Positions 1-64,000 of a stretch of 64,000 nt of DNA are shown piece after piece; within the stretch, counting starts at the first letter, position 1; the number at the start of each line of letters is the position of its first letter. The notes beneath the pieces were generated by a model, which worked only from the letters and a program-made list of their open reading frames with translations, did not search any database and had not been told where the DNA came from. This DNA is from Pararhizobium sp. GTDB taxonomy: Bacteria; Pseudomonadota; Alphaproteobacteria; Rhizobiales; Rhizobiaceae. Made by a program: the position numbers and the translations under genes. The DNA lies in contig CP051237.1 in assembly GCA_017794825.1 (NCBI GenBank), positions 62,001-126,000 of the forward strand. The letters run 5' to 3'.

Positions 1-1366
1 ACGCCTCCCTGCTCCGCGAGGACATCTCGTAAAAACGATCGGCGACCGGCCAGTCAGCGACGCGCGAAGCCTCCTGCATGCATTCGATCAGCGCCGCTCC
101 CTCGGTCGGCTGTCGGTGCGCCTTCATGTCGCCGTCGCGATAGGCGTTGATGAAGCGGAACTCCAGAGGATCCATGCCGATCAACCGGGCAAGCTTGTCC
201 ATCTGCACTTCGAGGGCAAAATCGGCGATCGTCACGCCGAACCCGCGCATTGCGCTCGACGGCGTCCGGTTGGTGTAGACGCAATAGGTGTCGATCCAGA
301 CATTTTCGATCGTATAGGGACCGGGATAGTGGGCGGTCCCTTTCTGGGCGCCGTACGGCGAATGGCGCGAATATGCGCCGGCGTCGGTGTAACCTGTGAC
401 CTTGCGGGCGACAAGGCGACCGTCATTCATCACTCCGTCCTTGATCACGATCCTTTCGGCGGCGCGTGGCGAGGAAATCTGCATCTCCTCCTCCCGGCTG
501 TAGATGAATGAGACCGGTCTGCCGGTCAATTTCGCTGCGAGAATGGCGATTGGCTCGACGATCACATCGACCTTCCCGCCGAAGCCTCCGCCTACGGTGC
601 CGCCGACCATATGCAGCTTGTGGCCGGGCATCTGAAGTATGATCGAAGCGTTGTCGAGCGTAAAGAACATGGCCTGGGTATCGGTGTAACAGGTAAACCG
701 GTCGTTCCCGTCTGGCGTGACGATGCAACCGGTTGTCTCAAGCGGCGCCTGTTCGATCGGCGATGAATTGTATGTCTGCTCAAGAATGTGGTCAGCCTTG
801 GCGAAGCCAGCTTCAACGTCGCCGAAGCGGACCTTGCGATGGTCGCCGCTGTCATAGAGATAATGGTTGCCTGGATGGTGCTCGTTGACCAGCGGCGCGT
901 CCGGCTTGAGCGCTTCTTCCATATCGAAGACAGCCGGCAGAACTTCGTAATCCACCTTGACCTTCGCCGCCCCCTCCTGGGCAGCGCGCTCGCTTGTGGC
1001 GAGCACCGCCACGACCGCTTCGCCCTTCCAACTCACCTTCTTGTCAGCAAGGACAGTCTCGTCCTCCGGACCGACCTGGATGAGGATCAGGATCGTATAG
1101 AGGTTGTGCGGGACATCCCTGGCGGTGAGCACGCGGACGACGCCCGGATGTTTTTCCGCTTCGGAAACGTCGATGGAACGGATGTTGGCGTGATGATGCG
1201 GACTGCGCACCATCTTGAGATGCAGAAGTCCGGGAAAGGTCCGGTCTGCGAAATAGGCCGTCTTGCCGGTGACATGGCCAGGCGTGTCCGACCGCGTCCG
1301 TGAATGACCGATCTCATGCAGATCATCGTTGCGTTCGTCCGAGAAATAGTCTTTCCGAATTTCCAT
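1..1366 (-). CDS. Xanthine dehydrogenase-family molybdopterin-binding large subunit (partial, 3' end outside window)
   Basis: This is the catalytic molybdenum subunit of a three-subunit hydroxylase of the xanthine dehydrogenase/CoxL superfamily, which normally oxidises N-heterocycles or aldehydes. About 455 residues are visible from the start codon to the window edge; the family is usually about 760-800 residues, so roughly 40 percent is missing. The glycine-rich pterin-binding stretch GGGFGGK is at about residues 259-265. The active-site loop reads SAMRGFG at about residues 371-377. That loop resembles xanthine/purine-type hydroxylases and lacks the Cys-containing CO dehydrogenase loop (AYxCSFR), so a CO substrate is unlikely. 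The gene starts 9 nt after the stop of the 2Fe-2S subunit gene and belongs to the same minus-strand operon. The substrate is unknown. Confidence 0.88.
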   Translation of the reverse strand, partial: MEIRKDYFSDERNDDLHEIGHSRTRSDTPGHVTGKTAYFADRTFPGLLHLKMVRSPHHHANIRSIDVSEAEKHPGVVRVLTARDVPHNLYTILILIQVGPEDETVLADKKVSWKGEAVVAVLATSERAAQEGAAKVKVDYEVLPAVFDMEEALKPDAPLVNEHHPGNHYLYDSGDHRKVRFGDVEAGFAKADHILEQTYNSSPIEQAPLETTGCIVTPDGNDRFTCYTDTQAMFFTLDNASIILQMPGHKLHMVGGTVGGGFGGKVDVIVEPIAILAAKLTGRPVSFIYSREEEMQISSPRAAERIVIKDGVMNDGRLVARKVTGYTDAGAYSRHSPYGAQKGTAHYPGPYTIENVWIDTYCVYTNRTPSSAMRGFGVTIADFALEVQMDKLARLIGMDPLEFRFINAYRDGDMKAHRQPTEGAALIECMQEASRVADWPVADRFYEMSSRSREA

Positions 1367-1375
1367 CGTCGAACC

Positions 1376-1858
1376 TCAACCGGCCTTCTGGGAATTTGAT
1401 TGCGCGGCTGTAAGCACCGCCTGGATGATCGGCTCGTAGCCGGTGCAGCGGCATATATTGCCGGAAATCGCCTCGACGACGTCATCGCGGGTCGGATTGG
1501 GCGTATGGTCGAGCAGGGTTTTCGCCGCCATGATCATGCCCGGGGTGCAAAAGCCGCACTGAGCGGCGAAACCGTCGACGATGGCGCGCTGCAATGGATG
1601 CAGGAGGCCTTCATTGGCGAGACCGGCTGCGGTTTCGATCGAAGCGCCCTCGCAGGTTTCAGCCAGGGTGAGGCAGCTCAGCCTCAGTTCGCCGTCGACG
1701 ATCACGGTACAGGCGCCGCACGTCCCTTGCTGGCAGCCGGCTTTCGGCGACGTGTCGCCCATCGTGTGGCGCAAGGCGTGCAACAGCGTGACGCCGCTTT
1801 CCACAAACTCGGCCCTGTCCTGGCCGTTAAGCGTGAACTGAACGGGAACTCTGGCCAT
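1376..1858 (-). CDS. (2Fe-2S)-binding small subunit of molybdenum hydroxylase
   Basis: This 160-residue protein carries electrons from the Mo centre to the FAD subunit through two 2Fe-2S clusters. The plant-ferredoxin-like cluster ligands are C42, C47, C50 and C62. The second cluster ligands are C101, C104, C136 and C138 (CGFC and CRC motifs). All eight are present, so the subunit should be functional. The start was placed at MARVPV because a strong GAGGAG ribosome site precedes it; an in-frame upstream extension of 15 residues has no family resemblance. It lies between the FAD subunit and the Mo subunit genes, the order often seen for CoxM-CoxS-CoxL-like operons. Confidence 0.93.
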
Positions 1859-1908
1859 TTCTCCTCCTCGTGGTCCGGCGACCAATCCGCCGAACGGCTC
1901 CAATTGCC

Positions 1909-2709
1909 TTAGCCGAGCAACAATCGACTGAAATGCACAGGCAAAACCTCGCTGCGATACCAGGCGCTGGCGACCGGATCGGTAACCGGATTCGTTCCCT
2001 CCCCGATCACCGCGACCGCCTCCCGGATTTCTTCCTTCACCAGTTGGCGACCGATCAGCGCCTGTTCGGCGACGTGGGCGCGCATCGGACGATCCGCCAT
2101 GCAGCCGAGCGCGATCCGGGCGGAACTGACCTTGCCCGCGTCATCCAGCGCCAGTGCGGCGGCTATAGTGACGACGGAAACACCTCTGGGCTTGACCCGC
2201 GAAACCTTCAGAAATCGCAGAACACCGGCGGACGGGACATCAAGGCTGACGGCCGTGACGAGGTCGGGCTTCCGCCTGTCGTTGCGTGCGGCGAGGAAGT
2301 CCTCGATCGGCGCATCGCCGTCAGAGCTGTGAACCGTTGCGTCCAGCGCCAGCAGCCCGACGGTGAAATCGCCATAGGGCGCCGGTGCGAACAGATTGCC
2401 GCCGACCGTCGCCATGTTGCGAACGGCCGGGCCTCCGACGGCTTTCGCCACGGGATGGAGACCGGCAAGACCGACGTGCGCCAGTATGGCGGCCATTGTC
2501 ACAGAAGCGCCGACGGTCGCCCTGCCCTCGGCGATGTCGATGGTCTGCAGCGTCGGGGCCGTCGAACGCACATATCCCGTGATGGAAACGTCGCCCTCGT
2601 TGACGGCCCGCACCACCAGCGTACCGCCGCCGAGATAGCGAATTCCTTCGGACTCGAGGGCGTCGGAAGCGTCCCTGACCGATGAAAATGTCTGAACAGC
2701 GAGCGACAT
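1909..2709 (-). CDS. FAD-binding medium subunit of molybdenum hydroxylase (CoxM/XdhA-like)
   Basis: This 266-residue flavoprotein passes electrons from the iron-sulfur subunit to an acceptor. The two FAD-binding motifs of the family are visible: a GGGT loop at about residues 27-30 and ATVGGN at about residues 100-105. The length is typical (260-300). The start at MSLAV was chosen because GGAAGGG lies upstream and because the longer frame would overlap the preceding SRPBCC gene by about 130 nt. It is the second gene of the operon led by the SRPBCC gene; the three enzyme subunits together form a complete hydroxylase. Confidence 0.92.
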   Translation of the reverse strand: MSLAVQTFSSVRDASDALESEGIRYLGGGTLVVRAVNEGDVSITGYVRSTAPTLQTIDIAEGRATVGASVTMAAILAHVGLAGLHPVAKAVGGPAVRNMATVGGNLFAPAPYGDFTVGLLALDATVHSSDGDAPIEDFLAARNDRRKPDLVTAVSLDVPSAGVLRFLKVSRVKPRGVSVVTIAAALALDDAGKVSSARIALGCMADRPMRAHVAEQALIGRQLVKEEIREAVAVIGEGTNPVTDPVASAWYRSEVLPVHFSRLLLG

Positions 2710-2728
2710 GTCGAGCCCTTCCGAGAGA

Positions 2729-3172
2729 TCAGGATTTGCCGGTGAAGTGGTCCTGCAACGCGTTGAACCCACCCTGGAAGACATTGGCGCCCATTCCGGC
2801 CGCAACCTTGTCAGCCTCCTCCTCGGGCGCGTCGAAAGTGGCGGTCCATTCGGCAAACGTCCGATCGCCGTCGGTGACCCTGCGCAATTGCAGCGTGGCG
2901 CTGTGGTTGGTGATCGGCTGGGGCGTCTCGAGGATTGAATAGCTCACCAGATAGTCGTCGTCGGAGAAGGCGGTCAGTTGCTCACGCAGCTTTGGACCGC
3001 TGGCCAGCGTGAAGTTGCGCACGCAGCCGATTTCCGTGGCGGATTTTCCATCTTCGATATGGCTCTCCACCATGCGCGGATGCCATTCGGGCAATCCGTT
3101 GAAATCCCGGATACGCGCCCAGACCTTTTCGACCGGCGCATCGATGATGCTGGAGACAGTGACTGTTGCCAT
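2729..3172 (-). CDS. SRPBCC family (polyketide cyclase/CoxG-like) protein
   Basis: This 147-residue protein opens with the typical SRPBCC/START-like N-terminus (IIDAPVEKVWARIRDF), ends in a long amphipathic helix, and has the usual family length of 140-160. SRPBCC proteins form a small-molecule cavity. A member called CoxG accompanies CO dehydrogenase-type operons and is thought to help recruit or mature the enzyme. Here it is the first gene of the molybdenum hydroxylase operon, ending 20 nt before the FAD subunit gene. A role in maturation or substrate handling of the hydroxylase is inferred from position only. The promoter should lie in 3173-3356, where a large nested inverted repeat is found. 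Confidence 0.8.
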   Translation of the reverse strand: MATVTVSSIIDAPVEKVWARIRDFNGLPEWHPRMVESHIEDGKSATEIGCVRNFTLASGPKLREQLTAFSDDDYLVSYSILETPQPITNHSATLQLRRVTDGDRTFAEWTATFDAPEEEADKVAAGMGANVFQGGFNALQDHFTGKS

Positions 3173-3285
3173 GGATTCTTGCCCTCATGAATTCACATTG
3201 GCAAAACCATAGCGCGCCCAAATTACCGCGCTTATCAATGCGTCTTGGCGCCTTATCAATCAGTCGGAAAATCGAACCACTCTAA

Positions 3286-3361
3286 ACTAGTGGTCCGATT
3301 CCGACATTTGAAAACGAGTTCGCGTCTTGCGGGACTCAAATGTCAAATTTGCTCCACTAGT
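3286..3361. promoter_or_regulatory. Nested inverted repeat upstream of the Mo-hydroxylase operon
   Basis: Two pairs of arms share exactly one centre. The outer arms are ACTAGTGG (3286-3293) and CCACTAGT (3354-3361). The inner arms are GACATTTGA (3303-3311) and TCAAATGTC (3336-3344). The spacers between outer and inner arms are 9 nt on both sides. The element covers the end of the AraC gene and lies about 115 nt upstream of the SRPBCC start. It could be an operator for a multimeric regulator such as the adjacent AraC protein, or a transcript hairpin ending the araC message. Confidence 0.5.
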
Positions 3362-4184
3362 GCTGGCTGCGCGCCGCCTCGCGATACTGGATTGGAGGAA
3401 CACCTACGTGATCCCTGAAAAACCGGGAAAAATTGCCCTGCGTCGTAAATCCGAGATTGCAGGCGACCGAAATCAGCGGATCCGGCGAGCTCTGCAACTG
3501 GCGCCGCGCCTCTTCCATACGCAGCATGTTCCAGTAGACATTCGGCGTCAGGCGAGTCTGTTCCTTGAAGAGGGCAAAAAAGTGCGCCCTCGACATGCCG
3601 ACCTTTCGCGCGACATCATCGAAGCAAATACGCTCGCAAATGTTCGCTTTCATCAGCTCGACCGCCTTGCGGACGCGGAAATCATGCGCGGACACAGGAC
3701 CGTCCGCCCATCGCGCCCGGTTGCGCGCACATCGGGCGGCGGCGACCACCTTGTCGATCAGCTTCGTGATCTCGCTTTCAACGCCGTCTTCTTCCGGAGC
3801 ATCGATGCGCAGACTCCGTTCGAGATGAACCGCGTCTATATAAAGCCAGTCGTCAAGATCGATCGCGGAATTGGTGAACAGCGGCGCACCGTCCGCCAAA
3901 TCGTACTGGCGCTCCGCCCATTCGGGGTTGATGTAGAAGGCAAGGAAAACTCCCGGACATCCGGCATTGGAAAAAGCATGACTGTGCGGAACAAGAGAAT
4001 TGACGCCGGCGGCGACGCCGGGTCCAAGCAATACGGTCTCGCCGCCAATGGTCATCGTGCCGGCCGCGCCTTCGAGCCAGATGATGATATGGGCTTCCGG
4101 ATGAGCGTGGGTCACCAGATCGCTGGCGACGTTAAGCACAGAGACATGGCCGAACCGGCCCCGAAAGAGCTTGATCGAAGTCAT
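3357..4184 (-). CDS. AraC family transcriptional regulator with N-terminal cupin
   Basis: This 275-residue protein has an N-terminal cupin-like sensor region (about residues 1-130) and a C-terminal AraC double helix-turn-helix (about 175-270; MSRAHFFALFKEQ and the GNFSRFFRDHVG signature helix are visible). Such proteins usually activate a neighbouring catabolic operon on binding a small ligand. It lies just upstream of, and in the same direction as, the molybdenum hydroxylase operon, separated by 184 nt containing a symmetric nested repeat. Control of that operon is the natural inference. Its own promoter must lie in the 490-nt AT-richer region to its right. Confidence 0.88.
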   Translation of the reverse strand: MTSIKLFRGRFGHVSVLNVASDLVTHAHPEAHIIIWLEGAAGTMTIGGETVLLGPGVAAGVNSLVPHSHAFSNAGCPGVFLAFYINPEWAERQYDLADGAPLFTNSAIDLDDWLYIDAVHLERSLRIDAPEEDGVESEITKLIDKVVAAARCARNRARWADGPVSAHDFRVRKAVELMKANICERICFDDVARKVGMSRAHFFALFKEQTRLTPNVYWNMLRMEEARRQLQSSPDPLISVACNLGFTTQGNFSRFFRDHVGVPPIQYREAARSQH

Positions 4185-4676
4185 CGCAATTTCCTCCCGA
4201 AACGCCTCTCAGTGCGCTTCGAAAGGAAATCTAGGTCCGTGCTGAAGGCGGCGTCAAGGCCATGCCGCGACAGGTCGACGAGAAAAGCCGGGTCACGTGG
4301 AGCGGCGACATTTCAAATCAACGCTCAAGGGCTTGGAGAAATAAACTTTTTACACAGTCTGCGATGTGGCTGCAGGAATATAACCATCGCGCGAACTGTC
4401 TCTTAAGCTGTTGGTGAGCTTATGGAGAGACAGCTGACAGTTTATTCCGGTCACTCAACTGAAATAATGTCCAATAACTGCTTAACCCGATGGGCAGCAG
4501 AAGTGTCTCAGTCAATCTCCTTCATTGAGACAGCGGTCACGATTGTTCAGCTTAGCGTATTCGAGTTCCGGTAAGGTGTAGGATTTGGCAACAAATCAGA
4601 GAATTCCACCCCGAACCCAACAATTAGGGGTCAATTGATATCACAAAAGAAACTTAGAACCTGCTCCGAACGTCGG
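4185..4676. other. Non-coding spacer with two TGTCTC inverted pairs
   Basis: No convincing gene lies in this 492-nt stretch, which is AT-richer than its surroundings. It must contain the araC promoter and the 3' end of the long livM operon. Four TGTCTC-type hexamers form two inverted pairs: CTGTCTCT (4396-4403) with AGAGACAG (4426-4433), and TGTCTCA (4504-4510) with TGAGACA (4526-4532). In the first pair TTAAGCT and AGCTTA extend the arms inward. They may be regulator sites or the eroded ends of a small transposable element. A 5' fragment of open frame from about 4635 overlaps livM antisense and was not called. Confidence 0.55.
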
Positions 4677-5717
4677 TCATCCGGTTCGATCGTTGGTTAT
4701 TGGCAATTCGTTGGCTGTCTTCCTCTTCCACGGCAGCGTCAATTCCCTGCCATTGGTGATCCCCATGGGACGAACGAGAAGTATCAGGAGCATCATGATT
4801 GCCAGACCGATCTCCCGTAGGCCCGGCATCGCGACGACCTCCAGACCGAATATCTCGAAACCCGAAGAAAGAATTCGCAAGATCTCGGCAATTCCCGCCA
4901 CGGCGAACGTGCCGACGACGGCTCCCGACAGGCTTCTCATACCGCCAAGCACAAGCATCGCCAGCGAAAGAAACGTGAACTCGAGATAGAACTGGCCCAC
5001 AGCCAGAATGCCGAGGAAATGTCCCTTCAGTACACCGGCGATCGCAACAACTGCAGCAGATATGACGAATGCGACCAGACGCAACTGCCTGACGGGAATG
5101 CCTGAAGCCAATGCGGCCGCTTCGTCCTCTCGGGAAGCCTGAAGCATGAGGCCATATCGCGAAAACCGGAACAGGAAAGCAACGACGAGCGCAAGTATCG
5201 CCGCGAAAGTCGCCACGAAAAGATTGGTCTCGATCGGCAGGCCTACCAGAGAACTTGTCCCCTTTGTCAGAGCCTCTGCGTTCGAAAAGACTGAATGCAC
5301 GATTGCAAGCCAGGCCAATGTGGCGATGCTCGCGGCAATTCCCGAAAGACGCACGATCACAACACCGATGACGGCGGCTGTGATCGCCGCCGTGACTGCG
5401 CCGATCGCCGCGCCTCCAGCCAGTCCGACCTGGGTCGACAGCACGAATGCCGGCAGAGACGGAAGGAAGATCTTCTTCATGGTGATCGGCAGCGTGAACC
5501 AGGCGGCCGAGTACGCGCCGATGGCTGCAAAACTGGCATGCCCGAAGGACAGGATCCCCGAATTGCCGATAAAGATTGACAGGCCGATCACGACGACGAG
5601 ATTGATCATGGCGCCGATCACAACGCGAAGCAGAAGCGGTGAGCCGAATACGCCAAGTAGCGAGACGGCGAGGATCATGACGACCAGAATAACGAGCGTC
5701 GGAATTGCGGCTCTCAT
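4677..5717 (-). CDS. livM: Branched-chain amino acid-type ABC transporter permease (LivM family)
   Basis: This 346-residue integral membrane protein is the second permease of a Liv/HAAT-type ABC importer. Many hydrophobic segments span its length, as expected for LivM. It is the last gene of the 14-gene minus-strand operon. The ATG overlaps the livH stop codon (TGATG), a coupling that favours this start over the in-frame GTG one codon upstream. Liv-type importers carry amino acids, amides, urea or other small polar compounds, so the substrate cannot be read from this subunit. Context (HyuAB, BKACE, aminotransferase) suggests an amidic or amino-acid-like compound. Confidence 0.92.
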   Translation of the reverse strand: MRAAIPTLVILVVMILAVSLLGVFGSPLLLRVVIGAMINLVVVIGLSIFIGNSGILSFGHASFAAIGAYSAAWFTLPITMKKIFLPSLPAFVLSTQVGLAGGAAIGAVTAAITAAVIGVVIVRLSGIAASIATLAWLAIVHSVFSNAEALTKGTSSLVGLPIETNLFVATFAAILALVVAFLFRFSRYGLMLQASREDEAAALASGIPVRQLRLVAFVISAAVVAIAGVLKGHFLGILAVGQFYLEFTFLSLAMLVLGGMRSLSGAVVGTFAVAGIAEILRILSSGFEIFGLEVVAMPGLREIGLAIMMLLILLVRPMGITNGRELTLPWKRKTANELPITNDRTG

Positions 5718-6601
5718 CACACGCGCTCCCGGGCGGCCGCGCCCCTGAAAAGGCCCTGTGGCCTCAATACAAGAACGGCGATCACCACGATGTAAACGAA
5801 GGCCTCGCGATAGGCTCTCAGTTCCGGTGGCAGCAATGCCTGCAACAGAACGGTAACAACGCCGACTGCAAGGCCACCGAAAACGGCGCCGACAAGACTG
5901 CCCATCCCGCCGATCACGGTCGCGACGAAGCCAACCAGCGCCAGTTCAAGACCGATTGTCGGGGCGGCGACGCCCGTTCGAGCTGCAAAGAGAATTGCGA
6001 CGACGGCCGCAAGCAAACCGCTCATGGCAAATGCCACCGCTATGACCCTGTTCGCCCGAATGCCAAGCAGCCGCGCCATTCGAAAATCAACGGCCGCCGC
6101 CCGCATCTCTATGCCGATCCGCGTCTTGCGAAGAAAGAGCGCAAAGGCGCTCAGGAGCACGGCAGTCGCGCCTATGGTCGCGATATCGATACGCGGCACG
6201 CGAACTGATCCAATAACGAAGGGGCGCGCAAGGTCCGGCAGTATATCCAGACCGATGGGTCGGGCTCCGAAAATCAGCACAAGGGAATACTGGAGCAGAT
6301 AGCTGACTGCGAAACTGGTTACCAGCAAAGTGGCGGGATCCGCGGTCCTGATAGGTCGAAACGCCAGTCGTTCGACGACCAGCGCCAGGACAACGACAAC
6401 GCAGATCGCCCCAAGGGCGGCGAGTGGAAACCAGATACCGGCGCTCAGCATGAGAATATAGATGCCGATCGTCACGAATTCGCTCTGAGCGAAGTTGATC
6501 AGCCGCATGATGCCGAACAGCAATCCGATACCCAGCGCGGAAAGCGCGTAAATCGATCCGACGCTGAGAGCGTCAATAGCAGTTTGCAATGCGAAATTCA
6601 C
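5717..6601 (-). CDS. livH: Branched-chain amino acid-type ABC transporter permease (LivH family)
   Basis: This 294-residue permease has the LivH opening (ALQTAIDALSVGSIYALSAL) and the GLLFGIMRLINFAQ stretch, and is the usual LivH length. It pairs with LivM in the inner membrane. The start is a GTG that overlaps the stop of livF in a GTGA arrangement, suggesting translational coupling. Its neighbours are livF upstream and livM downstream in the same operon. The transported compound is unknown. Confidence 0.93.
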   Translation of the reverse strand: MNFALQTAIDALSVGSIYALSALGIGLLFGIMRLINFAQSEFVTIGIYILMLSAGIWFPLAALGAICVVVVLALVVERLAFRPIRTADPATLLVTSFAVSYLLQYSLVLIFGARPIGLDILPDLARPFVIGSVRVPRIDIATIGATAVLLSAFALFLRKTRIGIEMRAAAVDFRMARLLGIRANRVIAVAFAMSGLLAAVVAILFAARTGVAAPTIGLELALVGFVATVIGGMGSLVGAVFGGLAVGVVTVLLQALLPPELRAYREAFVYIVVIAVLVLRPQGLFRGAAARERV

Positions 6602-7323
6602 GGCGTCGCGGCCTTCGAAGTTCCGAAGTACGCGTCTTCCAGCGCCTGCCGCTCGAGAATTTCGGGACGGCCGGACAAGGCGACCGATCCGCCGGTCAGG
6701 ACAATCACATGATCGGCGATTTCACCGATCCTCGCCGGGTTCTGTTCCACCAGCAGCATGGATACGCCAATCTCCTTGAGCTTTTTCAAAACAGAATAGA
6801 CAGTGTCCACCATGATCGGCGCCAGCCCGAGCGAAGGTTCGTCCAGTATCAGCAGGCGCGGCTTCGAAAGAAGCGCCCTGGCGATGGCCAATTGTTGCTG
6901 TTCGCCGCCGGAAAGCCGTGTGGCCTGGCTCGCACGGCGCTCCTGCAGCACGGGGAACATCGAGTAGACTTCATCAAATGCTTTCGCAGAGCCGCCGCCT
7001 TCCTTTCGGGTTGTCAGGCCCAGAAGCAGATTTTCTTCCACGGTCAGGCCGTCGAAAATATGCCGGCCTTCCGGCACAACGGCGATGTTTTCGAAGGCGA
7101 CCTTCTCGGGCAGCCAGCCGGTAATGTCGGTTCCGGCGATCTCGATCGTACCCTGCGTCGGCCTCACAGCCCCGGCGATCGCCAGAGTAAGCGTCGATTT
7201 TCCGGCCCCGTTCGCGCCCACGACCGCAAGCGTGTCTCCCTCCCCGATTTCCAGCGAGATATCGCGAAGCGCAGGGATGGGGCCGTAACTTGCGGAAAGG
7301 TTGCTGACCTTCAGCAGCGCCAT
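6598..7323 (-). CDS. livF: Branched-chain amino acid-type ABC transporter ATP-binding protein (LivF family)
   Basis: This 241-residue cytoplasmic ATPase energises the Liv importer. It has Walker A GANGAGKS, the LSGGEQQ signature, and Walker B LLILDEPSLGLAP; the last is characteristic of LivF. The start at MALLKVSNL was chosen because its ATG overlaps the livG stop (TGATG). A longer in-frame extension of 40 residues would lie inside livG and resembles nothing. It is preceded by livG and followed by livH with a 4-nt overlap. Confidence 0.94.
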   Translation of the reverse strand: MALLKVSNLSASYGPIPALRDISLEIGEGDTLAVVGANGAGKSTLTLAIAGAVRPTQGTIEIAGTDITGWLPEKVAFENIAVVPEGRHIFDGLTVEENLLLGLTTRKEGGGSAKAFDEVYSMFPVLQERRASQATRLSGGEQQQLAIARALLSKPRLLILDEPSLGLAPIMVDTVYSVLKKLKEIGVSMLLVEQNPARIGEIADHVIVLTGGSVALSGRPEILERQALEDAYFGTSKAATP

Positions 7324-8042
7324 CAGTGACCGCCTCCTTCCGTTCCAAGATAGGCGTTCTTGACGGCGGTGTTGCTCTTGATCGCATCCGGATCGCCACG
7401 CGCGATAACACGGCCGCCATCCAGTACGACAAGCCGCTCGCAAATGGACATGACAAGATTGATGTTGTGCTCGATAAGGAGCAATCCCATCCCGGTGCGA
7501 TCGCGAAGTTCGACCAGAGTCCTGTCGAGATCCTCGATCTCATCCGGAGACATTCCGGCGGCTGGTTCGTCGAGCAACAGAAATTTTGGTTTGAGGGCAA
7601 GGGCGCGGGCAATCGCCAGGCGGCGCTGATGCGCATAAGGCAGACTTCCGGCGTCGCTATCCGGACGATCGGCGAGGTCAAGAAGTTCGAGAAGCGTGTC
7701 GACGCTTTCCGACCCGGAGCCCAGAACCGCCGCCGCGGCGGCGATATTGTCTCTCACCGATATACCGGAGAACAACCGGACAGACTGAAAAGTCCGCACG
7801 ACTCCGGCGCGGGCTATGCGGTCCGGCGAGAGGCCCAGCAGTACGGAATCGCCGAGTTTGACGGATCCGGTTCTGGTCTTCTGGAAGCCGGAAAGAACAT
7901 TGACAAGCGTGCTCTTTCCGGCTCCGTTTGCGCCGATAAGGCCGACAATCTCGCCGGGGCCTATGTCGATATCGACATCGGCGATGGCCAGAAGACCGCC
8001 GAAATTGACCGTCAATTGCTCGGCAACCAGTCGCATTTCCAT
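7323..8042 (-). CDS. livG: Branched-chain amino acid-type ABC transporter ATP-binding protein (LivG family)
   Basis: This 239-residue ATPase is the partner of LivF. Walker A GANGAGKS is near residue 36, and Walker B FLLLDEPAAGMSPDE is typical of LivG. The signature motif is LPYAHQRRLAIARAL, degenerate compared with LSGGQ but of the form often seen in LivG proteins. Start codons at residues 1 and 3 are both possible; the first is used here. It follows the substrate-binding protein gene by 24 nt and overlaps livF by one base. Confidence 0.93.
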   Translation of the reverse strand: MEMRLVAEQLTVNFGGLLAIADVDIDIGPGEIVGLIGANGAGKSTLVNVLSGFQKTRTGSVKLGDSVLLGLSPDRIARAGVVRTFQSVRLFSGISVRDNIAAAAAVLGSGSESVDTLLELLDLADRPDSDAGSLPYAHQRRLAIARALALKPKFLLLDEPAAGMSPDEIEDLDRTLVELRDRTGMGLLLIEHNINLVMSICERLVVLDGGRVIARGDPDAIKSNTAVKNAYLGTEGGGH

Positions 8043-8066
8043 CTCGCCAGATAGCCTGATTTCACT

Positions 8067-9248
8067 TCAGAACTTGATATCCGACACTTTCTCGGCGGAA
8101 AAGCTGCCGATCGCCTTGTGCTTGCCGTTCTCGATTTCGAGCATGGTCATCGGCCGCCCGGTGTTGATGTGAATGTCCGGCGAAAACGACGTTTCACCGA
8201 CCAGCAAAGGTTCGTCGGAAAACTTGTCGAGTTCGGCGCGGACTGCATCCGTATCGAAGCTGTTGGCGCGCTTTACTGCTTCGGCCCAAGCCTCGATGAC
8301 GGAGTAGCCTGTCATGGAATGCGCAGTCACCGGCAATTCGCCGTACTTCTCTTTGAACTTCGTCACGAAGGCATTGACCTCCGGGTCCGGGTCGTCGCCG
8401 AAAATGCTGCCATAGGTCGCGACATAGAAGTTCGAAAGATCGGGAACCGCTTCCAGCCAGTAGCTGCCGTCCATGGACTCGCCCGCGAGCATCGGCTCGT
8501 CTATGCCGGCGGCGCGAATCTGACGGACGTAGGACCCGCCGTTGATAGCGCCGCAGAACATGATCACGTCGATGTCGTCATGGGACTTGATGCGGGTAAT
8601 TTGTGGCGCGATCGATGTATCGTTGCCGGCATTGTAAGCATCGACGTCGACAATACCTTCGGCGCCGGCCAGTTCCGCGAAGCGCTCCTGAAAGGAGTTG
8701 CAAAGGGATTTGTTGTACTCCACCTGCAGGTCATTGAGCACGAAAGCCTTGCGGAAGCCGAGTTCATTGTAGGCGAATTCCGCCAACAGGGCGCCTTGCG
8801 CAATGCTGGCCGTCGCCATCGTATAGGCATTGTTTCCGATACCCTGGGCCCCGAATTTCGGATCGGCGGCGCAGGAGGAGAATGCGATCTTGTTCTGGGC
8901 CTGAGCCACCAGCGCTGCCGGCGCTCCAAAATCGAAGTCGCAGGTCACCATGACCATGGTTGCGCCCTTGCCAAGGACGTCCGTGGCGGCGTTGGCCCCC
9001 TCGCCAGGATCCGATTTTGTATCGGCTTCAACGCTGACGATCTTTTTTCCCAGCAAGCCGCCTTCGGCGTTGATATTGTCGATGGCGAGCAGGGCCGCCT
9101 TGCGCGGACCATCGTCATAGGGGGCGACGAAGCCCGAAAGCGCAACCGGAAAACCGACGGTTACCGTATCATCTGTCGCATGCGCCATGCCCGGTGCAGC
9201 AAACAAGGCAGTGGACACAATCATTGTCTTGTACAAGTCTTTCATCAT
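8067..9248 (-). CDS. ABC transporter substrate-binding protein (Liv/urea/amide type)
   Basis: This 393-residue periplasmic binding protein of the peripheral-binding-protein fold (LivK-like) captures the solute for the LivGFHM importer. A signal peptide is visible (MMKDLYKTMIVSTALF, then cleavage near AHA/TDD), and the mature protein begins with the typical VTVGFPVALSG strand. The start was placed at the first ATG of an ATGATG pair preceded by GGAGAGACA; the open frame extends upstream into hyuB but lacks a signal there. It sits between hyuB and livG, which ties the transported compound to the HyuAB reaction. Confidence 0.92.
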   Translation of the reverse strand: MMKDLYKTMIVSTALFAAPGMAHATDDTVTVGFPVALSGFVAPYDDGPRKAALLAIDNINAEGGLLGKKIVSVEADTKSDPGEGANAATDVLGKGATMVMVTCDFDFGAPAALVAQAQNKIAFSSCAADPKFGAQGIGNNAYTMATASIAQGALLAEFAYNELGFRKAFVLNDLQVEYNKSLCNSFQERFAELAGAEGIVDVDAYNAGNDTSIAPQITRIKSHDDIDVIMFCGAINGGSYVRQIRAAGIDEPMLAGESMDGSYWLEAVPDLSNFYVATYGSIFGDDPDPEVNAFVTKFKEKYGELPVTAHSMTGYSVIEAWAEAVKRANSFDTDAVRAELDKFSDEPLLVGETSFSPDIHINTGRPMTMLEIENGKHKAIGSFSAEKVSDIKF

Positions 9249-9292
9249 TGTCTCTCCATGGTTCTGGCGACGCTTTCCACACGTCAATATTA

Positions 9293-11044
9293 TCAGGCCG
9301 CAAAATCGGACCTGAGCCTGGAAGTTGCTTCCATGTCGGGTCGCCCGTTTGCGTCGAGCCTTACCTTGTAGATTTGCTCGGCGCGTTCGGGCGTAATCCA
9401 TCCTTCCGCCACATCCCTGGCCACTGCCTCGGGCTCACGCTCCTGCGGTGGTCCGTATCCGCCGCCGCCGCAGGAAATTGAAAGGATCAGTTCTCCGTCG
9501 TTCAGCGTTACCTGGGCGCAGCCTTCCAGTTGTTCGCGGCCGCCATCCGGCAGCAGGCGGAACTGGTTCGACCCCATGGCCTGATGACCTTCGCGCACGC
9601 CTTTGGCGGGGTTGTGCATTCCGTCGCTGACATAGCCCACCGAAAGGTCACATCCGACCGGGCCAAATTCGACCGCAATCGAAGGCGCTCCCTTGAACTT
9701 TCCGGCGCCTTCGCTGTCCGGCACCAGCTTTCTGGATCTCACCCAAAGCGGTTGCCGCTGCTCATCGAGCTCGACGCTGTCGAGACTGCAGAACCCAGCG
9801 TTCCCCACATGTCCGACGGTCACCCAGGCATCGGTCGTCGGAGCCCCGGCGCCACCGGTCATGCCGAGAAAAACCTGATTGATGAAGGGTTTGCCATCGC
9901 GCGGACTGATTCCGGAAATGACGCCGACAGCGGGTGGTATGACGGCCCCGCACTCGGCCATTCCGGACCCTTCCGCGATGTCGGCGATGGCGCATTGCAC
10001 GGGATTCGCCACACGGTCGGCGACATTGGTTGTCGCCACCGACGTCGATGTGGGATGGCGCGGAATGCCGACGACACAGTTTTCACGCAGTCTGATATCC
10101 AGCCGCCGAAAGCTGCCGGCGTTTTTCGGCACTGTATGATCGATGGAATTGAAGATGCCCACCATCGCCGCCGTTCTGGAACAGGCTTCGGACAGATTGA
10201 GACCGCATGGCAGGCAATCCATATTGTCGGTCAGGTCCACGCGAATGCGCGCGTCATCAGGATCGATTTCGACATCGACGTTTACGAGAATGCCATCTTC
10301 AGGCGTGCCGGGAAAATGATCGTGCGTGCTCGACCGACGGGCCTTGCCGGCGGGCAGCGAACTGACGGCGTCGATCATGCGCCGTTCCGAATAGTCGAAC
10401 CATTCGGATGCAAATTCCGTCAGCGTGTCCCAGCCGACCTCATTCGCCATCGCCGTGATTTCCTGCTCGCCGATGCGCGCCGAACCAAGCGCGGCGAGGA
10501 AATCCCCCCACCACTGGTCAGGCACGCGTATGCGCATGCGGCACATCCGGACGAAATCTTCGTTCGTTTCATAGTTTTCCTGCACCTTTACGGACGGGAA
10601 GATCAGCGCTCCTTCCTCGTAAACATCGACTGCCGACCCGTGGTAAGTGGTTGGTATGGAATTGCCGATATCGGCCTGATGGGCTTTCGCAAGCACCGTG
10701 AAACGATGCCTGCCCTCGTCATCCATGACCGGGACAAGGATCGTGTGGTCGGCGGCATGGCTGCAACCGTGATAGGGCGAGTTGTTAAGATAGGCGTCGC
10801 CGCGCTTCAGTCCAGTCGACAGTTCCACCATGTGGCGCGCCATGATGTCGGGACCCGATAGGACATGGATCGGGAGCCCTTCGTTGGCGACCAGCAGATC
10901 GCCTTCCGCCGTTGTGATGCAGCACGAAAAATCACGGGCGATGTTGAGAACCCCGGAGCGACCTGTCCGCAGCAAGGTATTGGCCATACTTTGCGCGACA
11001 CCCTCAAAGCGATGGTTTAGCAGCGACAGCTTTACCGGATTCAT
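9293..11044 (-). CDS. hyuB: Hydantoinase B/oxoprolinase family subunit
   Basis: This 583-residue protein is the HyuB-type subunit of an ATP-dependent hydantoinase, oxoprolinase or acetone/acetophenone carboxylase-like enzyme. Family landmarks include GDAYLNNSPYHGCSHAAD near residue 90-110, DLTDNMDCLPCGLN, and the C-terminal ISCGGGGYGPPQERE. The length (about 580) is that of the B subunit. It follows hyuA by 18 nt and precedes the binding-protein gene by 44 nt. Known members open cyclic amides such as N-methylhydantoin or 5-oxoproline using ATP; the actual substrate here is not known. Confidence 0.92.
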   Translation of the reverse strand: MNPVKLSLLNHRFEGVAQSMANTLLRTGRSGVLNIARDFSCCITTAEGDLLVANEGLPIHVLSGPDIMARHMVELSTGLKRGDAYLNNSPYHGCSHAADHTILVPVMDDEGRHRFTVLAKAHQADIGNSIPTTYHGSAVDVYEEGALIFPSVKVQENYETNEDFVRMCRMRIRVPDQWWGDFLAALGSARIGEQEITAMANEVGWDTLTEFASEWFDYSERRMIDAVSSLPAGKARRSSTHDHFPGTPEDGILVNVDVEIDPDDARIRVDLTDNMDCLPCGLNLSEACSRTAAMVGIFNSIDHTVPKNAGSFRRLDIRLRENCVVGIPRHPTSTSVATTNVADRVANPVQCAIADIAEGSGMAECGAVIPPAVGVISGISPRDGKPFINQVFLGMTGGAGAPTTDAWVTVGHVGNAGFCSLDSVELDEQRQPLWVRSRKLVPDSEGAGKFKGAPSIAVEFGPVGCDLSVGYVSDGMHNPAKGVREGHQAMGSNQFRLLPDGGREQLEGCAQVTLNDGELILSISCGGGGYGPPQEREPEAVARDVAEGWITPERAEQIYKVRLDANGRPDMEATSRLRSDFAA

Positions 11045-11062
11045 AGTTCGCTTCTCCTTGCC

Positions 11063-13123
11063 TCAGACGTCGATAACAAGCGTACCCGTGGGCTTGCGCC
11101 TGGCGATAGCGCCCGGGTCGACAACAATGGTCGTGAATGAATTTTCAATGATTGCAGGCCCCTTGATCTCGACGCCGGGCTCGATGGATCCGAATGGAAA
11201 GACCTTTGATTCAATCCATCCAGTATCGCCGAAATAGGTCTTTCGGGACCGCGGTTCACCGCTCTCTTCGTTGCTTGCAAGACGCAGCGCCGGAGTCTCC
11301 GAGAAGCTGCAGCTCACCTGAGCGGTCCAGCCGATGATCTCGATCGGTGAGGCCGGATCGGAAAACGAGAAAAGCGCCTTGTGGGCGGCATGGAAATCTT
11401 CGATGAAGCCATCGACATCGGCTTGCGTCGCCAGCGAATTGCCACGTAGCGGCACCTCGATGTCCCAGACCTGGGTCGCGTAGCGAGCGCTGACGCGGAA
11501 TTCCGTTCGCGAGCCGAAGGAATTGGCGCCGGGGCCCTCTGCAAACTCACGACAGCGCTCGCCAAGACCGTCGAGCACCTTTTGAGATCCTTCGTGGTTG
11601 AAATCCGCTGTCGTGGCGAAGAAAGCGCCGTAGTACTCTGCCTTGAGGTCCGACATCAGCGCTCCGGCCGCCGACAGGGCTGCGCCTACTTCCGGAATGA
11701 CGAGTTGGCGGCATCCGAGCCGCCGGGCGATCCGGACGGAATTCAGGCCCGCCGCGCCGCCGCCGCCAACCAGAACGACCTCCTGCGGATCAATGCCCTG
11801 GTTTACCGTGATGTCGTTAATCGCCTGGACCATGCTTTCCGTAGCGATCGTGATGATCGCGTCAGAGGCGGATGCGACATCAAGACCGAGCGGTTCGGCA
11901 ACAACCGTCCTGATGGCGTTTTCCGCCGCGTCCAGATCGAGCGACATGGATCCGCCGAGAAAGAAATCAGGATCGATGTGGCCTAGCATCAAAGATGCGT
12001 CGGTGACCGTCGGCTGCGTTCCGCCTTTGCCGTAGGCGACCGGCCCGGGATCCGAGCCGGCGCTTTGCGGCCCCACATGCAGGAGACCGCCGCTGTCGAT
12101 CCAGGCGATCGATCCTCCTCCGGCGCCGACGCTTCTGACGTCTATCCACGGAAGTCCGATCATGATGCCGCGATAGCGCGGCCCGATCCAGGTTTCCCGC
12201 GAGGTCGGGATGCGGCCATTTCGCACGATCGACACGTCATAGGTCGTGCCGCCGGTATCGGCTATGATCGCGTCCGAAATCCCGCTGTCCTGTCCGGCGA
12301 AAAAACGGCCGGCGACAGGCGCCATCGACGGCCCTGAATTGACGATGTGGATTGGAGCCTCGGCGGCGTCTGCCGCATCGATGACGCCAGCCTGCGAGGT
12401 CAATACCAGGGTACGGCCGTTGAAACCGGCGTCGCGCAAACGCCCCTCGAGCGACCGCATGTATCTCCCCATCATCGGCTTGAGCGATGCGTCGACCACG
12501 ACCGAGGATGCACGGCGGAATTCACGAATTGCAGGATTGAGGCGATGCGACAGCGTGTAAGGAACGTCGGGAAGATGTTCCTCGAGCAGCGCCGCCACCT
12601 GCTCTTCGTGATCGGAGTTGGCTATCGACCAGAGCAGGCAGACGCCGACGGCTTCCACCTGCTTTTCCTTCAATGCTTCGATGATGTTTAAAACTGAATC
12701 TGTGTCCAGTGGCTTAATGACGGAACCGTCCGCATAGATCCGTTCCGGAACCTCGAAGGTCAGCCTGCGGGGGACATAGGGTTCCGGGAATTTCTGCGTG
12801 AAGTTGAACGTGTCGGCGCGGCCGCCTTCACGCAGGACAAGCATATCGCCGTGTCCTTCGGTGGTGATGAACGCCGTTTTCGCAGTCCGTCCCGTAATAA
12901 TGGCGTTGATGGCGTGTGTTGTGCCGTGAATGAGAATGCCGCCTCGGGACAACAAATCCTCCCGCGGCATGCCGAACGCTTCGGCCGCGACGCCCAGCGC
13001 ATCAAGAACGCCGGCAACCGGATCTTCCGGCGTCGTGCGCGCCTTAAACATGGAACAGCTTCCGTCGTCGTTCTCGACGACGAGATCGGTGAAAGTTCCG
13101 CCGGTATCAACTGCAAATCGCAT
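11063..13123 (-). CDS. hyuA: Hydantoinase A/oxoprolinase family subunit
   Basis: This 686-residue subunit binds and uses ATP in the HyuAB enzyme. The ASKHA-type phosphate-binding loop DTGGTFTDLV is at residues 6-15, and a second one (IIADTGGTTYDVSIV) occurs at mid-protein, as in all HyuA/oxoprolinase A proteins. VLVGGGGAAGLNSVRIA marks the later adenosine-binding region. The start was chosen at MRFAVDTGGTF, where the family begins; the longer frame has 11 extra residues overlapping the aminotransferase stop. It is co-transcribed with hyuB and the aminotransferase gene. Confidence 0.93.
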   Translation of the reverse strand: MRFAVDTGGTFTDLVVENDDGSCSMFKARTTPEDPVAGVLDALGVAAEAFGMPREDLLSRGGILIHGTTHAINAIITGRTAKTAFITTEGHGDMLVLREGGRADTFNFTQKFPEPYVPRRLTFEVPERIYADGSVIKPLDTDSVLNIIEALKEKQVEAVGVCLLWSIANSDHEEQVAALLEEHLPDVPYTLSHRLNPAIREFRRASSVVVDASLKPMMGRYMRSLEGRLRDAGFNGRTLVLTSQAGVIDAADAAEAPIHIVNSGPSMAPVAGRFFAGQDSGISDAIIADTGGTTYDVSIVRNGRIPTSRETWIGPRYRGIMIGLPWIDVRSVGAGGGSIAWIDSGGLLHVGPQSAGSDPGPVAYGKGGTQPTVTDASLMLGHIDPDFFLGGSMSLDLDAAENAIRTVVAEPLGLDVASASDAIITIATESMVQAINDITVNQGIDPQEVVLVGGGGAAGLNSVRIARRLGCRQLVIPEVGAALSAAGALMSDLKAEYYGAFFATTADFNHEGSQKVLDGLGERCREFAEGPGANSFGSRTEFRVSARYATQVWDIEVPLRGNSLATQADVDGFIEDFHAAHKALFSFSDPASPIEIIGWTAQVSCSFSETPALRLASNEESGEPRSRKTYFGDTGWIESKVFPFGSIEPGVEIKGPAIIENSFTTIVVDPGAIARRKPTGTLVIDV

Positions 13124-13145
13124 CTTCGTCCGTATCCAGTATCTT

Positions 13146-14501
13146 CTAGGGTGCAATCCTGGTTTCTATGCCGAGTGCATCGCGCCAGCGCGTCGACCGA
13201 GCGCGCATGGCGTCCAGAAACGTCTCGACTTCCGCGTCTCCGATCGGCAGCGACAATGCGATCAGACCGCGACGCGCGAGGTACACGCCGTCCTCGAGAA
13301 GATCGAGGAATACGAGTTCGCGTATGGCAGGATCACATGCCGCCAGATCATCCGGACTGTTCGGCGTGTCAGGCGTCGGATGCAGGCCGATGAGCGAGCC
13401 GAGACCGGTCGCAACAAACGGCAGACCCGTTTCGCGAAACAGCCGATTAAGAGCCTCCCGCAGCGCGTCTCCGCGCGCGTTCAGCGCTTGCGCGGCCTCC
13501 GGCGTATAGACCTCGCTCAGCGCGGCGACGCCGGCGGCCATGGTCAGTACATTGTTGTTGAACGTGCCGGCGTGCGGCAGCGCTCCCGAACGGGCGGGAT
13601 CGAACAGGTCCATGATTTCTGAGCGACCGCCAAAAGCCCCGAAGGACATGCCTCCACCGATATATTTGCCCAGTGTCGTCAGATCGGGGCGTATATCAAG
13701 TTGCTGCTGGCGGCCGCCGGGAGACAATCTGGACGTCATGACTTCGTCGAAGATCAGGAGGGAACCTGTAGCGGTCGTTTTACTGCGCAGCATCGCAAGA
13801 AATTCCGGATCCCCTGGAATGCAGCCCGCCGAGCCCTGCATCGGCTCTACCAGCACTGCAGCCAGATCATCTCCTTGCTGGCGGATCAGCTTCTGCGTTT
13901 CCTCGATGCCGTTGAAAGGCGCTATCACGAACTGATGCGGCACGTTCACCGGAGAGCCGCCGCCGCCGCCGAAAGTCAACAGACTGCCGTGATAGGCGCC
14001 GTCGAAGACGATGATCTTTTCCCGCTTTGTAAAGGCCTTCGCCAACGCGATCGCCAGCAGATTGGCTTCCGTGCCCGAATTGGCGAAGCGCACGCGCTCG
14101 ATCGAGGGAAATCGCGAACATACGAGATCGCCGAGCCGGGCCTCCAGGGGACCGTGACCTCCGAGATTGATGCCGTTGCTCATTGCGTCGATGACGGCTT
14201 GCCTAATCACCGGGTCCGAATGGCCAAAGATGCCGGCAGTGAATTCTCCAAGAAAATCGAGGTAACGATGACCGTCAGCGTCTTCCAGCCAGCACCCCTC
14301 GCCGCTAACAAAGGTAAGTGGAAAGGGATCGTAATAGAGCACCGTCCTGGTATTCCCGCCTGGCAGGAACCGCGAAGCCCTTTCGTGCAGCTTTAGGCTT
14401 TCCGGGTTTCTGTCGATGAACTTCTGCCGCGCATCGACCAGAGCTTCGTCGAGAGCCGAATAATTCGGAATTTTGTGACCGGCGGTTGGGTCGGACGACA
14501 T
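13146..14501 (-). CDS. Class III aminotransferase (glutamate-1-semialdehyde 2,1-aminomutase-like)
   Basis: This 451-residue PLP-dependent enzyme has the NSGTEA phosphate-binding motif (141-146), the D252-E253 pair that contacts the pyridine ring, and the Schiff-base lysine K279 in TTLGKYIGGG. The overall sequence resembles the GSA aminomutase-like branch. Biosynthetic HemL is unlikely because the gene sits in a catabolic operon between TRAP permease and hyuA; a transamination or racemisation/aminomutase step on an amino acid is more plausible. The start was set at MSSDPTAG, preceded by GAGGTAATTTGC. Confidence 0.88.
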   Translation of the reverse strand: MSSDPTAGHKIPNYSALDEALVDARQKFIDRNPESLKLHERASRFLPGGNTRTVLYYDPFPLTFVSGEGCWLEDADGHRYLDFLGEFTAGIFGHSDPVIRQAVIDAMSNGINLGGHGPLEARLGDLVCSRFPSIERVRFANSGTEANLLAIALAKAFTKREKIIVFDGAYHGSLLTFGGGGGSPVNVPHQFVIAPFNGIEETQKLIRQQGDDLAAVLVEPMQGSAGCIPGDPEFLAMLRSKTTATGSLLIFDEVMTSRLSPGGRQQQLDIRPDLTTLGKYIGGGMSFGAFGGRSEIMDLFDPARSGALPHAGTFNNNVLTMAAGVAALSEVYTPEAAQALNARGDALREALNRLFRETGLPFVATGLGSLIGLHPTPDTPNSPDDLAACDPAIRELVFLDLLEDGVYLARRGLIALSLPIGDAEVETFLDAMRARSTRWRDALGIETRIAP

Positions 14502-14511
14502 GCAAATTACC

Positions 14512-15819
14512 TCAATCGAACAAAAGGTTTGGGAGCCATGTGGCCGTCTGTGGAACAAGCATGACGATCAGCAGGACCAGCACTTTGAGTGACAGGAAAG
14601 GCGCGATGGACCGGTATATGTCGAGCATCGTGATGCCCGGCGGCGCGACGGCCTTCAGATAGAACAAGGCGAAGCCGTAGGGCGGCGTTTGAACGGCAAT
14701 CCCCATGTTGAGGATCATCAGAATTCCGAACCAGATCGGATCGTAGCCCAACGCAACCGCAATCGGCGTGTAGAGCGGCGCGCAAACGATGACGATGATC
14801 ATCTCGTCGATAATCAGTCCGAGAAGAATCATCGACAACTGCATGGTCAGGATAATGGCGAAGGGCGGAAGGTCCGACTCGACTGTGAACCGGGTGAGCA
14901 TGCGCCCAGCCCCCATCAACAGGTGGAAACTCGAGAAGACAGCCGCGCCAAGCACGATCCAGGCGACGACCGTCGTAAGCTGACCGGCCTCGAGGCTCGC
15001 CTCCTTCAGAACACGCCACGTCAACTGACCGTAGGCCAGAGCCACCAGCAATGCTCCGACCGCTCCCATGCCGCCGGCTTCTGTCGGGGTGGCCACGCCC
15101 AGCAGAATGGTGCCGAGCGTGCACAATATGAGCAGGAAGGCGACGCCGCCGTCGCGAACGGCGAGCGCCTTGTCCTTGCGGGACGGCCGGATATCGATTG
15201 CCGGACCCGCTTCCGGATTTCTCCAGCAGACGAATACGACATAGGCCACGAACAGCACGATCAGGATAAATGCGGGAATGAGGGCGCCGGCAAAGAGCTT
15301 TCCGATCGAGGTGTTCGTTGTGGCGCCGAAAATGATCATCGGAACGCTAGGTGGAATCAGGATGCCCAGGCTTCCCGCCGCCATCACGACGCCGAGCGCA
15401 AGGCGCCGGTCGTAACCACGTTGCAGCATCGGCTGCAGTGCGACTGAACCGGCGGTCATGATGCCTGCGCCGATGATGCCGACCATGGCGCCGATCATGC
15501 TGCACACCCCGATGACGCCGATCGCAAGGCCGCCTCTCATCCGTCCCGACAGAACATAGGCGGCGTGGAACATCGATTCGCCCAGCCCCGAGCGCACCAG
15601 CATCTGACCCATGAAGATGAAAAGCGGAATCGACAGCAGGATGAAGTTCGTAACCGAGTTCAAACCGGTGCTCGGTATCAGCTTGTAGGCCTGCGGTCCC
15701 CAGGTGAACGTGGCGAAGCCCATTGCGACAGCCCCGAGGCCGAAGCCCACCGGGACACCGAGAGCAAACACGACCAGAACACTCGCAAACAGAAGGATCG
15801 TGAGAACCTCGATACTCAT
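14512..15819 (-). CDS. TRAP transporter large permease (DctM-like)
   Basis: This 435-residue protein is the 12-helix large membrane subunit of a tripartite ATP-independent periplasmic transporter, driven by a sodium or proton gradient. Family sequences such as GVPVGFGLGAV near the N-terminus and SLGILIPPSVPMIIFG at mid-protein are clear. Its ATG overlaps the stop of the small permease gene (ATGA), fixing the start. Together with the two upstream genes it forms a complete TRAP system inside the 14-gene operon; TRAP systems usually carry organic acids. Confidence 0.93.
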   Translation of the reverse strand: MSIEVLTILLFASVLVVFALGVPVGFGLGAVAMGFATFTWGPQAYKLIPSTGLNSVTNFILLSIPLFIFMGQMLVRSGLGESMFHAAYVLSGRMRGGLAIGVIGVCSMIGAMVGIIGAGIMTAGSVALQPMLQRGYDRRLALGVVMAAGSLGILIPPSVPMIIFGATTNTSIGKLFAGALIPAFILIVLFVAYVVFVCWRNPEAGPAIDIRPSRKDKALAVRDGGVAFLLILCTLGTILLGVATPTEAGGMGAVGALLVALAYGQLTWRVLKEASLEAGQLTTVVAWIVLGAAVFSSFHLLMGAGRMLTRFTVESDLPPFAIILTMQLSMILLGLIIDEMIIVIVCAPLYTPIAVALGYDPIWFGILMILNMGIAVQTPPYGFALFYLKAVAPPGITMLDIYRSIAPFLSLKVLVLLIVMLVPQTATWLPNLLFD

Positions 15820-16322
15820 TGCTCGGAGGCTCCGTCGGCAAGAATTGTCACCGCCTTGATCATGTTCGACAGCAGTTGCACCAGGATCGCCGCGGCGCCA
15901 AACACGATCGGGGCCAGGAACAGGATGAGCGGGGGAGCCCATTCGGTCGGTCGGCGCGACCCCGTCTCGAGAGCATCGAGCGCAATCAGGCCGACCTGCC
16001 AGACCACGAGCGCCATGAAGAACGCGATGATCGGCGCCCCGACGATATCGAGAATCGCGCGCCCCTTGTCAGAAAAGCGGGAATAGAAGATGTCCACCCT
16101 GATATGCGAGTCGCGTTTCATGGCGAACGCGCCGCCAAGCATTCCGACCCATGCATAAATCATGAGCGCACTGTCATAGACCCAGATGGTCGGCGCAGAG
16201 AAAAGATATCTCGCCACGACCTCGATGGCTATGACCAGGACCATGACCGGCATGAGCAGCGTGAGCAGGCGTCCACTCAACTCACTCAGCCGGTCTATGG
16301 TCCGCGCCAGGGAGGACAGCAT
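15816..16322 (-). CDS. TRAP transporter small permease (DctQ-like)
   Basis: This 168-residue, four-helix membrane protein links the binding protein to the large permease of the TRAP transporter. Hydrophobic segments and the central VVARYLFSAPTIWVYDSALM region are typical of DctQ. The ATG was preferred over the GTG one codon upstream because AGGCGAG lies at the better distance. It starts 16 nt after the binding-protein gene ends and overlaps the large permease by 4 nt. Confidence 0.9.
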   Translation of the reverse strand: MLSSLARTIDRLSELSGRLLTLLMPVMVLVIAIEVVARYLFSAPTIWVYDSALMIYAWVGMLGGAFAMKRDSHIRVDIFYSRFSDKGRAILDIVGAPIIAFFMALVVWQVGLIALDALETGSRRPTEWAPPLILFLAPIVFGAAAILVQLLSNMIKAVTILADGASEQ

Positions 16323-16338
16323 CACGATCTCGCCTGCC

Positions 16339-17361
16339 TCAAGCCCCTATCGCAGCGAGATAGTCACGCTGGACATCGATCAGTTTCTTCGAAAACGGAT
16401 CGGCTTCCGCATACTCTTCCCACACCGCGGCCGCCGCCTTTTTCCATTCCTGCCGGTCTGCATCTGAGGGCGGCTCGGTGAAGGAAGCGCCTGCGGCCTC
16501 CATTTCCGCGACCGCGCCGGCCACTGTCGTGATTGAGAGCCCGACATGCCCGAAACAATGCTCGACCTGTGCCACCTGAAGCAGCGACTGAAGGTCCGCC
16601 GGCAGCGATTCGAAAGCCTGCCGGTTGACGATCGTCGGCGCAACCTGGGCCCCTGAAAGCGGCACTGGATAGAGATACTTGGCCTGCTCGTACCATTTGC
16701 CGTCGCGATAATCGATGAGGTTGGAACTTGCACAGCCGTCAATCACACCGGTCGCAAGACTCGTATAGACTTCCGAAAAGGCCATCGTCACCGGAGCGAC
16801 GCCGAGCTGACGCATCTGGTTGCCATAGGCTCCCGGCGAACGCAGCTTCATACCCTTCAGATCCGAAAGCGCATTGATCGGTTCCTTGGTGAGCACATAA
16901 ACGCCCGGCTGTATGCACGGCCCGAGGTGAACCAGCCCCTGGCTGCCATAAGCTTCATTGAGAACCGGCGCCCATCCGCCCATCGAAAACAGCGTGTAAA
17001 GCTGGTCATAGCGCTCCGGACCACCGGGCAGTCCGAGTTCGACGACGCCGGACGGCATTTCCCCGGCATGCAGGGCCATGTACGGCGAACCCATTTCGAC
17101 GAGGCCGCTTTTGGCCGCGGCGAAGACCTCCGTCGCGCCGACGCCTTCCCCGTCATACACGACGTCGATGACGAGTCGGCCGCCTGATGCTGATTCAACG
17201 CGTTTTGCAAATGCGTCATAGGCGACGCCAAACGAAACGCCGCGGGGATACAATGTCGCCATGCGCCAGCGAAAAGTCTGCTGAGCGATGGCTGGCGCCG
17301 CCAGCGCAGCGCCGGCGGCCGCGCCGGCGACAGTCATTCCAAGGAAATTGCGTCTGTTCAT
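16339..17361 (-). CDS. TRAP transporter substrate-binding protein (DctP family, Tat-exported)
   Basis: This 340-residue periplasmic binding protein has a twin-arginine signal (NRRNFLG followed by an alanine-rich stretch ending near AIAQ). The mature start (TFRWRMATLYPRGVSFG) and the Tat signal resemble the TRAP subgroup that binds 2-oxo acids, although the ligand cannot be fixed from sequence alone. It is the first transporter gene after the BKACE gene and precedes its two permease genes. Substrates handled by BKACE enzymes are beta-keto acids, which suits an organic-acid transporter. Confidence 0.92.
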   Translation of the reverse strand: MNRRNFLGMTVAGAAAGAALAAPAIAQQTFRWRMATLYPRGVSFGVAYDAFAKRVESASGGRLVIDVVYDGEGVGATEVFAAAKSGLVEMGSPYMALHAGEMPSGVVELGLPGGPERYDQLYTLFSMGGWAPVLNEAYGSQGLVHLGPCIQPGVYVLTKEPINALSDLKGMKLRSPGAYGNQMRQLGVAPVTMAFSEVYTSLATGVIDGCASSNLIDYRDGKWYEQAKYLYPVPLSGAQVAPTIVNRQAFESLPADLQSLLQVAQVEHCFGHVGLSITTVAGAVAEMEAAGASFTEPPSDADRQEWKKAAAAVWEEYAEADPFSKKLIDVQRDYLAAIGA

Positions 17362-17403
17362 GATCCAACTCCTTTGCTGAGTGATTGAAAAGATCGAGAT
17401 TCT

Positions 17404-18333
17404 CTAGAACCCGACCATGTCGCCTCCCTTGAGGTTGAGGATTTCCCGTGCTTCGTCCGGCGTCGCCACTTCCAGGCCAAGCGCTTCTACAATCGTGCGA
17501 ATCTTGCGCACCTGTTCCGCGTTCGACTGCGCCAGCTGCCCGCGACCGATGTAGAGAGAATCCTCTAGCCCGACGCGCACGTTCCCGCCCAGCAGCGCAG
17601 ACTGCGTCAGGAACGCCATTTGCTGCTTGCCGATTCCAAATGCGGAAAGACGATAGTCCGAACCGAAGAGCCGGTCGGCCACCTGCTTGAAATAGACGAG
17701 GTTCTCCAGATCACCGCCGACACCGCCGGAAATCCCGAAGATGCCCTGAATGAAGTACGGCGGCTCTACCAGACCGCGATCGACGAACATCTTGAGGTTA
17801 TAGAGATGGCCAATATCGTAGCATTCGAACTCGAAGCGCGTGCCGTATTCCTGTCCGACCTCTATCATGATGCGCTCGATCATCTCGAACGTGTTCGGAT
17901 AGATCATCTTCCAGGTGCTTTCGATGTAGTCCTTTTCCCAGTCGTGCTTCCATTCGGTGTATTTTTTGCCGAGCTGGGCGACCGAAAAGTTCATCGATCC
18001 CATATTGAGGCTCGTGACTTCAGGCTTCGCGCGATGCGCCGGCGCCAGCCTTTCGTCGAGACTCATGCCCAGCCCTCCGCCGGTCGTCAGATTGAGCACG
18101 GCGTTCGTCGCCTGCTTGATCCTTGGCAGGAACTGCATGAAGAGTTCGGGATCCTGCGACGGCTTGCCGGTCTCGGGATTTCGCGCATGCAGATGGATGA
18201 TCGCAGCTCCCGCCTCTGAAGCCTCGATCGCGGAAGCCGCAATTTCGCTTGGGGTGATTGGCAAGTGCGGAGACATCGTTGGCGTATGGATGCCGCCGGT
18301 GACCGCGCAGGTGATGATAACCTTGTTACTCAT
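17404..18333 (-). CDS. Beta-keto acid cleavage enzyme (BKACE, DUF849 family)
   Basis: This 309-residue TIM-barrel protein belongs to the family founded by 3-keto-5-aminohexanoate cleavage enzyme Kce. These enzymes condense a beta-keto acid with acetyl-CoA, releasing acetoacetate and a new CoA thioester. The zinc ligands of the family fit H47 and H49 (IHLHARNP) and E257 (VRVGLED). It starts 6 nt after the 3-hydroxyacid dehydrogenase gene, so the beta-keto substrate is probably made by that enzyme. BKACE specificity varies widely (3-keto-aminohexanoate, dehydrocarnitine, beta-ketoglutarate, beta-ketoadipate and others) and cannot be assigned here. Confidence 0.93.
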   Translation of the reverse strand: MSNKVIITCAVTGGIHTPTMSPHLPITPSEIAASAIEASEAGAAIIHLHARNPETGKPSQDPELFMQFLPRIKQATNAVLNLTTGGGLGMSLDERLAPAHRAKPEVTSLNMGSMNFSVAQLGKKYTEWKHDWEKDYIESTWKMIYPNTFEMIERIMIEVGQEYGTRFEFECYDIGHLYNLKMFVDRGLVEPPYFIQGIFGISGGVGGDLENLVYFKQVADRLFGSDYRLSAFGIGKQQMAFLTQSALLGGNVRVGLEDSLYIGRGQLAQSNAEQVRKIRTIVEALGLEVATPDEAREILNLKGGDMVGF

Positions 18334-18339
18334 GAGCTG

Positions 18340-19278
18340 TTACCTGTTGTCCAAACTATTCTTGAGCGCCAGCAACTGCATCAGCGCCTTGTCGCGCCAA
18401 CGCATTCGATCTCGGATGTCGTCAGACTCCACGGCCGCACGGCGGCTCTGCTCGATTTCCTTAAGAGCGCTTTCCGGCCACGGCCTGGTGACGAGCAGCT
18501 CTTTTCCCATTTGCTGATAGTAGCGGCCGTAGCGCGTGGCGTAGTCGAGGAAACCATCAGGAGCGTTCATGTCCATCGTCTCGAACGGTCCCATGATCGC
18601 CCAGCGCAGACCGAGGCTGTGCTTCACGACAGCATCGAGATCGTCCGGCGAAATCACGCCATCCGCCACCAGGGCCACGGACTCATTGACCAGCGCCGTC
18701 TGTAGCCGGTTCATGACGAATCCGACGATTTCCTTTCGGACGACGACCGGAACCTGACCGACTGAAACAAGAATTTCGCAAACCCTGGCGACGCACTCGG
18801 CGTCGTTCCAGGGCGCTGGCGCGACTTCGACGACCGGCATCAAATGCGGAGGATTGGCCGGATGCGCGACGATGCAACGCGCCCTACCGGGCACATCGGC
18901 GAGGAAGCTGCTTCCAGGCATTGTGCTCGTCGAACTTCCGACAAAAGTTCCGGCTGGCGCCATTTCGTCCATGGCCTTGAAGATCGCATTCTTGATTTCG
19001 AGATCTTCGGGTAGGCTTTCCTGCACGTAGGATGCATTGCCAACTGCATCTTCCAGATTTTCGCTGACACTGACTGAGCCCTTGGCCTCCTTCGAGTTGT
19101 CGAGCATTCCGAGCGCCTCAAGATCTTCGAGCGCATCCGAGACGAACTCGCGCGCGGCCTCGCTGGCGGACCGATCGCGATCCCAAAGTCGGACCTGCCA
19201 CCCGGAGCGAGCAAACACGACAGCCCATCCCCTGCCGATAAGGCCCGTACCGACAATCGCGACGGAAGGCGCGGTCAT
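18340..19278 (-). CDS. 3-hydroxyacid dehydrogenase, lambda-crystallin / L-gulonate 3-dehydrogenase-like
   Basis: This 312-residue NAD-dependent enzyme of the 3-hydroxyacyl-CoA dehydrogenase fold has the dinucleotide motif GTGLIG at residues 10-15. Stretches such as CIVAHPANPP, VRKEIVGFVMNRLQ, GPFETMDMNA and WRDKALMQLLALK match, from memory, the lambda-crystallin (CRYL1) group that oxidises free 3-hydroxy acids such as L-gulonate. L-carnitine dehydrogenases are a related alternative. The ATG at MTAPSV was chosen because GGGAGGA lies 6 nt upstream; a second ATG two codons earlier overlaps the SDR stop. It is directly followed by BKACE, so it likely supplies a beta-keto acid to that enzyme. Confidence 0.88.
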   Translation of the reverse strand: MTAPSVAIVGTGLIGRGWAVVFARSGWQVRLWDRDRSASEAAREFVSDALEDLEALGMLDNSKEAKGSVSVSENLEDAVGNASYVQESLPEDLEIKNAIFKAMDEMAPAGTFVGSSTSTMPGSSFLADVPGRARCIVAHPANPPHLMPVVEVAPAPWNDAECVARVCEILVSVGQVPVVVRKEIVGFVMNRLQTALVNESVALVADGVISPDDLDAVVKHSLGLRWAIMGPFETMDMNAPDGFLDYATRYGRYYQQMGKELLVTRPWPESALKEIEQSRRAAVESDDIRDRMRWRDKALMQLLALKNSLDNR

Positions 19279-19280
19279 GC

Positions 19281-20060
19281 TCATTCCTCCCACTCGACAT
19301 TGCCGTCGACGCCGATGAACTGGCCCGAGACATGTTTGCCGTGAGGGGATGCAAGAAATTCGATCATCGCCGAGATGTCCTCGGGATCGATCAGCGTCCG
19401 CATCGAAACATAACGAAGCATCGCGGCGGCAAGCTCTTCGGGGTCCATTCCGAGTGCGTTGGCCTTGGCGTCAATGACGCGCTGTATCCGGTCACCGCGG
19501 ATCGGGCCGGGCAAAACCGCATTGACGCGAATGCCGTCCGGGCCAAGTTCCCGGGCAAGATTCATGGTCAGGCTCAAAACCGCGCCCTTGCTGACGACGT
19601 AAGGGAGGCGAAGTGGGAGTCCGACCTTTGCGCTGCCCGACGACACGTTGACGATCAGACCGCTTTTCTGCGCCTTCATCATCGGGATCGCGGAGCGGGC
19701 GAATAGAAAATGGCTGGTCACGTTGACCCGCAGCGATTCGTTCCAGTCATCGAGGGAGAGATCCTCCGCGCGACAGGTCGGACCGGCGATTCCGATATTG
19801 TTTATCAAGACGTCGAGGCCGCCGGCGTTCTGCTGCACGCTTTCAAAGATTTCCAGGACCGAGCCTTCGTCTCCCGCATCCCCTGGAATCGAGACAATGC
19901 CCTCGCAATCGGCTTCCAGCGCCTTCACGGCGTCCGTGTCAACATCCGAAACAAAGACCTGCGCCCCGCCCGCGGCAAACCGTCTTGCAGTTACATTTCC
20001 CAGTCCGCCGCCCGCAGCATTAACGAGCACGCGCAACCCTTTAAGATAGTCGCGATCCAC
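19281..20060 (-). CDS. SDR family oxidoreductase with atypical N-terminal glycine motif
   Basis: This 259-residue short-chain dehydrogenase has the catalytic triad elements S141, Y154 and K158 (YVVSK) and the NNIG motif at about 87-90. The usual TGxxxGxG cofactor loop is replaced by NAAGGGLG at residues 14-21, so the cofactor-binding turn is unusual but still glycine-rich. It is the first gene of the 14-gene minus-strand operon; the promoter and operators lie in the 106 nt between it and the divergent GntR gene. It probably oxidises or reduces a hydroxy/keto intermediate of the pathway. Confidence 0.9.
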   Translation of the reverse strand: MDRDYLKGLRVLVNAAGGGLGNVTARRFAAGGAQVFVSDVDTDAVKALEADCEGIVSIPGDAGDEGSVLEIFESVQQNAGGLDVLINNIGIAGPTCRAEDLSLDDWNESLRVNVTSHFLFARSAIPMMKAQKSGLIVNVSSGSAKVGLPLRLPYVVSKGAVLSLTMNLARELGPDGIRVNAVLPGPIRGDRIQRVIDAKANALGMDPEELAAAMLRYVSMRTLIDPEDISAMIEFLASPHGKHVSGQFIGVDGNVEWEE

Positions 20061-20083
20061 GAAGTCTCCGCCTCTGGCCCCTC

Positions 20084-20151
20084 TTGTATTTCTGATATAG
20101 CACTTTATGTCGTTGGCAGATGACTGTCAATCTGATATTTCAGAAATACAA
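20084..20151. promoter_or_regulatory. GntR-type operator region (inverted pair of TTGTATTTCTGA)
   Basis: The arms TTGTATTTCTGA (20084-20095) and TCAGAAATACAA (20140-20151) form a perfect 12-nt inverted pair spanning the divergent promoter region. Within them, TCTGATATTTCAGA (20131-20144) is a compact dyad of the form TCTG-N6-CAGA, and TCTGATATAGCACT (20091-20104) is an imperfect copy. The same core occurs upstream of the second GntR gene at 27126-27139. The right arm abuts the ribosome site of the GntR gene, consistent with autorepression. Confidence 0.7.
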
Positions 20152-20166
20152 AGGAGGCGATTCGTC

Positions 20167-20868
20167 ATGGCTGAGATGGTCAAGGCCAAGAGAAGAGGCC
20201 GCACCAAACTGCAGGCTCCGAGCTTGGAGCCGGTAGATCCCACCGCCGAGGAATCGGTTGAAAAGCAGGTCTATCGGCGTATCCGGCATGGCCTGATGAC
20301 CGGTCTCATTGCGCCGGAATCCACCCTGACTGGTCGACCACTCGCAGAGCAGCTGCAGGTCAGCGTGCAACCCGTAAGAGACGCGCTGAAGCGCCTCGAG
20401 GCGGACGGCATCCTGGAAGGAAGATCCAAGAGCGGCTTCTACCTGCGTCCGATGACTGGCGAGAAATACTGGGAAATCACCGAAATCAGGGTTCGGCTGG
20501 AAGGTCTCGCAGGCAGGCGGGCGGCCGGGAAGGTCGATCCCGCGACCATCAAGAAATTGCGCGAGATCAATACTTTGATGAGCGGCGATACGGCCGAGGG
20601 ATTCTATCTGAAACAGAATTTTGATTTCCATTTCATGATCTATTCCCGTTCGGAAATGCCCGCGCTGCTTGCGATCATCGAAAATCTCTGGGCCCGGATA
20701 GGTCCAATCCTGAACTACCACCCCCACGACTTCAATCATCAGGAAACGCTGCGCAAACACAATGCGATCATCGAGGCGCTGGAGAGACACGACGGAGAGG
20801 CCACGGAAAAGGCAATCGCCTACGATCTCGTCACGGCGGCCGAACTGATCGTTGAAAGTCTGGACTAG
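20167..20868 (+). CDS. GntR family transcriptional regulator, FCD (FadR-like) subfamily
   Basis: This 233-residue regulator has an N-terminal winged helix-turn-helix (about residues 30-95, with LAEQLQVSVQPVRDALKRLEADG) and a C-terminal all-helical FCD ligand domain. The start was set at MAEMVKAKRRG, which has AAGGAGG 9 nt upstream; an earlier in-frame ATG lies inside the operator. It diverges from the 14-gene operon and probably represses it until the substrate or an acyl/acid intermediate binds. Its 3' end overlaps the convergent dehydrogenase gene by 4 nt. Confidence 0.92.
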   Translation: MAEMVKAKRRGRTKLQAPSLEPVDPTAEESVEKQVYRRIRHGLMTGLIAPESTLTGRPLAEQLQVSVQPVRDALKRLEADGILEGRSKSGFYLRPMTGEKYWEITEIRVRLEGLAGRRAAGKVDPATIKKLREINTLMSGDTAEGFYLKQNFDFHFMIYSRSEMPALLAIIENLWARIGPILNYHPHDFNHQETLRKHNAIIEALERHDGEATEKAIAYDLVTAAELIVESLD

Positions 20869-21914
20869 GGCGCCTGCCGTTTGGCGGCGATGACGTCGCG
20901 CGCCATCTGGTCGGCTATGAGAAAGCCGGGCTCTCCCGTTGCCTCGACCCGACGCAGGATATCGACCGTTCTGTCGTGGATCGCGTCGATCAGTTCCATC
21001 ATCTCCTCGAAACTGCGATCGCGAAAATATTCCGTCGCTACGGCGATGATGCCGCCCGCATTGATGACGTAGTCCGGCGCGTAAGCGATCCCGCGTTCTT
21101 TTAGAATATAACCCGCTCGCTCCGTGAGGAGCTGGTTGTTGGCTCCGCCTGCAACGGCGCGCGCCCGCATGTTTTCCGCAACAAATTCCGTCACCGCCCC
21201 GCCGAGCGCGCAGGGCGACAGAATGTCAGTTTCCGCGAGGAGAATTTCTTCGTGATGACGCGGTTCTGCTTGATACGTATCGCAAATTCGATCCACGTTG
21301 TCCTGATCGATATCCGCGACCAGCAGCTTCGCGCCAAGCGCCGAAAGTTCCCGGCAGAGATTTCCGCCAACGCCGCCGAGACCCTGCACCGCCACCTTCA
21401 AACCGTCGAGGTCTGCTCTATCGAATACCTGATGCGCCACGGCCTCAATACCTCGACGTATGCCGTACGCGGTAAAGGGCGACGGATCGCCGCCGACGCC
21501 GTCTTCCGGAGAAAGACCGGATACATAGTCGGTTCGTTTCGCCACGACATGCATGTCAGCAGGCCCTATTCCCACATCCTCGGCGGTGATATAGCGACCG
21601 CCCAGCATCTCGACGCATTCGCCGAAAGCCAACAACAAGCTCTCGCGTGCGTCGTCCGGGACAGGTCCCAGAATGACGCTCTTTCCTCCGCCTAACTTCA
21701 GACCGGCGAGCGCATTCTTGTAGGACATCCCTTTCGACAGCTTCAAAGCGTCAGTCAGCGCCTCGTGCGCTGACTCATAGCTCCAGAGCCGACATCCGCC
21801 CGCGGACGGACCCATAACTGTCGAGTGGATCGCAATGATGGCTTTCAGACCCGAATCCTGTTCATGGACGTGCAACACTTTCTCATGTGCGTCAAAGGCA
21901 TCGTTGTCGAACAT
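20865..21914 (-). CDS. Glu/Leu/Phe/Val-type amino acid dehydrogenase
   Basis: This 349-residue NAD-dependent enzyme interconverts an L-amino acid and its 2-oxo acid plus ammonia. The family active-site lysines fit K66 (GMSYKNA) and K78 (LGGGKSV), and the Rossmann turn GLGGVGGN is at mid-protein. The length matches leucine/phenylalanine dehydrogenases rather than the longer glutamate dehydrogenases. It is the last gene of the second minus-strand operon, after the thioesterase gene. In this setting oxidative deamination of an amino acid product or substrate is the likely direction. Confidence 0.92.
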   Translation of the reverse strand: MFDNDAFDAHEKVLHVHEQDSGLKAIIAIHSTVMGPSAGGCRLWSYESAHEALTDALKLSKGMSYKNALAGLKLGGGKSVILGPVPDDARESLLLAFGECVEMLGGRYITAEDVGIGPADMHVVAKRTDYVSGLSPEDGVGGDPSPFTAYGIRRGIEAVAHQVFDRADLDGLKVAVQGLGGVGGNLCRELSALGAKLLVADIDQDNVDRICDTYQAEPRHHEEILLAETDILSPCALGGAVTEFVAENMRARAVAGGANNQLLTERAGYILKERGIAYAPDYVINAGGIIAVATEYFRDRSFEEMMELIDAIHDRTVDILRRVEATGEPGFLIADQMARDVIAAKRQAP

Positions 21915-21967
21915 TGCTGCTCTCGCTGATCTGTCTGTTCCGGCCCGCTGTTTCCTGCGAGACCGTC

Positions 21968-22384
21968 TTAGTCGTCACCCATCAACTGTTCGATCCGTTC
22001 GCGAATGGAAGGCACGACTTCCATGGCCGCGCGTTTCTTGAGATCGAACTGAACCGTCACGGATTCCATCTCGGCGGCAACGTCGCCTGTCGTAGCGTTA
22101 TGCATCACAAACAGGTTCGTCAGCGATTTGGTCCCCACCTTCACCACACGTCCGGTCACGAGCGTGAGAGCGCCGGCGGACAGTTCCGCCTTATAGGTAA
22201 CGGATGTGCGCACATCGGCCAGTCCGACGCCGGATTGGAGCTGCTCTTCGCCGAAGCCGATTGTACTGAAAAGATGGTAGGAAGCATCATCGAACATGGC
22301 CATGTAATGCCGCGTCGTCAGGTGTCCCATGACATCGCACAACCACGGATGGACCACGCCCCTGTAGCATTCGATTGGTTTCAT
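21968..22384 (-). CDS. Hotdog-fold acyl-CoA thioesterase (4HBT family)
   Basis: This 138-residue single hotdog-domain protein has the family pattern of an early HPWLCDVMGHLTTRHYMAMFDDA region, where Asp and His sit near the CoA thioester. Thioesterases of this kind accompany BKACE and 3-hydroxyacid dehydrogenase in carnitine catabolism, releasing a free acid from the CoA product of BKACE. Here the gene lies in the second operon, 18 nt after the TRAP large permease. The start at MKPIECYRG is the only Met that begins a hotdog-like sequence; a far longer open frame upstream overlaps the permease gene antiparallel to its own reading and is not coding. Confidence 0.82.
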   Translation of the reverse strand: MKPIECYRGVVHPWLCDVMGHLTTRHYMAMFDDASYHLFSTIGFGEEQLQSGVGLADVRTSVTYKAELSAGALTLVTGRVVKVGTKSLTNLFVMHNATTGDVAAEMESVTVQFDLKKRAAMEVVPSIRERIEQLMGDD

Positions 22385-22401
22385 CGTTCGATCCCGTATG
22401 T

Positions 22402-23703
22402 TCAGTTCATTTGAGACGGTAGCCAGAGCGCGAGACCCGGCCACAGGAAAAGCATCGCGACATTCAGTGCGATGAGCAGAACGAACGGCGCGGCGCCACG
22501 GAAGATTTCGCCTACCGGAACCGATGTTGCAACCCGTCTGAGCACGAACACATTCAGACCGACGGGAGGCGTAATCAGCGCTAACTCGATCATCATGGTG
22601 ATGAATATGCCGAACCAGACCTTGTCGACGCCCAACGCAACAATCACGGGAATAACGAAGGGAAGCGTCAGGATAAGCATGCCAAACGTGTCGAGGATGC
22701 AGCCGAGCACCAGGTACATGATGGCGATGAAAATCAGGACTATGACCGGATCGGCGCTGGCCCTGCCGATAAATGCGACAATACCGGATGTTATTTCCGT
22801 GTGAACCATAAAGCGCGCGAACATCACGCCGCCGATGATGATGGCGAATATCATCGAACTGATCACGCCGGTCTGATGCAGCGCGTCGCGCAGCACCGGC
22901 CAAGTCAGGCGCCCCATGGCCGCCGTGACGATCGTCACGCCTGCCGCGCCGACAGCGGAAGCTTCGGTCGGGGTAAACACGCCGCCATATATCCCGCCCA
23001 GCACGATTGCGAAGATCACCATGATCGGCAGCAACTTGGTCAGCGACCCGATACGCTCCGCCCAGGAGAATACAGGTCCTTTCGGACCGAGTTTCGGATC
23101 GAGAACACAGCGCAATACAATATATCCGGCAAAGCTCAGCGCCATCAGGATTCCCGGCAATACGCCGGCTATGAACAACGCTCCGATCGACGTCTCCGTC
23201 CAGACGCCGTAAACGACCATCGGAATACTCGGCGGGATCAGTATCGCGATGCATCCGGCCGCCGCGATGGCTCCGGTCGATATCCGCATGTCGTAGTGGT
23301 AGCGGGAGAGTTCGGGCATGACCATCTTACCCATGGTCGCGACGGCCGCGATCGATGAACCGGTCACGGCGCCGAATCCGGCGGATGTGGCTGTCGCCGT
23401 AACGACAAGGCCGCCAGGCAGTCGGCCCAGCCACTTGTAAACGCAGTCGTAGAGATCACCCGCCAGACCGGATTTCGCCACCAGTTGGCCCATGAAGATG
23501 AAGAGCGGCGCCGCGATGAGGAGAAAGTTCGTTCCGTTCTCCCAGACGAGCAGACCCAATTGCACCAGTGTCTGCGGAACACCGGTGACAATGAAACTGC
23601 CGACGACGCCGACGATGCCCAGCGCAAATGCAATCGGCACGCCGAAAATGATCAGCCCGAACAGGCAGGCGACGGCGGCTACACCCAGCCACAGCTCACT
23701 CAT
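22402..23703 (-). CDS. TRAP transporter large permease (DctM-like), second system
   Basis: This 433-residue multi-span permease has the same family landmarks as the first system (GVPIAFALGIVGVVG near the N-terminus, GCIAILIPPSIPMVVYG at mid-protein). The start codon overlaps the end of the small permease gene by 8 nt (ATGAGTGA), which fixes the N-terminus at MSELWLG. With the two upstream genes it forms a second complete TRAP transporter, distinct in sequence from the one at 14.5-17.4 kb. The thioesterase gene follows after 17 nt. Confidence 0.93.
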   Translation of the reverse strand: MSELWLGVAAVACLFGLIIFGVPIAFALGIVGVVGSFIVTGVPQTLVQLGLLVWENGTNFLLIAAPLFIFMGQLVAKSGLAGDLYDCVYKWLGRLPGGLVVTATATSAGFGAVTGSSIAAVATMGKMVMPELSRYHYDMRISTGAIAAAGCIAILIPPSIPMVVYGVWTETSIGALFIAGVLPGILMALSFAGYIVLRCVLDPKLGPKGPVFSWAERIGSLTKLLPIMVIFAIVLGGIYGGVFTPTEASAVGAAGVTIVTAAMGRLTWPVLRDALHQTGVISSMIFAIIIGGVMFARFMVHTEITSGIVAFIGRASADPVIVLIFIAIMYLVLGCILDTFGMLILTLPFVIPVIVALGVDKVWFGIFITMMIELALITPPVGLNVFVLRRVATSVPVGEIFRGAAPFVLLIALNVAMLFLWPGLALWLPSQMN

Positions 23704-24232
23704 CGAGGTTTTCTCCAACCGGCAGCGAAAGCCCCAGAGCCAGGCGCGCCAGCTGCAACGCAAAAGCAAGCGCGACCAGAACGCCGCTGACGACAAGAAC
23801 CAGGGCAAATGGCCAATAGGGCAGATCGATGAGTTCGGCCCCGTCGCCATAGCGAATCATTTCGCCAAGCCCCCTCACGGCCTGCCAGACAAAAACGATC
23901 ATGAAGACCAGTCCGACGGAGGCGGCAAGCAAGTCGGCGAGCCACCGCGACCTTCCCTTCAGGCGCACGTAGACGAGTTCCATGTAGACGTGCTGCCGGC
24001 CGAACGTGCAATAAGGCAGGCTTGCGAAGAAGACCACCAGCAGCAGCAATGTGCCGACCTCGGTCGCCGCATACAGGCTTGAATTGAAGAAATAGCGCAT
24101 GGTGACGTCGATCGTGACGAGCACGACCAGCAACGGCAGTACGATCCGCGTTCCGGCGCAGTGCATCAGATGAGAGAGACGCTGGGCCGCATGTTCGGTG
24201 CGCTCAAGCGTCTTGACCAGAATATCATGCAT
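23696..24232 (-). CDS. TRAP transporter small permease (DctQ-like), second system
   Basis: This 178-residue membrane protein has four hydrophobic segments and the central DVTMRYFFNSSLYAATE region typical of DctQ. It sits 87 nt after the binding protein gene and overlaps the large permease by 8 nt. It couples the binding protein at 24.3-25.4 kb to the permease at 22.4-23.7 kb. Confidence 0.9.
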   Translation of the reverse strand: MHDILVKTLERTEHAAQRLSHLMHCAGTRIVLPLLVVLVTIDVTMRYFFNSSLYAATEVGTLLLLVVFFASLPYCTFGRQHVYMELVYVRLKGRSRWLADLLAASVGLVFMIVFVWQAVRGLGEMIRYGDGAELIDLPYWPFALVLVVSGVLVALAFALQLARLALGLSLPVGENLDE

Positions 24233-24319
24233 GGCGCGCCTGACCGAACGGTGCCGTATTGTTGTCGGGCGGGCGCCCCGCGAACCCGGGATCGGCGTCG
24301 CAAGGCTCCCGTAATTGCA

Positions 24320-25444
24320 TCAGTTCAGGTCCTGGACCGGGTCCTCAAGCGAGAGCTGCATCAACGCGTCGGGAGACATGTCGTTATATTTTTCCTTGAG
24401 CGCCTCGATTTCCCCGATGAGCTCGGATGCAGGCTTGCCGGATTTTTCGGTTTCGGCGACCCAGGCGTCGACGACCGGCTGAAGTTTCTCGCGCCAACGT
24501 TGCAATTCTTCCGGTGGCAGTTCGATCAGTTCGACGCCGTTGGCAAGATAGGTTTCTCGCGCGTTCTCGCTGAAATCGATCCCCGTGATCTTGGAAATGG
24601 CCATACCCAGCGGCTCCTGCTGCGCATAAAAGGCCGCCTGGTCTTCCGGATCCAGCGCCGCGAACCAGTCCTTGTTGTAGCAGTGCGGAATGCCTCCGCC
24701 CGTCAGCCCGACCTTGGTGTGGTACTTGGCGACCTCAGCGATCTTATAGGGAATGAAGCCGGCGTCGACCCAGACTAGCGCGTCCGCAAGGCCCTGCTGC
24801 AGGGCGACGTATATCTCCGGATACGGGATATTCACGAAGGTCGCACCCATCGCCTCGGCTGCTTCCGGCGGAAATCCCTGCGCGACGATCTTGAGGCCTT
24901 CCAGGTCCTCCCATTTGCGAATAGGCTCCTTGCTCATGATGTCGGTGGGAGCGAACGCGCCTATGCTTCCGAAAGCAACTCCCTGGCGCTCGAATTCAGG
25001 CACAAAATACTTGTCGGCGAGTTCCTGGATGATGCGGACGGTCGCCATCGGATTTGTCGGCGACACGAAAGGTTGCTCGAAGACGCGGGTCAGTTCGAAA
25101 CCGCGTCCCTCGTGCTGGACATAGCAGGTCGCCCATTCGGCGACGCCTCCCCTGACGGCCTTGAAACCGTCACGGGGTCCGATCAGGCTGCCTGCGCCGT
25201 ATTCCTTGAACGCAAGCTCTCCGCCTGTCGCCGTGGAGACATTCTCCAGAGCCTGTCGCCAGATTGGCGGGACGATGGACGCCGGCGGAGCCGGATGCCC
25301 GAACTTCAGTTCCGCCATAGCGCCGGAGGACCCTGACGGAGCGGTGACTGTTTTGCCAGCCATCCAGTCTTCGACCAGATCGGCTCGAGCAACACCGGGA
25401 ACGGATAGACAAATTCCTGCCAGAAACAAAAGCGACTTGTGCAT
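24320..25444 (-). CDS. TRAP transporter substrate-binding protein (DctP family), second system
   Basis: This 374-residue periplasmic protein has a Sec-type signal (hydrophobic stretch to about residue 20, cleavage near ARAD). The region ELKFGHPAPPASIVPPIWRQALENV is the usual first strand and helix of DctP-type proteins, and DALVWVDAGFIPYKIAEVAKYHT fits the ligand-closing half. It differs from the first TRAP binding protein in using Sec rather than Tat export, so the two systems probably bind different solutes. The ATG at MHKSLL was preferred over a GTG two codons upstream because of the AGGTAGGTG spacing. Confidence 0.9.
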   Translation of the reverse strand: MHKSLLFLAGICLSVPGVARADLVEDWMAGKTVTAPSGSSGAMAELKFGHPAPPASIVPPIWRQALENVSTATGGELAFKEYGAGSLIGPRDGFKAVRGGVAEWATCYVQHEGRGFELTRVFEQPFVSPTNPMATVRIIQELADKYFVPEFERQGVAFGSIGAFAPTDIMSKEPIRKWEDLEGLKIVAQGFPPEAAEAMGATFVNIPYPEIYVALQQGLADALVWVDAGFIPYKIAEVAKYHTKVGLTGGGIPHCYNKDWFAALDPEDQAAFYAQQEPLGMAISKITGIDFSENARETYLANGVELIELPPEELQRWREKLQPVVDAWVAETEKSGKPASELIGEIEALKEKYNDMSPDALMQLSLEDPVQDLN

Positions 25445-25555
25445 GTTCACCTACCTTTTTTTCAATTCGGACTTCGATCAGTCGCCGAAGTCTCCCCTCA
25501 TTTTCGAAGTGGTGGGCCTGCCGTTGGGACGCCTTACGTGAACCAGGGCAAAGCC

Positions 25556-26323
25556 TTACATTCCCGCCGAGAATCCTTCGTCGGCAAGCACACATGACCC
25601 GTGCATGGCGCGGCTGTCCTCAGACACGAGGAAGCGAGCGACATTGGCCATTTCATCGACGGTCGAATAGGTGTGACCGCTTGGCGTACGGGCCGCCATT
25701 ACATCCAGAAACGGCTTCAGCTCCGGATTGGTGCGGATATCCTCGTTCATCGGGCTGGCCGTGTTGCCCGGCGCCACGCAGTTGACGTTGATTCCGCTCG
25801 GCGCCAGCTCGTTGGCGAGAGCACGGGTCATCATGATGATTGCCGACTTTGTGGCGCAGTAGAGCGCGTAGCCTCCCAAACCCATGACGCCGGCTACGGA
25901 CGCGAAGTTCACGATCTTGCCGCTGCCGTTTTCCTTCATCGCCGGAACGACGGCGCTGATCATGTTCCAGGTGCCCTTCATGTTGATATCGATCATCCGA
26001 TCGGCCTCACTCGGGTCGGTTTCTCCGGCCGGCGTGGGATAGAAAACGCCGGCGCAATTGACGAGGATGTCGATATCACCGAGATCGGCGTTTATCTTGG
26101 CTACAAGCCGACTAGCCGCTTCGGGGTCGCGGACGTCGCACACATAGCCCCGTGCGACACCGCCGCTGCCGGAAATCGCCGTTACGACAGCATCTGCCTT
26201 GGCCTGGTTACTCGAAGCGACAACCGCCACCTTTGCGCCGTTCTGCGCCAACTGTCTTGCGACGGCCTCTCCGATTCCCTGGGAGCCGCCAGTTACGAGG
26301 GCTGTCTTGTCAGCGAACTGCAT
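25556..26323 (-). CDS. SDR family NAD(P)-dependent oxidoreductase
   Basis: This 255-residue classical SDR has the canonical TGGSQGIG cofactor loop at residues 11-18, NCAG at about 90, and the YxxxK catalytic pair in YALYCATKS. Its start overlaps the end of the GntR gene by 14 nt, so the two are co-transcribed. It is the first enzyme of the second operon. The oxidised hydroxyl substrate is unknown; the neighbouring TRAP importer and amino acid dehydrogenase suggest a hydroxy acid or hydroxy amino acid. Confidence 0.92.
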   Translation of the reverse strand: MQFADKTALVTGGSQGIGEAVARQLAQNGAKVAVVASSNQAKADAVVTAISGSGGVARGYVCDVRDPEAASRLVAKINADLGDIDILVNCAGVFYPTPAGETDPSEADRMIDINMKGTWNMISAVVPAMKENGSGKIVNFASVAGVMGLGGYALYCATKSAIIMMTRALANELAPSGINVNCVAPGNTASPMNEDIRTNPELKPFLDVMAARTPSGHTYSTVDEMANVARFLVSEDSRAMHGSCVLADEGFSAGM

Positions 26324-27059
26324 CTTTCAACTCCGTTTTCTTGCCTTCGACATCCGTGTCGAACAGAACGTTTTGCCTGTACCATTGAGCCGCCGTGAGA
26401 ATGTCGTCCATCATCGCCTTCCGCGAGACTTCAGCATCTCTCGCATCCAGGGCAACGATCAATTCGAAATGGTGACCGAAACCGACCGTGGGGAGCGCGT
26501 TCGGCGCGTTGGAAAGCGCATGGAGAAGCGCCGCCAGATAGGGTCCGCTTTGCTGCCAGAGATTTTCGATCACCGACAGCAGAACGTCGGAATCCGCAGC
26601 GCTGTAAATGGCAAAGTGGAATTCCCGGTTGGTACTGATGACCCCGGGTACGTCGCCCTCGCGGATCGCCACGCCCATGCGGTCGTTGATCGAGCGGATC
26701 GCCGCGAAATTCCGGTCGGAGATACGCTCAGCCGCCCTGAAGGCGGCGTAGCCCTCGACATTGGCCCGGACATCGGCCAGTTCGTCGAAACGGGCCTGGC
26801 TCATCGGAGGCACGCGCATTGTTCGATTGGGGAGCATTTCCAGGCTGCGGTCCTGGACTAACCTCCGTACGGCCTCTCGCACAGGCATTGGGCTTGTGCC
26901 GAGCAACTCGGCGAGCCCCCGAATGGTCACCGTTTCTCCCGAGGCGAATTTTCCGGAACTGATTGCCGTGCGAAGCTGGAGATATACCTTCTCGTGGAGA
27001 GAGTGAGGCTCCACCTCGTCCACTCTTTCATCGTCATTGGTATTGGCGAGATTCGCCAT
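26310..27059 (-). CDS. GntR family transcriptional regulator, FCD (FadR-like) subfamily, second copy
   Basis: This 249-residue regulator has a winged helix-turn-helix at about residues 30-95 (LAELLGTSPMPVREAVRRLVQDRSL) and an FCD domain. It heads the second minus-strand operon and is divergent from gst-ridA. The intergenic region holds a perfect 12-nt-arm inverted repeat and two copies of a TTTGTGATCACAAA palindrome. The start at MANLANTN was chosen because the earlier in-frame Met codons fall in or beside the operators. It is a paralogue-type relative of the GntR at 20.2 kb, with which it appears to share an operator core. Confidence 0.92.
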   Translation of the reverse strand: MANLANTNDDERVDEVEPHSLHEKVYLQLRTAISSGKFASGETVTIRGLAELLGTSPMPVREAVRRLVQDRSLEMLPNRTMRVPPMSQARFDELADVRANVEGYAAFRAAERISDRNFAAIRSINDRMGVAIREGDVPGVISTNREFHFAIYSAADSDVLLSVIENLWQQSGPYLAALLHALSNAPNALPTVGFGHHFELIVALDARDAEVSRKAMMDDILTAAQWYRQNVLFDTDVEGKKTELKDAVR

Positions 27060-27104
27060 GGTTCGATGCTCTTTTCCGGTTCCTTCTACAGGCACCATGA
27101 CAGC

Positions 27105-27118
27105 TTTGTGATCACAAA
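27105..27118. promoter_or_regulatory. TTTGTGATCACAAA palindrome (copy 1)
   Basis: This is a perfect 14-bp palindrome, 45 nt upstream of the GntR start codon. A second copy (16-bp perfect) lies at 27255-27270 next to the gst start. Unlike a CRP site it has no 6-nt spacer between TGTGA and TCACA, so it is more likely a GntR-type operator. Confidence 0.6.
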
Positions 27119-27147
27119 TCAATATTCTGATATGCCAGAATATTGAT
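27118..27147. promoter_or_regulatory. Inverted repeat ATCAATATTCTG-N6-CAGAATATTGAT
   Basis: Two perfect 12-nt arms (27118-27129 and 27136-27147) are separated by ATATGC. The inner core TCTGATATGCCAGA (27126-27139) matches the TCTGATATTTCAGA core in front of the other GntR gene. It directly follows palindrome copy 1. A role as operator for one or both GntR proteins is inferred. Confidence 0.7.
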
Positions 27148-27254
27148 TAGATAGCTTTTCGATGGTACGTATTTGTACCATACTTTCATTAATTTGCTGT
27201 TTTTAGACAATTATTACAAAGAAAACAAATTCCTTCTTTTGATGAAGCAAACCA

Positions 27255-27270
27255 ATTTGTGATCACAAAT
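27255..27270. promoter_or_regulatory. ATTTGTGATCACAAAT palindrome (copy 2)
   Basis: This is a perfect 16-bp palindrome ending 25 nt before the gst start codon, where it would cover the promoter start region or the 5' leader. It repeats copy 1 on the other side of the divergent promoter region, so one regulator probably controls both directions. Confidence 0.6.
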
Positions 27271-27295
27271 GAGATCGCTGGAACGGAGAAACGCG

Positions 27296-28069
27296 ATGAT
27301 CGAGCTGTTTCACAACCATGCATCCACCTGCAGCCAGAAAGTGCGGATCTGCCTCGCGGAGAAAAAATTGCAATATGTCAGCCGGCATGTGAACCTTGCG
27401 ACTTTCGAGCATTTGACGGATGCGTATCTGCAGATCAATCCGAACGGCGTTGTCCCGGCGTTGCGCCACGATGGCGAGACGGTGATCGAATCGACTGTCA
27501 TCTGCGAATATCTGAACGAAGTGTTCCCCGACAATCCGCTGTCGCCGCCAACCGCGCTGGGGCGCGCGCATATGAGGGCGTGGCTCAGATATATCGACGA
27601 GGTGCCCTCAATGGCGGTGCGTGTTCCGACATTCCAGAACCTAGTTCTGCCTTCATACCAGAAGCTATCCAGGCAGGAGTTCGAATCGCTAGCCGACAGC
27701 ATGCCAGTGAGGAAGCAATTCATCATGCGCATGGGGCAAGACGGCTTTTCGTCAGACGACTATCAAACCTCGATCGAGCAACTGGAACGCAGCCTTGTCC
27801 GCATGGAAAAGGCGCTTGAGGGTTCGCGCTGGATCGTCGGCGATCAGTACACGATCGCCGATATTTGCATCGCTCCCGTTCTGCACCGAATGGCGGAAAT
27901 GGGCATGGCCGCCATGTGGCTTGCCGATCTTCCCGGCGTCACCGCCTGGTATGAACGGATCGCGAACCGCGCCTCGTTTGAGGAGGCCTTCTACCCTGAA
28001 GCAAGACTGAGTCACTATTTCCCGCAGCTAAAGGATCTGGAGATCATCACAGGAGGAGCCGGCGGATGA
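27296..28069 (+). CDS. Glutathione S-transferase family protein
   Basis: This 257-residue cytoplasmic protein has an N-terminal thioredoxin-like GST domain (about residues 1-80) with an STCSQKVR active-site turn, a cis-Pro region (NGVVPAL), the ESTVICEYL glutathione-binding stretch, and a C-terminal helical domain. The STCSQK turn (Ser/Cys near residue 12) resembles zeta or tau-like GSTs, which include isomerases such as maleylacetoacetate isomerase. The start was set at MIELFHNH, with GGAG upstream; an earlier in-frame ATG lies inside the palindrome. The gene is coupled to ridA by an ATGA overlap and diverges from the second operon. Confidence 0.9.
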   Translation: MIELFHNHASTCSQKVRICLAEKKLQYVSRHVNLATFEHLTDAYLQINPNGVVPALRHDGETVIESTVICEYLNEVFPDNPLSPPTALGRAHMRAWLRYIDEVPSMAVRVPTFQNLVLPSYQKLSRQEFESLADSMPVRKQFIMRMGQDGFSSDDYQTSIEQLERSLVRMEKALEGSRWIVGDQYTIADICIAPVLHRMAEMGMAAMWLADLPGVTAWYERIANRASFEEAFYPEARLSHYFPQLKDLEIITGGAGG

Positions 28070-28476
28070 CCAAAAAGACCTACAGCTCGAACGCCGAAAT
28101 TTATTCGACGCCGGACGGTAAAACGATATTCGAGAAGTTCCAGTACTCCTCGGCAGTGGTCGCGAACGGCCTTGTATTCGTGGCGGGACAAATCGGCCTC
28201 GATCCCGACGGATCCATACCGTCGAAGCCCGAACGCCAGTTCCAAAACGCCTTCGAACGACTGAAACTGATACTGGAAGAAACCGGAAGTACAATGGACG
28301 ACCTGGTCGAACTGGTCTCATACCATGTCGGGAGCGACATGTTTCTTGAGGTATTCACCAAGGTCAAGGAACGTTATGTCCCATCGCCTTTTCCGACCTG
28401 GACGATCCTCGGCGTCTCCGCCCTTGCAAGACCCGGCCTGATCATCGAGATAAAAGCCGTCGCGATTGCAAATTAA
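28066..28476 (+). CDS. RidA family protein
   Basis: This 136-residue protein belongs to the RidA/YjgF/YER057c family of imine/enamine deaminases, which drain reactive intermediates released by PLP enzymes and some ring-opening pathways. The family's VFVAGQIGLDPDG strand and the C-terminal RPGLIIEIKAVAIA are present. The glutamate near the end (IEIKAVA) sits where members have the conserved ligand-binding Glu; an Arg of the canonical pocket is visible as ALARPGL. It overlaps gst by 4 nt. A second RidA is encoded at 44.9 kb. Confidence 0.92.
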   Translation: MTKKTYSSNAEIYSTPDGKTIFEKFQYSSAVVANGLVFVAGQIGLDPDGSIPSKPERQFQNAFERLKLILEETGSTMDDLVELVSYHVGSDMFLEVFTKVKERYVPSPFPTWTILGVSALARPGLIIEIKAVAIAN

Positions 28477-28537
28477 GCCTCGGCTCTGACGTCGTTGCTA
28501 TGTGTCCCGTCCTATTGGCGTGGTTCATTCTGTCTGC

Positions 28538-29506
28538 TCATTCCGTGCCGTATATCTCATTCTCGTCATGTCTTCCAAACTTGAAAAAAACGACGTCGCG
28601 GACGATTGCGTCAAAAGCTTCGCGCGCGCGTTGTACGGTCGAGCGAGATCTCAGAAAACTGTGTGTGAGTCGCGTTTCCTCGCGGCATTGAGCCTGGCCG
28701 CCCGCTATCCTGATCCGCTCGACATAGAGCTTTCCGTCGTCGGCCAAGGGGTCGCACTGCGCGGTGACGACCCGGGTCGGAGGCAATCCCGAGAAGCTCC
28801 AGTCGTCAAGTGGGTAGAACGTCGGGTCGCCCGATGGCGGGTGTCCGCCCGCGCGGAGTTTGGCATACACAGCGACGTCTTTCGCCGCCAAGAGCGGCGC
28901 CTCCGCGTGCTCCGTATAAGATCCTCCATCTCCCGGGGCGCCGAGAGCCGGATAGATCAGCACCATGCCCGAGACAGGCGATACGCCGTGGCGTACCCGC
29001 GCGACTGCGGCGGCGAGACTGCCCCCGGCGCTTTCTCCGGCGAGAATGATCCGCATTTCCTGCGCCGCCAGCCAATCAAACGCGGCAACCGCATCATCGA
29101 AGGCTGCCGGATGCACATGTTCGGGTGCAAGCCGGTAGTCGACAGAAACAACCTCTATACGCGCTGCGGAACATATATTGGCGCAAATATCGTCATGGCT
29201 GTCGAGATCACCAAACACAAAACCGCCGCCGTGGAAGTAAAGCATCGTCACATCGTTCGCCACTCCGGAACACGAATAACGCCTGACAGGAATGTCGCGA
29301 CCGGACGCCTGCAGCATGATGTCGGCCGTTGAGACATCGACAGGCCGACCCATTTGAAAATGCCGGCACATTTCATTATAGACGCCGCGCTGTTCCTCAA
29401 CCGACCGTTCCGCAAGCTCGGGCGGAAAGCACTCGACCACCCTGTCGATATAGGCCCAGGTTTCCGGATCCAGCATGGTCGCGTACTTGCCGCGCGGGTT
29501 CGTCAT
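28538..29506 (-). CDS. Alpha/beta hydrolase (hormone-sensitive lipase-like esterase)
   Basis: This 322-residue esterase has the HSL-family oxyanion motif HGGG at residues 92-95 and the nucleophile elbow GESAG with S159. An Asp in QCDPLADDG and a His in RLTHSF complete the triad. Such enzymes cleave short-chain esters or activated amides. The start at MTNPRGK is preceded by AGGAG; the open frame continues upstream into the GlxA gene region without a ribosome site. It lies downstream of, and in the same direction as, the GlxA regulator gene and converges with ridA. Confidence 0.9.
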   Translation of the reverse strand: MTNPRGKYATMLDPETWAYIDRVVECFPPELAERSVEEQRGVYNEMCRHFQMGRPVDVSTADIMLQASGRDIPVRRYSCSGVANDVTMLYFHGGGFVFGDLDSHDDICANICSAARIEVVSVDYRLAPEHVHPAAFDDAVAAFDWLAAQEMRIILAGESAGGSLAAAVARVRHGVSPVSGMVLIYPALGAPGDGGSYTEHAEAPLLAAKDVAVYAKLRAGGHPPSGDPTFYPLDDWSFSGLPPTRVVTAQCDPLADDGKLYVERIRIAGGQAQCREETRLTHSFLRSRSTVQRAREAFDAIVRDVVFFKFGRHDENEIYGTE

Positions 29507-29630
29507 CTGTCCGCATCTCCTCATGAGGCGAAAGCGTTTGATACGCCCTGACGCCAAAAATATAGAGGCGGGCGAAGCCGGACAATTCGGAATTCCGCGC
29601 ACCCTGTGCGGTTTGCAGGAAAGCGCGCTT

Positions 29631-30593
29631 TCAGAAGCGGCGGGCTTTGTGCGGCGCATGGCCGTGAACTTCGCGGAAGGCTCGCGAAAAGCTCGAGGCA
29701 TTCTGATAGCCGCACGCCAGAGCGGCTTCTCTAATGCTGACGGAGGAATGCGCAAGCAGATCGGCTGCGCGTCTCAAACGTACCCGCCTGTAATAGGCGT
29801 TGGGAGAGATGCCGACCGCGGCACGGAAAGACCGTTCGAGACGGTCGGACGAAGTCCTCAGTTGAGCTGCGAGTTTCGGAATGGAAATGTGTTCCTCGAC
29901 CGTGTCCTCCATGATCGCGATAGCAGAGAGCACCAGTTCGTCGCGCACGCCCGTGCGTAGTCGGACGGGCATCAACCTGCGGTCCACACTGGAGCGCAAC
30001 GGGCTGTGGACAAACCACTCGGCAACATCCGCGGCAAGCTTCTTGCCAAAATCCCGGCCGATGATCTCCAGCATCATGTCCAGACTGCCGACACCGCCCG
30101 CCGATGTGAAGCGGTTGCGGTCGATCACATAAAGATCCCGCCGCAGGTCGATGAGAGGAAAACTCTCGTTGAATGATGGCTGGCTGGTCCAGTGAAGCGT
30201 ACATGCATGACCGTCAAGAAAGCCATTGCGCGCCAGGAAAAAAGCGGCGTCCGCAACTGCGCCGACCGCTGCACCCGCACGGATACTTCTGCGTATCCAG
30301 CGGACCACGTCCCGGGCCTGTACGAGTTCCGCATCACCACCGGAACACACAACGATTCTGTCGGCAACGGGATCGTCCGTCGTGACATGGTCGGGTTGAA
30401 CCGCGATTCCGTTGGAGGCGCGGACCGAACCCGGTTCCGAAGCCACTACGATCCAGCGATACAGTTCCAGTTGCGACAGGTTGTTGGCTGCGCGCAGCGG
30501 CTCGATCAGCGCGCTAAAGGCCATCATGGGAAAACCCGAAAACGGGACCACCGCATAAACAATCGCATCATCGGACTTTTTTGGACCGGTCAT
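29631..30593 (-). CDS. GlxA family transcriptional regulator (DJ-1/PfpI domain plus AraC HTH)
   Basis: This 320-residue protein has an N-terminal class I glutamine amidotransferase-like (DJ-1/PfpI) sensor domain of about 185 residues and a C-terminal AraC helix-turn-helix (LAAQLRTSSDRLERSFRAAV, GYQNASSFSRAFREVHG). The elbow where DJ-1 proteins carry a reactive Cys reads GAVADAAFF, without Cys, so it is a sensor rather than an enzyme. Regulators of this group often control amine and quaternary-amine catabolism (CdhR, GbdR are examples). It diverges from the DddP-like/cysteine hydrolase/ABC operon and probably controls it through the palindrome at 30671-30686. Confidence 0.92.
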   Translation of the reverse strand: MTGPKKSDDAIVYAVVPFSGFPMMAFSALIEPLRAANNLSQLELYRWIVVASEPGSVRASNGIAVQPDHVTTDDPVADRIVVCSGGDAELVQARDVVRWIRRSIRAGAAVGAVADAAFFLARNGFLDGHACTLHWTSQPSFNESFPLIDLRRDLYVIDRNRFTSAGGVGSLDMMLEIIGRDFGKKLAADVAEWFVHSPLRSSVDRRLMPVRLRTGVRDELVLSAIAIMEDTVEEHISIPKLAAQLRTSSDRLERSFRAAVGISPNAYYRRVRLRRAADLLAHSSVSIREAALACGYQNASSFSRAFREVHGHAPHKARRF

Positions 30594-30670
30594 GGACGTA
30601 TGCTCCTGTAGCGGAAAAGCTCACGCCGCCATGCGGCAGAACAGCCTGGATATGCAAAAAAGCACATAAT

Positions 30671-30686
30671 TTGCGGATTTCCGCAA
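30671..30686. promoter_or_regulatory. Palindrome TTGCGGATTTCCGCAA
   Basis: The arms TTGCGGA and TCCGCAA are perfect 7-nt complements around TT. The site lies midway between the GlxA gene and the divergent M24 gene. A degenerate second copy (TTCCGCAC-TTTTTGCGAC) follows at about 30692-30709. It is the obvious operator candidate for GlxA. Confidence 0.6.
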
Positions 30687-30751
30687 GCCTATTCCGCACT
30701 TTTTGCGACAGCATGGATATTACCAGAGGGCTCACCGAAAGCGGCAAGTTC

Positions 30752-32059
30752 ATGTCCATCGTTGTTTTTGATCCCGACAATACAGCCGATGTCGACTGGC
30801 GGGATCGGATGCGCCATCCGGCCGCGGGCGACGAAATCGCCGGGATGTGGCTGTCGGACACCGAGCCGAGTTCCATCGACGTCGTCAAGCTCAGAGCCGA
30901 GCGGCTGGCCAAGCTGCGCAAATGGATGGCGGCGGAGAACTTCGGCGGCGTCCTGCTCTATGATCCGTACAACCAGCGCTACGCCACCGGCACGCGCAAC
31001 ATGTTCGGCTATTTCCTGCGGAATTCGACGCGCTACTTTTTCGTTCCCGTCGAAGGCCCTGTGATCCTGTTCGACTATCCGCAGAGCTATCACGTTTCGG
31101 CGGGAGTCGACACGGTCGACGAGGTTCGCCCCTCGAAGCTTGTCTGGTCTTCGGTCTCGGGGCGGGACGACGAAACCGCGCGGCCATTTGCGCGCGAAGT
31201 CGCCGACTGCCTGAGGAGGCATGGTCAAGACTCCATGAAGCTCGGAATGGACCGCGCGTCGCATCTGCAGGTGCTGGCGCTGGAGGCGGAAGGCGTGACG
31301 GCGCTCGATGTCGCGGGCGACATCCTGACCAAGGTGCGCGCCGTCAAGACCGAAGAGGAAATCAAGTGCCTGAAAGTCTCAATGGCTGGCGCCGAAGCGG
31401 CTGTGGCGGCGGTGCGGGACGCGATCAAGCCGGGCGTCAGCGAAAACGAACTCTTCGCCGTGATGTATCACGAAGTGATCCGGCAAGGCGGAGAGTTTAT
31501 CGAAACCCGCCTTCTGACATCCGGCCAGCGAACCAACCCCTGGTTTTCCGAAGCCTCCGGCCGCAAGATCAGGCCGGGCGAACTCGTCGCGCTCGACACC
31601 GACACGATTGGCTGTTTCGGGTATTTCTCTGATTTCTCGCGCACTTTCCGCTGCGGCCCCGGAAAGCCCACCAAGGAGCAGAAGACCCTGTACCGCATGG
31701 CCTGGGAACAGGTGCAGCACAACATGTCGATCCTGAAGCCAGGAATGGCGTTTCGCGAAGTGGCCGAAAAGGCCTGGAAGATCCCCGAGAGATATATCGA
31801 TCAACGCTACACCTCGGTCATGCATGGGGTGGGGATGCATGGAGAAACCCCGTTCATCGCCCACATGGTGGATTACGAGACATACGGCCGCGAAGGCATC
31901 ATCGAACCGGGCATGTGTCTGTCGGTGGAAAGCTACATAGGTGAAAAGGGCGGCGCAGAGGGCGTGAAGCTCGAGGATGAGGTTGTCATCACCGAAACCG
32001 GCATCGATCTGCTGAGCCGCTTCCCCTACGAGGACGAGTTCCTCGACGGTGCGCTATGA
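30752..32059 (+). CDS. M24 family metallohydrolase, DddP-like (DMSP lyase homologue lacking the catalytic Asp)
   Basis: This 435-residue pita-bread protein resembles DddP, the M24-type DMSP lyase, more than aminopeptidase P: GGEFIETRLLTSGQRTNPWF and the LEPGM/VE/KLED blocks align with it from memory. Candidate metal ligands D282, D284, D294, H358, E393 and E408 match DddP D295, D297, D307, H371, E406 and E421 with a constant offset of 13. The DddP catalytic base D377 corresponds to G364 (MHGVGMHGET), so DMSP cleavage is doubtful. The presence of all metal ligands also argues against creatinase, which uses no metal. The start is uncertain: an in-frame ATG at 30713 would add 13 residues; neither has a strong ribosome site. 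It overlaps the cysteine hydrolase gene by 4 nt. Confidence 0.85.
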   Translation: MSIVVFDPDNTADVDWRDRMRHPAAGDEIAGMWLSDTEPSSIDVVKLRAERLAKLRKWMAAENFGGVLLYDPYNQRYATGTRNMFGYFLRNSTRYFFVPVEGPVILFDYPQSYHVSAGVDTVDEVRPSKLVWSSVSGRDDETARPFAREVADCLRRHGQDSMKLGMDRASHLQVLALEAEGVTALDVAGDILTKVRAVKTEEEIKCLKVSMAGAEAAVAAVRDAIKPGVSENELFAVMYHEVIRQGGEFIETRLLTSGQRTNPWFSEASGRKIRPGELVALDTDTIGCFGYFSDFSRTFRCGPGKPTKEQKTLYRMAWEQVQHNMSILKPGMAFREVAEKAWKIPERYIDQRYTSVMHGVGMHGETPFIAHMVDYETYGREGIIEPGMCLSVESYIGEKGGAEGVKLEDEVVITETGIDLLSRFPYEDEFLDGAL

Positions 32060-32739
32060 GGCAGCTGTTGTCGTTGCCCCAAGGAGGCGTCGCGCTCGTT
32101 TTGGTCGACCTCCAGGAAGAGCATCGGCGCGACCAGCGCTACCTGGTCGAAGGCTACGAGGATGTGTTGAAGAATGCGGCGCGCCTCCTGGCCGCGGCGC
32201 GGCAATCGGCGGCGAGCGTTCTGCACGCGATGTATGTCCGGAATTTCGCACGCACCCCGCCTCGGCCGCACGAACCCCGCACCGAAGATGACGGACCCGT
32301 CTTCTCCGATCCTGCCGGCGACTGGACCGCGATCTGCGCCGAGGTCGCCCCCCTTGAAGGAGAAACGGTGTTCGAAAAGGACGACGCCTCTGCCTTCTCT
32401 GCGTCCGGCTTCAGCGAAGCGGTGAAACGTATCTCTCCCGAATGGTTTGTCGTCGCCGGTGTCTGGAGCGAAGCGTGCATCGCCGCGACGGTCCGCGACG
32501 CCATGGTCGCTGGATCGCGCGTGCTCATCGTCAAGGACGCCTGCGGGTCGGGCACCAGAACAATGCACGAGACCGCAATTCTCAACCTCGCAAACCGCCT
32601 CTACGGCGGTGGGATCGCCGATACGGCGCGGTGCGAACGGCTCTTCGCCGGAACCCCGGCCGAAGTCTGGCAGGTGAAAGGCTCTGTACCGATCCGGTTC
32701 ACAGCGCAATCGGTACAGGAGGACTTCGACGCGCTGTGA
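32056..32739 (+). CDS. Cysteine hydrolase (isochorismatase superfamily)
   Basis: This 227-residue enzyme has the D-K-C triad of amidase-type members: D18 (LVLVDLQ), K108 (VFEKDD) and C141 (VWSEACIAATVRDA). Known relatives hydrolyse N-carbamoylsarcosine, nicotinamide, ureidoacrylate or biuret. Translation is coupled to the M24 gene by an ATGA overlap, and a dipeptide-type ABC importer follows after 54 nt. Together these suggest a two-step hydrolysis of an imported amide or carbamoyl compound, which is inference. Confidence 0.9.
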   Translation: MRQLLSLPQGGVALVLVDLQEEHRRDQRYLVEGYEDVLKNAARLLAAARQSAASVLHAMYVRNFARTPPRPHEPRTEDDGPVFSDPAGDWTAICAEVAPLEGETVFEKDDASAFSASGFSEAVKRISPEWFVVAGVWSEACIAATVRDAMVAGSRVLIVKDACGSGTRTMHETAILNLANRLYGGGIADTARCERLFAGTPAEVWQVKGSVPIRFTAQSVQEDFDAL

Positions 32740-32793
32740 GAACGATGTGACCCAAGAAACGGCTGGAGAAGCCGACAGTAGGAGAACGGAACA

Positions 32794-34437
32794 ATGAGGA
32801 ATTGGATGCTTACCCGGCGGGCACTTCATCCACTTGCCCCCGGAATTGCCAGGAGTTTTCGAGACGGGCGCGTTTCGCGGCGGGAGTTTCTCGCCACTAT
32901 GGCGGGGCTCGGCGTTTCCACTGCCGGCGCATTCGCATTGGGAGGCCTGACCGCACCCGCCGCCGCTGAGGACAAGAAGCAGGTCGGCGGCACGCTGCGC
33001 ATTGCACAGAATGTGCGCCCGTTCCGCGATCCGCGCACTTTCGACGGCACGGAAATCGCCAATGTCGCCCGGCAATGTAACGAATACCTCGTGCGATGGA
33101 ATCCTGACTTCACATTCGAGCCCTGGCTGCTGGAAGGATGGGAAGTATCGGACGACGCGATGACATATCTCCTGAAAGTGCGGCCTGGCATCACCTGGTC
33201 GGACGGTTCGCCGTTTGCAGCCGACGACGTCATCTTCAACATCACCCGCTGGTGCGAGGCGGAAGCTCCGGGCAACTCGATGGCCGGCCGGATGACGCCG
33301 CTCATCGACGGCGACACGAAGCTGGCCGCAGAAGGCGCGATCTCCAAAGTCGACGATTTGACTGTGCAGCTATCGCTATCGAAGCCCGACATATCACTCA
33401 TCGCGGGTATGGCGGACTATCCGGGCCTGATCATGCATTCCAGCTATGACGGTTCGGACGATCCGATGAAGGCGCTTGCGATTACGACGGGTCCCTGCGA
33501 ACTCGTTTCCTACGAAGCGAACGACCGTGCAGAGGTACGCCGCAAGGAAGCTCCGTGGTGGAAGGGAACCTTCGCTCTCGACGGCGTGGTCTGGACCGAT
33601 TTCGGCGCCGATTCGACGACGATGGTTGCCGCATTCGATGCAGGCGATGTCGACGCAAACTACGAAACCCCGGCGGATTTTCTCGAGATCATCGCGAGTA
33701 CCGGCGCCGAAACCGCGGAGATCGCGACTGGCTCGACCATCGTCGCGCGAATGAACGTCGAACAGACACCATACCAGAACGTCGCGATCCGCCGGGCAAT
33801 CCAGCTTGCGGTAGATAACGGCGTGATCCTGGACCTGGGCATGAACGGCGCCGGCACCACCGCAGCCAACCATCACGTCGGGCCCATGCACGAGGAGTAC
33901 GCCGATATCGGACCAGCCGAGCGTGATCTCGAGCAATCGCGGGCGCTTCTGGCCGAAGCGGGCGCGGAAGAGATGGAATTCGAACTCCTGAGTGTCGATG
34001 AGGACTGGCAACGCAATTCGGGAGATGCGATCGCCGGACAACTCCGCGAAGCCGGTATTAACGTCAAGCGGACTGTTCTGCCCGGTACGACCTACTGGAA
34101 CGACTGGACGAAATACCCGTTTTCTATGACCGAGTGGAACGGACGCCCGCTGGGCGTTCAGGTCCTGGGTCTTGCCTACCGCTCGGGCGTGGCATGGAAC
34201 GAAAGCGCTTACTCAAACCCCGAATTCGACGGTCTGCTCGACCAGGCTCTTGCCACGGCGGACGTAGAGAAGCGCCGGGTGCTCATGGCCGACATCGAAC
34301 GGATCCTGCGCGAGGATGGCGTCATCATTCAGCCCTACTGGCGTTCGTTGTACCGCTCGGCCAGCCCGAATGTCCACGGGTTTGGCGCTCACCAGGCGTT
34401 CGAGCAGCATCTCGACCGGGTGTGGATCTCGACCTGA
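32794..34437 (+). CDS. Peptide/opine/nickel-type ABC transporter substrate-binding protein (Tat-exported)
   Basis: This 547-residue solute-binding protein of family 5 (DppA/OppA type) carries a long N-terminus with a twin-arginine motif (SRREFLATMAG near residues 27-37) followed by an alanine-rich stretch ending near PAAAED. YLLKVRPGITWSDGSPFAADDV is the family signature. The start has GTAGGAGAACGGAACA upstream. It is the first gene of a four-gene importer set (binding protein, two permeases, fused ATPases) behind the cysteine hydrolase. The ligand is not predictable; Tat export suggests folding in the cytoplasm before secretion. Confidence 0.92.
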   Translation: MRNWMLTRRALHPLAPGIARSFRDGRVSRREFLATMAGLGVSTAGAFALGGLTAPAAAEDKKQVGGTLRIAQNVRPFRDPRTFDGTEIANVARQCNEYLVRWNPDFTFEPWLLEGWEVSDDAMTYLLKVRPGITWSDGSPFAADDVIFNITRWCEAEAPGNSMAGRMTPLIDGDTKLAAEGAISKVDDLTVQLSLSKPDISLIAGMADYPGLIMHSSYDGSDDPMKALAITTGPCELVSYEANDRAEVRRKEAPWWKGTFALDGVVWTDFGADSTTMVAAFDAGDVDANYETPADFLEIIASTGAETAEIATGSTIVARMNVEQTPYQNVAIRRAIQLAVDNGVILDLGMNGAGTTAANHHVGPMHEEYADIGPAERDLEQSRALLAEAGAEEMEFELLSVDEDWQRNSGDAIAGQLREAGINVKRTVLPGTTYWNDWTKYPFSMTEWNGRPLGVQVLGLAYRSGVAWNESAYSNPEFDGLLDQALATADVEKRRVLMADIERILREDGVIIQPYWRSLYRSASPNVHGFGAHQAFEQHLDRVWIST

Positions 34438-34512
34438 CCCGGACTGGACCGGGTCGCAGGGCGGCCCGGTATTCCGGACGGGCGCCGGCGGTACGCGCAA
34501 GGAAGGGACCGC

Positions 34513-35556
34513 ATGCTCTTATTTCTCCTCAGACGGGTCCTGATCGTGCTCCTCTCGGCGTTCTGCCTGACGCTGATCGTGTTTCTCCTGACGAATCTTT
34601 CGCCGAACCTCGAAAAACTGGCGAAGTCAGAGGCCGGCACGCGGATCACCGATCGGGAGGTTGCGGTCTGGCTGGAACAGCACGGTCATGCGCGTCCGCT
34701 TCTGGTACGCTACGCGAGCTGGCTTGGCCTCGCTCCGGCCTGGGCGCCGCCGGGCAGACATCTGCCCGGCCAATGCGCAGCCGCAGCAGAGGATGACGCC
34801 GATGCCCCCCGCTATTGCGGCATCCTGCAGGGGAACTGGGGCACCTCGACTGTCTTTCGTGGCGACGTCGCCACGATCCTCGGCGTTCGGCTAGCCCTGA
34901 CGGGCAATCTCATGCTCTGGGTCATGCTCGTGATGGTGCCGTCCGCGCTCCTCGTTGGCGTCCTTGCGGGCATGCGCGAGGGATCTGTCACGGACCGCAC
35001 GCTTTCCAGTTTCTCGATCGTCACATCCGCCACGCCGGAATACGTCTCCGGCGTAATCCTGATCGCGGTCTTCGCTTCGTCGATGACCGGCCTGAAGTGG
35101 TTCAGCGGCACCGCCGGCTCGGTGGCCGACAAGGGGCCGAGCTTCGACACGATGGTTTTGCCGGTGACGACGATTGCCCTTTACGGAATGGGCTACGTCG
35201 CCCGCATGACCCGCGCGTCGATGGCCGAGGTAATGACCCAGCAATATATCAGAACCGCGCGTCTGAAGGGCGTCAGCTTTCGCAACGTTGTCCTTAAACA
35301 CGCGCTTCGCAATGCGCTGATCGCGCCTTTCACCGTCATCATGCTTCAGTTCCCCTGGCTCCTGAACGGCGTCGTCATCGTGGAGACACTGTTCAACTAC
35401 AAGGGCTTCGGCTGGACGCTCGTGGAGGCTGCAGGAGCCAACGACATCGATCTCATGCTCGGCTGCTCCGTCGTCGCTGTGGTCGTCGTTCTCGTCACCC
35501 AGCTCCTCTCGGACCTCGGTTACGTGCTGCTCAACCCCCGGATCAGGGTGCATTGA
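34513..35556 (+). CDS. ABC transporter permease (DppB-like)
   Basis: This 347-residue inner-membrane permease of the dipeptide/oligopeptide class opens with the LLRRVLIVLLSAFCLTLIVFLL first helix and contains the EAA-loop region RTARLKGVSFRNVVLKHALRNAL. An insertion rich in Pro, Ala and Asp (about residues 75-105) lies between helices 1 and 2 in the periplasmic loop. The gene is followed after one base by the second permease. Confidence 0.92.
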   Translation: MLLFLLRRVLIVLLSAFCLTLIVFLLTNLSPNLEKLAKSEAGTRITDREVAVWLEQHGHARPLLVRYASWLGLAPAWAPPGRHLPGQCAAAAEDDADAPRYCGILQGNWGTSTVFRGDVATILGVRLALTGNLMLWVMLVMVPSALLVGVLAGMREGSVTDRTLSSFSIVTSATPEYVSGVILIAVFASSMTGLKWFSGTAGSVADKGPSFDTMVLPVTTIALYGMGYVARMTRASMAEVMTQQYIRTARLKGVSFRNVVLKHALRNALIAPFTVIMLQFPWLLNGVVIVETLFNYKGFGWTLVEAAGANDIDLMLGCSVVAVVVVLVTQLLSDLGYVLLNPRIRVH

Positions 35557-35557
35557 C

Positions 35558-36733
35558 ATGGATCCACTCGGAACGGGCGCGATCATTCTCACAATCCTCG
35601 GCCGCTTCTGGCCGGTCTGGATTGGAATCGCTGCGATCTTCGCACTCTCGTTCCGCTTCAAGCGCCGGCTCGGGCTGTACGGGCGGCTCTTCGACTCGCC
35701 CGTCGCGATGGCGGGATTGGCGCTCGTCCTGTTCTGGGCGTTTACGGCTATATTTACCGATGCGATCGCGACCTACGGGACGCTCGAACAGGTCAGCCAG
35801 ATGAAGAACAAGCCACCGGGCACACCCACGCCAGACGGAACCGGCTGGTTCCTACTGGGCGGAGATCACCTTGCCCGCGACGTGTTCAGCAGGATGGTCG
35901 CCGGAAGCCGGATCGTGATTATCATAGCCCCCTTCTCGACGGCCGTAGCGTTCATGGTCGGGATTACGCTGGGCCTGCCCGCCGGCTATTACGGGGGGCG
36001 TCTCGATACATTCCTTTCCTTCGCCGCGAACCTGATCCTCGCCTTCCCAGTCATTCTGCTCTTCTATCTACTGGTCACTCCCGAGATCGCCGACACCGGG
36101 CTGCCGCAATATCTCGCGCTCGTGCTGTTCCTGTTTCCGATCCTGTTCCTCTCCGTGTTCGTAAATGCGCGATACCGCGTGACGCCCGGGGTGAGGAACT
36201 GGGCGCTCCTCGCGATCGGTGTGTTCTGCGGCTATGTCTATATCTCGCTCGTCAGCGAACCGGGAACGGCCATAGCCATTCTGCCCGCCGCGCTCGATGC
36301 CATCAGCGTTCCCACCAACATCCTCATCGTCTTCGTATCGGTCGTTTTCGTGAACTCCCCCACCGTATTCCGGATCGTCCGGGGTCTCACCCTCGATATC
36401 AAGACTCGCGACTATGTCGCCGCCGCCAAGACCCGCGGCGAAGGCCTCTGGTACATCATGCTTTGGGAGATTTTGCCCAACGCCCGCGGCCCGCTCATCG
36501 TCGATTTCTGTCTGCGCGTCGGCTACACGACGATCCTTCTGGGTACGCTCGGATTCTTCGGTCTCGGCCTCAGCCCCGAAAGTCCCGATTGGGGCAGCAC
36601 GATCAATTCCGGGCGGCGGCTCCTGACCATAGTGCCCTTCCCCGCCATCGTGCCTGCCGTTGCGCTGATGAGCCTCGTTCTCGGTCTGAATCTCCTTGCA
36701 GACGGCCTGCGCGAGGAAAGCTTGAAGGATTGA
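35558..36733 (+). CDS. ABC transporter permease (DppC-like)
   Basis: This 391-residue permease is the partner of the DppB-like protein. The EAA loop is visible as TRDYVAAAKTRGEGLWYIMLWEILPNARGPLIVDF, and the C-terminal LGTLGFFGLGLSPESPDWGSTI is typical of DppC/OppC. It is longer than many DppC proteins (about 300), because of an extra segment at about residues 160-260. It is followed after 5 nt by the fused ATPase gene. Confidence 0.92.
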   Translation: MDPLGTGAIILTILGRFWPVWIGIAAIFALSFRFKRRLGLYGRLFDSPVAMAGLALVLFWAFTAIFTDAIATYGTLEQVSQMKNKPPGTPTPDGTGWFLLGGDHLARDVFSRMVAGSRIVIIIAPFSTAVAFMVGITLGLPAGYYGGRLDTFLSFAANLILAFPVILLFYLLVTPEIADTGLPQYLALVLFLFPILFLSVFVNARYRVTPGVRNWALLAIGVFCGYVYISLVSEPGTAIAILPAALDAISVPTNILIVFVSVVFVNSPTVFRIVRGLTLDIKTRDYVAAAKTRGEGLWYIMLWEILPNARGPLIVDFCLRVGYTTILLGTLGFFGLGLSPESPDWGSTINSGRRLLTIVPFPAIVPAVALMSLVLGLNLLADGLREESLKD

Positions 36734-36738
36734 CCGGC

Positions 36739-38826
36739 ATGACGGACCAGACCTCCCGCGACCCGATCCTCGAAATCGAGAATGTCTCGATTTCCTTTTC
36801 CACCCGCCTGCGCGAGATTCCCGCGGTAATGGATTTTTCTTGCGCCGTGATGGCGGGCGAGGCGATGGGGCTGGTGGGCGAATCCGGCTGCGGCAAGTCG
36901 ACGGTCGCGCTGGCCGTTATGTGCGATCTCGGGCGTAACGGGCGTATCACCAGCGGTAGTATCAGGTTCAAGGGGCGCGACCTGACCACGATGAAGGACG
37001 ACGAACTCCGCCAAATCCGCGGTTCGGAAATCGCGATGATTTACCAGGAACCGATGGCAAGCCTGAACCCCGCAATGAAGGTCGGAGCACAACTCGCAGA
37101 GGTACCGATGACACATCAGCGCATGGCGAGATCCGAGGCCTGGGCGCTCGCGCGTCAGATCGTTGCCGACGTCCGCCTGCCTGATCCTGAAAGGATTCTG
37201 AATGCCTATCCGCATCAGCTTTCGGGCGGCCAGCAGCAACGGATCGTCATCGCGATGGCGCTGATGGCGAAGCCTGCCCTGCTTATCCTCGACGAGCCCA
37301 CGACCGCGCTCGACGTCACCGTCGAGGCGGGCATCGTCGCCCTGGTAAAGGAACTGGGTGCAAAGTATGGCACGTCGATGCTTTTCATCAGTCACAATCT
37401 CGGCCTCGTGCTCGACGTGTGCGACCAGATATGCGTGATGTATTCCGGCGAGGCGGTCGAGACGGGCAACGTCGGGGATGTCTTCACCGACATGCGCCAT
37501 CCCTATACGCAGGCGCTGTTCCGTTCGATCCCGCTTCCGGGCGCCGACAAGAACGAACGGCCACTGATCTCGATCCCCGGGAATTTTCCGCTGCCGCACG
37601 AACGTCCTGAAGGCTGCAACTTCGGACCGCGCTGCGGGTATTTCGATCCGGGGCGCTGCGATGCCGCCGACATACCGATGAAGGCGATTGCCGGCGATGC
37701 CCGGCATGAAACCCGTTGCCTGAGATGGTCCGAGATCGACTGGTCCGCCCTGCCGCAGGCCAGCGCCACACGAGAGAAGCGTCCACCTGGCGAAGTTGTG
37801 CTGCGCGTTGACGATTTGCGCAAATATTACACGGTCTCGTCAAACCCTTTCGGTGGCGGCGCCACGCGAATCGTGAAGGCGAACGAAACGTTGAGCTTCG
37901 AGGCTCGCGCGGGCGAGACCCTTGCCATCGTGGGCGAGTCGGGTTGCGGCAAATCCACTTTCGCCCGGATGTTGATGGGGCTGGAGACCGCCACAGCCGG
38001 CAGGCTCGAAGCGTTCGGCAGTAGCCTCGAAGATATCCCGATCGAGAAGCGGGATGCCGACACCATCGCCAACCTCCAAATGGTATTTCAGAACCCGTTT
38101 GACACTCTCAATCCCTCCATGAGCGTCGGCCGGCAGATTACGCGGGCGCTGGAAATCTTTGGCCGGAGCAACACAGACCCTGAACGCGAAAGCGCGATGC
38201 TCAAACTGCTCGATATGGTGAAGCTGCCGCGCGCCTTCTCCGAACGCATGCCGCGTCAACTTTCAGGTGGCCAGAAGCAGCGGGTGGGGATCGCACGCGC
38301 CTTCGCCGGTGGTGCGAAGATTGTCGTTGCGGACGAGCCGGTCTCCGCGCTCGACGTCTCGGTTCAGGCCGCGGTGATCGATCTGCTCCTCAATATCCAG
38401 CGCCAGAACGAGACAACACTTCTCTTCATCAGCCACGATCTCTCGATCGTGCGCTACCTCTCCGACAGGATCGTCGTCATGTATCTTGGCCACGTCGTGG
38501 AAACGGGAACGACGGAGCAGGTCTTCTCCCCACCCTACCATCCCTATACGGAGGCGCTTCTTTCGGCCGTGCCGATCGCGGATCCGAAGGTCGAGCGGAA
38601 GCTCATCCTTCTGGACGGAGAAATCCCCTCCGCGATAGATACGCCGCCGGGCTGTCCGTTCCAGACGCGCTGCCATTGGAAGTCGCGAATCGGAAGCAAT
38701 CTTTGCGAGCGGGAAATCCCGCCGATCAGAACGCTGGCGGACGGACACCTGTTGAAATGCCATCTTTCCGACGACGATCTGGCGCATATGGAACCTGTCT
38801 TTGCGTCCGAGCGAGGTTGCAACTGA
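36739..38826 (+). CDS. Dipeptide-type ABC transporter, fused two-domain ATP-binding protein (DppD-DppF)
   Basis: This 695-residue protein holds two complete ATPase domains in one chain. The first has Walker A GESGCGKS at 47-54 and signature SGGQQQRI. The second has Walker A GESGCGKS at 399-406 and signature SGGQKQRVG. Each domain is followed by the oligopeptide-type C-terminal region with clustered Cys (GCNFGPRCGYFDPGRC and GCPFQTRCHWKS...C), which in this family can bind an Fe-S cluster. It energises the two permeases encoded upstream. It is the last gene of the importer set; no clear terminator follows it. Confidence 0.93.
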   Translation: MTDQTSRDPILEIENVSISFSTRLREIPAVMDFSCAVMAGEAMGLVGESGCGKSTVALAVMCDLGRNGRITSGSIRFKGRDLTTMKDDELRQIRGSEIAMIYQEPMASLNPAMKVGAQLAEVPMTHQRMARSEAWALARQIVADVRLPDPERILNAYPHQLSGGQQQRIVIAMALMAKPALLILDEPTTALDVTVEAGIVALVKELGAKYGTSMLFISHNLGLVLDVCDQICVMYSGEAVETGNVGDVFTDMRHPYTQALFRSIPLPGADKNERPLISIPGNFPLPHERPEGCNFGPRCGYFDPGRCDAADIPMKAIAGDARHETRCLRWSEIDWSALPQASATREKRPPGEVVLRVDDLRKYYTVSSNPFGGGATRIVKANETLSFEARAGETLAIVGESGCGKSTFARMLMGLETATAGRLEAFGSSLEDIPIEKRDADTIANLQMVFQNPFDTLNPSMSVGRQITRALEIFGRSNTDPERESAMLKLLDMVKLPRAFSERMPRQLSGGQKQRVGIARAFAGGAKIVVADEPVSALDVSVQAAVIDLLLNIQRQNETTLLFISHDLSIVRYLSDRIVVMYLGHVVETGTTEQVFSPPYHPYTEALLSAVPIADPKVERKLILLDGEIPSAIDTPPGCPFQTRCHWKSRIGSNLCEREIPPIRTLADGHLLKCHLSDDDLAHMEPVFASERGCN

Positions 38827-38895
38827 GGTCACGGTTGACGGTATCCGATCGCGCGTAGTCTGCAAGAACAGGCGGCTCTGCGGCCAATCAAACGA

Positions 38896-39006
38896 AGGTG
38901 TCTTGCCGGTGTCTTGTCAGGTGTCTTGTTTTATACAAAAACTTGATAATAATGAAAAATAACAAGACAAAGAACAAGACACTTTTGCCTTTACGGCAAG
39001 ACACCT
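38896..39006. repeat. Six opposed GTGTCTTG-type boxes around an AT-rich core
   Basis: Three direct copies of GTGTCTTG start at 38898, 38909 and 38921. Three inverted copies follow: CAAGACAA at 38963 (one mismatch), CAAGACAC at 38975 and CAAGACAC at 38997. The outermost pair extends to a perfect 13-nt inverted repeat (AGGTGTCTTGCCG, 38896-38908; CGGCAAGACACCT, 38994-39006). The 34-nt centre (38929-38962) is nearly all A and T. The layout resembles an iteron-type origin or a multi-site phage/plasmid repressor operator. No intact gene that could act on it is present in the surrounding non-coding 626 nt (38827-39452). Confidence 0.7.
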
Positions 39007-39044
39007 CGCTCCGTCAAAACCATTAATTTATTCGGATCGTTTGT

Positions 39045-39248
39045 ATGGGTAGCAATCGTTATCTGTTTCGACCAGACGATGAAACTTTGGGAGGGCGCGC
39101 CGATGGGGATTTTCCGGAGGCGGAAAATGAGCCGAGCCGGTAAGGCGCGGCGAAGGAGATGCCGCGGCGTGGGCGGCCAAAGGGCGCGCTGAACCGCAAG
39201 ACGGAGGACTTCGAGCGGTATTACCAGGCGCAAGGGCCTATGGACCTC
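39045..39248 (+). pseudogene. Remnant of a phage-like gene with an in-frame stop
   Basis: A short frame of 32 codons ends in TAA at 39141-39143, and the same frame continues with RRGRPKGALNRKTEDFERYYQAQG. That sequence is of the kind found at the N-terminus of phage packaging or DNA-binding proteins (from memory). After about 39240 the phage-like sequence stops where the transposase tail begins in another frame. I read it as a gene broken first by a nonsense codon and then truncated by the insertion-sequence junction. The exact family is not certain. Confidence 0.5.
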
Positions 39249-39408
39249 GACCGTGCTCGCCGGTCAGAAGCTCGGAATAAAGGAGGTCGACGATGGCATT
39301 TGGCTGATAAGCTTCATGCGCTATGATCTCGGATATATCGACCTGGAACAGAGAACCTTGCAGACCATCGACAACCCGTTCGGCACGAGGTTGTCACCCA
39401 TGTCTTAG
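39241..39408 (+). pseudogene. 3' end of an IS481-type transposase gene
   Basis: The frame from 39241 to the TAG at 39406-39408 encodes 55 residues (STVLAGQKLGIKEVDDGIW, YDLGYIDLEQRTLQ, DNPFGTRLSPMS) that match the C-terminal tail common in IS481-family integrase-core transposases. The catalytic core is missing, so it is a remnant. It lies 44 nt from the 3' end of tRNA-Pro, on the island side, and fits a history of insertions at that tRNA gene. Confidence 0.75.
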
Positions 39409-39452
39409 GTACAATCTGTTACCTATGTCTCCGGGCTGTACACTTGAAATAT

Positions 39453-40233
<781 letters not shown>

Positions 40234-40235
<2 letters not shown>

Positions 40236-40270
40236 CGGAACCGGATCCCATCCCCTCTTCCGGTTCCGGT
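40234..40270. terminator. Hairpin between convergent DUF892 and TetR genes
   Basis: The arms ACCGGAACCGGA (40234-40245) and TCCGGTTCCGGT (40259-40270) are perfect 12-nt complements with a 13-nt loop. A smaller hairpin, CCGGCG-ATA-CGCCGG, precedes it at 40211-40225. There is no clean U-run, but the position between two convergent genes suits a bidirectional terminator. Confidence 0.6.
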
Positions 40271-40938
40271 CACCCTGCCGACCGCAGATCCAGACATGCG
40301 GCGATCATTCTCAGAGCATTGCGCATGAACGTCTCGTCGTCGATCGGCTGCAGCGCAGCAGGACGTTGGGCGGGATCGATGCGCGACCTGAGCATGGCGG
40401 ATGTCTGGTCGATCGCGAATGCAGCCGCCTCTTCGGCGTCGGCGACGCCGATCTCCTCTCGACGGGCGAGAACGAGTTTCAGCAGCGCACGGCGGGATTT
40501 TCCCTGTATCTCGGCGTAGTGCGCGGCAAGTTCGGGATAGTCCGCGACAACCGCGGATACGGCCGCCTTCGCCGCCGGATCCTCCCTGGCGGCGTTCAAC
40601 GATAGCTCCATATAACCGCGAAACAGGTCAAGCACGGTGGCGCCTCGCCAGATTTCTGGATCCGAGGCTTTGGCGTTGAGCGCCTCGTAGGCGTCGGTCA
40701 TTCGATCGAAAAGCGCCAGGAACAACGCTTTCTTGTCCTTGAAATGATGATAGACGGCGCCTACCGAAAATCCGGCCTTTGCGGCGATGTCGGCGATCGA
40801 CGTCGCCTCCGTGCCTTTTTCGAAGATCAGCGCCTCCGCCGCGTCGAGCAAAGCCGACTGCGTGCGTTCGCTGCGCGACTGCTGACCTGCGCGGCGCCAG
40901 TGAAGTTCCGATATCCAGCGGTTTTCGGTCATGACCAT
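40270..40938 (-). CDS. TetR/AcrR family transcriptional regulator
   Basis: This 222-residue repressor-type protein has an N-terminal helix-turn-helix (about residues 28-75; TSIADIAAKAGFSVGAVYHHFKDKKALFLALF) and a helical ligand domain. Met codons at 40938 and 40932 are both possible starts; neither has a strong ribosome site. It diverges from the SDR gene at 41038, and an inverted repeat lies between them. TetR-SDR divergent pairs usually mean the regulator represses both genes. Confidence 0.9.
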   Translation of the reverse strand: MVMTENRWISELHWRRAGQQSRSERTQSALLDAAEALIFEKGTEATSIADIAAKAGFSVGAVYHHFKDKKALFLALFDRMTDAYEALNAKASDPEIWRGATVLDLFRGYMELSLNAAREDPAAKAAVSAVVADYPELAAHYAEIQGKSRRALLKLVLARREEIGVADAEEAAAFAIDQTSAMLRSRIDPAQRPAALQPIDDETFMRNALRMIAACLDLRSAG

Positions 40939-40956
40939 ACCAAAACATAATTCGTG

Positions 40957-40999
40957 TTCGGTTTTATTGACAGCGAATACGCGCCATGTCAAAACCGAA
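40957..40999. promoter_or_regulatory. Inverted repeat in the tetR-SDR divergent region
   Basis: TTCGGTTTTATTGACA (40957-40972) is mirrored by TGTCAAAACCGAA (40987-40999); the arms match over 13 nt if the AT insertion in the left arm is skipped. It lies between the two start codons and is the likely TetR operator. Confidence 0.55.
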
Positions 41000-41037
41000 T
41001 GGAAATTCGCTTTCTGTTCAACTCAAGGATTCCTGCA

Positions 41038-41823
41038 ATGAAGAACACGGCCCTGATCACCGGCGCATCCAGCGGCATTGGCGAGGAAATGGCCCGGCTG
41101 CATGCGAGCCGCGGCGGAGATCTCGTTCTCGTCGCCCGTCGCGCGGACAAACTGAATGTCCTGAAGGAAGAACTCGAATCCCGGCATGGCGCGCAAGTGC
41201 TCGTCTTGGCGGAAGATCTCAATGACGAGGCCGCACCGCAGCGTATATTCGACCTGTTAACGGCCGAAAACATCGACGTCTCCTTCCTGATCAACAATGC
41301 GGGATTTGGCCATCGCGGCAAGTTTCATGAACTCGAGTGGGATGACAATCGCTCCATGATACAAGTCAATGTCGTGGCGCTTGCGGCGTTGACCCGGCTT
41401 TTTCTGCCTGGTTTCGTCGCGCGCAATTCCGGCCGCATTCTGAATGTCGCGTCCACTGCCGCCTTGACGCCAGGCCCCCTGCAGGCGACCTACTTCGCGA
41501 CAAAGGCCTTTGTCATGTATCTAGGCAACGCCATTGCCGAGGAAGTCAGCGACACGCCGGTGACGGTGACGACACTTTTGCCGGGCGCGACGGCAAGCGA
41601 GTTCGCGGCGACGGCCGGAATGGACAAGACATCGTTGTTCAAACAGACGACTCCGGCGGCCGACGTGGCGCTCACAGGTTACGAGGCCATGTTGCGTGGC
41701 GACCTCAACGTCCTTGCCGGCGTCACACGCAAGCGCCAGATCATGATGTGGATCGCGCCGCTGCTGCCGAAGCGCTTTGTTCTCAAGAGCGTCCGCGAAA
41801 TGCAGGAAGCGCAACCGGCCTGA
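41038..41823 (+). CDS. SDR family NAD(P)-dependent oxidoreductase (YqjQ/DltE-like)
   Basis: This 261-residue classical SDR has TGASSGIG at residues 8-15, NNAG at about 85, the catalytic Ser in NVASTAAL, and YxxxK in YFATKAF. The overall pattern is that of the broad DltE/YqjQ group whose substrates are largely unknown. The start at MKNTALITG has AAGGA upstream. It is divergent from tetR, which suggests control by that regulator. Confidence 0.92.
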   Translation: MKNTALITGASSGIGEEMARLHASRGGDLVLVARRADKLNVLKEELESRHGAQVLVLAEDLNDEAAPQRIFDLLTAENIDVSFLINNAGFGHRGKFHELEWDDNRSMIQVNVVALAALTRLFLPGFVARNSGRILNVASTAALTPGPLQATYFATKAFVMYLGNAIAEEVSDTPVTVTTLLPGATASEFAATAGMDKTSLFKQTTPAADVALTGYEAMLRGDLNVLAGVTRKRQIMMWIAPLLPKRFVLKSVREMQEAQPA

Positions 41824-41935
41824 GCGCCTGCACTCAAATCCGGAACTGGGATACGATACCGCGACGGCAATCTCGCAATATTTAAGACGCATACCATAGG
41901 TGATCGTTTCGGGCATGAAATCGCCCCAGAATTGC

Positions 41936-41961
41936 GGAACCCTTACGGCGCACGGAAGTTT
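41936..41961 (+). promoter_or_regulatory. Possible EcfG (general stress sigma) promoter
   Basis: GGAAC at 41936-41940 is followed after 17 nt by GTTT (41958-41961). The alphaproteobacterial EcfG consensus is GGAAC, 16-17 nt, CGTT; here the C is an A. The site is 30 nt upstream of the lipoprotein start codon. Confidence 0.4.
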
Positions 41962-41990
41962 CAAGTTCGTGAAACCAAAAGGGTGATACA

Positions 41991-42440
41991 ATGAGAAATG
42001 TCGCAACAATTACTTTTGCATCACTGCTGCTCGGACTGGCGGCCTGCTCCGACTCTGGCGAGACGGAGACAAGTTCAACCGACCAGCCCGTGACGAGCGA
42101 GACGACCTCGGCGATGGAAACGACCGAGCCGGCCGCCGGCGCATCCGACAGCATGGAAGCAACGGAAAGCACGGCTGGCGCAGCCACCGATGACAGCACG
42201 GTGACGGGTTCGATTTCATCCGACAGCCAGATGGCGTCGAATGTTCCCGACGTCGCAGTCGACGCGTGCCTCGATGCAGTGCAGATGGAAGCCGATGCTA
42301 CCGAAACCGATGTTATCGGAGCGGAATATTCGGAGGCGAATTCGATCGTGACGGTAGGCGTTGGCGCTGAAAAAACGCCGTGGCGCTGCCTTGTGTCGAA
42401 TGAAGGTTCGGTCGCAGAGGTAACCCCCGAAACCAACTGA
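41991..42440 (+). CDS. Hypothetical lipoprotein
   Basis: This 149-residue protein has a signal peptide ending in a lipobox (LGLAAC, lipidated Cys near residue 19), then a Ser/Thr/Glu-rich linker (about residues 20-80) and a small C-terminal domain of about 60 residues with two Cys (DACLDAV and WRCLVS) that could form a disulfide. The linker is typical of proteins that reach into the periplasm from the membrane. No function is recognised. AAGGGTGATACA precedes the start, and a strong terminator follows the gene. Confidence 0.82.
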   Translation: MRNVATITFASLLLGLAACSDSGETETSSTDQPVTSETTSAMETTEPAAGASDSMEATESTAGAATDDSTVTGSISSDSQMASNVPDVAVDACLDAVQMEADATETDVIGAEYSEANSIVTVGVGAEKTPWRCLVSNEGSVAEVTPETN

Positions 42441-42465
42441 TATCGGCGCACGTGACCGATAATCC

Positions 42466-42506
42466 TGCGCCTGCCGGATCCACCGGCGGGCGCAGTTTGG
42501 TTGTTT
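42466..42506 (+). terminator. Rho-independent terminator after the lipoprotein gene
   Basis: TGCGCCTGCCGG (42466-42477) pairs with CCGGCGGGCGCA (42483-42494) with one G-U pair and a 5-nt loop, followed by GTTTGGTTGTTT. It separates the lipoprotein gene from the convergent SGNH-like gene. Confidence 0.8.
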
Positions 42507-42517
42507 AGCCGGAGCAG

Positions 42518-43549
42518 TCAGACCGTTGCGAGAGCCTGCGCAATAACGGGCCGGAAGCGGCTCGCCACTTTTGCAAAACCCGCGCTCGTTCCGTGGATTT
42601 CGTCGTTCCAGTCGGACACGTCCGGCATGGCTCCGCGGCAATCCACCAGCCAGACCTGCGTCTGGCTTGAATCTCCAGCAAATTCCCCCAGCATCTCGTA
42701 AAGACGGTCGATGAGATAGGCGCAGACGCCCCGGCGCAATTGGGGATGCATGATGCCTCGCGCATCAAGCGGCGCGCCAAGCCATTCATTGTTGTCCGCA
42801 TAGGGCGGATTTCGCGGATCGCCGCCGCCCCAGGGATAGGGAAAAACATAGTCGTAGCCGTGAATGAAAATCGGCAGCCTGCTGAAACCGGGCTCCTTGC
42901 GGACGTTATCGACGACCGTCGAGTAGGCCAGCCTCAAAAAATCCAGCTTGTCGCGCAGCAGGGAGTGGTTGATGTGGCCTTCCACATCGTCCGGATCGCC
43001 GTTGAATGGTGTCAGGATGTTCAGAAGAACAGCTTCGCCGGTTACCGTATCCTCACCGATGATGTCGTTTCCCGCCGCCGAGAAGATGAACCCCTTCACC
43101 GACTGCTTCTGCTGGCGCAGCGCAAGCATGTATTCCGTCCTGCCAGGTTGCTGCGGCCCGAAGACCATGTTCTGCGCCGTATCTCCGGCGGCGCCGACGG
43201 ACCATATCAGATAATCGTCATAGAGCTGGTCGATGATCTCGTTGATCAGAAGCGGAAACTGGCCCCAGCTGTCGCATTCCGAAACCAGCACCGGCAGCGA
43301 CGACCCCAGAGCCTTTCGGGTGCGGAAATGCGCCTGACGCCTGTAGCGCGCAAGGCCGTTGCCCATTTGCATGGCGTTTTCGAGTTCGACGTCTTCCGGC
43401 GACATCCGAACCATCGCAGGGTCGGGCTCCACAACTATGCTGAAGGCGCCCTCTCCGCGCCTGACTGTGGAATAGCGCAGGAGCTCTTCGTCACTGATGT
43501 TCGGGTTGCGCGCCATACGCAGGTAGTCGTCATAACTGATCTTGGGCAT
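42518..43549 (-). CDS. SGNH/GDSL-hydrolase-like protein of unknown function
   Basis: This 343-residue soluble protein shows SGNH-like blocks. Block I is SECDSWGQFP (D93-S94 in place of GDS), followed by a G-N-D motif (SAAGNDIIGE, G160-N161-D162) and a C-terminal DEIH (D316, H319) in WNDEIHGTSAGF. S94, D316 and H319 would form the triad. The N-terminus begins with a short conserved-looking YDDYLRMARNPNISDEELLRYS repeat. No signal peptide is seen. The Met at MPKISYD was preferred because GGAG lies at proper distance; two Met codons just upstream are possible. Function is unknown; esterase or deacetylase activity is inferred from the motif set. Confidence 0.78.
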   Translation of the reverse strand: MPKISYDDYLRMARNPNISDEELLRYSTVRRGEGAFSIVVEPDPAMVRMSPEDVELENAMQMGNGLARYRRQAHFRTRKALGSSLPVLVSECDSWGQFPLLINEIIDQLYDDYLIWSVGAAGDTAQNMVFGPQQPGRTEYMLALRQQKQSVKGFIFSAAGNDIIGEDTVTGEAVLLNILTPFNGDPDDVEGHINHSLLRDKLDFLRLAYSTVVDNVRKEPGFSRLPIFIHGYDYVFPYPWGGGDPRNPPYADNNEWLGAPLDARGIMHPQLRRGVCAYLIDRLYEMLGEFAGDSSQTQVWLVDCRGAMPDVSDWNDEIHGTSAGFAKVASRFRPVIAQALATV

Positions 43550-43888
43550 CATCCACTCCGCCATTGCGCCGCCGGCTCGCCTGCGCTACGCCCGAACGCA
43601 GACCAGTCGCTTTATCCAATCGGTTACGAGCGTATTAAGGAAGTATAATACAGCTTTCACAGAATTATGTGTGATTTCACACGTAATCATTCGAATACTC
43701 GAATGATGTACTTGGTCAAAAAACTGAGCCATTGTGGCGTCAATATTGTAATAAATTGAAACACGACTTGAGCTTATCGACACTTTTTCGCCCCAAACCC
43801 GACCTAACCGCGAACATCATATATGGCGGGGTGTGAACCCGGCTTCTCGTCAAACCACAGATTGCGGCCAGCAGGTTAGTTTCCCACA
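43550..43888. promoter_or_regulatory. Divergent AT-rich promoter region with two palindromes
   Basis: This 339-nt region separates the SGNH-like gene from the lysozyme-like gene and holds no gene that I can support. It contains GTGTGA-TT-TCACAC (43669-43682) and, 3 nt further on, ATCATTCGA-ATAC-TCGAATGAT (43686-43707), the latter with perfect 9-nt arms. The two probably bind one or two regulators acting in both directions. The rest is AT-rich without recognisable promoter hexamers. Confidence 0.55.
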
Positions 43889-44461
43889 ATGAAAATGAAT
43901 GGTTTTTCCGGCGCCAGAGCGTCCGGTCTTGTATTGGCGGCGTTTTGCGCGATCTTAACCGCCACACCGACAATCCCGGCCGTTGCGAAGGATGGCGCCA
44001 CATCGATCTTTCCGGTCATGTTCAAGCCCAACCGGGTGCATTTCGAAACGCTGAAAGGCTACAACAAATCCCAGATCGCTGTCGCGAACAAGATCGCTGG
44101 AGGATTTGCCCAGGCCGGATATGGCAGACAGCACCAAATCGCCGCCGTATCCGTCGCAATTCGCGAATCGACGTTGAACCCAAAAGCGGTCAATCGCGGT
44201 TGCGGTTGCTATGGCTTGTTCCAGCTCAATCAAAGAGGCGGTCTCGGCCGCGGTCACAGCGCCGGCACGCTGACTACCGCTGACAGCAACATCGCGCTCA
44301 TCATCGGGGAAGCCAACCGCTTTCCGCAATTTCGCAAAGCCCAGACAGTCGACCAGGCAGTCAATGCGTTCGTACGCTACGTCACCCGGCCAGCCAACAA
44401 ATCCAGCGTCGTCGGCAGGACTGTACGGACTGCCCGCATGGTGGAAGCACACGCCCGCTAG
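43889..44461 (+). CDS. Secreted lysozyme-like (SLT-fold) protein
   Basis: This 190-residue protein has a Sec signal (hydrophobic to about residue 33, AVAKD cleavage) and one lytic-transglycosylase-like domain. The catalytic Glu of that fold is E93 in VAIRESTLNPKAVN, followed by CGCYGLFQLNQRGGLG, which corresponds to the substrate-groove GLFQ motif. It would cleave peptidoglycan in the periplasm. The ribosome site is weak; a second ATG two codons in is possible. It is monocistronic, with a hairpin after the stop. Confidence 0.87.
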   Translation: MKMNGFSGARASGLVLAAFCAILTATPTIPAVAKDGATSIFPVMFKPNRVHFETLKGYNKSQIAVANKIAGGFAQAGYGRQHQIAAVSVAIRESTLNPKAVNRGCGCYGLFQLNQRGGLGRGHSAGTLTTADSNIALIIGEANRFPQFRKAQTVDQAVNAFVRYVTRPANKSSVVGRTVRTARMVEAHAR

Positions 44462-44471
44462 ATATTCAAAG

Positions 44472-44497
44472 GCGCCGGACGGTTCGTCATCCGGCGC
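44472..44497 (+). terminator. Hairpin after the lysozyme-like gene
   Basis: GCGCCGGA (44472-44479) pairs with TCCGGCGC (44490-44497) around a 10-nt loop, 10 nt after the stop codon. No U-run follows, so it may act as a weak terminator or an mRNA-end stabiliser. Confidence 0.5.
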
Positions 44498-44528
44498 AAC
44501 AGGGGGCCATTCTTCAATTTTCCTGTGC

Positions 44529-44705
44529 TCAACTGATGTGCAAACCACGCAACATTAGGGGATTGGGACGTCTTTCGTCCTGGCGTTTACGGTAGACGTC
44601 CCTGAATGTCGCAAAGCTGCGTTTGAACCATCTGGCGCGATAATCGCGGGCGATCAGGGTGGCTTCGACCTGGTCTGCGCTTCTGTTGCTCTTGTGAGTT
44701 TTCAT
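44529..44705 (-). CDS. Small basic protein (58 residues), unknown function
   Basis: This 58-codon frame has a good ribosome site (GGGAG, 7 nt before ATG) and encodes a strongly basic protein. Its middle (LIARDYRARWFKRSFATFRD) looks like an amphipathic helix rich in Arg and Phe. I do not recognise a family; similar short Arg-rich proteins are frequent in rhizobia. No membrane segment or signal is present. The start region can pair with an upstream sequence (44745-44759), suggesting translation control. It converges with the lysozyme-like gene. Confidence 0.6.
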   Translation of the reverse strand: MKTHKSNRSADQVEATLIARDYRARWFKRSFATFRDVYRKRQDERRPNPLMLRGLHIS

Positions 44706-44759
44706 CTCTCATCTCCCGTTTGATTGCTCGACAACGACAAATATGGGAGATCTCAGATG
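44703..44759 (-). promoter_or_regulatory. Leader hairpin covering ribosome site and start codon of the 58-residue protein
   Basis: On the transcript, CATCTGAGATCTCCC (44759-44745) can pair with GGGAGATGAGAGATG (44717-44703), which contains both the ribosome site and the ATG. Seven and five base pairs flank a 3x3 internal loop; the apical loop is 27 nt. Such a structure can hide the start site until temperature, an sRNA or a protein opens it. Confidence 0.45.
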
Positions 44760-44860
44760 ACCGGCGCCTGTCGAGATCATTAATTGCAGGAAAGAAAAAT
44801 ATTAAATTTATGATTGAATATTTTGTAATCTCAAAAGTTGAGAATTCATAATAACAGGCG

Positions 44861-45250
44861 CTATTCAGCAGCGGCCATCACCTCGATTTCAACCTTGAAT
44901 TCCTCCCGCGTAAAGCCGCTGACGATAATCAACGTCGACGCCGGCGCAGGCTCCAATCCGAGCACGAATTCATCACGCGCCTGCATGTAACCCTGCATGT
45001 ATGACCGGTCGGTCACATAAGCGGTGATGTGAAAGATGCAGCTTCTGTCCATTCCCGCCTCGGCAAGGATGGCGTCTATGTTCGAAAAACAGATGTCGGC
45101 CTGCGATCGCACGTCTTCCGGAACCGATCCGTCGCCGTGCAGGCCGAGCTGGCCCGACGTCCTGACGATTCTCCGGCCAGCAGGCACTTCCACACCATGT
45201 GAATAGTGTGCAAAGGGCGGCGCAATTTGCTTTGGCGTTAGTGCTTTCAT
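44861..45250 (-). CDS. RidA family protein
   Basis: This 129-residue member of the RidA/YjgF family has VRTSGQLGLHGDG (central strand) and a C-terminal FKVEIEVMAAAE, where the conserved Glu (VEIEV) lies. It is divergent from the ABC transporter-amidohydrolase operon across 188 nt and is probably co-regulated with it. RidA-type proteins hydrolyse imines or enamines (RutC is the pyrimidine-pathway example), so a reactive nitrogen intermediate is likely in that pathway. An imperfect hairpin (TCTCAA-AAG-TTGAGA, 44829-44843) lies after its stop. Confidence 0.9.
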   Translation of the reverse strand: MKALTPKQIAPPFAHYSHGVEVPAGRRIVRTSGQLGLHGDGSVPEDVRSQADICFSNIDAILAEAGMDRSCIFHITAYVTDRSYMQGYMQARDEFVLGLEPAPASTLIIVSGFTREEFKVEIEVMAAAE

Positions 45251-45438
45251 GAACCCTACCCCTTCGATTTCGCACTGAATTTCAGGAAAAAGTACATTAT
45301 TTGGGCGTTTCCGCCCATATATGCTTATAATTTAATCTCATTCATTTGTTGAATATATTTTCAGCAGAAATTCGTTGACAATCCATTTCGACATGCCAAG
45401 TCTGGCGACAGATCGATAAAACAACATGGAGAGGTTTT

Positions 45439-46431
45439 ATGAAATCCGTATTTCTGGCTGCCGGCATCGCCGCCCTTACCGCATCGACCTCGGCTTTCGC
45501 GCTTGAGAAAGTCGCATTCGGAACGAACTGGCTAGCCCAGGCCGAGCACGGCGGATTCTATCAGTCTGTCGCGGATGGCACATACGAGGAATGCGGGCTG
45601 GAAGTCGAGATTCTTCCAGGCGGACCACAGGTCAACAACCGGGCGTTGATGCTTGCCGGCAAGATCCAGTTCCACATGGGCGGCGACATGCTGCAGGCTT
45701 TCTCCGCCGTGGAGCAAAACATTCCGGTGGTCGCCGTCGCTGCGATTTTCCAGAAGCATCCACAGGTCATCCTCGCGCATCCCGGCGAAGCGGAGACATG
45801 GGAAGACTTGAAAAACCTTACGCTGCTGATCGGCGACAACGGCTTCCAGAGCTATTATCAGTGGATGATCGCGGCCTATGGTTTCACCGCGGAACAGCGC
45901 GAGCCCTACACGTTCAACCCGGCGCCTTTCATCGCCGACCCCAAGAAGGGCATGCAGGGCTATCTTTCGTCCGAGCCCTACCTCGTCGAGAAAGAAGCCG
46001 GTTTCACGCCAGGCGTTTTCCTGATCGCCGACGCGGGCTACTCGACCTACGCCACAACCATTGAAACCATGGCCGACACGATCAAGAACAAGCCGGAAGT
46101 GGTGAAGTGCTTCGTCGAAGGTTCGATCAAAGGCTGGTACACCTATCTCTATGGCGACCGGTCCGGCGCGGACGAACTGATCAAAGCCGACAATCCGGAA
46201 ATGACCGATGACAAGATCGCCTATGCGGTCGAAAAGATGAAAGAATACGGCATCGTGGACAGCGGCGACTCGCTGGAAAAGGGCATCGGCGTCATCACGC
46301 CGGAAAAGGTCAAGGACTTCTACGACAAGATGGTGGAAGTGGGAGTCGTCGGCGGGAATATCGACTGGGAAGCGACGTTCGACAGCCAGTTCGTCGGCTC
46401 AGGCGTCGGCATGGACCTGAAGAAAGACTGA
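45439..46431 (+). CDS. ABC transporter substrate-binding protein (NMT1/THI5-like)
   Basis: This 330-residue periplasmic protein has a signal peptide (cleavage near AFA/LEK) and the NMT1/THI5-like beginning (KVAFGTNWLAQAEHGGFYQSVADGTYEECGLEVEIL). Members bind pyrimidines such as HMP precursors, sulfonates, nitrate or riboflavin-like compounds. The WLAQAEHGGFYQ pattern matches the pyrimidine/thiamine-precursor branch better than the sulfonate or nitrate branches. It is the first gene of an eight-gene operon; TTGACA at about 45374 may be part of its promoter. A stable hairpin after it (46462-46482) would favour higher abundance of this mRNA part. Confidence 0.9.
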   Translation: MKSVFLAAGIAALTASTSAFALEKVAFGTNWLAQAEHGGFYQSVADGTYEECGLEVEILPGGPQVNNRALMLAGKIQFHMGGDMLQAFSAVEQNIPVVAVAAIFQKHPQVILAHPGEAETWEDLKNLTLLIGDNGFQSYYQWMIAAYGFTAEQREPYTFNPAPFIADPKKGMQGYLSSEPYLVEKEAGFTPGVFLIADAGYSTYATTIETMADTIKNKPEVVKCFVEGSIKGWYTYLYGDRSGADELIKADNPEMTDDKIAYAVEKMKEYGIVDSGDSLEKGIGVITPEKVKDFYDKMVEVGVVGGNIDWEATFDSQFVGSGVGMDLKKD

Positions 46432-46461
46432 CGTTTATACTGACATAAACTCTGGCCTCAG

Positions 46462-46482
46462 CGGGCGGACCAAATCCGCCCG
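46462..46482 (+). ncRNA. Intercistronic hairpin after the binding-protein gene
   Basis: CGGGCGGA (46462-46469) pairs perfectly with TCCGCCCG (46475-46482) around a 5-nt loop, in the 70 nt between the binding-protein and ATPase genes. There is no U-run. Such hairpins commonly protect the upstream message from 3' decay. It is a cis-acting RNA structure, not a separate RNA gene. Confidence 0.5.
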
Positions 46483-46501
46483 TTGTCAACTGGGCAGTGA
46501 T

Positions 46502-47299
46502 ATGGAAATGCAGGTTTCAGCGGCCGAGAGTTCGGCGTCGCGCAACAAGCTCCTCACACTTCATAAAGTCGACAAGGTCTTCGGACGCGACGTGGTCGCG
46601 CTCCGGAACATGTCACTTGATATATGCGAGGGCGATTTCATCAGCCTGCTCGGCCCCTCGGGATGCGGCAAGTCGACGGCGCTGAGACTGATAGCGGGTC
46701 TGATGCAACCGACGAACGGCTTCATCCGATGGGAAGACGGACGCCAGGGCGAATCCCTGAGCGTCGTGTTCCAGGAACCGACGCTGATGCCGTGGGCGAC
46801 CGTCGAAAAGAATGTCTGGCTTCCGATGCGGCTCAAGGGCATTTCCTTCGCAAAAGTCAGGGACGACATTCGCGAAGCGCTCAATCTCGTCGGTCTGTCG
46901 GGCTTTGAAAATTCCTATCCCCGGGAACTCTCAGGCGGCATGAAAATGCGGGTTTCCATCGCGCGCGCCATGGTGACCCGGCCGAAACTTGTGCTGATGG
47001 ACGAGCCGTTTGCAGCGCTTGACGAAATCACACGTTTCAAGCTCAACAATGACCTGCTGCAGATGAAGGTGAAGATCGACTGCACGGTCGTCTTCGTCAC
47101 CCATTCTGTTTTCGAGAGCGTGTTTCTGTCCGACCGCATCGTCATAATGGCGGCGCGTCCCGGCCGGGTCATGCAGGAACTGAAGGTGGACAAGCCCTAC
47201 CCGCGGGAAGAGGATTTCAGGACCTCGAACGACTATGCCGCCTATTGCCGCGCCGCGTCGCAGGCTCTGAAAGAAGCCCAGGAAGGACCCCGGCAATGA
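46502..47299 (+). CDS. ABC transporter ATP-binding protein (NitT/TauT type)
   Basis: This 265-residue ATPase has Walker A GPSGCGKS, the Q-loop VFQEPTLMPW (typical of the SsuB/TauB/NrtD group), signature LSGGMKMRVSIAR, and Walker B LVLMDEPFAALDE. It energises the importer formed with the following permease. The start is the first ATG after the hairpin; a second at codon 3 is possible. It overlaps the permease gene by 4 nt (ATGA). Confidence 0.93.
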   Translation: MEMQVSAAESSASRNKLLTLHKVDKVFGRDVVALRNMSLDICEGDFISLLGPSGCGKSTALRLIAGLMQPTNGFIRWEDGRQGESLSVVFQEPTLMPWATVEKNVWLPMRLKGISFAKVRDDIREALNLVGLSGFENSYPRELSGGMKMRVSIARAMVTRPKLVLMDEPFAALDEITRFKLNNDLLQMKVKIDCTVVFVTHSVFESVFLSDRIVIMAARPGRVMQELKVDKPYPREEDFRTSNDYAAYCRAASQALKEAQEGPRQ

Positions 47300-48153
47300 G
47301 CGAACTCGCCCACGATCCCGTAACATCCTTCGTCGACGAGGAGGAACGCGCCCGGGCGCGCAGGGAATTGCGCAATCGCATAGGCAAATGGATACTCCCG
47401 GTCGTCGTCTTCGCGGTCGGGATTCTCGCCTGGGACTGGACCATCAGGATCAACGAGATCCCGCACTACATTCTCCCTGGGCCGGGCCTCGTGTTCCAGA
47501 CCCTCATTCAGGACAGGGCGATATTGCTGGACGCCCTCATGGTTACCTTGCAGATCACGCTGCTTGCGCTGCTGGTCGCTGTCATAGGCGGCGCCGGGCT
47601 CGCCATACTGTTCAATCAGTCGCGCCTCGTGGAAATGTCCTTCTACCCCTATGCCGTCGTTCTGCAGGTGACCCCGATCGTGGCGATCGCCCCTCTGATC
47701 TTCATCTATGTCGAAAGCAAGCTCGTTGGCCTGCTGATCTGCGCCTGGATCGTCGCTTTCTTTCCGGTGCTGTCCAATACGACACTGGGTCTCAAGAGCG
47801 CGGATCACAACCTGCGCGACCTTTTCAGCATCTACGGAGCCAATCGCTGGCAGAGACTGCTCTATCTGCAGCTTCCTTCCGCCCTGCCCTATTTTCTCGG
47901 CGGCCTGCGGATCGCCGGCGGTCTGGCGCTGATCGGTTCGGTGGTCGCCGAATTCGTGGCAGGCGCAGGCGGCATCGGCTCCGGGCTCGCCTTCCGTATT
48001 CTGGAGGCCGGCTACCGACTGAACATTCCGCGCATGTTCGCCGGACTTATCCTGATCGCCGTGACCGGCGTCCTGATCTATGCGGTTCTCAGTCTGGTGA
48101 GCCATCTCATGCTGCGGAAATGGCATGAGAGCGCAATCAAGCGGGAAAGTTGA
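47296..48153 (+). CDS. ABC transporter permease (NitT/TauT type)
   Basis: This 285-residue membrane protein of the SsuC/TauC class has about six hydrophobic segments and the EAA loop YGANRWQRLLYLQLPSALPYFLGGLRI. GGAAGGAC precedes the start, which overlaps the ATPase stop. The amidohydrolase gene follows with no gap to speak of, linking uptake to hydrolysis. Confidence 0.93.
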   Translation: MSELAHDPVTSFVDEEERARARRELRNRIGKWILPVVVFAVGILAWDWTIRINEIPHYILPGPGLVFQTLIQDRAILLDALMVTLQITLLALLVAVIGGAGLAILFNQSRLVEMSFYPYAVVLQVTPIVAIAPLIFIYVESKLVGLLICAWIVAFFPVLSNTTLGLKSADHNLRDLFSIYGANRWQRLLYLQLPSALPYFLGGLRIAGGLALIGSVVAEFVAGAGGIGSGLAFRILEAGYRLNIPRMFAGLILIAVTGVLIYAVLSLVSHLMLRKWHESAIKRES

Positions 48154-48154
48154 G

Positions 48155-49426
48155 ATGGATTTCAGGACACTTCCCACTGGCGGCGCCTTTACGCTAACCA
48201 ATTGCGTTACGCCATCCGGGTTCAGCGGCGCCGATGGCGACTTCGCCCCGGTTGACCTCGCAATCATCGACGGCAAGATCGGCTCGGATGCGAACGGCCC
48301 GGCGATCGACATGGGCGGCTCGATCGTCCTGCCGGCCTTCACCGACATGCATACGCATCTTGACAAGGGGCACATCTGGCGCCGCGCAGCAAATCCCGAC
48401 GGCACGTTCATGGGAGCGTTGACGACGGTGGGCGCCGACAGGCAGGCCAACTGGTCGGCGGAGGATGTGTGCGCGCGCATGGACTTCGCTCTGCGATGCG
48501 CTTATGCCCACGGGACGCGCGCGGTCCGCACCCATATCGACAGCCTCGCGCCCCAGGATACAATATCCTGGCCGGTCTTCCGCGAAGTCATGGAAGAATG
48601 GAAGAACCGGATCGAATTGCAGGCAAGCTGCCTGCTGACGATCGAGGCCGTCGAGCCGGACAGTCCGTTCGTTGGAACGGCTGACCGGGTCGTCGAAAGC
48701 GGCGGCGTGCTCGGCACCGTCACATTCCCTGTCCCCGATCTCTCCGAGCGTCTGGAATTCTTCTTCCGGACTGCCGCCGACCGCAATCTGGTCGTCGATT
48801 TCCACGTCGACGAAACGGGGGATCCGGCCGTACGCACACTGCGATCCATCGCCGAAACGGCGATCAAGATGAAATTCGACGCTCCGATCGTCGTCGGACA
48901 CTGCTGTTCACTGGCGGTCCAGGAAGAAGACTACGCAGACAGAACCATGGACCTCATGGCGGAGGCGGGCATCGCCGTTGTGTCGCTTCCCATGTGCAAC
49001 ATGTATCTGCAGTCGCGCGAGCCGGGCCGCACGCCGCGCTGGCGCGGCGTCACCCTCGTGCATGAAATGAAATCGCGCGGCATTCCGGTTTCCTTCGCCT
49101 CCGACAATACGCGCGACCCGTTCTACGCCTATGGCGATCTGGACATGATGGAAGTGCTGCGCGAAGCGACCCGTATCGCCCAGCTCGACCATTCCGATCC
49201 GGACTGGATACAGTCTTTCAATATGGTTCCGACCGAAGTGTGCGGGTTCTCGAGCCAGGCGCTCGAACCCGGCCACGCCGCCGACATCGTGATCTGCAAC
49301 GCAAGGGACTGGACAGAGCTCTTCGCCCGCCCGCAGTCCGACCGTATAGTATTGCGCAATGGAAAACAGATCGACAGGACATTGCCCGACTACCGGGAGC
49401 TCGACCACCTGATGGAGAATGCATGA
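48155..49426 (+). CDS. Cytosine deaminase-like amidohydrolase
   Basis: This 423-residue metal-dependent hydrolase has every catalytic position of E. coli cytosine deaminase at nearly constant spacing: H66 and H68 (DMHTHLDK), H217 and E220 (DFHVDE), H249 (VGHC) and D317 (SDN), against H61, H63, H214, E217, H246 and D313. Relatives deaminate cytosine, creatinine, isoguanine or N-isopropylammelide. The start follows the permease stop immediately (TGAG-ATG). As the first enzyme gene of the operon it probably deaminates or hydrolyses the imported heterocycle. Confidence 0.92.
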   Translation: MDFRTLPTGGAFTLTNCVTPSGFSGADGDFAPVDLAIIDGKIGSDANGPAIDMGGSIVLPAFTDMHTHLDKGHIWRRAANPDGTFMGALTTVGADRQANWSAEDVCARMDFALRCAYAHGTRAVRTHIDSLAPQDTISWPVFREVMEEWKNRIELQASCLLTIEAVEPDSPFVGTADRVVESGGVLGTVTFPVPDLSERLEFFFRTAADRNLVVDFHVDETGDPAVRTLRSIAETAIKMKFDAPIVVGHCCSLAVQEEDYADRTMDLMAEAGIAVVSLPMCNMYLQSREPGRTPRWRGVTLVHEMKSRGIPVSFASDNTRDPFYAYGDLDMMEVLREATRIAQLDHSDPDWIQSFNMVPTEVCGFSSQALEPGHAADIVICNARDWTELFARPQSDRIVLRNGKQIDRTLPDYRELDHLMENA

Positions 49427-50823
49427 CGCCGAACGTAGCCACAGCCAAGGAGAAGCTCTCCCATCTGGAAATCGACGACAACCCGGTGACCATCAAGAAC
49501 AAGAGCCGGGATTTTTTCTGGTATTCCCCCGTTCTGAAAACACGGCTCGACCACGTCGTTGGAGATTTCGTTGTGTCGCCGCGCAACGAGGACGAAGTTA
49601 TAGAAGTTCTTAAGGTCTGCTACGAACATGACTGCCCCGTGACGACGCGCGGCGCCGGAACCGGCAATTACGGGCAAGCAATGCCCTTCTCCGGCGGCTG
49701 TGTCATGCATATGAAGAATATGGCGAAGGTCAAGGAAGTGCTGCCGGGCCGCGTCATCGTGGAACCGGGCTGCCTGCTCAAGGACCTGGACGCCGCCTGC
49801 ATCGCCGCTTCCGGTCAGGAAATTCGCATGTTTTCCTCGACCTGGGCGACCGCCACCATCGGCGGGTTTGTCGCTGGCGGATCCGGCGGCGTCGGATCTG
49901 TACGCTGGGGATCGCTGCGCGATCTCGGCAACATCATCCGGTTGCGGGTGGTGACGATGGAGGAAGAACCACAGGTTCACGAGTTCACCGGCGAGGAACT
50001 CGCCCGCGTCTCCCATGCCTATGGCACCAATGGCGTCATCACCGAACTCGAAATGCCGCTTGCGCCCGCCTATGAGTGGGTCGACGTCGCGGTCGCCTTT
50101 GACGATTTCCTGGATTCAGCGAAATACGCCGACGACCTCGCCAATGAGGACGGCATACTGCTGAAACTGGCGACGCCCATCGAAGCGCCTGTTCCTTACG
50201 ATTACTTCCAGCGCTTCAAACCCTATATCCGTCGCGAACAGAACCTGGTCATGCTGATGGTCGCGCCGCAATCGATCGACGCATTCGAGACCTTCTCCAA
50301 ACGCGTTGCGAGTGCGGAGATCATCTACCGCTCGGATGACAATGACTGGGCGCGTAATCCCGGTCATATCTTCGAATACGCCTGGAACCATACGACCCTG
50401 CGCGGTCTCAAGTTCGATCCTACCATCACATATCTGCAAGTCCGCTACGGTTTTCCCGATCATCTGGAAAAGGTTGCAGAGATCCGAAAGATCTTCGGAG
50501 ACGAGGTTCCTCAGCATCTTGAAGCCATTCGCGGCAACGGCAAGATCCACTTCGCCGGACTGCCCATCGTGCGTTTCACCACCGAGGAACGCCTTGACGA
50601 GATCATCCGCATTCACGAGGACCTGGGCTGCATGATCTTCAATCCGCATCGCTACACGCTCGAGGAAGGCGGCCGCCAGATGGCCGATGCGCGCCAGCTC
50701 GACTTCAAGCGCCAGGCGGATCCGAAAGGACTGCTCAACCCCGGCAAGATGATCGCCTGGGACGCGCCCGACTGGAAATACGAGACGATGTATTCCTATT
50801 CGGGCATGCGGGAAGCCGTCTGA
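49423..50823 (+). CDS. FAD-binding oxidoreductase (VAO/PCMH family)
   Basis: This 466-residue flavoprotein has the PCMH-type FAD domain, with TTRGAGTGNYGQAMPFSGG at about residues 70-90 and STWATATIGGFVAGGSGGVGSV at about 140-160. The C-terminal part would bind the substrate, and the end (DPKGLLNPGKMIAWD) is typical of glycolate-oxidase/VAO-like enzymes. It is coupled to the amidohydrolase by an ATGA overlap. It probably oxidises an alcohol or amine intermediate with oxygen or an acceptor; the two reductases that follow could supply or accept electrons. Confidence 0.9.
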   Translation: MTPNVATAKEKLSHLEIDDNPVTIKNKSRDFFWYSPVLKTRLDHVVGDFVVSPRNEDEVIEVLKVCYEHDCPVTTRGAGTGNYGQAMPFSGGCVMHMKNMAKVKEVLPGRVIVEPGCLLKDLDAACIAASGQEIRMFSSTWATATIGGFVAGGSGGVGSVRWGSLRDLGNIIRLRVVTMEEEPQVHEFTGEELARVSHAYGTNGVITELEMPLAPAYEWVDVAVAFDDFLDSAKYADDLANEDGILLKLATPIEAPVPYDYFQRFKPYIRREQNLVMLMVAPQSIDAFETFSKRVASAEIIYRSDDNDWARNPGHIFEYAWNHTTLRGLKFDPTITYLQVRYGFPDHLEKVAEIRKIFGDEVPQHLEAIRGNGKIHFAGLPIVRFTTEERLDEIIRIHEDLGCMIFNPHRYTLEEGGRQMADARQLDFKRQADPKGLLNPGKMIAWDAPDWKYETMYSYSGMREAV

Positions 50824-51404
50824 TGCGCGCCTTTGTCCTGTTCGCACACCCGGTTCCGGAAAGTTTTTCTTCGTTTCTCCATGCCTCGGTCGTCCAGACG
50901 CTGGCGGCGCGCGGATGGGAGATCGACGATTGCGACTTGAACGCTGAGGGTTTCTCGCCGGTTCTCACCACCGAGGAGCGGCGCAACTACCACGAGGAAG
51001 ACATAAACACGGGTCCGGTCGCAGAATATGTGGATCGCCTGCAAGCAGCCGATGCGCTCATACTGGTCTTTCCGGTATGGAATTTCGGCTATCCGGCTAT
51101 CCTGAAAGGTTTCTTCGACCGTGTGTTTCTGCCGGGCGTCTCCTTCAAGCTCGTCAATGACAAGGTGGCGCCTAATCTGACCAATATTCGCAAGCTCGCC
51201 GCCGTCACCACCTATGGCGGAAGCCGGCTTCGAGCCTTTCTTTCCGGAGATCCGCCGCGCAAGGTCGTCACCCGACCACTGCGGTTTGTGATGCATCCGC
51301 AAACCAAAACGCGGTATCTTGCGCTCTATGACATGAATCGCGCGGACGAGCCGAAGCGAAACCGTTTCGTCGAACGCGTGAAGACAGAAATGGAGCGTTT
51401 CTGA
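50823..51404 (+). CDS. NAD(P)H-dependent oxidoreductase, flavodoxin fold (NQO/KefF-like), copy 1
   Basis: This 193-residue protein has the FMN/FAD phosphate loop HPVPESF near residue 9 and the family stretch FPVWNFGYPAILKGFFDRV at about residues 78-96. Such enzymes reduce quinones, flavins or nitro/azo compounds with NAD(P)H. It overlaps the FAD oxidase gene by one base (TGATG). It is clearly related to its downstream neighbour, so the two may form a heterodimer. Confidence 0.9.
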   Translation: MRAFVLFAHPVPESFSSFLHASVVQTLAARGWEIDDCDLNAEGFSPVLTTEERRNYHEEDINTGPVAEYVDRLQAADALILVFPVWNFGYPAILKGFFDRVFLPGVSFKLVNDKVAPNLTNIRKLAAVTTYGGSRLRAFLSGDPPRKVVTRPLRFVMHPQTKTRYLALYDMNRADEPKRNRFVERVKTEMERF

Positions 51405-52013
51405 ATGCATGTACTGGTGGTCTACTGCCACCCGCACGAGGCAAGCTTTACCGCTGCCGTCCGGGATGAGGTGACCGCCTGTCTTGAGCAAACCGGCGCA
51501 GAGACGCGATTGGTCGATCTCTATGCGGAGGCGTTCCAACCGGTGCTGGGAAAAGTCGAATGGTCTGCGTACGAGGACACCGGTTCGAGAAGCGACGACA
51601 TTCTGCGGCATGCGGAACTCCTGAAATGGTGCGACACGCTGATCTTCGTCTACCCGACCTGGTGGTACGGACATCCGGCGATCCTTAAAGGGTGGATGGA
51701 GCGTATTCTCTTGCCCGGCGTTGCCTTCGAGATGCCGGATGGCGGCGACATCAGGCCGATGCTGCGCAACGTACGGAGACTCGGCGTTTTCACGACCTGT
51801 GGCGCCTCGCGCTGGCTGACCTTCGTCGTCGGCGCTCCTGGCCGCAAAACGATATTGCGCGGCATTGGCCTGCTTTGCCACAGCCGCGTGCGAAAGACCT
51901 TTGTCGCACACTACAGAATGGACAGTTCGACCGATGAAAGCCGAAAGCGGCATCTGGCGCGCGTACGCAAAGCCGTCGACAAACTGACATCCAGCAGCGG
52001 AGCAGGACGATGA
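51405..52013 (+). CDS. NAD(P)H-dependent oxidoreductase, flavodoxin fold (NQO/KefF-like), copy 2
   Basis: This 202-residue paralogue has CHPHEASF at residues 8-15 and YPTWWYGHPAILKGWMERI at about 82-100, the classical NQO signature. It begins directly after the stop of copy 1 and overlaps creatininase by 4 nt. Two adjacent reductases of one family are unusual and point to a reduction step, or to a dedicated flavin or quinone cofactor supply, in this pathway. Confidence 0.9.
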   Translation: MHVLVVYCHPHEASFTAAVRDEVTACLEQTGAETRLVDLYAEAFQPVLGKVEWSAYEDTGSRSDDILRHAELLKWCDTLIFVYPTWWYGHPAILKGWMERILLPGVAFEMPDGGDIRPMLRNVRRLGVFTTCGASRWLTFVVGAPGRKTILRGIGLLCHSRVRKTFVAHYRMDSSTDESRKRHLARVRKAVDKLTSSSGAGR

Positions 52014-52819
52014 AAGACCAGCATCTTTGGGCCTCCTACAAGACGACCGAATACCGGAACATCGATCCTCAAAAGACAATCGCGATCCTACCAACGGCGG
52101 CGATCGAGCAGCATGGGCCGCACCTGCCGGTCGGCGTCGATACGATGATCAACCAGGGCATGCTCGAGACGATGAGTGAACGCGCGCCGGAAACGCTCGA
52201 TATCCGTGTGCTTCCGGTTCAGGCGGTCGGCAAATCGAACGAACATCTGCATGCGCCGGGAACGCTGACATTGCCCGCCGAACTGGTGATTGGCATGTGG
52301 ACCGAGATTGGTCTTTCCGTCGCGCGGGCCGGTGTACGAAAGATGGTGATTATAAACTCTCACGGCGGCAATCTCGACATCATCGGCATCGTCGCGCGCG
52401 AACTGCGCGTGCGCGCCGGCATGCTGGTCGCCAAGTGTCAGTGGGGCGGCCTGGGCCATCCGGAAGGCATGTATTCCGATCACGAGCGCGCCTACGGCAT
52501 CCACGGCGGCGATGTCGAAACTTCGCTGATGCTGCATTTCCAGCCTGACCTGGTTGACATGACAAAGGCGGAAAACTTTCGTTCAACCGCAGAAGACATA
52601 GCGCCTCCGGACCGTCTGACGCCGACAGGCCCGACCTCATATGGATGGATCGCATCGGACCTGAATCCGGCCGGCGTGGTGGGCGACGCGTCAGCCGCCA
52701 CGGCACAAAAAGGACAGGCCACCGCCATTCATCAAGCAGACAGCTTCATCGAATATCTACGAGAAATCGAACGTTTCGATATCGAGCGTTTTCCGTTTCC
52801 GCCTGAAAGCAGGCAGTGA
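52010..52819 (+). CDS. Creatininase family protein
   Basis: This 269-residue amidohydrolase has the creatininase metal-site motifs: E33 and H35 (IEQHGPHLP), D44 (VDTMI), H118 (NSHGGN) and E170 (HGGDVETS). Family members open creatinine or act on formamidopyrimidine-type flavin precursors (ArfB), and MftE is a peptidase. A cyclic amide or formamide is therefore the likely bond. It ends the operon and is followed by a 7-bp hairpin. It starts within the stop of the second reductase gene (ATGA). Confidence 0.92.
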   Translation: MKDQHLWASYKTTEYRNIDPQKTIAILPTAAIEQHGPHLPVGVDTMINQGMLETMSERAPETLDIRVLPVQAVGKSNEHLHAPGTLTLPAELVIGMWTEIGLSVARAGVRKMVIINSHGGNLDIIGIVARELRVRAGMLVAKCQWGGLGHPEGMYSDHERAYGIHGGDVETSLMLHFQPDLVDMTKAENFRSTAEDIAPPDRLTPTGPTSYGWIASDLNPAGVVGDASAATAQKGQATAIHQADSFIEYLREIERFDIERFPFPPESRQ

Positions 52820-52836
52820 TGCAGCCACGGTAACAG

Positions 52837-52854
52837 CCTGTTCATCAGAACAGG
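52837..52854 (+). terminator. Hairpin after the creatininase gene
   Basis: CCTGTTC (52837-52843) pairs with GAACAGG (52848-52854) around ATCA, 17 nt after the stop codon. The following bases (ACAAAA) are not a U-run, so termination would be weak or need Rho. Confidence 0.5.
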
Positions 52855-52908
52855 ACAAAATCACCACATGTGATAATCTTGCGGGACTTTTGAGAGCGGG
52901 CCCACGCA

Positions 52909-53346
52909 ATGCTGCATCTTCTTGTCGATTTTCTTTCGGGGATCATCCGTATCCTGGCGGCGGCCTGCATCGTCGCCGGCACAGTGTTCGGATATGCGCA
53001 GGCGCCGGTGATGCAGGTGGAGCCATGGGTCGGCGGCCTGATCGGATTCTCGGCAGGTTTCCTGGCAGCGTCGCTGGGAGGCGGCCTCCTCGCCTGCCTT
53101 ATCCTCATCGAAAATCATTTGCGGGTGCTGGCGGACGCCCAGCGCCGCATAGACAGGGCGACGCCGGCCCCAAAGGCGCGCCACGTGGAGGAAAAACCGG
53201 AGCCGGATCCTGAGCCAGAAGCAAAGACGACCGACTACGCAACCTACCGTAAGCAATACGCCTTCCAGCCACGACCGCCAGCTGACGCCGCGACAGAGAC
53301 GCCAAAGGCGGAAACCGAAATTCCCAAAAAAGCGGACACGAAATAG
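52909..53346 (+). CDS. Hypothetical membrane protein
   Basis: This 145-residue protein has two hydrophobic segments (about residues 5-30 and 40-66) joined by a short Pro/Glu loop, then a charged tail of about 80 residues rich in Pro, Glu, Lys and Ala. The tail is probably cytoplasmic. No family is recognised. It stands alone, convergent with the MerR gene. Confidence 0.75.
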   Translation: MLHLLVDFLSGIIRILAAACIVAGTVFGYAQAPVMQVEPWVGGLIGFSAGFLAASLGGGLLACLILIENHLRVLADAQRRIDRATPAPKARHVEEKPEPDPEPEAKTTDYATYRKQYAFQPRPPADAATETPKAETEIPKKADTK

Positions 53347-53401
53347 GATAGGCGCGACTGGTTACGCAGTACATCATGCGTGCGCAAGAGGAGACTTTCG
53401 C

Positions 53402-53947
53402 CTACCGGGCCTGATCCAGGATTCGCTTGCACTCCAGCAGTTCGTACAGGGTTTCCTGCAACAATGCCTTGTCATCCGACGCAAGGTCGGGATCTCCATT
53501 GTTGTCGCCTTCCTTGCCGCCGCCGAAACCGAATAGTCGCTTGCCCTTCGGAACCCGCGCCTGGCCTACCAGCCGGTCATCCTCGAAACCCGTATCGTCG
53601 CGGGTCTTCGGCGCTTCTTCGGGTTCCTGGGTCTGTGTCTTGTCGAAGGCGGATAGAGCCTCAGCCGCGGTAACCTCTCCAGCGCCGATTGAAATCGCAA
53701 AGCGGGATCCGTTCTGCTTGAGCAGCTTCTGCACGCCCTTGATCGTGAAACCCTGATCATAGAGGAGATGACGAATGCCCTTGAGAAGCTCGACATCGTC
53801 CGGACGATAGTAGCGTCGACCGCCGCCGCGCTTCATGGGCTTGATCTGGTTGAAACGTGTCTCCCAGAAGCGAAGGACATGCTGCGGCAAATCCAGCTCG
53901 TCTGCGACTTCGCTGATGGTTCGAAAAGCGTCAGGGCTCTTGTCCAT
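53402..53947 (-). CDS. MerR family transcriptional regulator
   Basis: This 181-residue protein begins with a MerR-type winged helix ([25 protein letters not shown], about residues 8-75, with [17 protein letters not shown]), followed by a variable acidic, Gly-rich region and a short helix. It lacks the Cys residues of metal-sensing MerR proteins. The start at MDKSPD has AGGAGGACGG upstream; an in-frame extension reaches to near ihfA without a ribosome site. A MerR gene directly after ihfA is a recurring feature of rhizobial genomes. The target is unknown. Confidence 0.9.
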
Positions 53948-54095
53948 TAAACCGTCCTCCTGTTTGGTCACGGTCGTCGACGCGCGCGCTGCTGACAGCC
54001 AAATGAAACCGGAGCGCGGGCCGACTCGGCTTACGCTGATTGCACCGCTAAATTGTGGATTTTTCAAGTTAAAAGAACGTAATCCGCTCCGGGCC

Positions 54096-54419
54096 TTAGC
54101 CCTGGCCGTTCTTCTTGCGCTTCAGGTGCGCGTCGAGAACCCGCTGCTTGAGCACATTCGATGCCTTGAACGTCATGACCCGGCGCGGCGAGATAGGCAC
54201 TTCCTCGCCTGTTTTCGGATTGCGGCCAATCCGCTCGTTCTTGTCCCGGATCTGGAAGGTGGCAAAGGAAGACAGCTTGACGCTTTCGCCCCTGACGATG
54301 GCGTTACAAATCTCGTCGATAACCAATTCGACAAGAGACGCGGACTCTGTTCGCGACAGTCCAACCTTTCGGAACACTGCTTCCGCAAGATCCGCCCTGG
54401 TGACCGTTTTCCCGCTCAT
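54096..54419 (-). CDS. ihfA: Integration host factor subunit alpha
   Basis: This 107-residue DNA-bending protein has the HU/IHF opening ([28 protein letters not shown]) and the beta-arm signature [25 protein letters not shown], including the Pro that intercalates into DNA. It works with IhfB in nucleoid organisation, recombination and sigma-54 promoter activation. It lies downstream of fabH (143 nt apart), in the plsX-fabH-ihfA order shared by many bacteria. Confidence 0.97.
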
Positions 54420-54562
54420 TTATGTTTCGCCGTCCCCGAATGCTTATCAAATAATTATTTTGCAGCGCTTAGACACTATTGACGTATTCTGAACCGGTCA
54501 AGCCGTGATTTTTCTCGCCAGCAACCGAAAAGGGTTGCAAAACATCAAATTACGGTGGTCGC

Positions 54563-55534
54563 CTACCAGCGAACCAACACGGCGCCCCAGGTGAATCCGC
54601 CGCCCATCGCTTCAAGGAGCACGACGTCGCCCTGCTTGATCTGTCCCGCATCCAGCGCGTCGCACAGCGCCAGAGGAATCGACGCCGCCGAGGTATTTCC
54701 ATACCTATCAACGGTAATGACGACCTTGGCGGGATCGATGCCGAGCTTTCGCGCCGAAGCGTCGATAATGCGTTTGTTGGCCTGATGCGGTACGAACCAG
54801 TCGATATCGTCGGCGTCCATGCCTGTTGCTTCGAAGACGGACTCGATCACATCGGTAATCATCCCGACAGCATGTTTGAACACTTCCCGGCCCTGCATCC
54901 GCAGATGCCCGACCGTCTGGGTCGATGACGGACCTCCGTCGACATAGAGCTTATTCTTGTGGCATCCGTCGGATCGCAGCTTGCTTGCAAGCACGCCCCG
55001 ATCGTCAAGCGTTCCGGCGGATTCGACCGCCTCCACCACCAGGGCTCCTGCGCCGTCCCCGAACAGCACGCAGGTGGTGCGATCCGTCCAGTCGAGAAGT
55101 CGCGAGAACGTTTCGGCGCCGATCACCAGCGCGCGCCTGGCGAGACCTGTGCGCAGGTAGGCGTCGGCCGTCGTCAGGGCGAAAACGAAGCCCGAACACA
55201 CGGCTTGCACGTCGAAAGCGGCGCCCTGTGTAATCCCGAGGCGATGCTGGATGTCGACGGCCGCGGCCGGAAAGGTGTTGTCAGGCGTCGATGTCGCAAC
55301 AATGATCAGATCGATGTCCTGCGGCTTGAGACCGGCGTTTTCAAGCGCAGCCCGCGCAGCGCCAGCGCCCAGAGAACAGGTTGTTTCGCCCTCGCCCGCG
55401 ACATAACGCTGGCTGATGCCCGTGCGTTGGACAATCCATTCGTCCGACGTCTCAACGAGGCTTTCCAGATCCTTGTTGGTCACGACCTTTTCGGGAAGGC
55501 ACGACCCGTAACCCCGCACCACTGTTCGGATCAT
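54563..55534 (-). CDS. fabH: Beta-ketoacyl-ACP synthase III
   Basis: This 323-residue enzyme starts fatty acid synthesis by condensing acetyl-CoA with malonyl-ACP. The catalytic Cys113 lies in VQAVCSGF, and the His and Asn of the triad are in FVPHQAN and GNTSAAS near residues 249 and 279, close to E. coli positions 112, 244 and 274. It starts 2 nt after plsX, so the pair is co-translated. Confidence 0.97.
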
Positions 55535-55536
55535 CT

Positions 55537-56592
55537 TTACCCCTGACTCACTGCCGGCTGCACGCTGCCAATCGTCTGTTTCGCGTGATAGAGTTTCAGA
55601 TCATTCTCGATCTTCGATATAAGATCATTTCTCGCCATGTCGTGCGCCACATCAACGGCAGCGGCAAATCCGTCCGCATCCGTCCCGCCGTGACTCTTGA
55701 TGACGATTCCATTGAGTCCCAGAAAAACTCCGCCATTGACCCGGCGCGGGTCCATTTTCTCGCGAAGCCTGTCGAAAGCGCTTTTTGCCAGAACATAGCC
55801 GAGACGGGCAAGGATCGTTCGACCCATGGCGGCGCGCAGATACTCCGCGATCTGCCGGGCCGTGCCTTCCGCGGTCTTGAGCGCAATATTGCCCGCAAAG
55901 CCTTCGGTAACGACAACATCGACCGTTCCCTTGCCGAGATCGTCTCCCTCGACGAAGCCGTGATAATTCATGCCCGGAAGCTCACTCGCCTTGAGGATGC
56001 GACCAGCTTCCTTGACCTCTTCCAATCCCTTGACCTCCTCGACGCCGACATTGAGCAGCCCCACGGACGGCCTGTCGATCTCGAAAAGCGCGCGCGCCAT
56101 GGCGGCTCCCATCATGGAATAGTCCGTCAGTTGCTGGGCATCCGCGCCCACCGTCGCGCCGACGTCGAGCACGATGCTCTCGCCGCGCAGAGTTGGCCAG
56201 ATAGCGGCGATCGCCGGACGTTCGATATTCGCCATGGTTCTGAGGCAAAATCTGGACATCGCCATTAGCGCGCCGGTGTTTCCGGCAGACACGCAGACAT
56301 TCGCCTCGCCGTTCTTGACCGCCTCGATGCTGCGCCACATGGAGGAGCGCCAGCGTCCCTGACGCAGCGCCTTACTGGGCTTGTCGTCCATACGCACCGA
56401 GATGTCGCAGTGATGAAACGTGCTGGCTGCCGCAAGCTTGGGGTGCGCGGCGATCAGCGCCGTGCACTTGTCCTCCTCGCCATACAGGAGAAATTTCAAT
56501 TCGGGATGCCGGTCCAGTGACTTCGCCAGACCCGGTATAGCTACCTCCGGCCCGAAATCACCGCCCATCACGTCCACGGAAATGGTGATCAA
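55537..56592 (-). CDS. plsX: Phosphate acyltransferase PlsX
   Basis: This 351-residue peripheral membrane enzyme converts acyl-ACP to acyl-phosphate for phospholipid synthesis. The N-terminus ([18 protein letters not shown]) and [15 protein letters not shown] are hallmarks. The length is standard. Its promoter must lie in the 215 nt between it and the DUF177 gene. It is co-transcribed with fabH. Confidence 0.97.
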
Positions 56593-56807
56593 ACTAGATT
56601 TTCCCTCTTATTCTTTTTCTGATTGCGGCAATCCAGTTCTGACGCCATATCCGGACAGTATTCGGGTCTTGATGCGCATGATCTGTTACTGAAGCTTTTC
56701 ACAGGGCGCCATAAATAGACTCTTTCCAAGTTGATACAACCGGTTTGTCGTGTTTTTCCGGCATTTCCGCCGTCTGTCGAAGCGAAATTGCACAGACGCC
56801 AAGCGCC

Positions 56808-57365
56808 CTACTGTTTCGTTCCACTCCAGCCCTTCAATCCTGCAAAGGGTGAAACCTTCTCAGGCTCGTTACGGACCTCATCGGAAGGAGGCGTGAAAGC
56901 CGCGCCCTCTTTACGCGGATAAGGGTTCATTGCCAACACTATAAACTCCTCGCATATGGCGGCGATATCGAGGCTGTCCCCGGTGAAAGTCTCGGGCATG
57001 TCCGGCCCTTCAGCATCGACCACCATCTCTCCCGTTTCGTGCGTATCCACACGGGCGAGCCTGGAGCCCTCCGGCACGAACAACGCCTCCACCTCCTCCT
57101 CTATCGTCTCGCGAACCGGCTCCAGCGTCACGACGCAGTTCTGTATCAGAGACGCCTTGACCCTGCCCTTTACACGCACGCCGTCGCGCTTCCATCGCGA
57201 CAGGTCAAAGTCGCCCTCGACCGATTCCACGGCAGGAATATTCCACCGCCGCGCCAACGCCTTCCGCTGTCGTTCGTCCGCCTCGACGTGAGCCGTCACC
57301 GGATTTTTGGATATATGACCGACATTGACCGGCCAGGAGAATGTTTCGGACTTCTTCTCAGACAT
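56808..57365 (-). CDS. DUF177 (YceD) family protein
   Basis: This 185-residue protein belongs to the DUF177/YceD family that supports 23S rRNA accumulation in plants and bacteria. It has NCVVTLEPVRETIEEE in place of the usual Cys-rich turn, and the C-terminal FAGLKGW. In most bacteria it sits next to rpmF-plsX; here rpmF is absent from the immediate neighbourhood. It follows the cytochrome c chaperone gene by 16 nt. Confidence 0.9.
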   Translation of the reverse strand: MSEKKSETFSWPVNVGHISKNPVTAHVEADERQRKALARRWNIPAVESVEGDFDLSRWKRDGVRVKGRVKASLIQNCVVTLEPVRETIEEEVEALFVPEGSRLARVDTHETGEMVVDAEGPDMPETFTGDSLDIAAICEEFIVLAMNPYPRKEGAAFTPPSDEVRNEPEKVSPFAGLKGWSGTKQ

Positions 57366-57381
57366 TTGCGACCGTTTCCTG

Positions 57382-57939
57382 TTAAACCGATTCAGCCGGG
57401 CGCCGCAGAATTTCTCCAGACAGAATGCCCGCCTCTTCGCGACCGGATAATTCCCTGTCGAGACGCAGAACCGCTTCCGCCAGCATGCTCATGCCGGTAT
57501 CCGGCTCCGCCGCGGCGTCGCCCGACATGCCAGGATGGATATTGCGCCTCAACGCCTCAGCCAGCACTGATGCGTCTCCTGCATCCAGCGCAGCCCCGTA
57601 GGCTTCCGCGCGTCCATAGAACATGCGGGCAAGCTTCTTCATCCGTTTCGGCACACTGTTGTCGCCAACGCCAAGCTCCCTGATCGAATGGTCGATCTCG
57701 GCGAAGAAGCTGTCAACCACGTCCTGCGCCAGTTGCTGAACGGGCGACGAAGCTCGACCGGTGCGGCGCAGAAAGAGAATCATCATGACGCTGATCATCT
57801 CGAATCGACCCATGACAGTATCCGGGACATTCATGTCCACATAGTAGTGCGGATCACGCGCTGCTGCGGTCAGTTGACCATAGATTGAACGGACGATTTC
57901 CCGATTTTTCCTGTTTCTGCTAAAATAGCCAAATATCAT
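57382..57939 (-). CDS. Ubiquinol-cytochrome c chaperone family protein (CBP3-like)
   Basis: This 185-residue protein matches the bacterial counterpart of the mitochondrial bc1-complex assembly factor CBP3. The YGQLTAAARDPHYYVDMNVPDTVMGRFEMISV stretch and the QDVVDSFFAEIDHSIRELGVGD region are typical of the family. It probably helps assemble respiratory complex III at the membrane. The Met at MIFGYFSRN was chosen as start because AAGG lies upstream; earlier Met codons have no ribosome site. It is divergent from bamE. Confidence 0.9.
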   Translation of the reverse strand: MIFGYFSRNRKNREIVRSIYGQLTAAARDPHYYVDMNVPDTVMGRFEMISVMMILFLRRTGRASSPVQQLAQDVVDSFFAEIDHSIRELGVGDNSVPKRMKKLARMFYGRAEAYGAALDAGDASVLAEALRRNIHPGMSGDAAAEPDTGMSMLAEAVLRLDRELSGREEAGILSGEILRRPAESV

Positions 57940-58075
57940 GTGTTTGCCTTTGCACGCCATAATTTCGGCGCTGGATTGCTGCAAAGCATGAGGCGCGTTC
58001 ATAATGGCCTGTTGCATCGCTTGCGATCGTGGTTTACCGAAGCATTCGGGAAAAGCAACTCGGCCAGACTGTCAG

Positions 58076-58594
58076 ATGGAGATGCTGTTGACACGGCGTG
58101 TTTTCAACCGAACGAAGGAATATTTTTACGGCACGACCATTGCCGTCGGACTTTCGGCCGTGGTCCTTTCGGGCTGCTCGATGACCGAAGAACTGACGCA
58201 TGGCTACGTTCTGGAGGAACAGACCCTGGAACTCGTGCCTCCCGGCTCAAGCAAGGAGCAGGTCCTTCTGTCGCTGGGCACCCCGACCGTTGAGGGCGAC
58301 TACGGAGGCGAGGCCTATTACTACATCTCGCAGAAAAAGGTCAAACGGGCCGAATTTCTAAAGCCCCGTCTGGTAGACCAGTCCATTCTGGCGGTTTATT
58401 TCAACGAGGAAGACGAGACCGTGACCCGGCTTGCAAACTACACGCTCGAGGACGGTAAAGTGTTCGACACGATCAGCCGCACTACGCCGACAGGCGGTTT
58501 GGAAGAGACCTTCCTGACGCGTGTGCTCTCCTCTGTCAGCGGCGGCGGCAAGGCGGCTGCGACAAGCGGGCTGTTTGGCGGAAACCAGCAGTAA
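58076..58594 (+). CDS. bamE: Outer membrane assembly lipoprotein BamE/OmlA
   Basis: This 172-residue lipoprotein has a signal ending in the lipobox LSGC and the BamE core (LELVPPGSSKEQVLLSLGTPTVEGDYGGEAYYYISQKK). It stabilises the BAM complex that inserts beta-barrel proteins. The start is uncertain by two codons (ATG at 58076 or 58082; GGAG lies between them). The C-terminal SSVSGGGKAAATSGLFGGNQQ is an alphaproteobacterial extension. A strong terminator separates it from hppA. Confidence 0.93.
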   Translation: MEMLLTRRVFNRTKEYFYGTTIAVGLSAVVLSGCSMTEELTHGYVLEEQTLELVPPGSSKEQVLLSLGTPTVEGDYGGEAYYYISQKKVKRAEFLKPRLVDQSILAVYFNEEDETVTRLANYTLEDGKVFDTISRTTPTGGLEETFLTRVLSSVSGGGKAAATSGLFGGNQQ

Positions 58595-58640
58595 TTTCGA
58601 GACGGTCGGTCAGGCGATCGCCGGACCTTCGAAAAACACA

Positions 58641-58675
58641 AAACCCGCAGCTCTTTCGAGCCGCGGGTTTTTCTT
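58641..58675. terminator. Bidirectional terminator between bamE and hppA
   Basis: AAACCCGC-A-GCTC (58641-58653) pairs with GAGC-C-GCGGGTTT (58658-58670) around TTTC, followed by TTCTTTG on the plus strand and preceded by an A-rich stretch that gives U residues on the minus strand. It can end transcripts from both convergent genes. Confidence 0.9.
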
Positions 58676-58699
58676 TGCGTATGGTGCGTTTGCTTTCGA

Positions 58700-60838
58700 T
58701 CACATGCCGGAGTGGGCAAGGATCGCAAGTAGCAGTAGAGCCATGATGTTGGTGATCTTGATCGCCGGATTGACGGCGGGACCGGCGGTGTCCTTGTAGG
58801 GGTCGCCAACCGTATCACCCGTCACCGACGCCTTGTGGGCCTCACTGCCCTTCTCGTGCCTGACGCCGTCGGAGTCGACGAAGCCGTCCTCGAAGGATTT
58901 CTTGGCGTTGTCCCAAGCGCCACCGCCGGACGTCATCGAGATAGCGACGAAAAGTCCGTTGACGATCACACCGAGCAGTGAGGCGCCGAGTGCGGCGAAA
59001 GCGGAAGCTTTCGAACCCGAAATCAGCAATACGCCGAAATAGACCACAAGCGGTGCAAGCACCGGCAGCAGCGAAGGTATGATCATTTCCTTGATCGCCG
59101 ATCTGGTCAGTATATCGACCGCCCGCGCATAGTCAGGGCGTTCGGTGCCTTCCAGAATGCCCGGCTTCTCACGGAACTGACGACGCACTTCCTGCACGAC
59201 GGTGCCGCCGGCGCGACCCACTGCAGTCATGGCGATGCCGCCGAACAGATACGGAATCAGACCCCCGAAGATCAGACCGGCCACAACATAAGGATTGGAC
59301 AGGCTGAAGGAGATAGTCCCGACATCCGCGAAGTACGGGAACGACGCTGAATTGTTCACGAAGAACTCGAGGTCGTTCGAATAGGCCGCGAACAGCACCA
59401 GCGCGCCAAGTCCGGCCGAACCGATGGCATAGCCCTTGGTCACGGCTTTCGTGGTGTTGCCGACCGCGTCGAGCGCGTCCGTCGATTTGCGGACTTCGGA
59501 CGGCAGCCCGGACATTTCGGCGATGCCGCCGGCATTGTCGGTCACCGGACCGAAGGCGTCGAGCGCAACGATCATGCCGGCGATGCCGAGCATTGCGGTC
59601 ACCGCGATGCCGGTGCCGAAAAGCCCGCCAAGCTGATAGGTGGCGATGATGCCGGCGATGATCACGATGGCCGGCAGCGCCGTCGCCTCCAAGGAGACTG
59701 CGAGGCCCTGGATGACGTTGGTGCCGTGACCGGTGACGGACGCCTGGGAAATCGAATTCACCGGACGCTTGTTCGTTCCAGTGTAGTATTCGGTGATCCA
59801 GACAATCAGACCGGTCACGATGAGGCCCACGATGCCGCAGACGAAAAGATCGAATCCGGTGAACGTCGCCTCGCCAACCTGCTCCCAGCCGATGGTGAGC
59901 TGGGTTGCGATTGCAAGTCCGACGATCGAAAGAGCGCCCGTCACGAACAGTCCCTTGTAAAGGGCTCCCATGATCGAGCCGTTCGATCCCAGACGAACAA
60001 AGAATACGCCCACTATCGAAGTGATGATGCAGGTGCCGCAGATCGCCAGCGGATAGATCATGATGTCCGCGAGCACCGCTGAACCGGCGAAGAAGATTGC
60101 GCCGAGCACCATGGTCGCCACGACCGAAACCGCATAGGTCTCGAAGAGGTCGGCGGCCATGCCGGCACAGTCTCCGACATTGTCTCCGACATTGTCGGCG
60201 ATGGTGGCGGGATTGCGGGGATCGTCTTCCGGAATTCCCGCTTCGACCTTGCCGACGAGGTCGCCGCCGACGTCGGCGCCCTTGGTGAAGATGCCGCCGC
60301 CGAGACGCGCAAAGATCGAAATCAGTGAAGCGCCGAAACCGAGCGCTACCAGCGAATCGATCACCGTGCGATCGCCGATGGCGAAACCGGCAATGTAGGT
60401 CAGGTAATAGTAGTATATCGCTACGCCGAGCAGCGCGAGACCAGCCACCAGCATTCCGGTGATGGCGCCCGATTTGAAGGCGATATCAAGACCTTCTGCA
60501 AGGCTGTTGGAGGCCGCCTGTGCGGTTCGCACATTGGCGCGGACCGACACATGCATGCCGATAAAGCCCGCGGCTCCGGACAGAACGGCGCCGATCAGGA
60601 AGCCGATTGCCGCGTATCCTGACAACAGAATCCACGCTATGATGAAGACGACGACCCCCACGATCGCAATCGTCGTATACTGACGGGCGAGATAGGCTTG
60701 CGCGCCTTCCCTGATTGCGCCGGCGATTTCCTGCATGCGCGCGTTGCCTTGGTCCGCGGCCAGAACCGACCGCGTCGCCCAGATGGCGAACACGATCGAA
60801 AGCAGACCACAGGCGATGACGGCCAATAGTAGTGTCAA
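58700..60838 (-). CDS. hppA: K+-independent membrane-bound pyrophosphatase (proton pump)
   Basis: This 712-residue membrane enzyme hydrolyses pyrophosphate and pumps protons across the inner membrane. The active-site signatures [20 protein letters not shown] and [13 protein letters not shown] are present. The residue that decides potassium dependence is Lys in [10 protein letters not shown] (potassium-dependent forms have Ala), so activity should not need K+. There is no ATG: the start is a TTG. The TTG at 60838 has GGAGG 8 nt upstream; a TTG two codons earlier is only 2 nt from it. Sixteen transmembrane helices are expected for the family. Confidence 0.95.
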
Positions 60839-61008
60839 TGCCAATTCCTCCAGTTTGCCGGCTCAAACTCCCTCCGGCAGTTGAATCAGACGGCCGGATG
60901 ACAAATGGTAGCGGGCCGCTCTATCGCGCGGATGTTTGGCAACAGCGTACGCGGTCGTCAAGCTTTCTGTAGCGAATCTCTCTCGCTTTCCGCCAAAAGA
61001 CGCAGATA

Positions 61009-62247
61009 TCAGCCGGTAAAGGCGTTGTTTTTTCGATCGCTTCTAACCTGAAGCCACAGCAGCGCCAGACAGACAAGCGCAACTGGCCACAGAACCTGGC
61101 TGATCGCATCCCAACCGTAGGAGTTCAGGACGCGTCCGGACATGAGGGAGGCAAAGGCTACAGTGCCGAACAGGATCACGTCATGCACACCCTGCACCTT
61201 GTTTTTCTCCGAAGGCCGGTAAGTGGTGCTGACCATCGTCGTCGCGCCGATGAAGCCGAAATTCCAGCCGACGCCCAGCAGAACGAGCGCTCCCCAGAAG
61301 TTCCAGAGTTCAATGCCCAGACCAGCGACAATAGCGCAAGCGATCAGAATTGCGAGGCCGCAGGCAATGATAGGAGCATACCCGAATCGGGCGATGAGCT
61401 TGCCGGTAAAGAAGCTTGGCGCGAACATGGCCAGCACGTGCCACTGAATGCCCAGCGCCGCCATATCCGTCGAGAACCCGCAACCGACCATGGCGAGGGG
61501 CGCGCCGGTCATCATGAAGGACATCATCGCATAGGAGCAGACGCCGCAGGCAAGCGCTGTCAGGAACTTTTGCTGAAACACGATCCGTAGAAGCGGTCGC
61601 TCCGGGGTTTCAGAGCGATGTTCCAGCAGGACGGTGTTTTCCTTGATCCGAAGCATGGACAGGATAACGGCGCCAATCGCCGCAAGTCCCAGGATGGAAG
61701 CGTAAGCGCCGGCAAACATGATCGGAGCGAAGAAATCACGGGTGAAAATCACCAGCTGCGGACCGATAACGGCCGAGATAACGCCGCCCATAAGGACCCA
61801 GGAGATCGCCTGCCCCTTGAAATCGTCCGGCGCATTGTCGGTGGCGGCAAATCGGTACTGCTGGATGAAGGAGTTGCCCATACCGATGATGAGGAGACCG
61901 AAGGCGAACAGCCAGAAACTGGACTGGAACAGCGCTACGGTCGCGACTGCGCCGCCAAGGCCATTAAGGCCGGCGCCGCCTATGAAACCCAGTCGACGTC
62001 CGATCAGCCGCATCAACCATGCCGCCGGCAGAGCGCCAACCGCCACGCCAAGAGTAAAGCCGGTGACCGGAGCGGTGGCCAGCGACTTGTCTTCGCCCAG
62101 CATGTAATCGCCGGCCAGTCCACCGAGCGACACAGCGATCGGCGCGCCTGCTCCCAGGAAGGCGTTCGAGGCAGCGAGAATCAGCGCATTGCGCTTCGCC
62201 AGAGCGATATCGACGCCTGAACCAGGCGCCGTTTGATTGACATTCAT
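61009..62247 (-). CDS. MFS transporter
   Basis: This 412-residue protein has twelve hydrophobic segments in two halves and the MFS loop sequence LMRLIGRRLGF after the second helix. Other charged loops are short. No substrate motif is recognised. The gene stands alone between hppA and the dehydrogenase gene; its ATG (MNVNQTAPG) is the only plausible start. Other MFS families with similar topology export drugs or import sugars and acids. Confidence 0.85.
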   Translation of the reverse strand: MNVNQTAPGSGVDIALAKRNALILAASNAFLGAGAPIAVSLGGLAGDYMLGEDKSLATAPVTGFTLGVAVGALPAAWLMRLIGRRLGFIGGAGLNGLGGAVATVALFQSSFWLFAFGLLIIGMGNSFIQQYRFAATDNAPDDFKGQAISWVLMGGVISAVIGPQLVIFTRDFFAPIMFAGAYASILGLAAIGAVILSMLRIKENTVLLEHRSETPERPLLRIVFQQKFLTALACGVCSYAMMSFMMTGAPLAMVGCGFSTDMAALGIQWHVLAMFAPSFFTGKLIARFGYAPIIACGLAILIACAIVAGLGIELWNFWGALVLLGVGWNFGFIGATTMVSTTYRPSEKNKVQGVHDVILFGTVAFASLMSGRVLNSYGWDAISQVLWPVALVCLALLWLQVRSDRKNNAFTG

Positions 62248-62388
62248 GAATGTATCCCGGCCGCTGCAGGTTGGTTCAGCGCGCCTTGCTCACTATCAAT
62301 AGTCCGCCGCATACGGTTAACTTGCCGGGCGATCCTTATATCAGCGATCGGTAATAGGCAATCTTCGCATTCCAGGGAACGGTTTCGG

Positions 62389-64000
62389 TTATCCGCGCAT
62401 GCGTTCGCCCAGTGGGTCGAAAGGTGGTTCGGTCAGGATCCGGGCGGGGCGGCGCTTGCCGAGGACCTCGATCTCGAACACGCCATGCTCCTCGATTCCG
62501 GCCATGGCGGCGGGCACGTAACCCTGGGCAAGCGACATGTCGACGAAGTGTCCATAGCCGCCTGAGGTGACCCAGCCTACGACGCGCCATTCTCCGTCCC
62601 TTTGGGGGTGGATTTTCGGCATCTCTGAGCCCGACGAATCAAATCGGGGCGCGCCGTAGCCGTGCGGCGGGCTTACGAGACCGTGGTCGACGTCACCTAC
62701 TTTGGCCCACACAGGTTCATCGCCCATCACATCCGTGTCGTCCGCGTTGATCGCAAAACTGACCCGGCGCGCCTTCGAACCCTTTTCATGTTCTTCCGCC
62801 GCTTTTTCCATTCCGATGAAATCATTTTTGGACAGTTTTACGAAACGCTCCATCGCGCCTTCAAACGGGCCGTAGATCGGCCTGAGTTCGGCGAACCATG
62901 TCGGGAAATTTTTCTCCAACCGCATGGACAGCAATGCCCGCATGCCGAAATCGACGATGCCGAATTCCGCGCCGGCCTCCTTGATCGCCAGATAAACCGT
63001 CCGCTCGTAGGCCGGCTCCATCCAGATCTCGTAGCCGAGATCGCCGGTATAGCTGATCCGGTTTACCTTGCAGGGACAACCTGCGACGTCCATTTCGCGA
63101 TAATCCATGAATCGAATCGCTTCGTTCGAGACATCGATGTCAGCCAGTTTTTCGAGCACGGCGCGCGACCGCGGTCCGGCGATGGACAGACCGACAAGTT
63201 CCTGCCCGAAGCGCCGCAGACACACGGTTCCGTCAGAAGGCAGATGGCCCTCGAACCAGCGCATGTGATAAATTTGCGCGGCCGTGGATCCCCAGACCAT
63301 GAAACGCTCGTCGCCGGCATTGGCGATCGTGAAGTCCCCGATCAATTTGCCTTCATGATTGAGCATCGGCGTCAAAACGATGCGGCCGGGCTTCGGCATC
63401 GTGTTGGTCATCAGCCTGGACAGCCAACTTCCAGCGCCCGGGCCCGACACTTGATACTTGGCGAAATTGGCGATCTCCGTCACGCCGACGCGTTCCCTGA
63501 CGGCCCGCACCTCGGCGCCGACATGGGCGAAATCATTGGACCGATGAAAGGACAATTTGTCTTTTGCTTCCCCGGCGCTCGGCGCAAACCACAGAGGCGT
63601 TTCCAGACCCCAGGTATCGCCCATGACGGCGTGGTTGTCGCGCACCATAATATCGTACAGCGGCGTCGTCTGCTGCGGTCTTGCTGCCGGGAGCTCTTCG
63701 TTGGGAAAACGGATCGAGAAGCGCCGGGAATAGTTTTCCCTCACTTTGGCGTTGGTGTAGCTCAGCGACGTGAAATCTCCGAAGCGGGCAACATCCATGC
63801 CGAAAATGTCGTGGCCCGGATCGCCGTCGGTCATCCAGTTCGCCAAAGCAAGACCGACGCCGCCGCCCTGCGAGAAGCCGGCCATCACGGCGCAGGCGCA
63901 CCAGAAATTCGTCAGCCCCTGAACCGGCCCGACAAGCGGATTGCCATCCGGCGCGAACGTGAATGGGCCGTTGACTATCTGCTTTATGCCGGCTCTTCCG
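62389..64000 (-). CDS. FAD-dependent dehydrogenase fused to GcvT domain (sarcosine/dimethylglycine dehydrogenase-like), 5' end outside window
   Basis: About 536 residues of the C-terminal part are visible. The segment KQIVNGPFTFAPDGNPLVGP, then VMAGFSQGGGVGLALANWM, is the end of a DAO-type FAD domain. A linker follows, then a GcvT aminomethyltransferase domain (HRSNDFAHVGAEVRAVRERVGV..., NEGKL-type region, GYEIWMEPAYER) and the GcvT C-terminal barrel. Such fusions demethylate N-methyl amino acids (dimethylglycine, sarcosine) onto tetrahydrofolate. The frame is open to the right edge. Full proteins have about 810-860 residues, so roughly 290 are missing. Specificity is not predictable. Confidence 0.9.
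   Translation of the reverse strand, partial: GRAGIKQIVNGPFTFAPDGNPLVGPVQGLTNFWCACAVMAGFSQGGGVGLALANWMTDGDPGHDIFGMDVARFGDFTSLSYTNAKVRENYSRRFSIRFPNEELPAARPQQTTPLYDIMVRDNHAVMGDTWGLETPLWFAPSAGEAKDKLSFHRSNDFAHVGAEVRAVRERVGVTEIANFAKYQVSGPGAGSWLSRLMTNTMPKPGRIVLTPMLNHEGKLIGDFTIANAGDERFMVWGSTAAQIYHMRWFEGHLPSDGTVCLRRFGQELVGLSIAGPRSRAVLEKLADIDVSNEAIRFMDYREMDVAGCPCKVNRISYTGDLGYEIWMEPAYERTVYLAIKEAGAEFGIVDFGMRALLSMRLEKNFPTWFAELRPIYGPFEGAMERFVKLSKNDFIGMEKAAEEHEKGSKARRVSFAINADDTDVMGDEPVWAKVGDVDHGLVSPPHGYGAPRFDSSGSEMPKIHPQRDGEWRVVGWVTSGGYGHFVDMSLAQGYVPAAMAGIEEHGVFEIEVLGKRRPARILTEPPFDPLGERMRG

Follow-up and report, generated by a model that had tools for sequence, protein, structure and literature searches.

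A conserved nine-gene unit in Pararhizobium sp. with a predicted role in pterin catabolism

Genes and layout of the locus

Within the 64,000-nucleotide stretch of Pararhizobium sp. DNA analyzed here (hereafter referred to as the window), the region from 44861 to 52819 holds eight tightly packed genes and one divergent Rid gene (Table 1). A preliminary description, made from the sequence alone, had named these nine genes and their families, and Pfam and NCBIfam matches confirmed both the positions and the family assignments. The binding protein had no NCBIfam match, and the PDB gave one weak match for it.

Table 1. Genes of the cluster, with positions in the window and supporting matches
Product	Coordinates	Strand	Evidence
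Rid-family protein	44861..45250	-	Ribonuc_L-PSP (Pfam), 71 bits; divergent; Ser105 where catalytic Arg105 is expected
Periplasmic substrate-binding protein, NMT1/THI5-like	45439..46431	+	Pfam NMT1, 62 bits
ABC transporter ATPase	46502..47299	+	Pfam ABC_tran, 113 bits
ABC transporter permease	47296..48153	+	Pfam BPD_transp_1
Amidohydrolase-superfamily deaminase, predicted pterin deaminase	48155..49426	+	Amidohydro_3; NCBIfam PRK07583, 597 bits
VAO-type FAD enzyme, 6v42 relative	49423..50823	+	FAD_binding_4; 594 bits to 6v42
Flavodoxin-fold NAD(P)H reductase 1	50823..51404	+	Pfam Flavodoxin_2, 98 bits; NQO-like PDB matches
Flavodoxin-fold NAD(P)H reductase 2	51405..52013	+	Pfam Flavodoxin_2, 112 bits; NQO-like PDB matches
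Creatininase-family hydrolase, predicted ring-opening lactam hydrolase	52010..52819	+	Pfam Creatininase, 229 bits

The likely starts of the permease, deaminase and FAD enzyme were read manually from the translations rather than predicted by a tool. The permease reading frame opens at 47245, and the ATG taken as its start, at 47296, overlaps the stop codon of the ATPase gene; the deaminase frame opens at 48125, with a likely start at 48155. With these starts, neighboring genes from the ATPase through the creatininase-family gene overlap or lie at most 1 base apart.

We rejected the palindrome TGGGCG-TTTC-CGCCCA between the divergent genes as an operator, as it is absent in a close relative (L004); a looser form occurs in only 1 of 47 other intergenic regions. 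Promoter-like sites (6 found, 3.1 expected, sd 2.0) and terminator-like sites (5 found, 7.9 expected) were not used as evidence.

Conservation of the gene set

We looked for the gene set in other genomes and found it conserved. Across 297 genomes of the host's order, 108 had a match to the FAD enzyme (at an E-value threshold of 1e-60, which lets paralogs in) and 108 had a match to the deaminase. Both were present in 103 genomes, the FAD enzyme only in 5, the deaminase only in 5, and neither in 184; the two genes lie side by side in 96. The matches in 6 of the 108 FAD-positive genomes (G036, G144, G171, G215, G250 and G274) are of 41-50% identity only. Because Fisher's P disregards shared ancestry, co-occurrence was judged on the counts alone. 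The preliminary description had proposed that separate occurrence of the enzymes in most genomes would speak against a joint system; for the pair of FAD enzyme and deaminase, we observed joint occurrence instead. This genome-wide count covers these two genes, and the remaining genes were assessed near the FAD enzyme.

Among the best 80 FAD-enzyme loci, the deaminase adjoins the FAD enzyme in every case, the ends of the two alignments being separated by -9 to +48 bases. These loci, which were picked by the FAD enzyme and are in some cases cut by contig ends, also contain a reductase (79), the permease (79), the ATPase (77), the binding protein (75), the creatininase-family gene (68) and the Rid gene (62). 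When only the 63 loci with at least 6 kb on each side are considered, 45 carry the complete set, 8 lack the creatininase-family gene and 10 lack the Rid gene, and therefore neither of these two is needed everywhere. At 35 of the 80 related loci there is an additional gene for a 2-oxoglutarate/Fe(II) oxygenase, which probably serves a further oxidation. In Rhizobium johnstonii 3841 the operon lies on plasmid pRL12 and comprises genes for the creatininase-family enzyme, a LysR protein, the importer, the deaminase, the FAD enzyme, a single reductase and Rid. Looser versions of the cluster are also found in beta- and gammaproteobacteria. The nine-gene set is a real conserved unit, far from chance.

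Enzyme assignments and candidate substrates

The FAD enzyme matches PDB 6v42 over nearly its full length (residues 9-467 of 469), with 56% identity by BLAST and 58% in the genome search. The depositors' title for 6v42 is "flavin oxygenase with cofactor bound involved in folate catabolism". We regard this kinship as the main lead to the function of the operon, with a putative role in folate catabolism that is taken from the title and carried over at ~57% identity. In the best 30 loci nearest 6v42 in the host's order, a CodA-like gene adjoins in 30/30. The closest protein found to 6v42 is from Hoeflea, at 90% identity. The predicted structure of the window's FAD enzyme is mediocre (mean pLDDT 62).

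On the NCBIfam model PRK07583, named "cytosine deaminase", the window deaminase clears the cut-off of 403 bits (Table 1), and its best PDB sequence matches are cytosine deaminases. Residues H76, H78, H227, E230, H259 and D327, which align with E. coli CodA and which we take to be its metal and catalytic residues, are invariant in 80/80 loci. The full cytosine deaminase active site claimed earlier was thus borne out for these residues but not for the FPQEG segment of CodA, where the window enzyme has Thr at the Gln position. This Gln, presumably a substrate-site residue of CodA, occurs in none of the nine aligned CodA-like proteins (the window enzyme and 8 relatives).

The cytosine deaminase matches would fit a monocyclic aminopyrimidine (cytosine, 5-methylcytosine or the thiamin pyrimidine HMP) that is imported, deaminated, oxidized at the ring or side chain, and opened by the creatininase-family enzyme; proteins of the NMT1/THI5 type are known to bind HMP-like ligands, which also favors this substrate. 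Given the absent Gln and a 6v42 title that points to folate rather than pyrimidine catabolism, we consider an aminopyrimidine rather unlikely. If the deaminase instead acts on pterins, the database label "cytosine deaminase" would be wrong for its group.

A few related clusters encode a second deaminase. One alphaproteobacterial cluster (L124) has an 8-oxoguanine-deaminase-family gene (646 bits, cut-off 532), another (L123) has a second deaminase 80% identical to it, and the Rahnella and Klebsiella clusters contain a PRK12393 relative. Such genes are rare: among 135 loci, of which 30 span only 3-4.4 kb, 2 have the 8-oxoguanine type and 3 the PRK12393 type, and 1 of 7 further loci has a second deaminase.

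The 8-oxoguanine-deaminase-family genes raise a further substrate class, an oxidized or modified purine (8-oxoguanine, isoguanine or guanine derivatives) processed by the same chemistry. The Alloyangia cluster has an SLC23-family transporter gene, presumably with a nucleobase role, at a distance of 1.5 kb, and xanthine-dehydrogenase-like paoABC genes adjoin the operon in Rhizobium johnstonii 3841 and lie ~3 kb from it in Agrobacterium CFBP7129. A review notes overlap of guanine and pterin enzymes, and also describes xanthine-dehydrogenase-like enzymes as acting on pterins and aldehydes (PMC5270733). According to the same review, the family of the second deaminases is said to include isoxanthopterin and pterin-6-carboxylate deaminases (PMC5270733). 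The 6v42 title names folate catabolism, and urate or allantoin genes are not listed in the annotated clusters examined, whose gene tables are incomplete; on this evidence, a purine substrate appears quite improbable. No gene for carboxypeptidase G or for aminobenzoate appears in these incomplete gene tables of the annotated clusters examined, which argues against intact folate as the substrate.

The creatininase-family enzyme falls below the cut-offs of all three NCBIfam models matched, including the creatininase equivalog TIGR04448 (83.4 bits, cut-off 235). Residues H35, H38, D44, H118 and E170 are present in 69/69 loci with an alignable copy and E33 in 68/69, which together we take to be the metal-site motif. 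The family names suggest a creatinine/hydantoin route, in which a CodA-like creatinine deaminase would work with a creatininase-type hydrolase. We rejected this route on the missed TIGR04448 cut-off; it would also leave no place for the FAD enzyme or the NQO-like reductases, and we consider it highly improbable.

Where a catalytic Arg105 would be expected, the window's Rid protein carries Ser105, as do the Rid proteins of 62/62 loci and 8/8 annotated relatives aligned. The window protein scores 45.4 bits on NCBIfam TIGR00004 (cut-off 106.25), and all NCBIfam Rid models are below cut-off. One study states that RutC requires its Arg104, which aligns with Arg105 (PMC8113886). The preliminary description had reported a divergent RidA gene and a step of imine removal. 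A divergent Rid-family gene is indeed present; its identity as canonical RidA was rejected on Ser105 and the missed TIGR00004 cut-off, and the imine-removal step is not supported, given the Ser in place of the catalytic Arg.

Proposed pathway and relation to known systems

Degradation of an N-heterocycle, as first proposed, stands as the best reading. Among the pyrimidine, pterin, flavin and imidazole rings considered, only pterin has outside evidence, from the 6v42 title and, more weakly, from the second deaminases. The operon most likely serves pterin (oxidized-folate) catabolism; pterins, which make up the ring portion of the vitamin folate, are likely imported and would then be broken down for nitrogen and carbon. 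The comparisons show that the genes are present and conserved as a set, that the FAD enzyme is related to 6v42 and that the deaminase retains its catalytic residues; the substrate and the following order of steps are inferred.

The NMT1-type ABC system would import a free pterin, such as pterin-6-carboxylate, and the CodA-like enzyme would hydrolyze its 2-amino group, yielding a lumazine and ammonia. Oxidation of the pyrazine side by the FAD enzyme would follow, C7 being the likeliest position; the two NAD(P)H reductases would provide electrons or generate a dihydro form. The creatininase-family enzyme would hydrolyze the resulting lactam and so open the ring, and the Ser105 Rid protein may take a subsequent intermediate as its substrate rather than serve as an imine deaminase. 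We think it fairly probable that the nine genes form a conserved catabolic unit of this kind, with an importer for pterins and enzymes that deaminate, oxidize and open the pteridine ring. We also suggest, as a tentative possibility somewhat short of probable, that they are the core of an undescribed and widespread proteobacterial pathway mineralizing the pteridine ring of folates and pterins, in which dedicated import, deamination, flavin-dependent and often Fe(II)/2-oxoglutarate-dependent ring oxygenation, and creatininase-fold lactam opening are joined by a Rid protein of a new class, marked by Ser105, that acts on a ring-opened intermediate.

Few genes have been firmly assigned to the steps by which bacteria recycle the pteridine ring of folate and of pterin pigments into the nitrogen and carbon cycles. 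If our reading is correct, a gene pair occurring together in 103 of 297 sampled genomes of one order would supply specific enzymes for these missing steps, and the clusters would offer a Rid protein with chemistry other than imine removal.

The preliminary description recognized no characterized pathway here, which holds only in part. We found no paper describing this operon in the open literature, but individual enzymes of such a route have been reported; two of the operon's enzyme types have already been described. The pterin deaminases Arad3529/CodAch2 and Variovorax F1 PDA are CodA-like amidohydrolases of a size similar to the window deaminase. The tested Variovorax enzyme is 399 aa long and 37% identical to Arad3529, and its gene is followed downstream by a conserved "endoribonuclease" gene, which we read as Rid-type; the route as given in the available part of that study ends at deaminated folate and pteroate (PMC9513972). 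Set beside these enzymes by their descriptions, the window deaminase may or may not be their ortholog. A Pantoea cluster encodes a 399-aa CodA-like protein with a Rid gene directly after it. A 400-aa candidate from a genome outside the class (L171) has 33% identity to the window deaminase, and we saw no Rid gene after it. No K84 protein is named among the 120 deaminase homolog matches listed. The pADP-1 amidohydrolase near atzD was rejected as a counterpart, being related at the family level only.

The 6v42/6v43 enzyme belongs to the same VAO-type family as the window's FAD enzyme, and its near relatives adjoin the same deaminase family; the window enzyme, however, is placed within a Rhodobacterales clade, separate from 6v42. 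The 8-oxoguanine/isoxanthopterin deaminases, found as second deaminases inside a few related clusters, are absent from the window operon and belong to another amidohydrolase subgroup than its deaminase. The rut pyrimidine operon, which includes a flavoenzyme, is also an N-heterocycle catabolic operon having a Rid protein, RutC. Its enzymes differ from those of the window, and RutC has Arg104 where the window Rid protein has Ser.

Operon layout and conservation

From the ATPase gene onward the operon genes overlap or nearly touch, so a single transcript is likely. The source genome is one contig of 6.06 Mb, and the closest named relative, MAG Rhizobiaceae bacterium MnEN-MB40S (locus L004), carries 9/9 genes and a FAD enzyme 95% identical to ours.

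Features of the operon, its surroundings and related loci
Feature	Location	Strand	Remark
Rid gene	window 44861-45250	minus	divergent from the eight others
Eight-gene arm	window 45439-52819	plus	NMT1-like binding protein, ABC ATPase, permease, CodA-like amidohydrolase, VAO-type FAD enzyme, two Flavodoxin_2 reductases, creatininase-family protein
Cis52_sRNA (Ruegeria cis52) Rfam match	window 35136-35312	minus	73.1 vs 56 bits; antisense to ABC permease gene
GCV_T (folate-binding aminomethyltransferase) + FAO_M protein	window 62389-63888	minus	~10 kb from operon; not counted as member
2-keto-4-pentenoate-hydratase-like gene	L008:5063-5857		between Rid and importer; also in L009, L010, L013 (4/80 loci)
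Agrobacterium tumefaciens F2 plasmid cluster	L121:11084-17032		creatininase, FAD paralog, THI5-like importer, 2-oxoglutarate oxygenase
paoABC, Rhizobium johnstonii 3841	L177:1-3772		ends ~230 bases before operon creatininase gene
Pseudomonas sp. ADP plasmid pADP-1 amidohydrolase	L137:7941-9272		44% identical to Pantoea CodA-like protein; adjoins ABC importer; atzD not far off

A query alignment of 13 FAD enzymes, searched with one genome per species, gave at least 584 confirmed stretches, the best 80 of which were used. Within these best 80, the deaminase adjoins the FAD enzyme in every case, accompanied by a reductase (79/80), the permease (79/80), ATPase (77/80), binding protein (75/80), creatininase (68/80) and Rid (62/80), and an extra 2-oxoglutarate/Fe(II) oxygenase gene is present in 35. 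Where at least 6 kb was available on either side, 45 of 63 loci held the complete set, 8 lacked the creatininase and 10 lacked Rid. Seven of those eight loci without creatininase (L035, L037, L039, L045, L046, L048 and L068) have a 2-oxoglutarate oxygenase after the reductases; the eighth, L049, has none there either.

Because these 80 loci had been picked by their FAD enzyme, we added a search of 297 Rhizobiales genomes, separately with the sequence of 6v42, a PDB relative titled as a flavin oxygenase involved in folate catabolism, and with the window deaminase. Each query was positive in 108 genomes, although 6 of the FAD-positive ones had paralog-level matches only (41-50% identity). Both were found in 103, FAD only in 5, deaminase only in 5 and neither in 184, counts that ignore shared ancestry; in 96 genomes the two genes lie within 300 bases. 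Separate occurrence of the enzymes in most genomes, which the preliminary description named as a refutation, is contradicted for the FAD-deaminase pair by the 103 genomes that have both; the 45 complete loci bear on the other genes near a FAD enzyme.

A quick tree built from 55 FAD enzymes places those of the window and L004 in a 25-row clade (SH-aLRT 100), distinct from the clades of 6v42 and of Rhizobium. All other members of this clade with a named family belong to Paracoccaceae or Roseobacteraceae, suggesting that the operon moved between orders.

Pointers to a pterin substrate

The deaminase passes NCBIfam PRK07583 'cytosine deaminase' (597 vs 403 bits), and H76, H78, H227, E230, H259 and D327 are kept in 80/80 loci. 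The Gln of the FPQEG segment, which we take to be the cytosine-contacting residue of CodA, is absent from it and from 8 relatives aligned with E. coli CodA. The full cytosine deaminase active site described earlier thus stands for the six residues and not for this Gln. Tested pterin deaminases are CodA-like: they comprise Arad3529 and the 399-aa Variovorax F1 PDA, which shares 37% identity with it and whose gene is followed by a conserved 'endoribonuclease' gene (PMC9513972). A figure legend in PMC13081902 calls pterin deaminase CodAch2. L171, a locus outside the Alphaproteobacteria, encodes a 400-aa candidate, 33% identical to the window deaminase and 35-37% to two rhizobial ones; we looked for a Rid gene downstream of it at this locus and found none.

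Second deaminases, of a family said to include isoxanthopterin and pterin-6-carboxylate deaminases (PMC5270733), are a second, weaker pointer to pterins. In the compact divergent locus L123, one strand encodes Rid, an 8-oxoguanine-deaminase-family protein, creatininase and a FAD paralog; the opposite strand encodes the importer, CodA-like deaminase, FAD enzyme and reductase. The same 8-oxoguanine-type gene adjoins Rid in L124, where a putative GGDEF/EAL-type signalling gene, so labelled from its sequence, precedes creatininase and FAD paralog. A PRK12393 gene lies on the divergent arm of the Rahnella and Klebsiella clusters, with more distant relatives in L040 and L175. Such genes are rare (8-oxoguanine type 2/135 loci; PRK12393 type 3/135, plus 1/7 more). 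The molybdenum oxidoreductase genes paoABC, xanthine dehydrogenase-like, neighbour the operon in R. johnstonii 3841 and, at ~3 kb, in Agrobacterium CFBP7129; this fits a pterin or purine, since xanthine oxidase takes purines, pterins and aldehydes (PMC5270733).

Proposed route and possible roles of Rid and reductases

Drawing on gene families and neighbours for every step, we propose that the importer would take up free pterin, the deaminase would convert it to lumazine, and the FAD enzyme, supported by the reductases, would oxidize the pyrazine half. The creatininase-family enzyme would then open the lactam, with Rid acting at a later step. Isoxanthopterin is a 7-oxopterin, and oxidation at C7 is therefore favoured. 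Alternatively, the FAD enzyme might cleave folate or pteroate oxidatively at the C9-N10 bond, much as cytokinin dehydrogenases, which share the fold, cleave a side-chain amine. However, neither a glutamate carboxypeptidase nor an aminobenzoate gene is listed in the annotated clusters examined, whose plasmid gene tables are incomplete, and we therefore rank this cleavage below ring oxidation.

The preliminary description assigned imine removal to Rid. Residue 105, the catalytic position and Arg in TdcF, is Ser in the window, in 62/62 loci and in 8/8 annotated relatives aligned, gamma and beta ones included, which argues against that role; judged by sequence, one particular Rid kind accompanies the clusters and would not serve imine removal.

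Similar gene kinds recur in named records beside FAD enzymes of only 35-40% identity: in Pantoea (PDR/VanB reductase, 399-aa CodA-like protein, Rid, creatininase, importer, FAD enzyme), Rahnella, Klebsiella, Comamonadaceae and Alloyangia, and also in further genomes from other classes of the phylum. In Pantoea, Rahnella and Klebsiella, a PDR/VanB reductase takes the place of the flavodoxin-fold one, which suggests that the operon reductases supply electrons or reduce the ring; this argument is weakened by L171, which has both types. A second FAD paralog with a directly adjoining creatininase gene lies near the first FAD gene in L123, L124 and L125, and stands alone with Rid and creatininase on the short contig L129; in L126, L131 and L135 (3 of the 14 stretches examined for it) it occurs without creatininase. 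The F2 cluster's FAD paralog is 61% identical to one in L070 and no deaminase is annotated in that cluster, perhaps a related unit for a ring that bears no amino group.

Relation to known systems

Fan et al. in 2013 reportedly proposed an undescribed pterin degradation pathway. Searches of the open full-text literature yielded no account of this gene set; subscription papers may describe it. The earlier view that the combination is not a characterised pathway holds to that extent for the set and not for its parts: two enzyme types of the operon are already known, and the novelty here lies in the operon as a whole, in its occurrence across three classes of Proteobacteria and in the Ser105 Rid that accompanies it.
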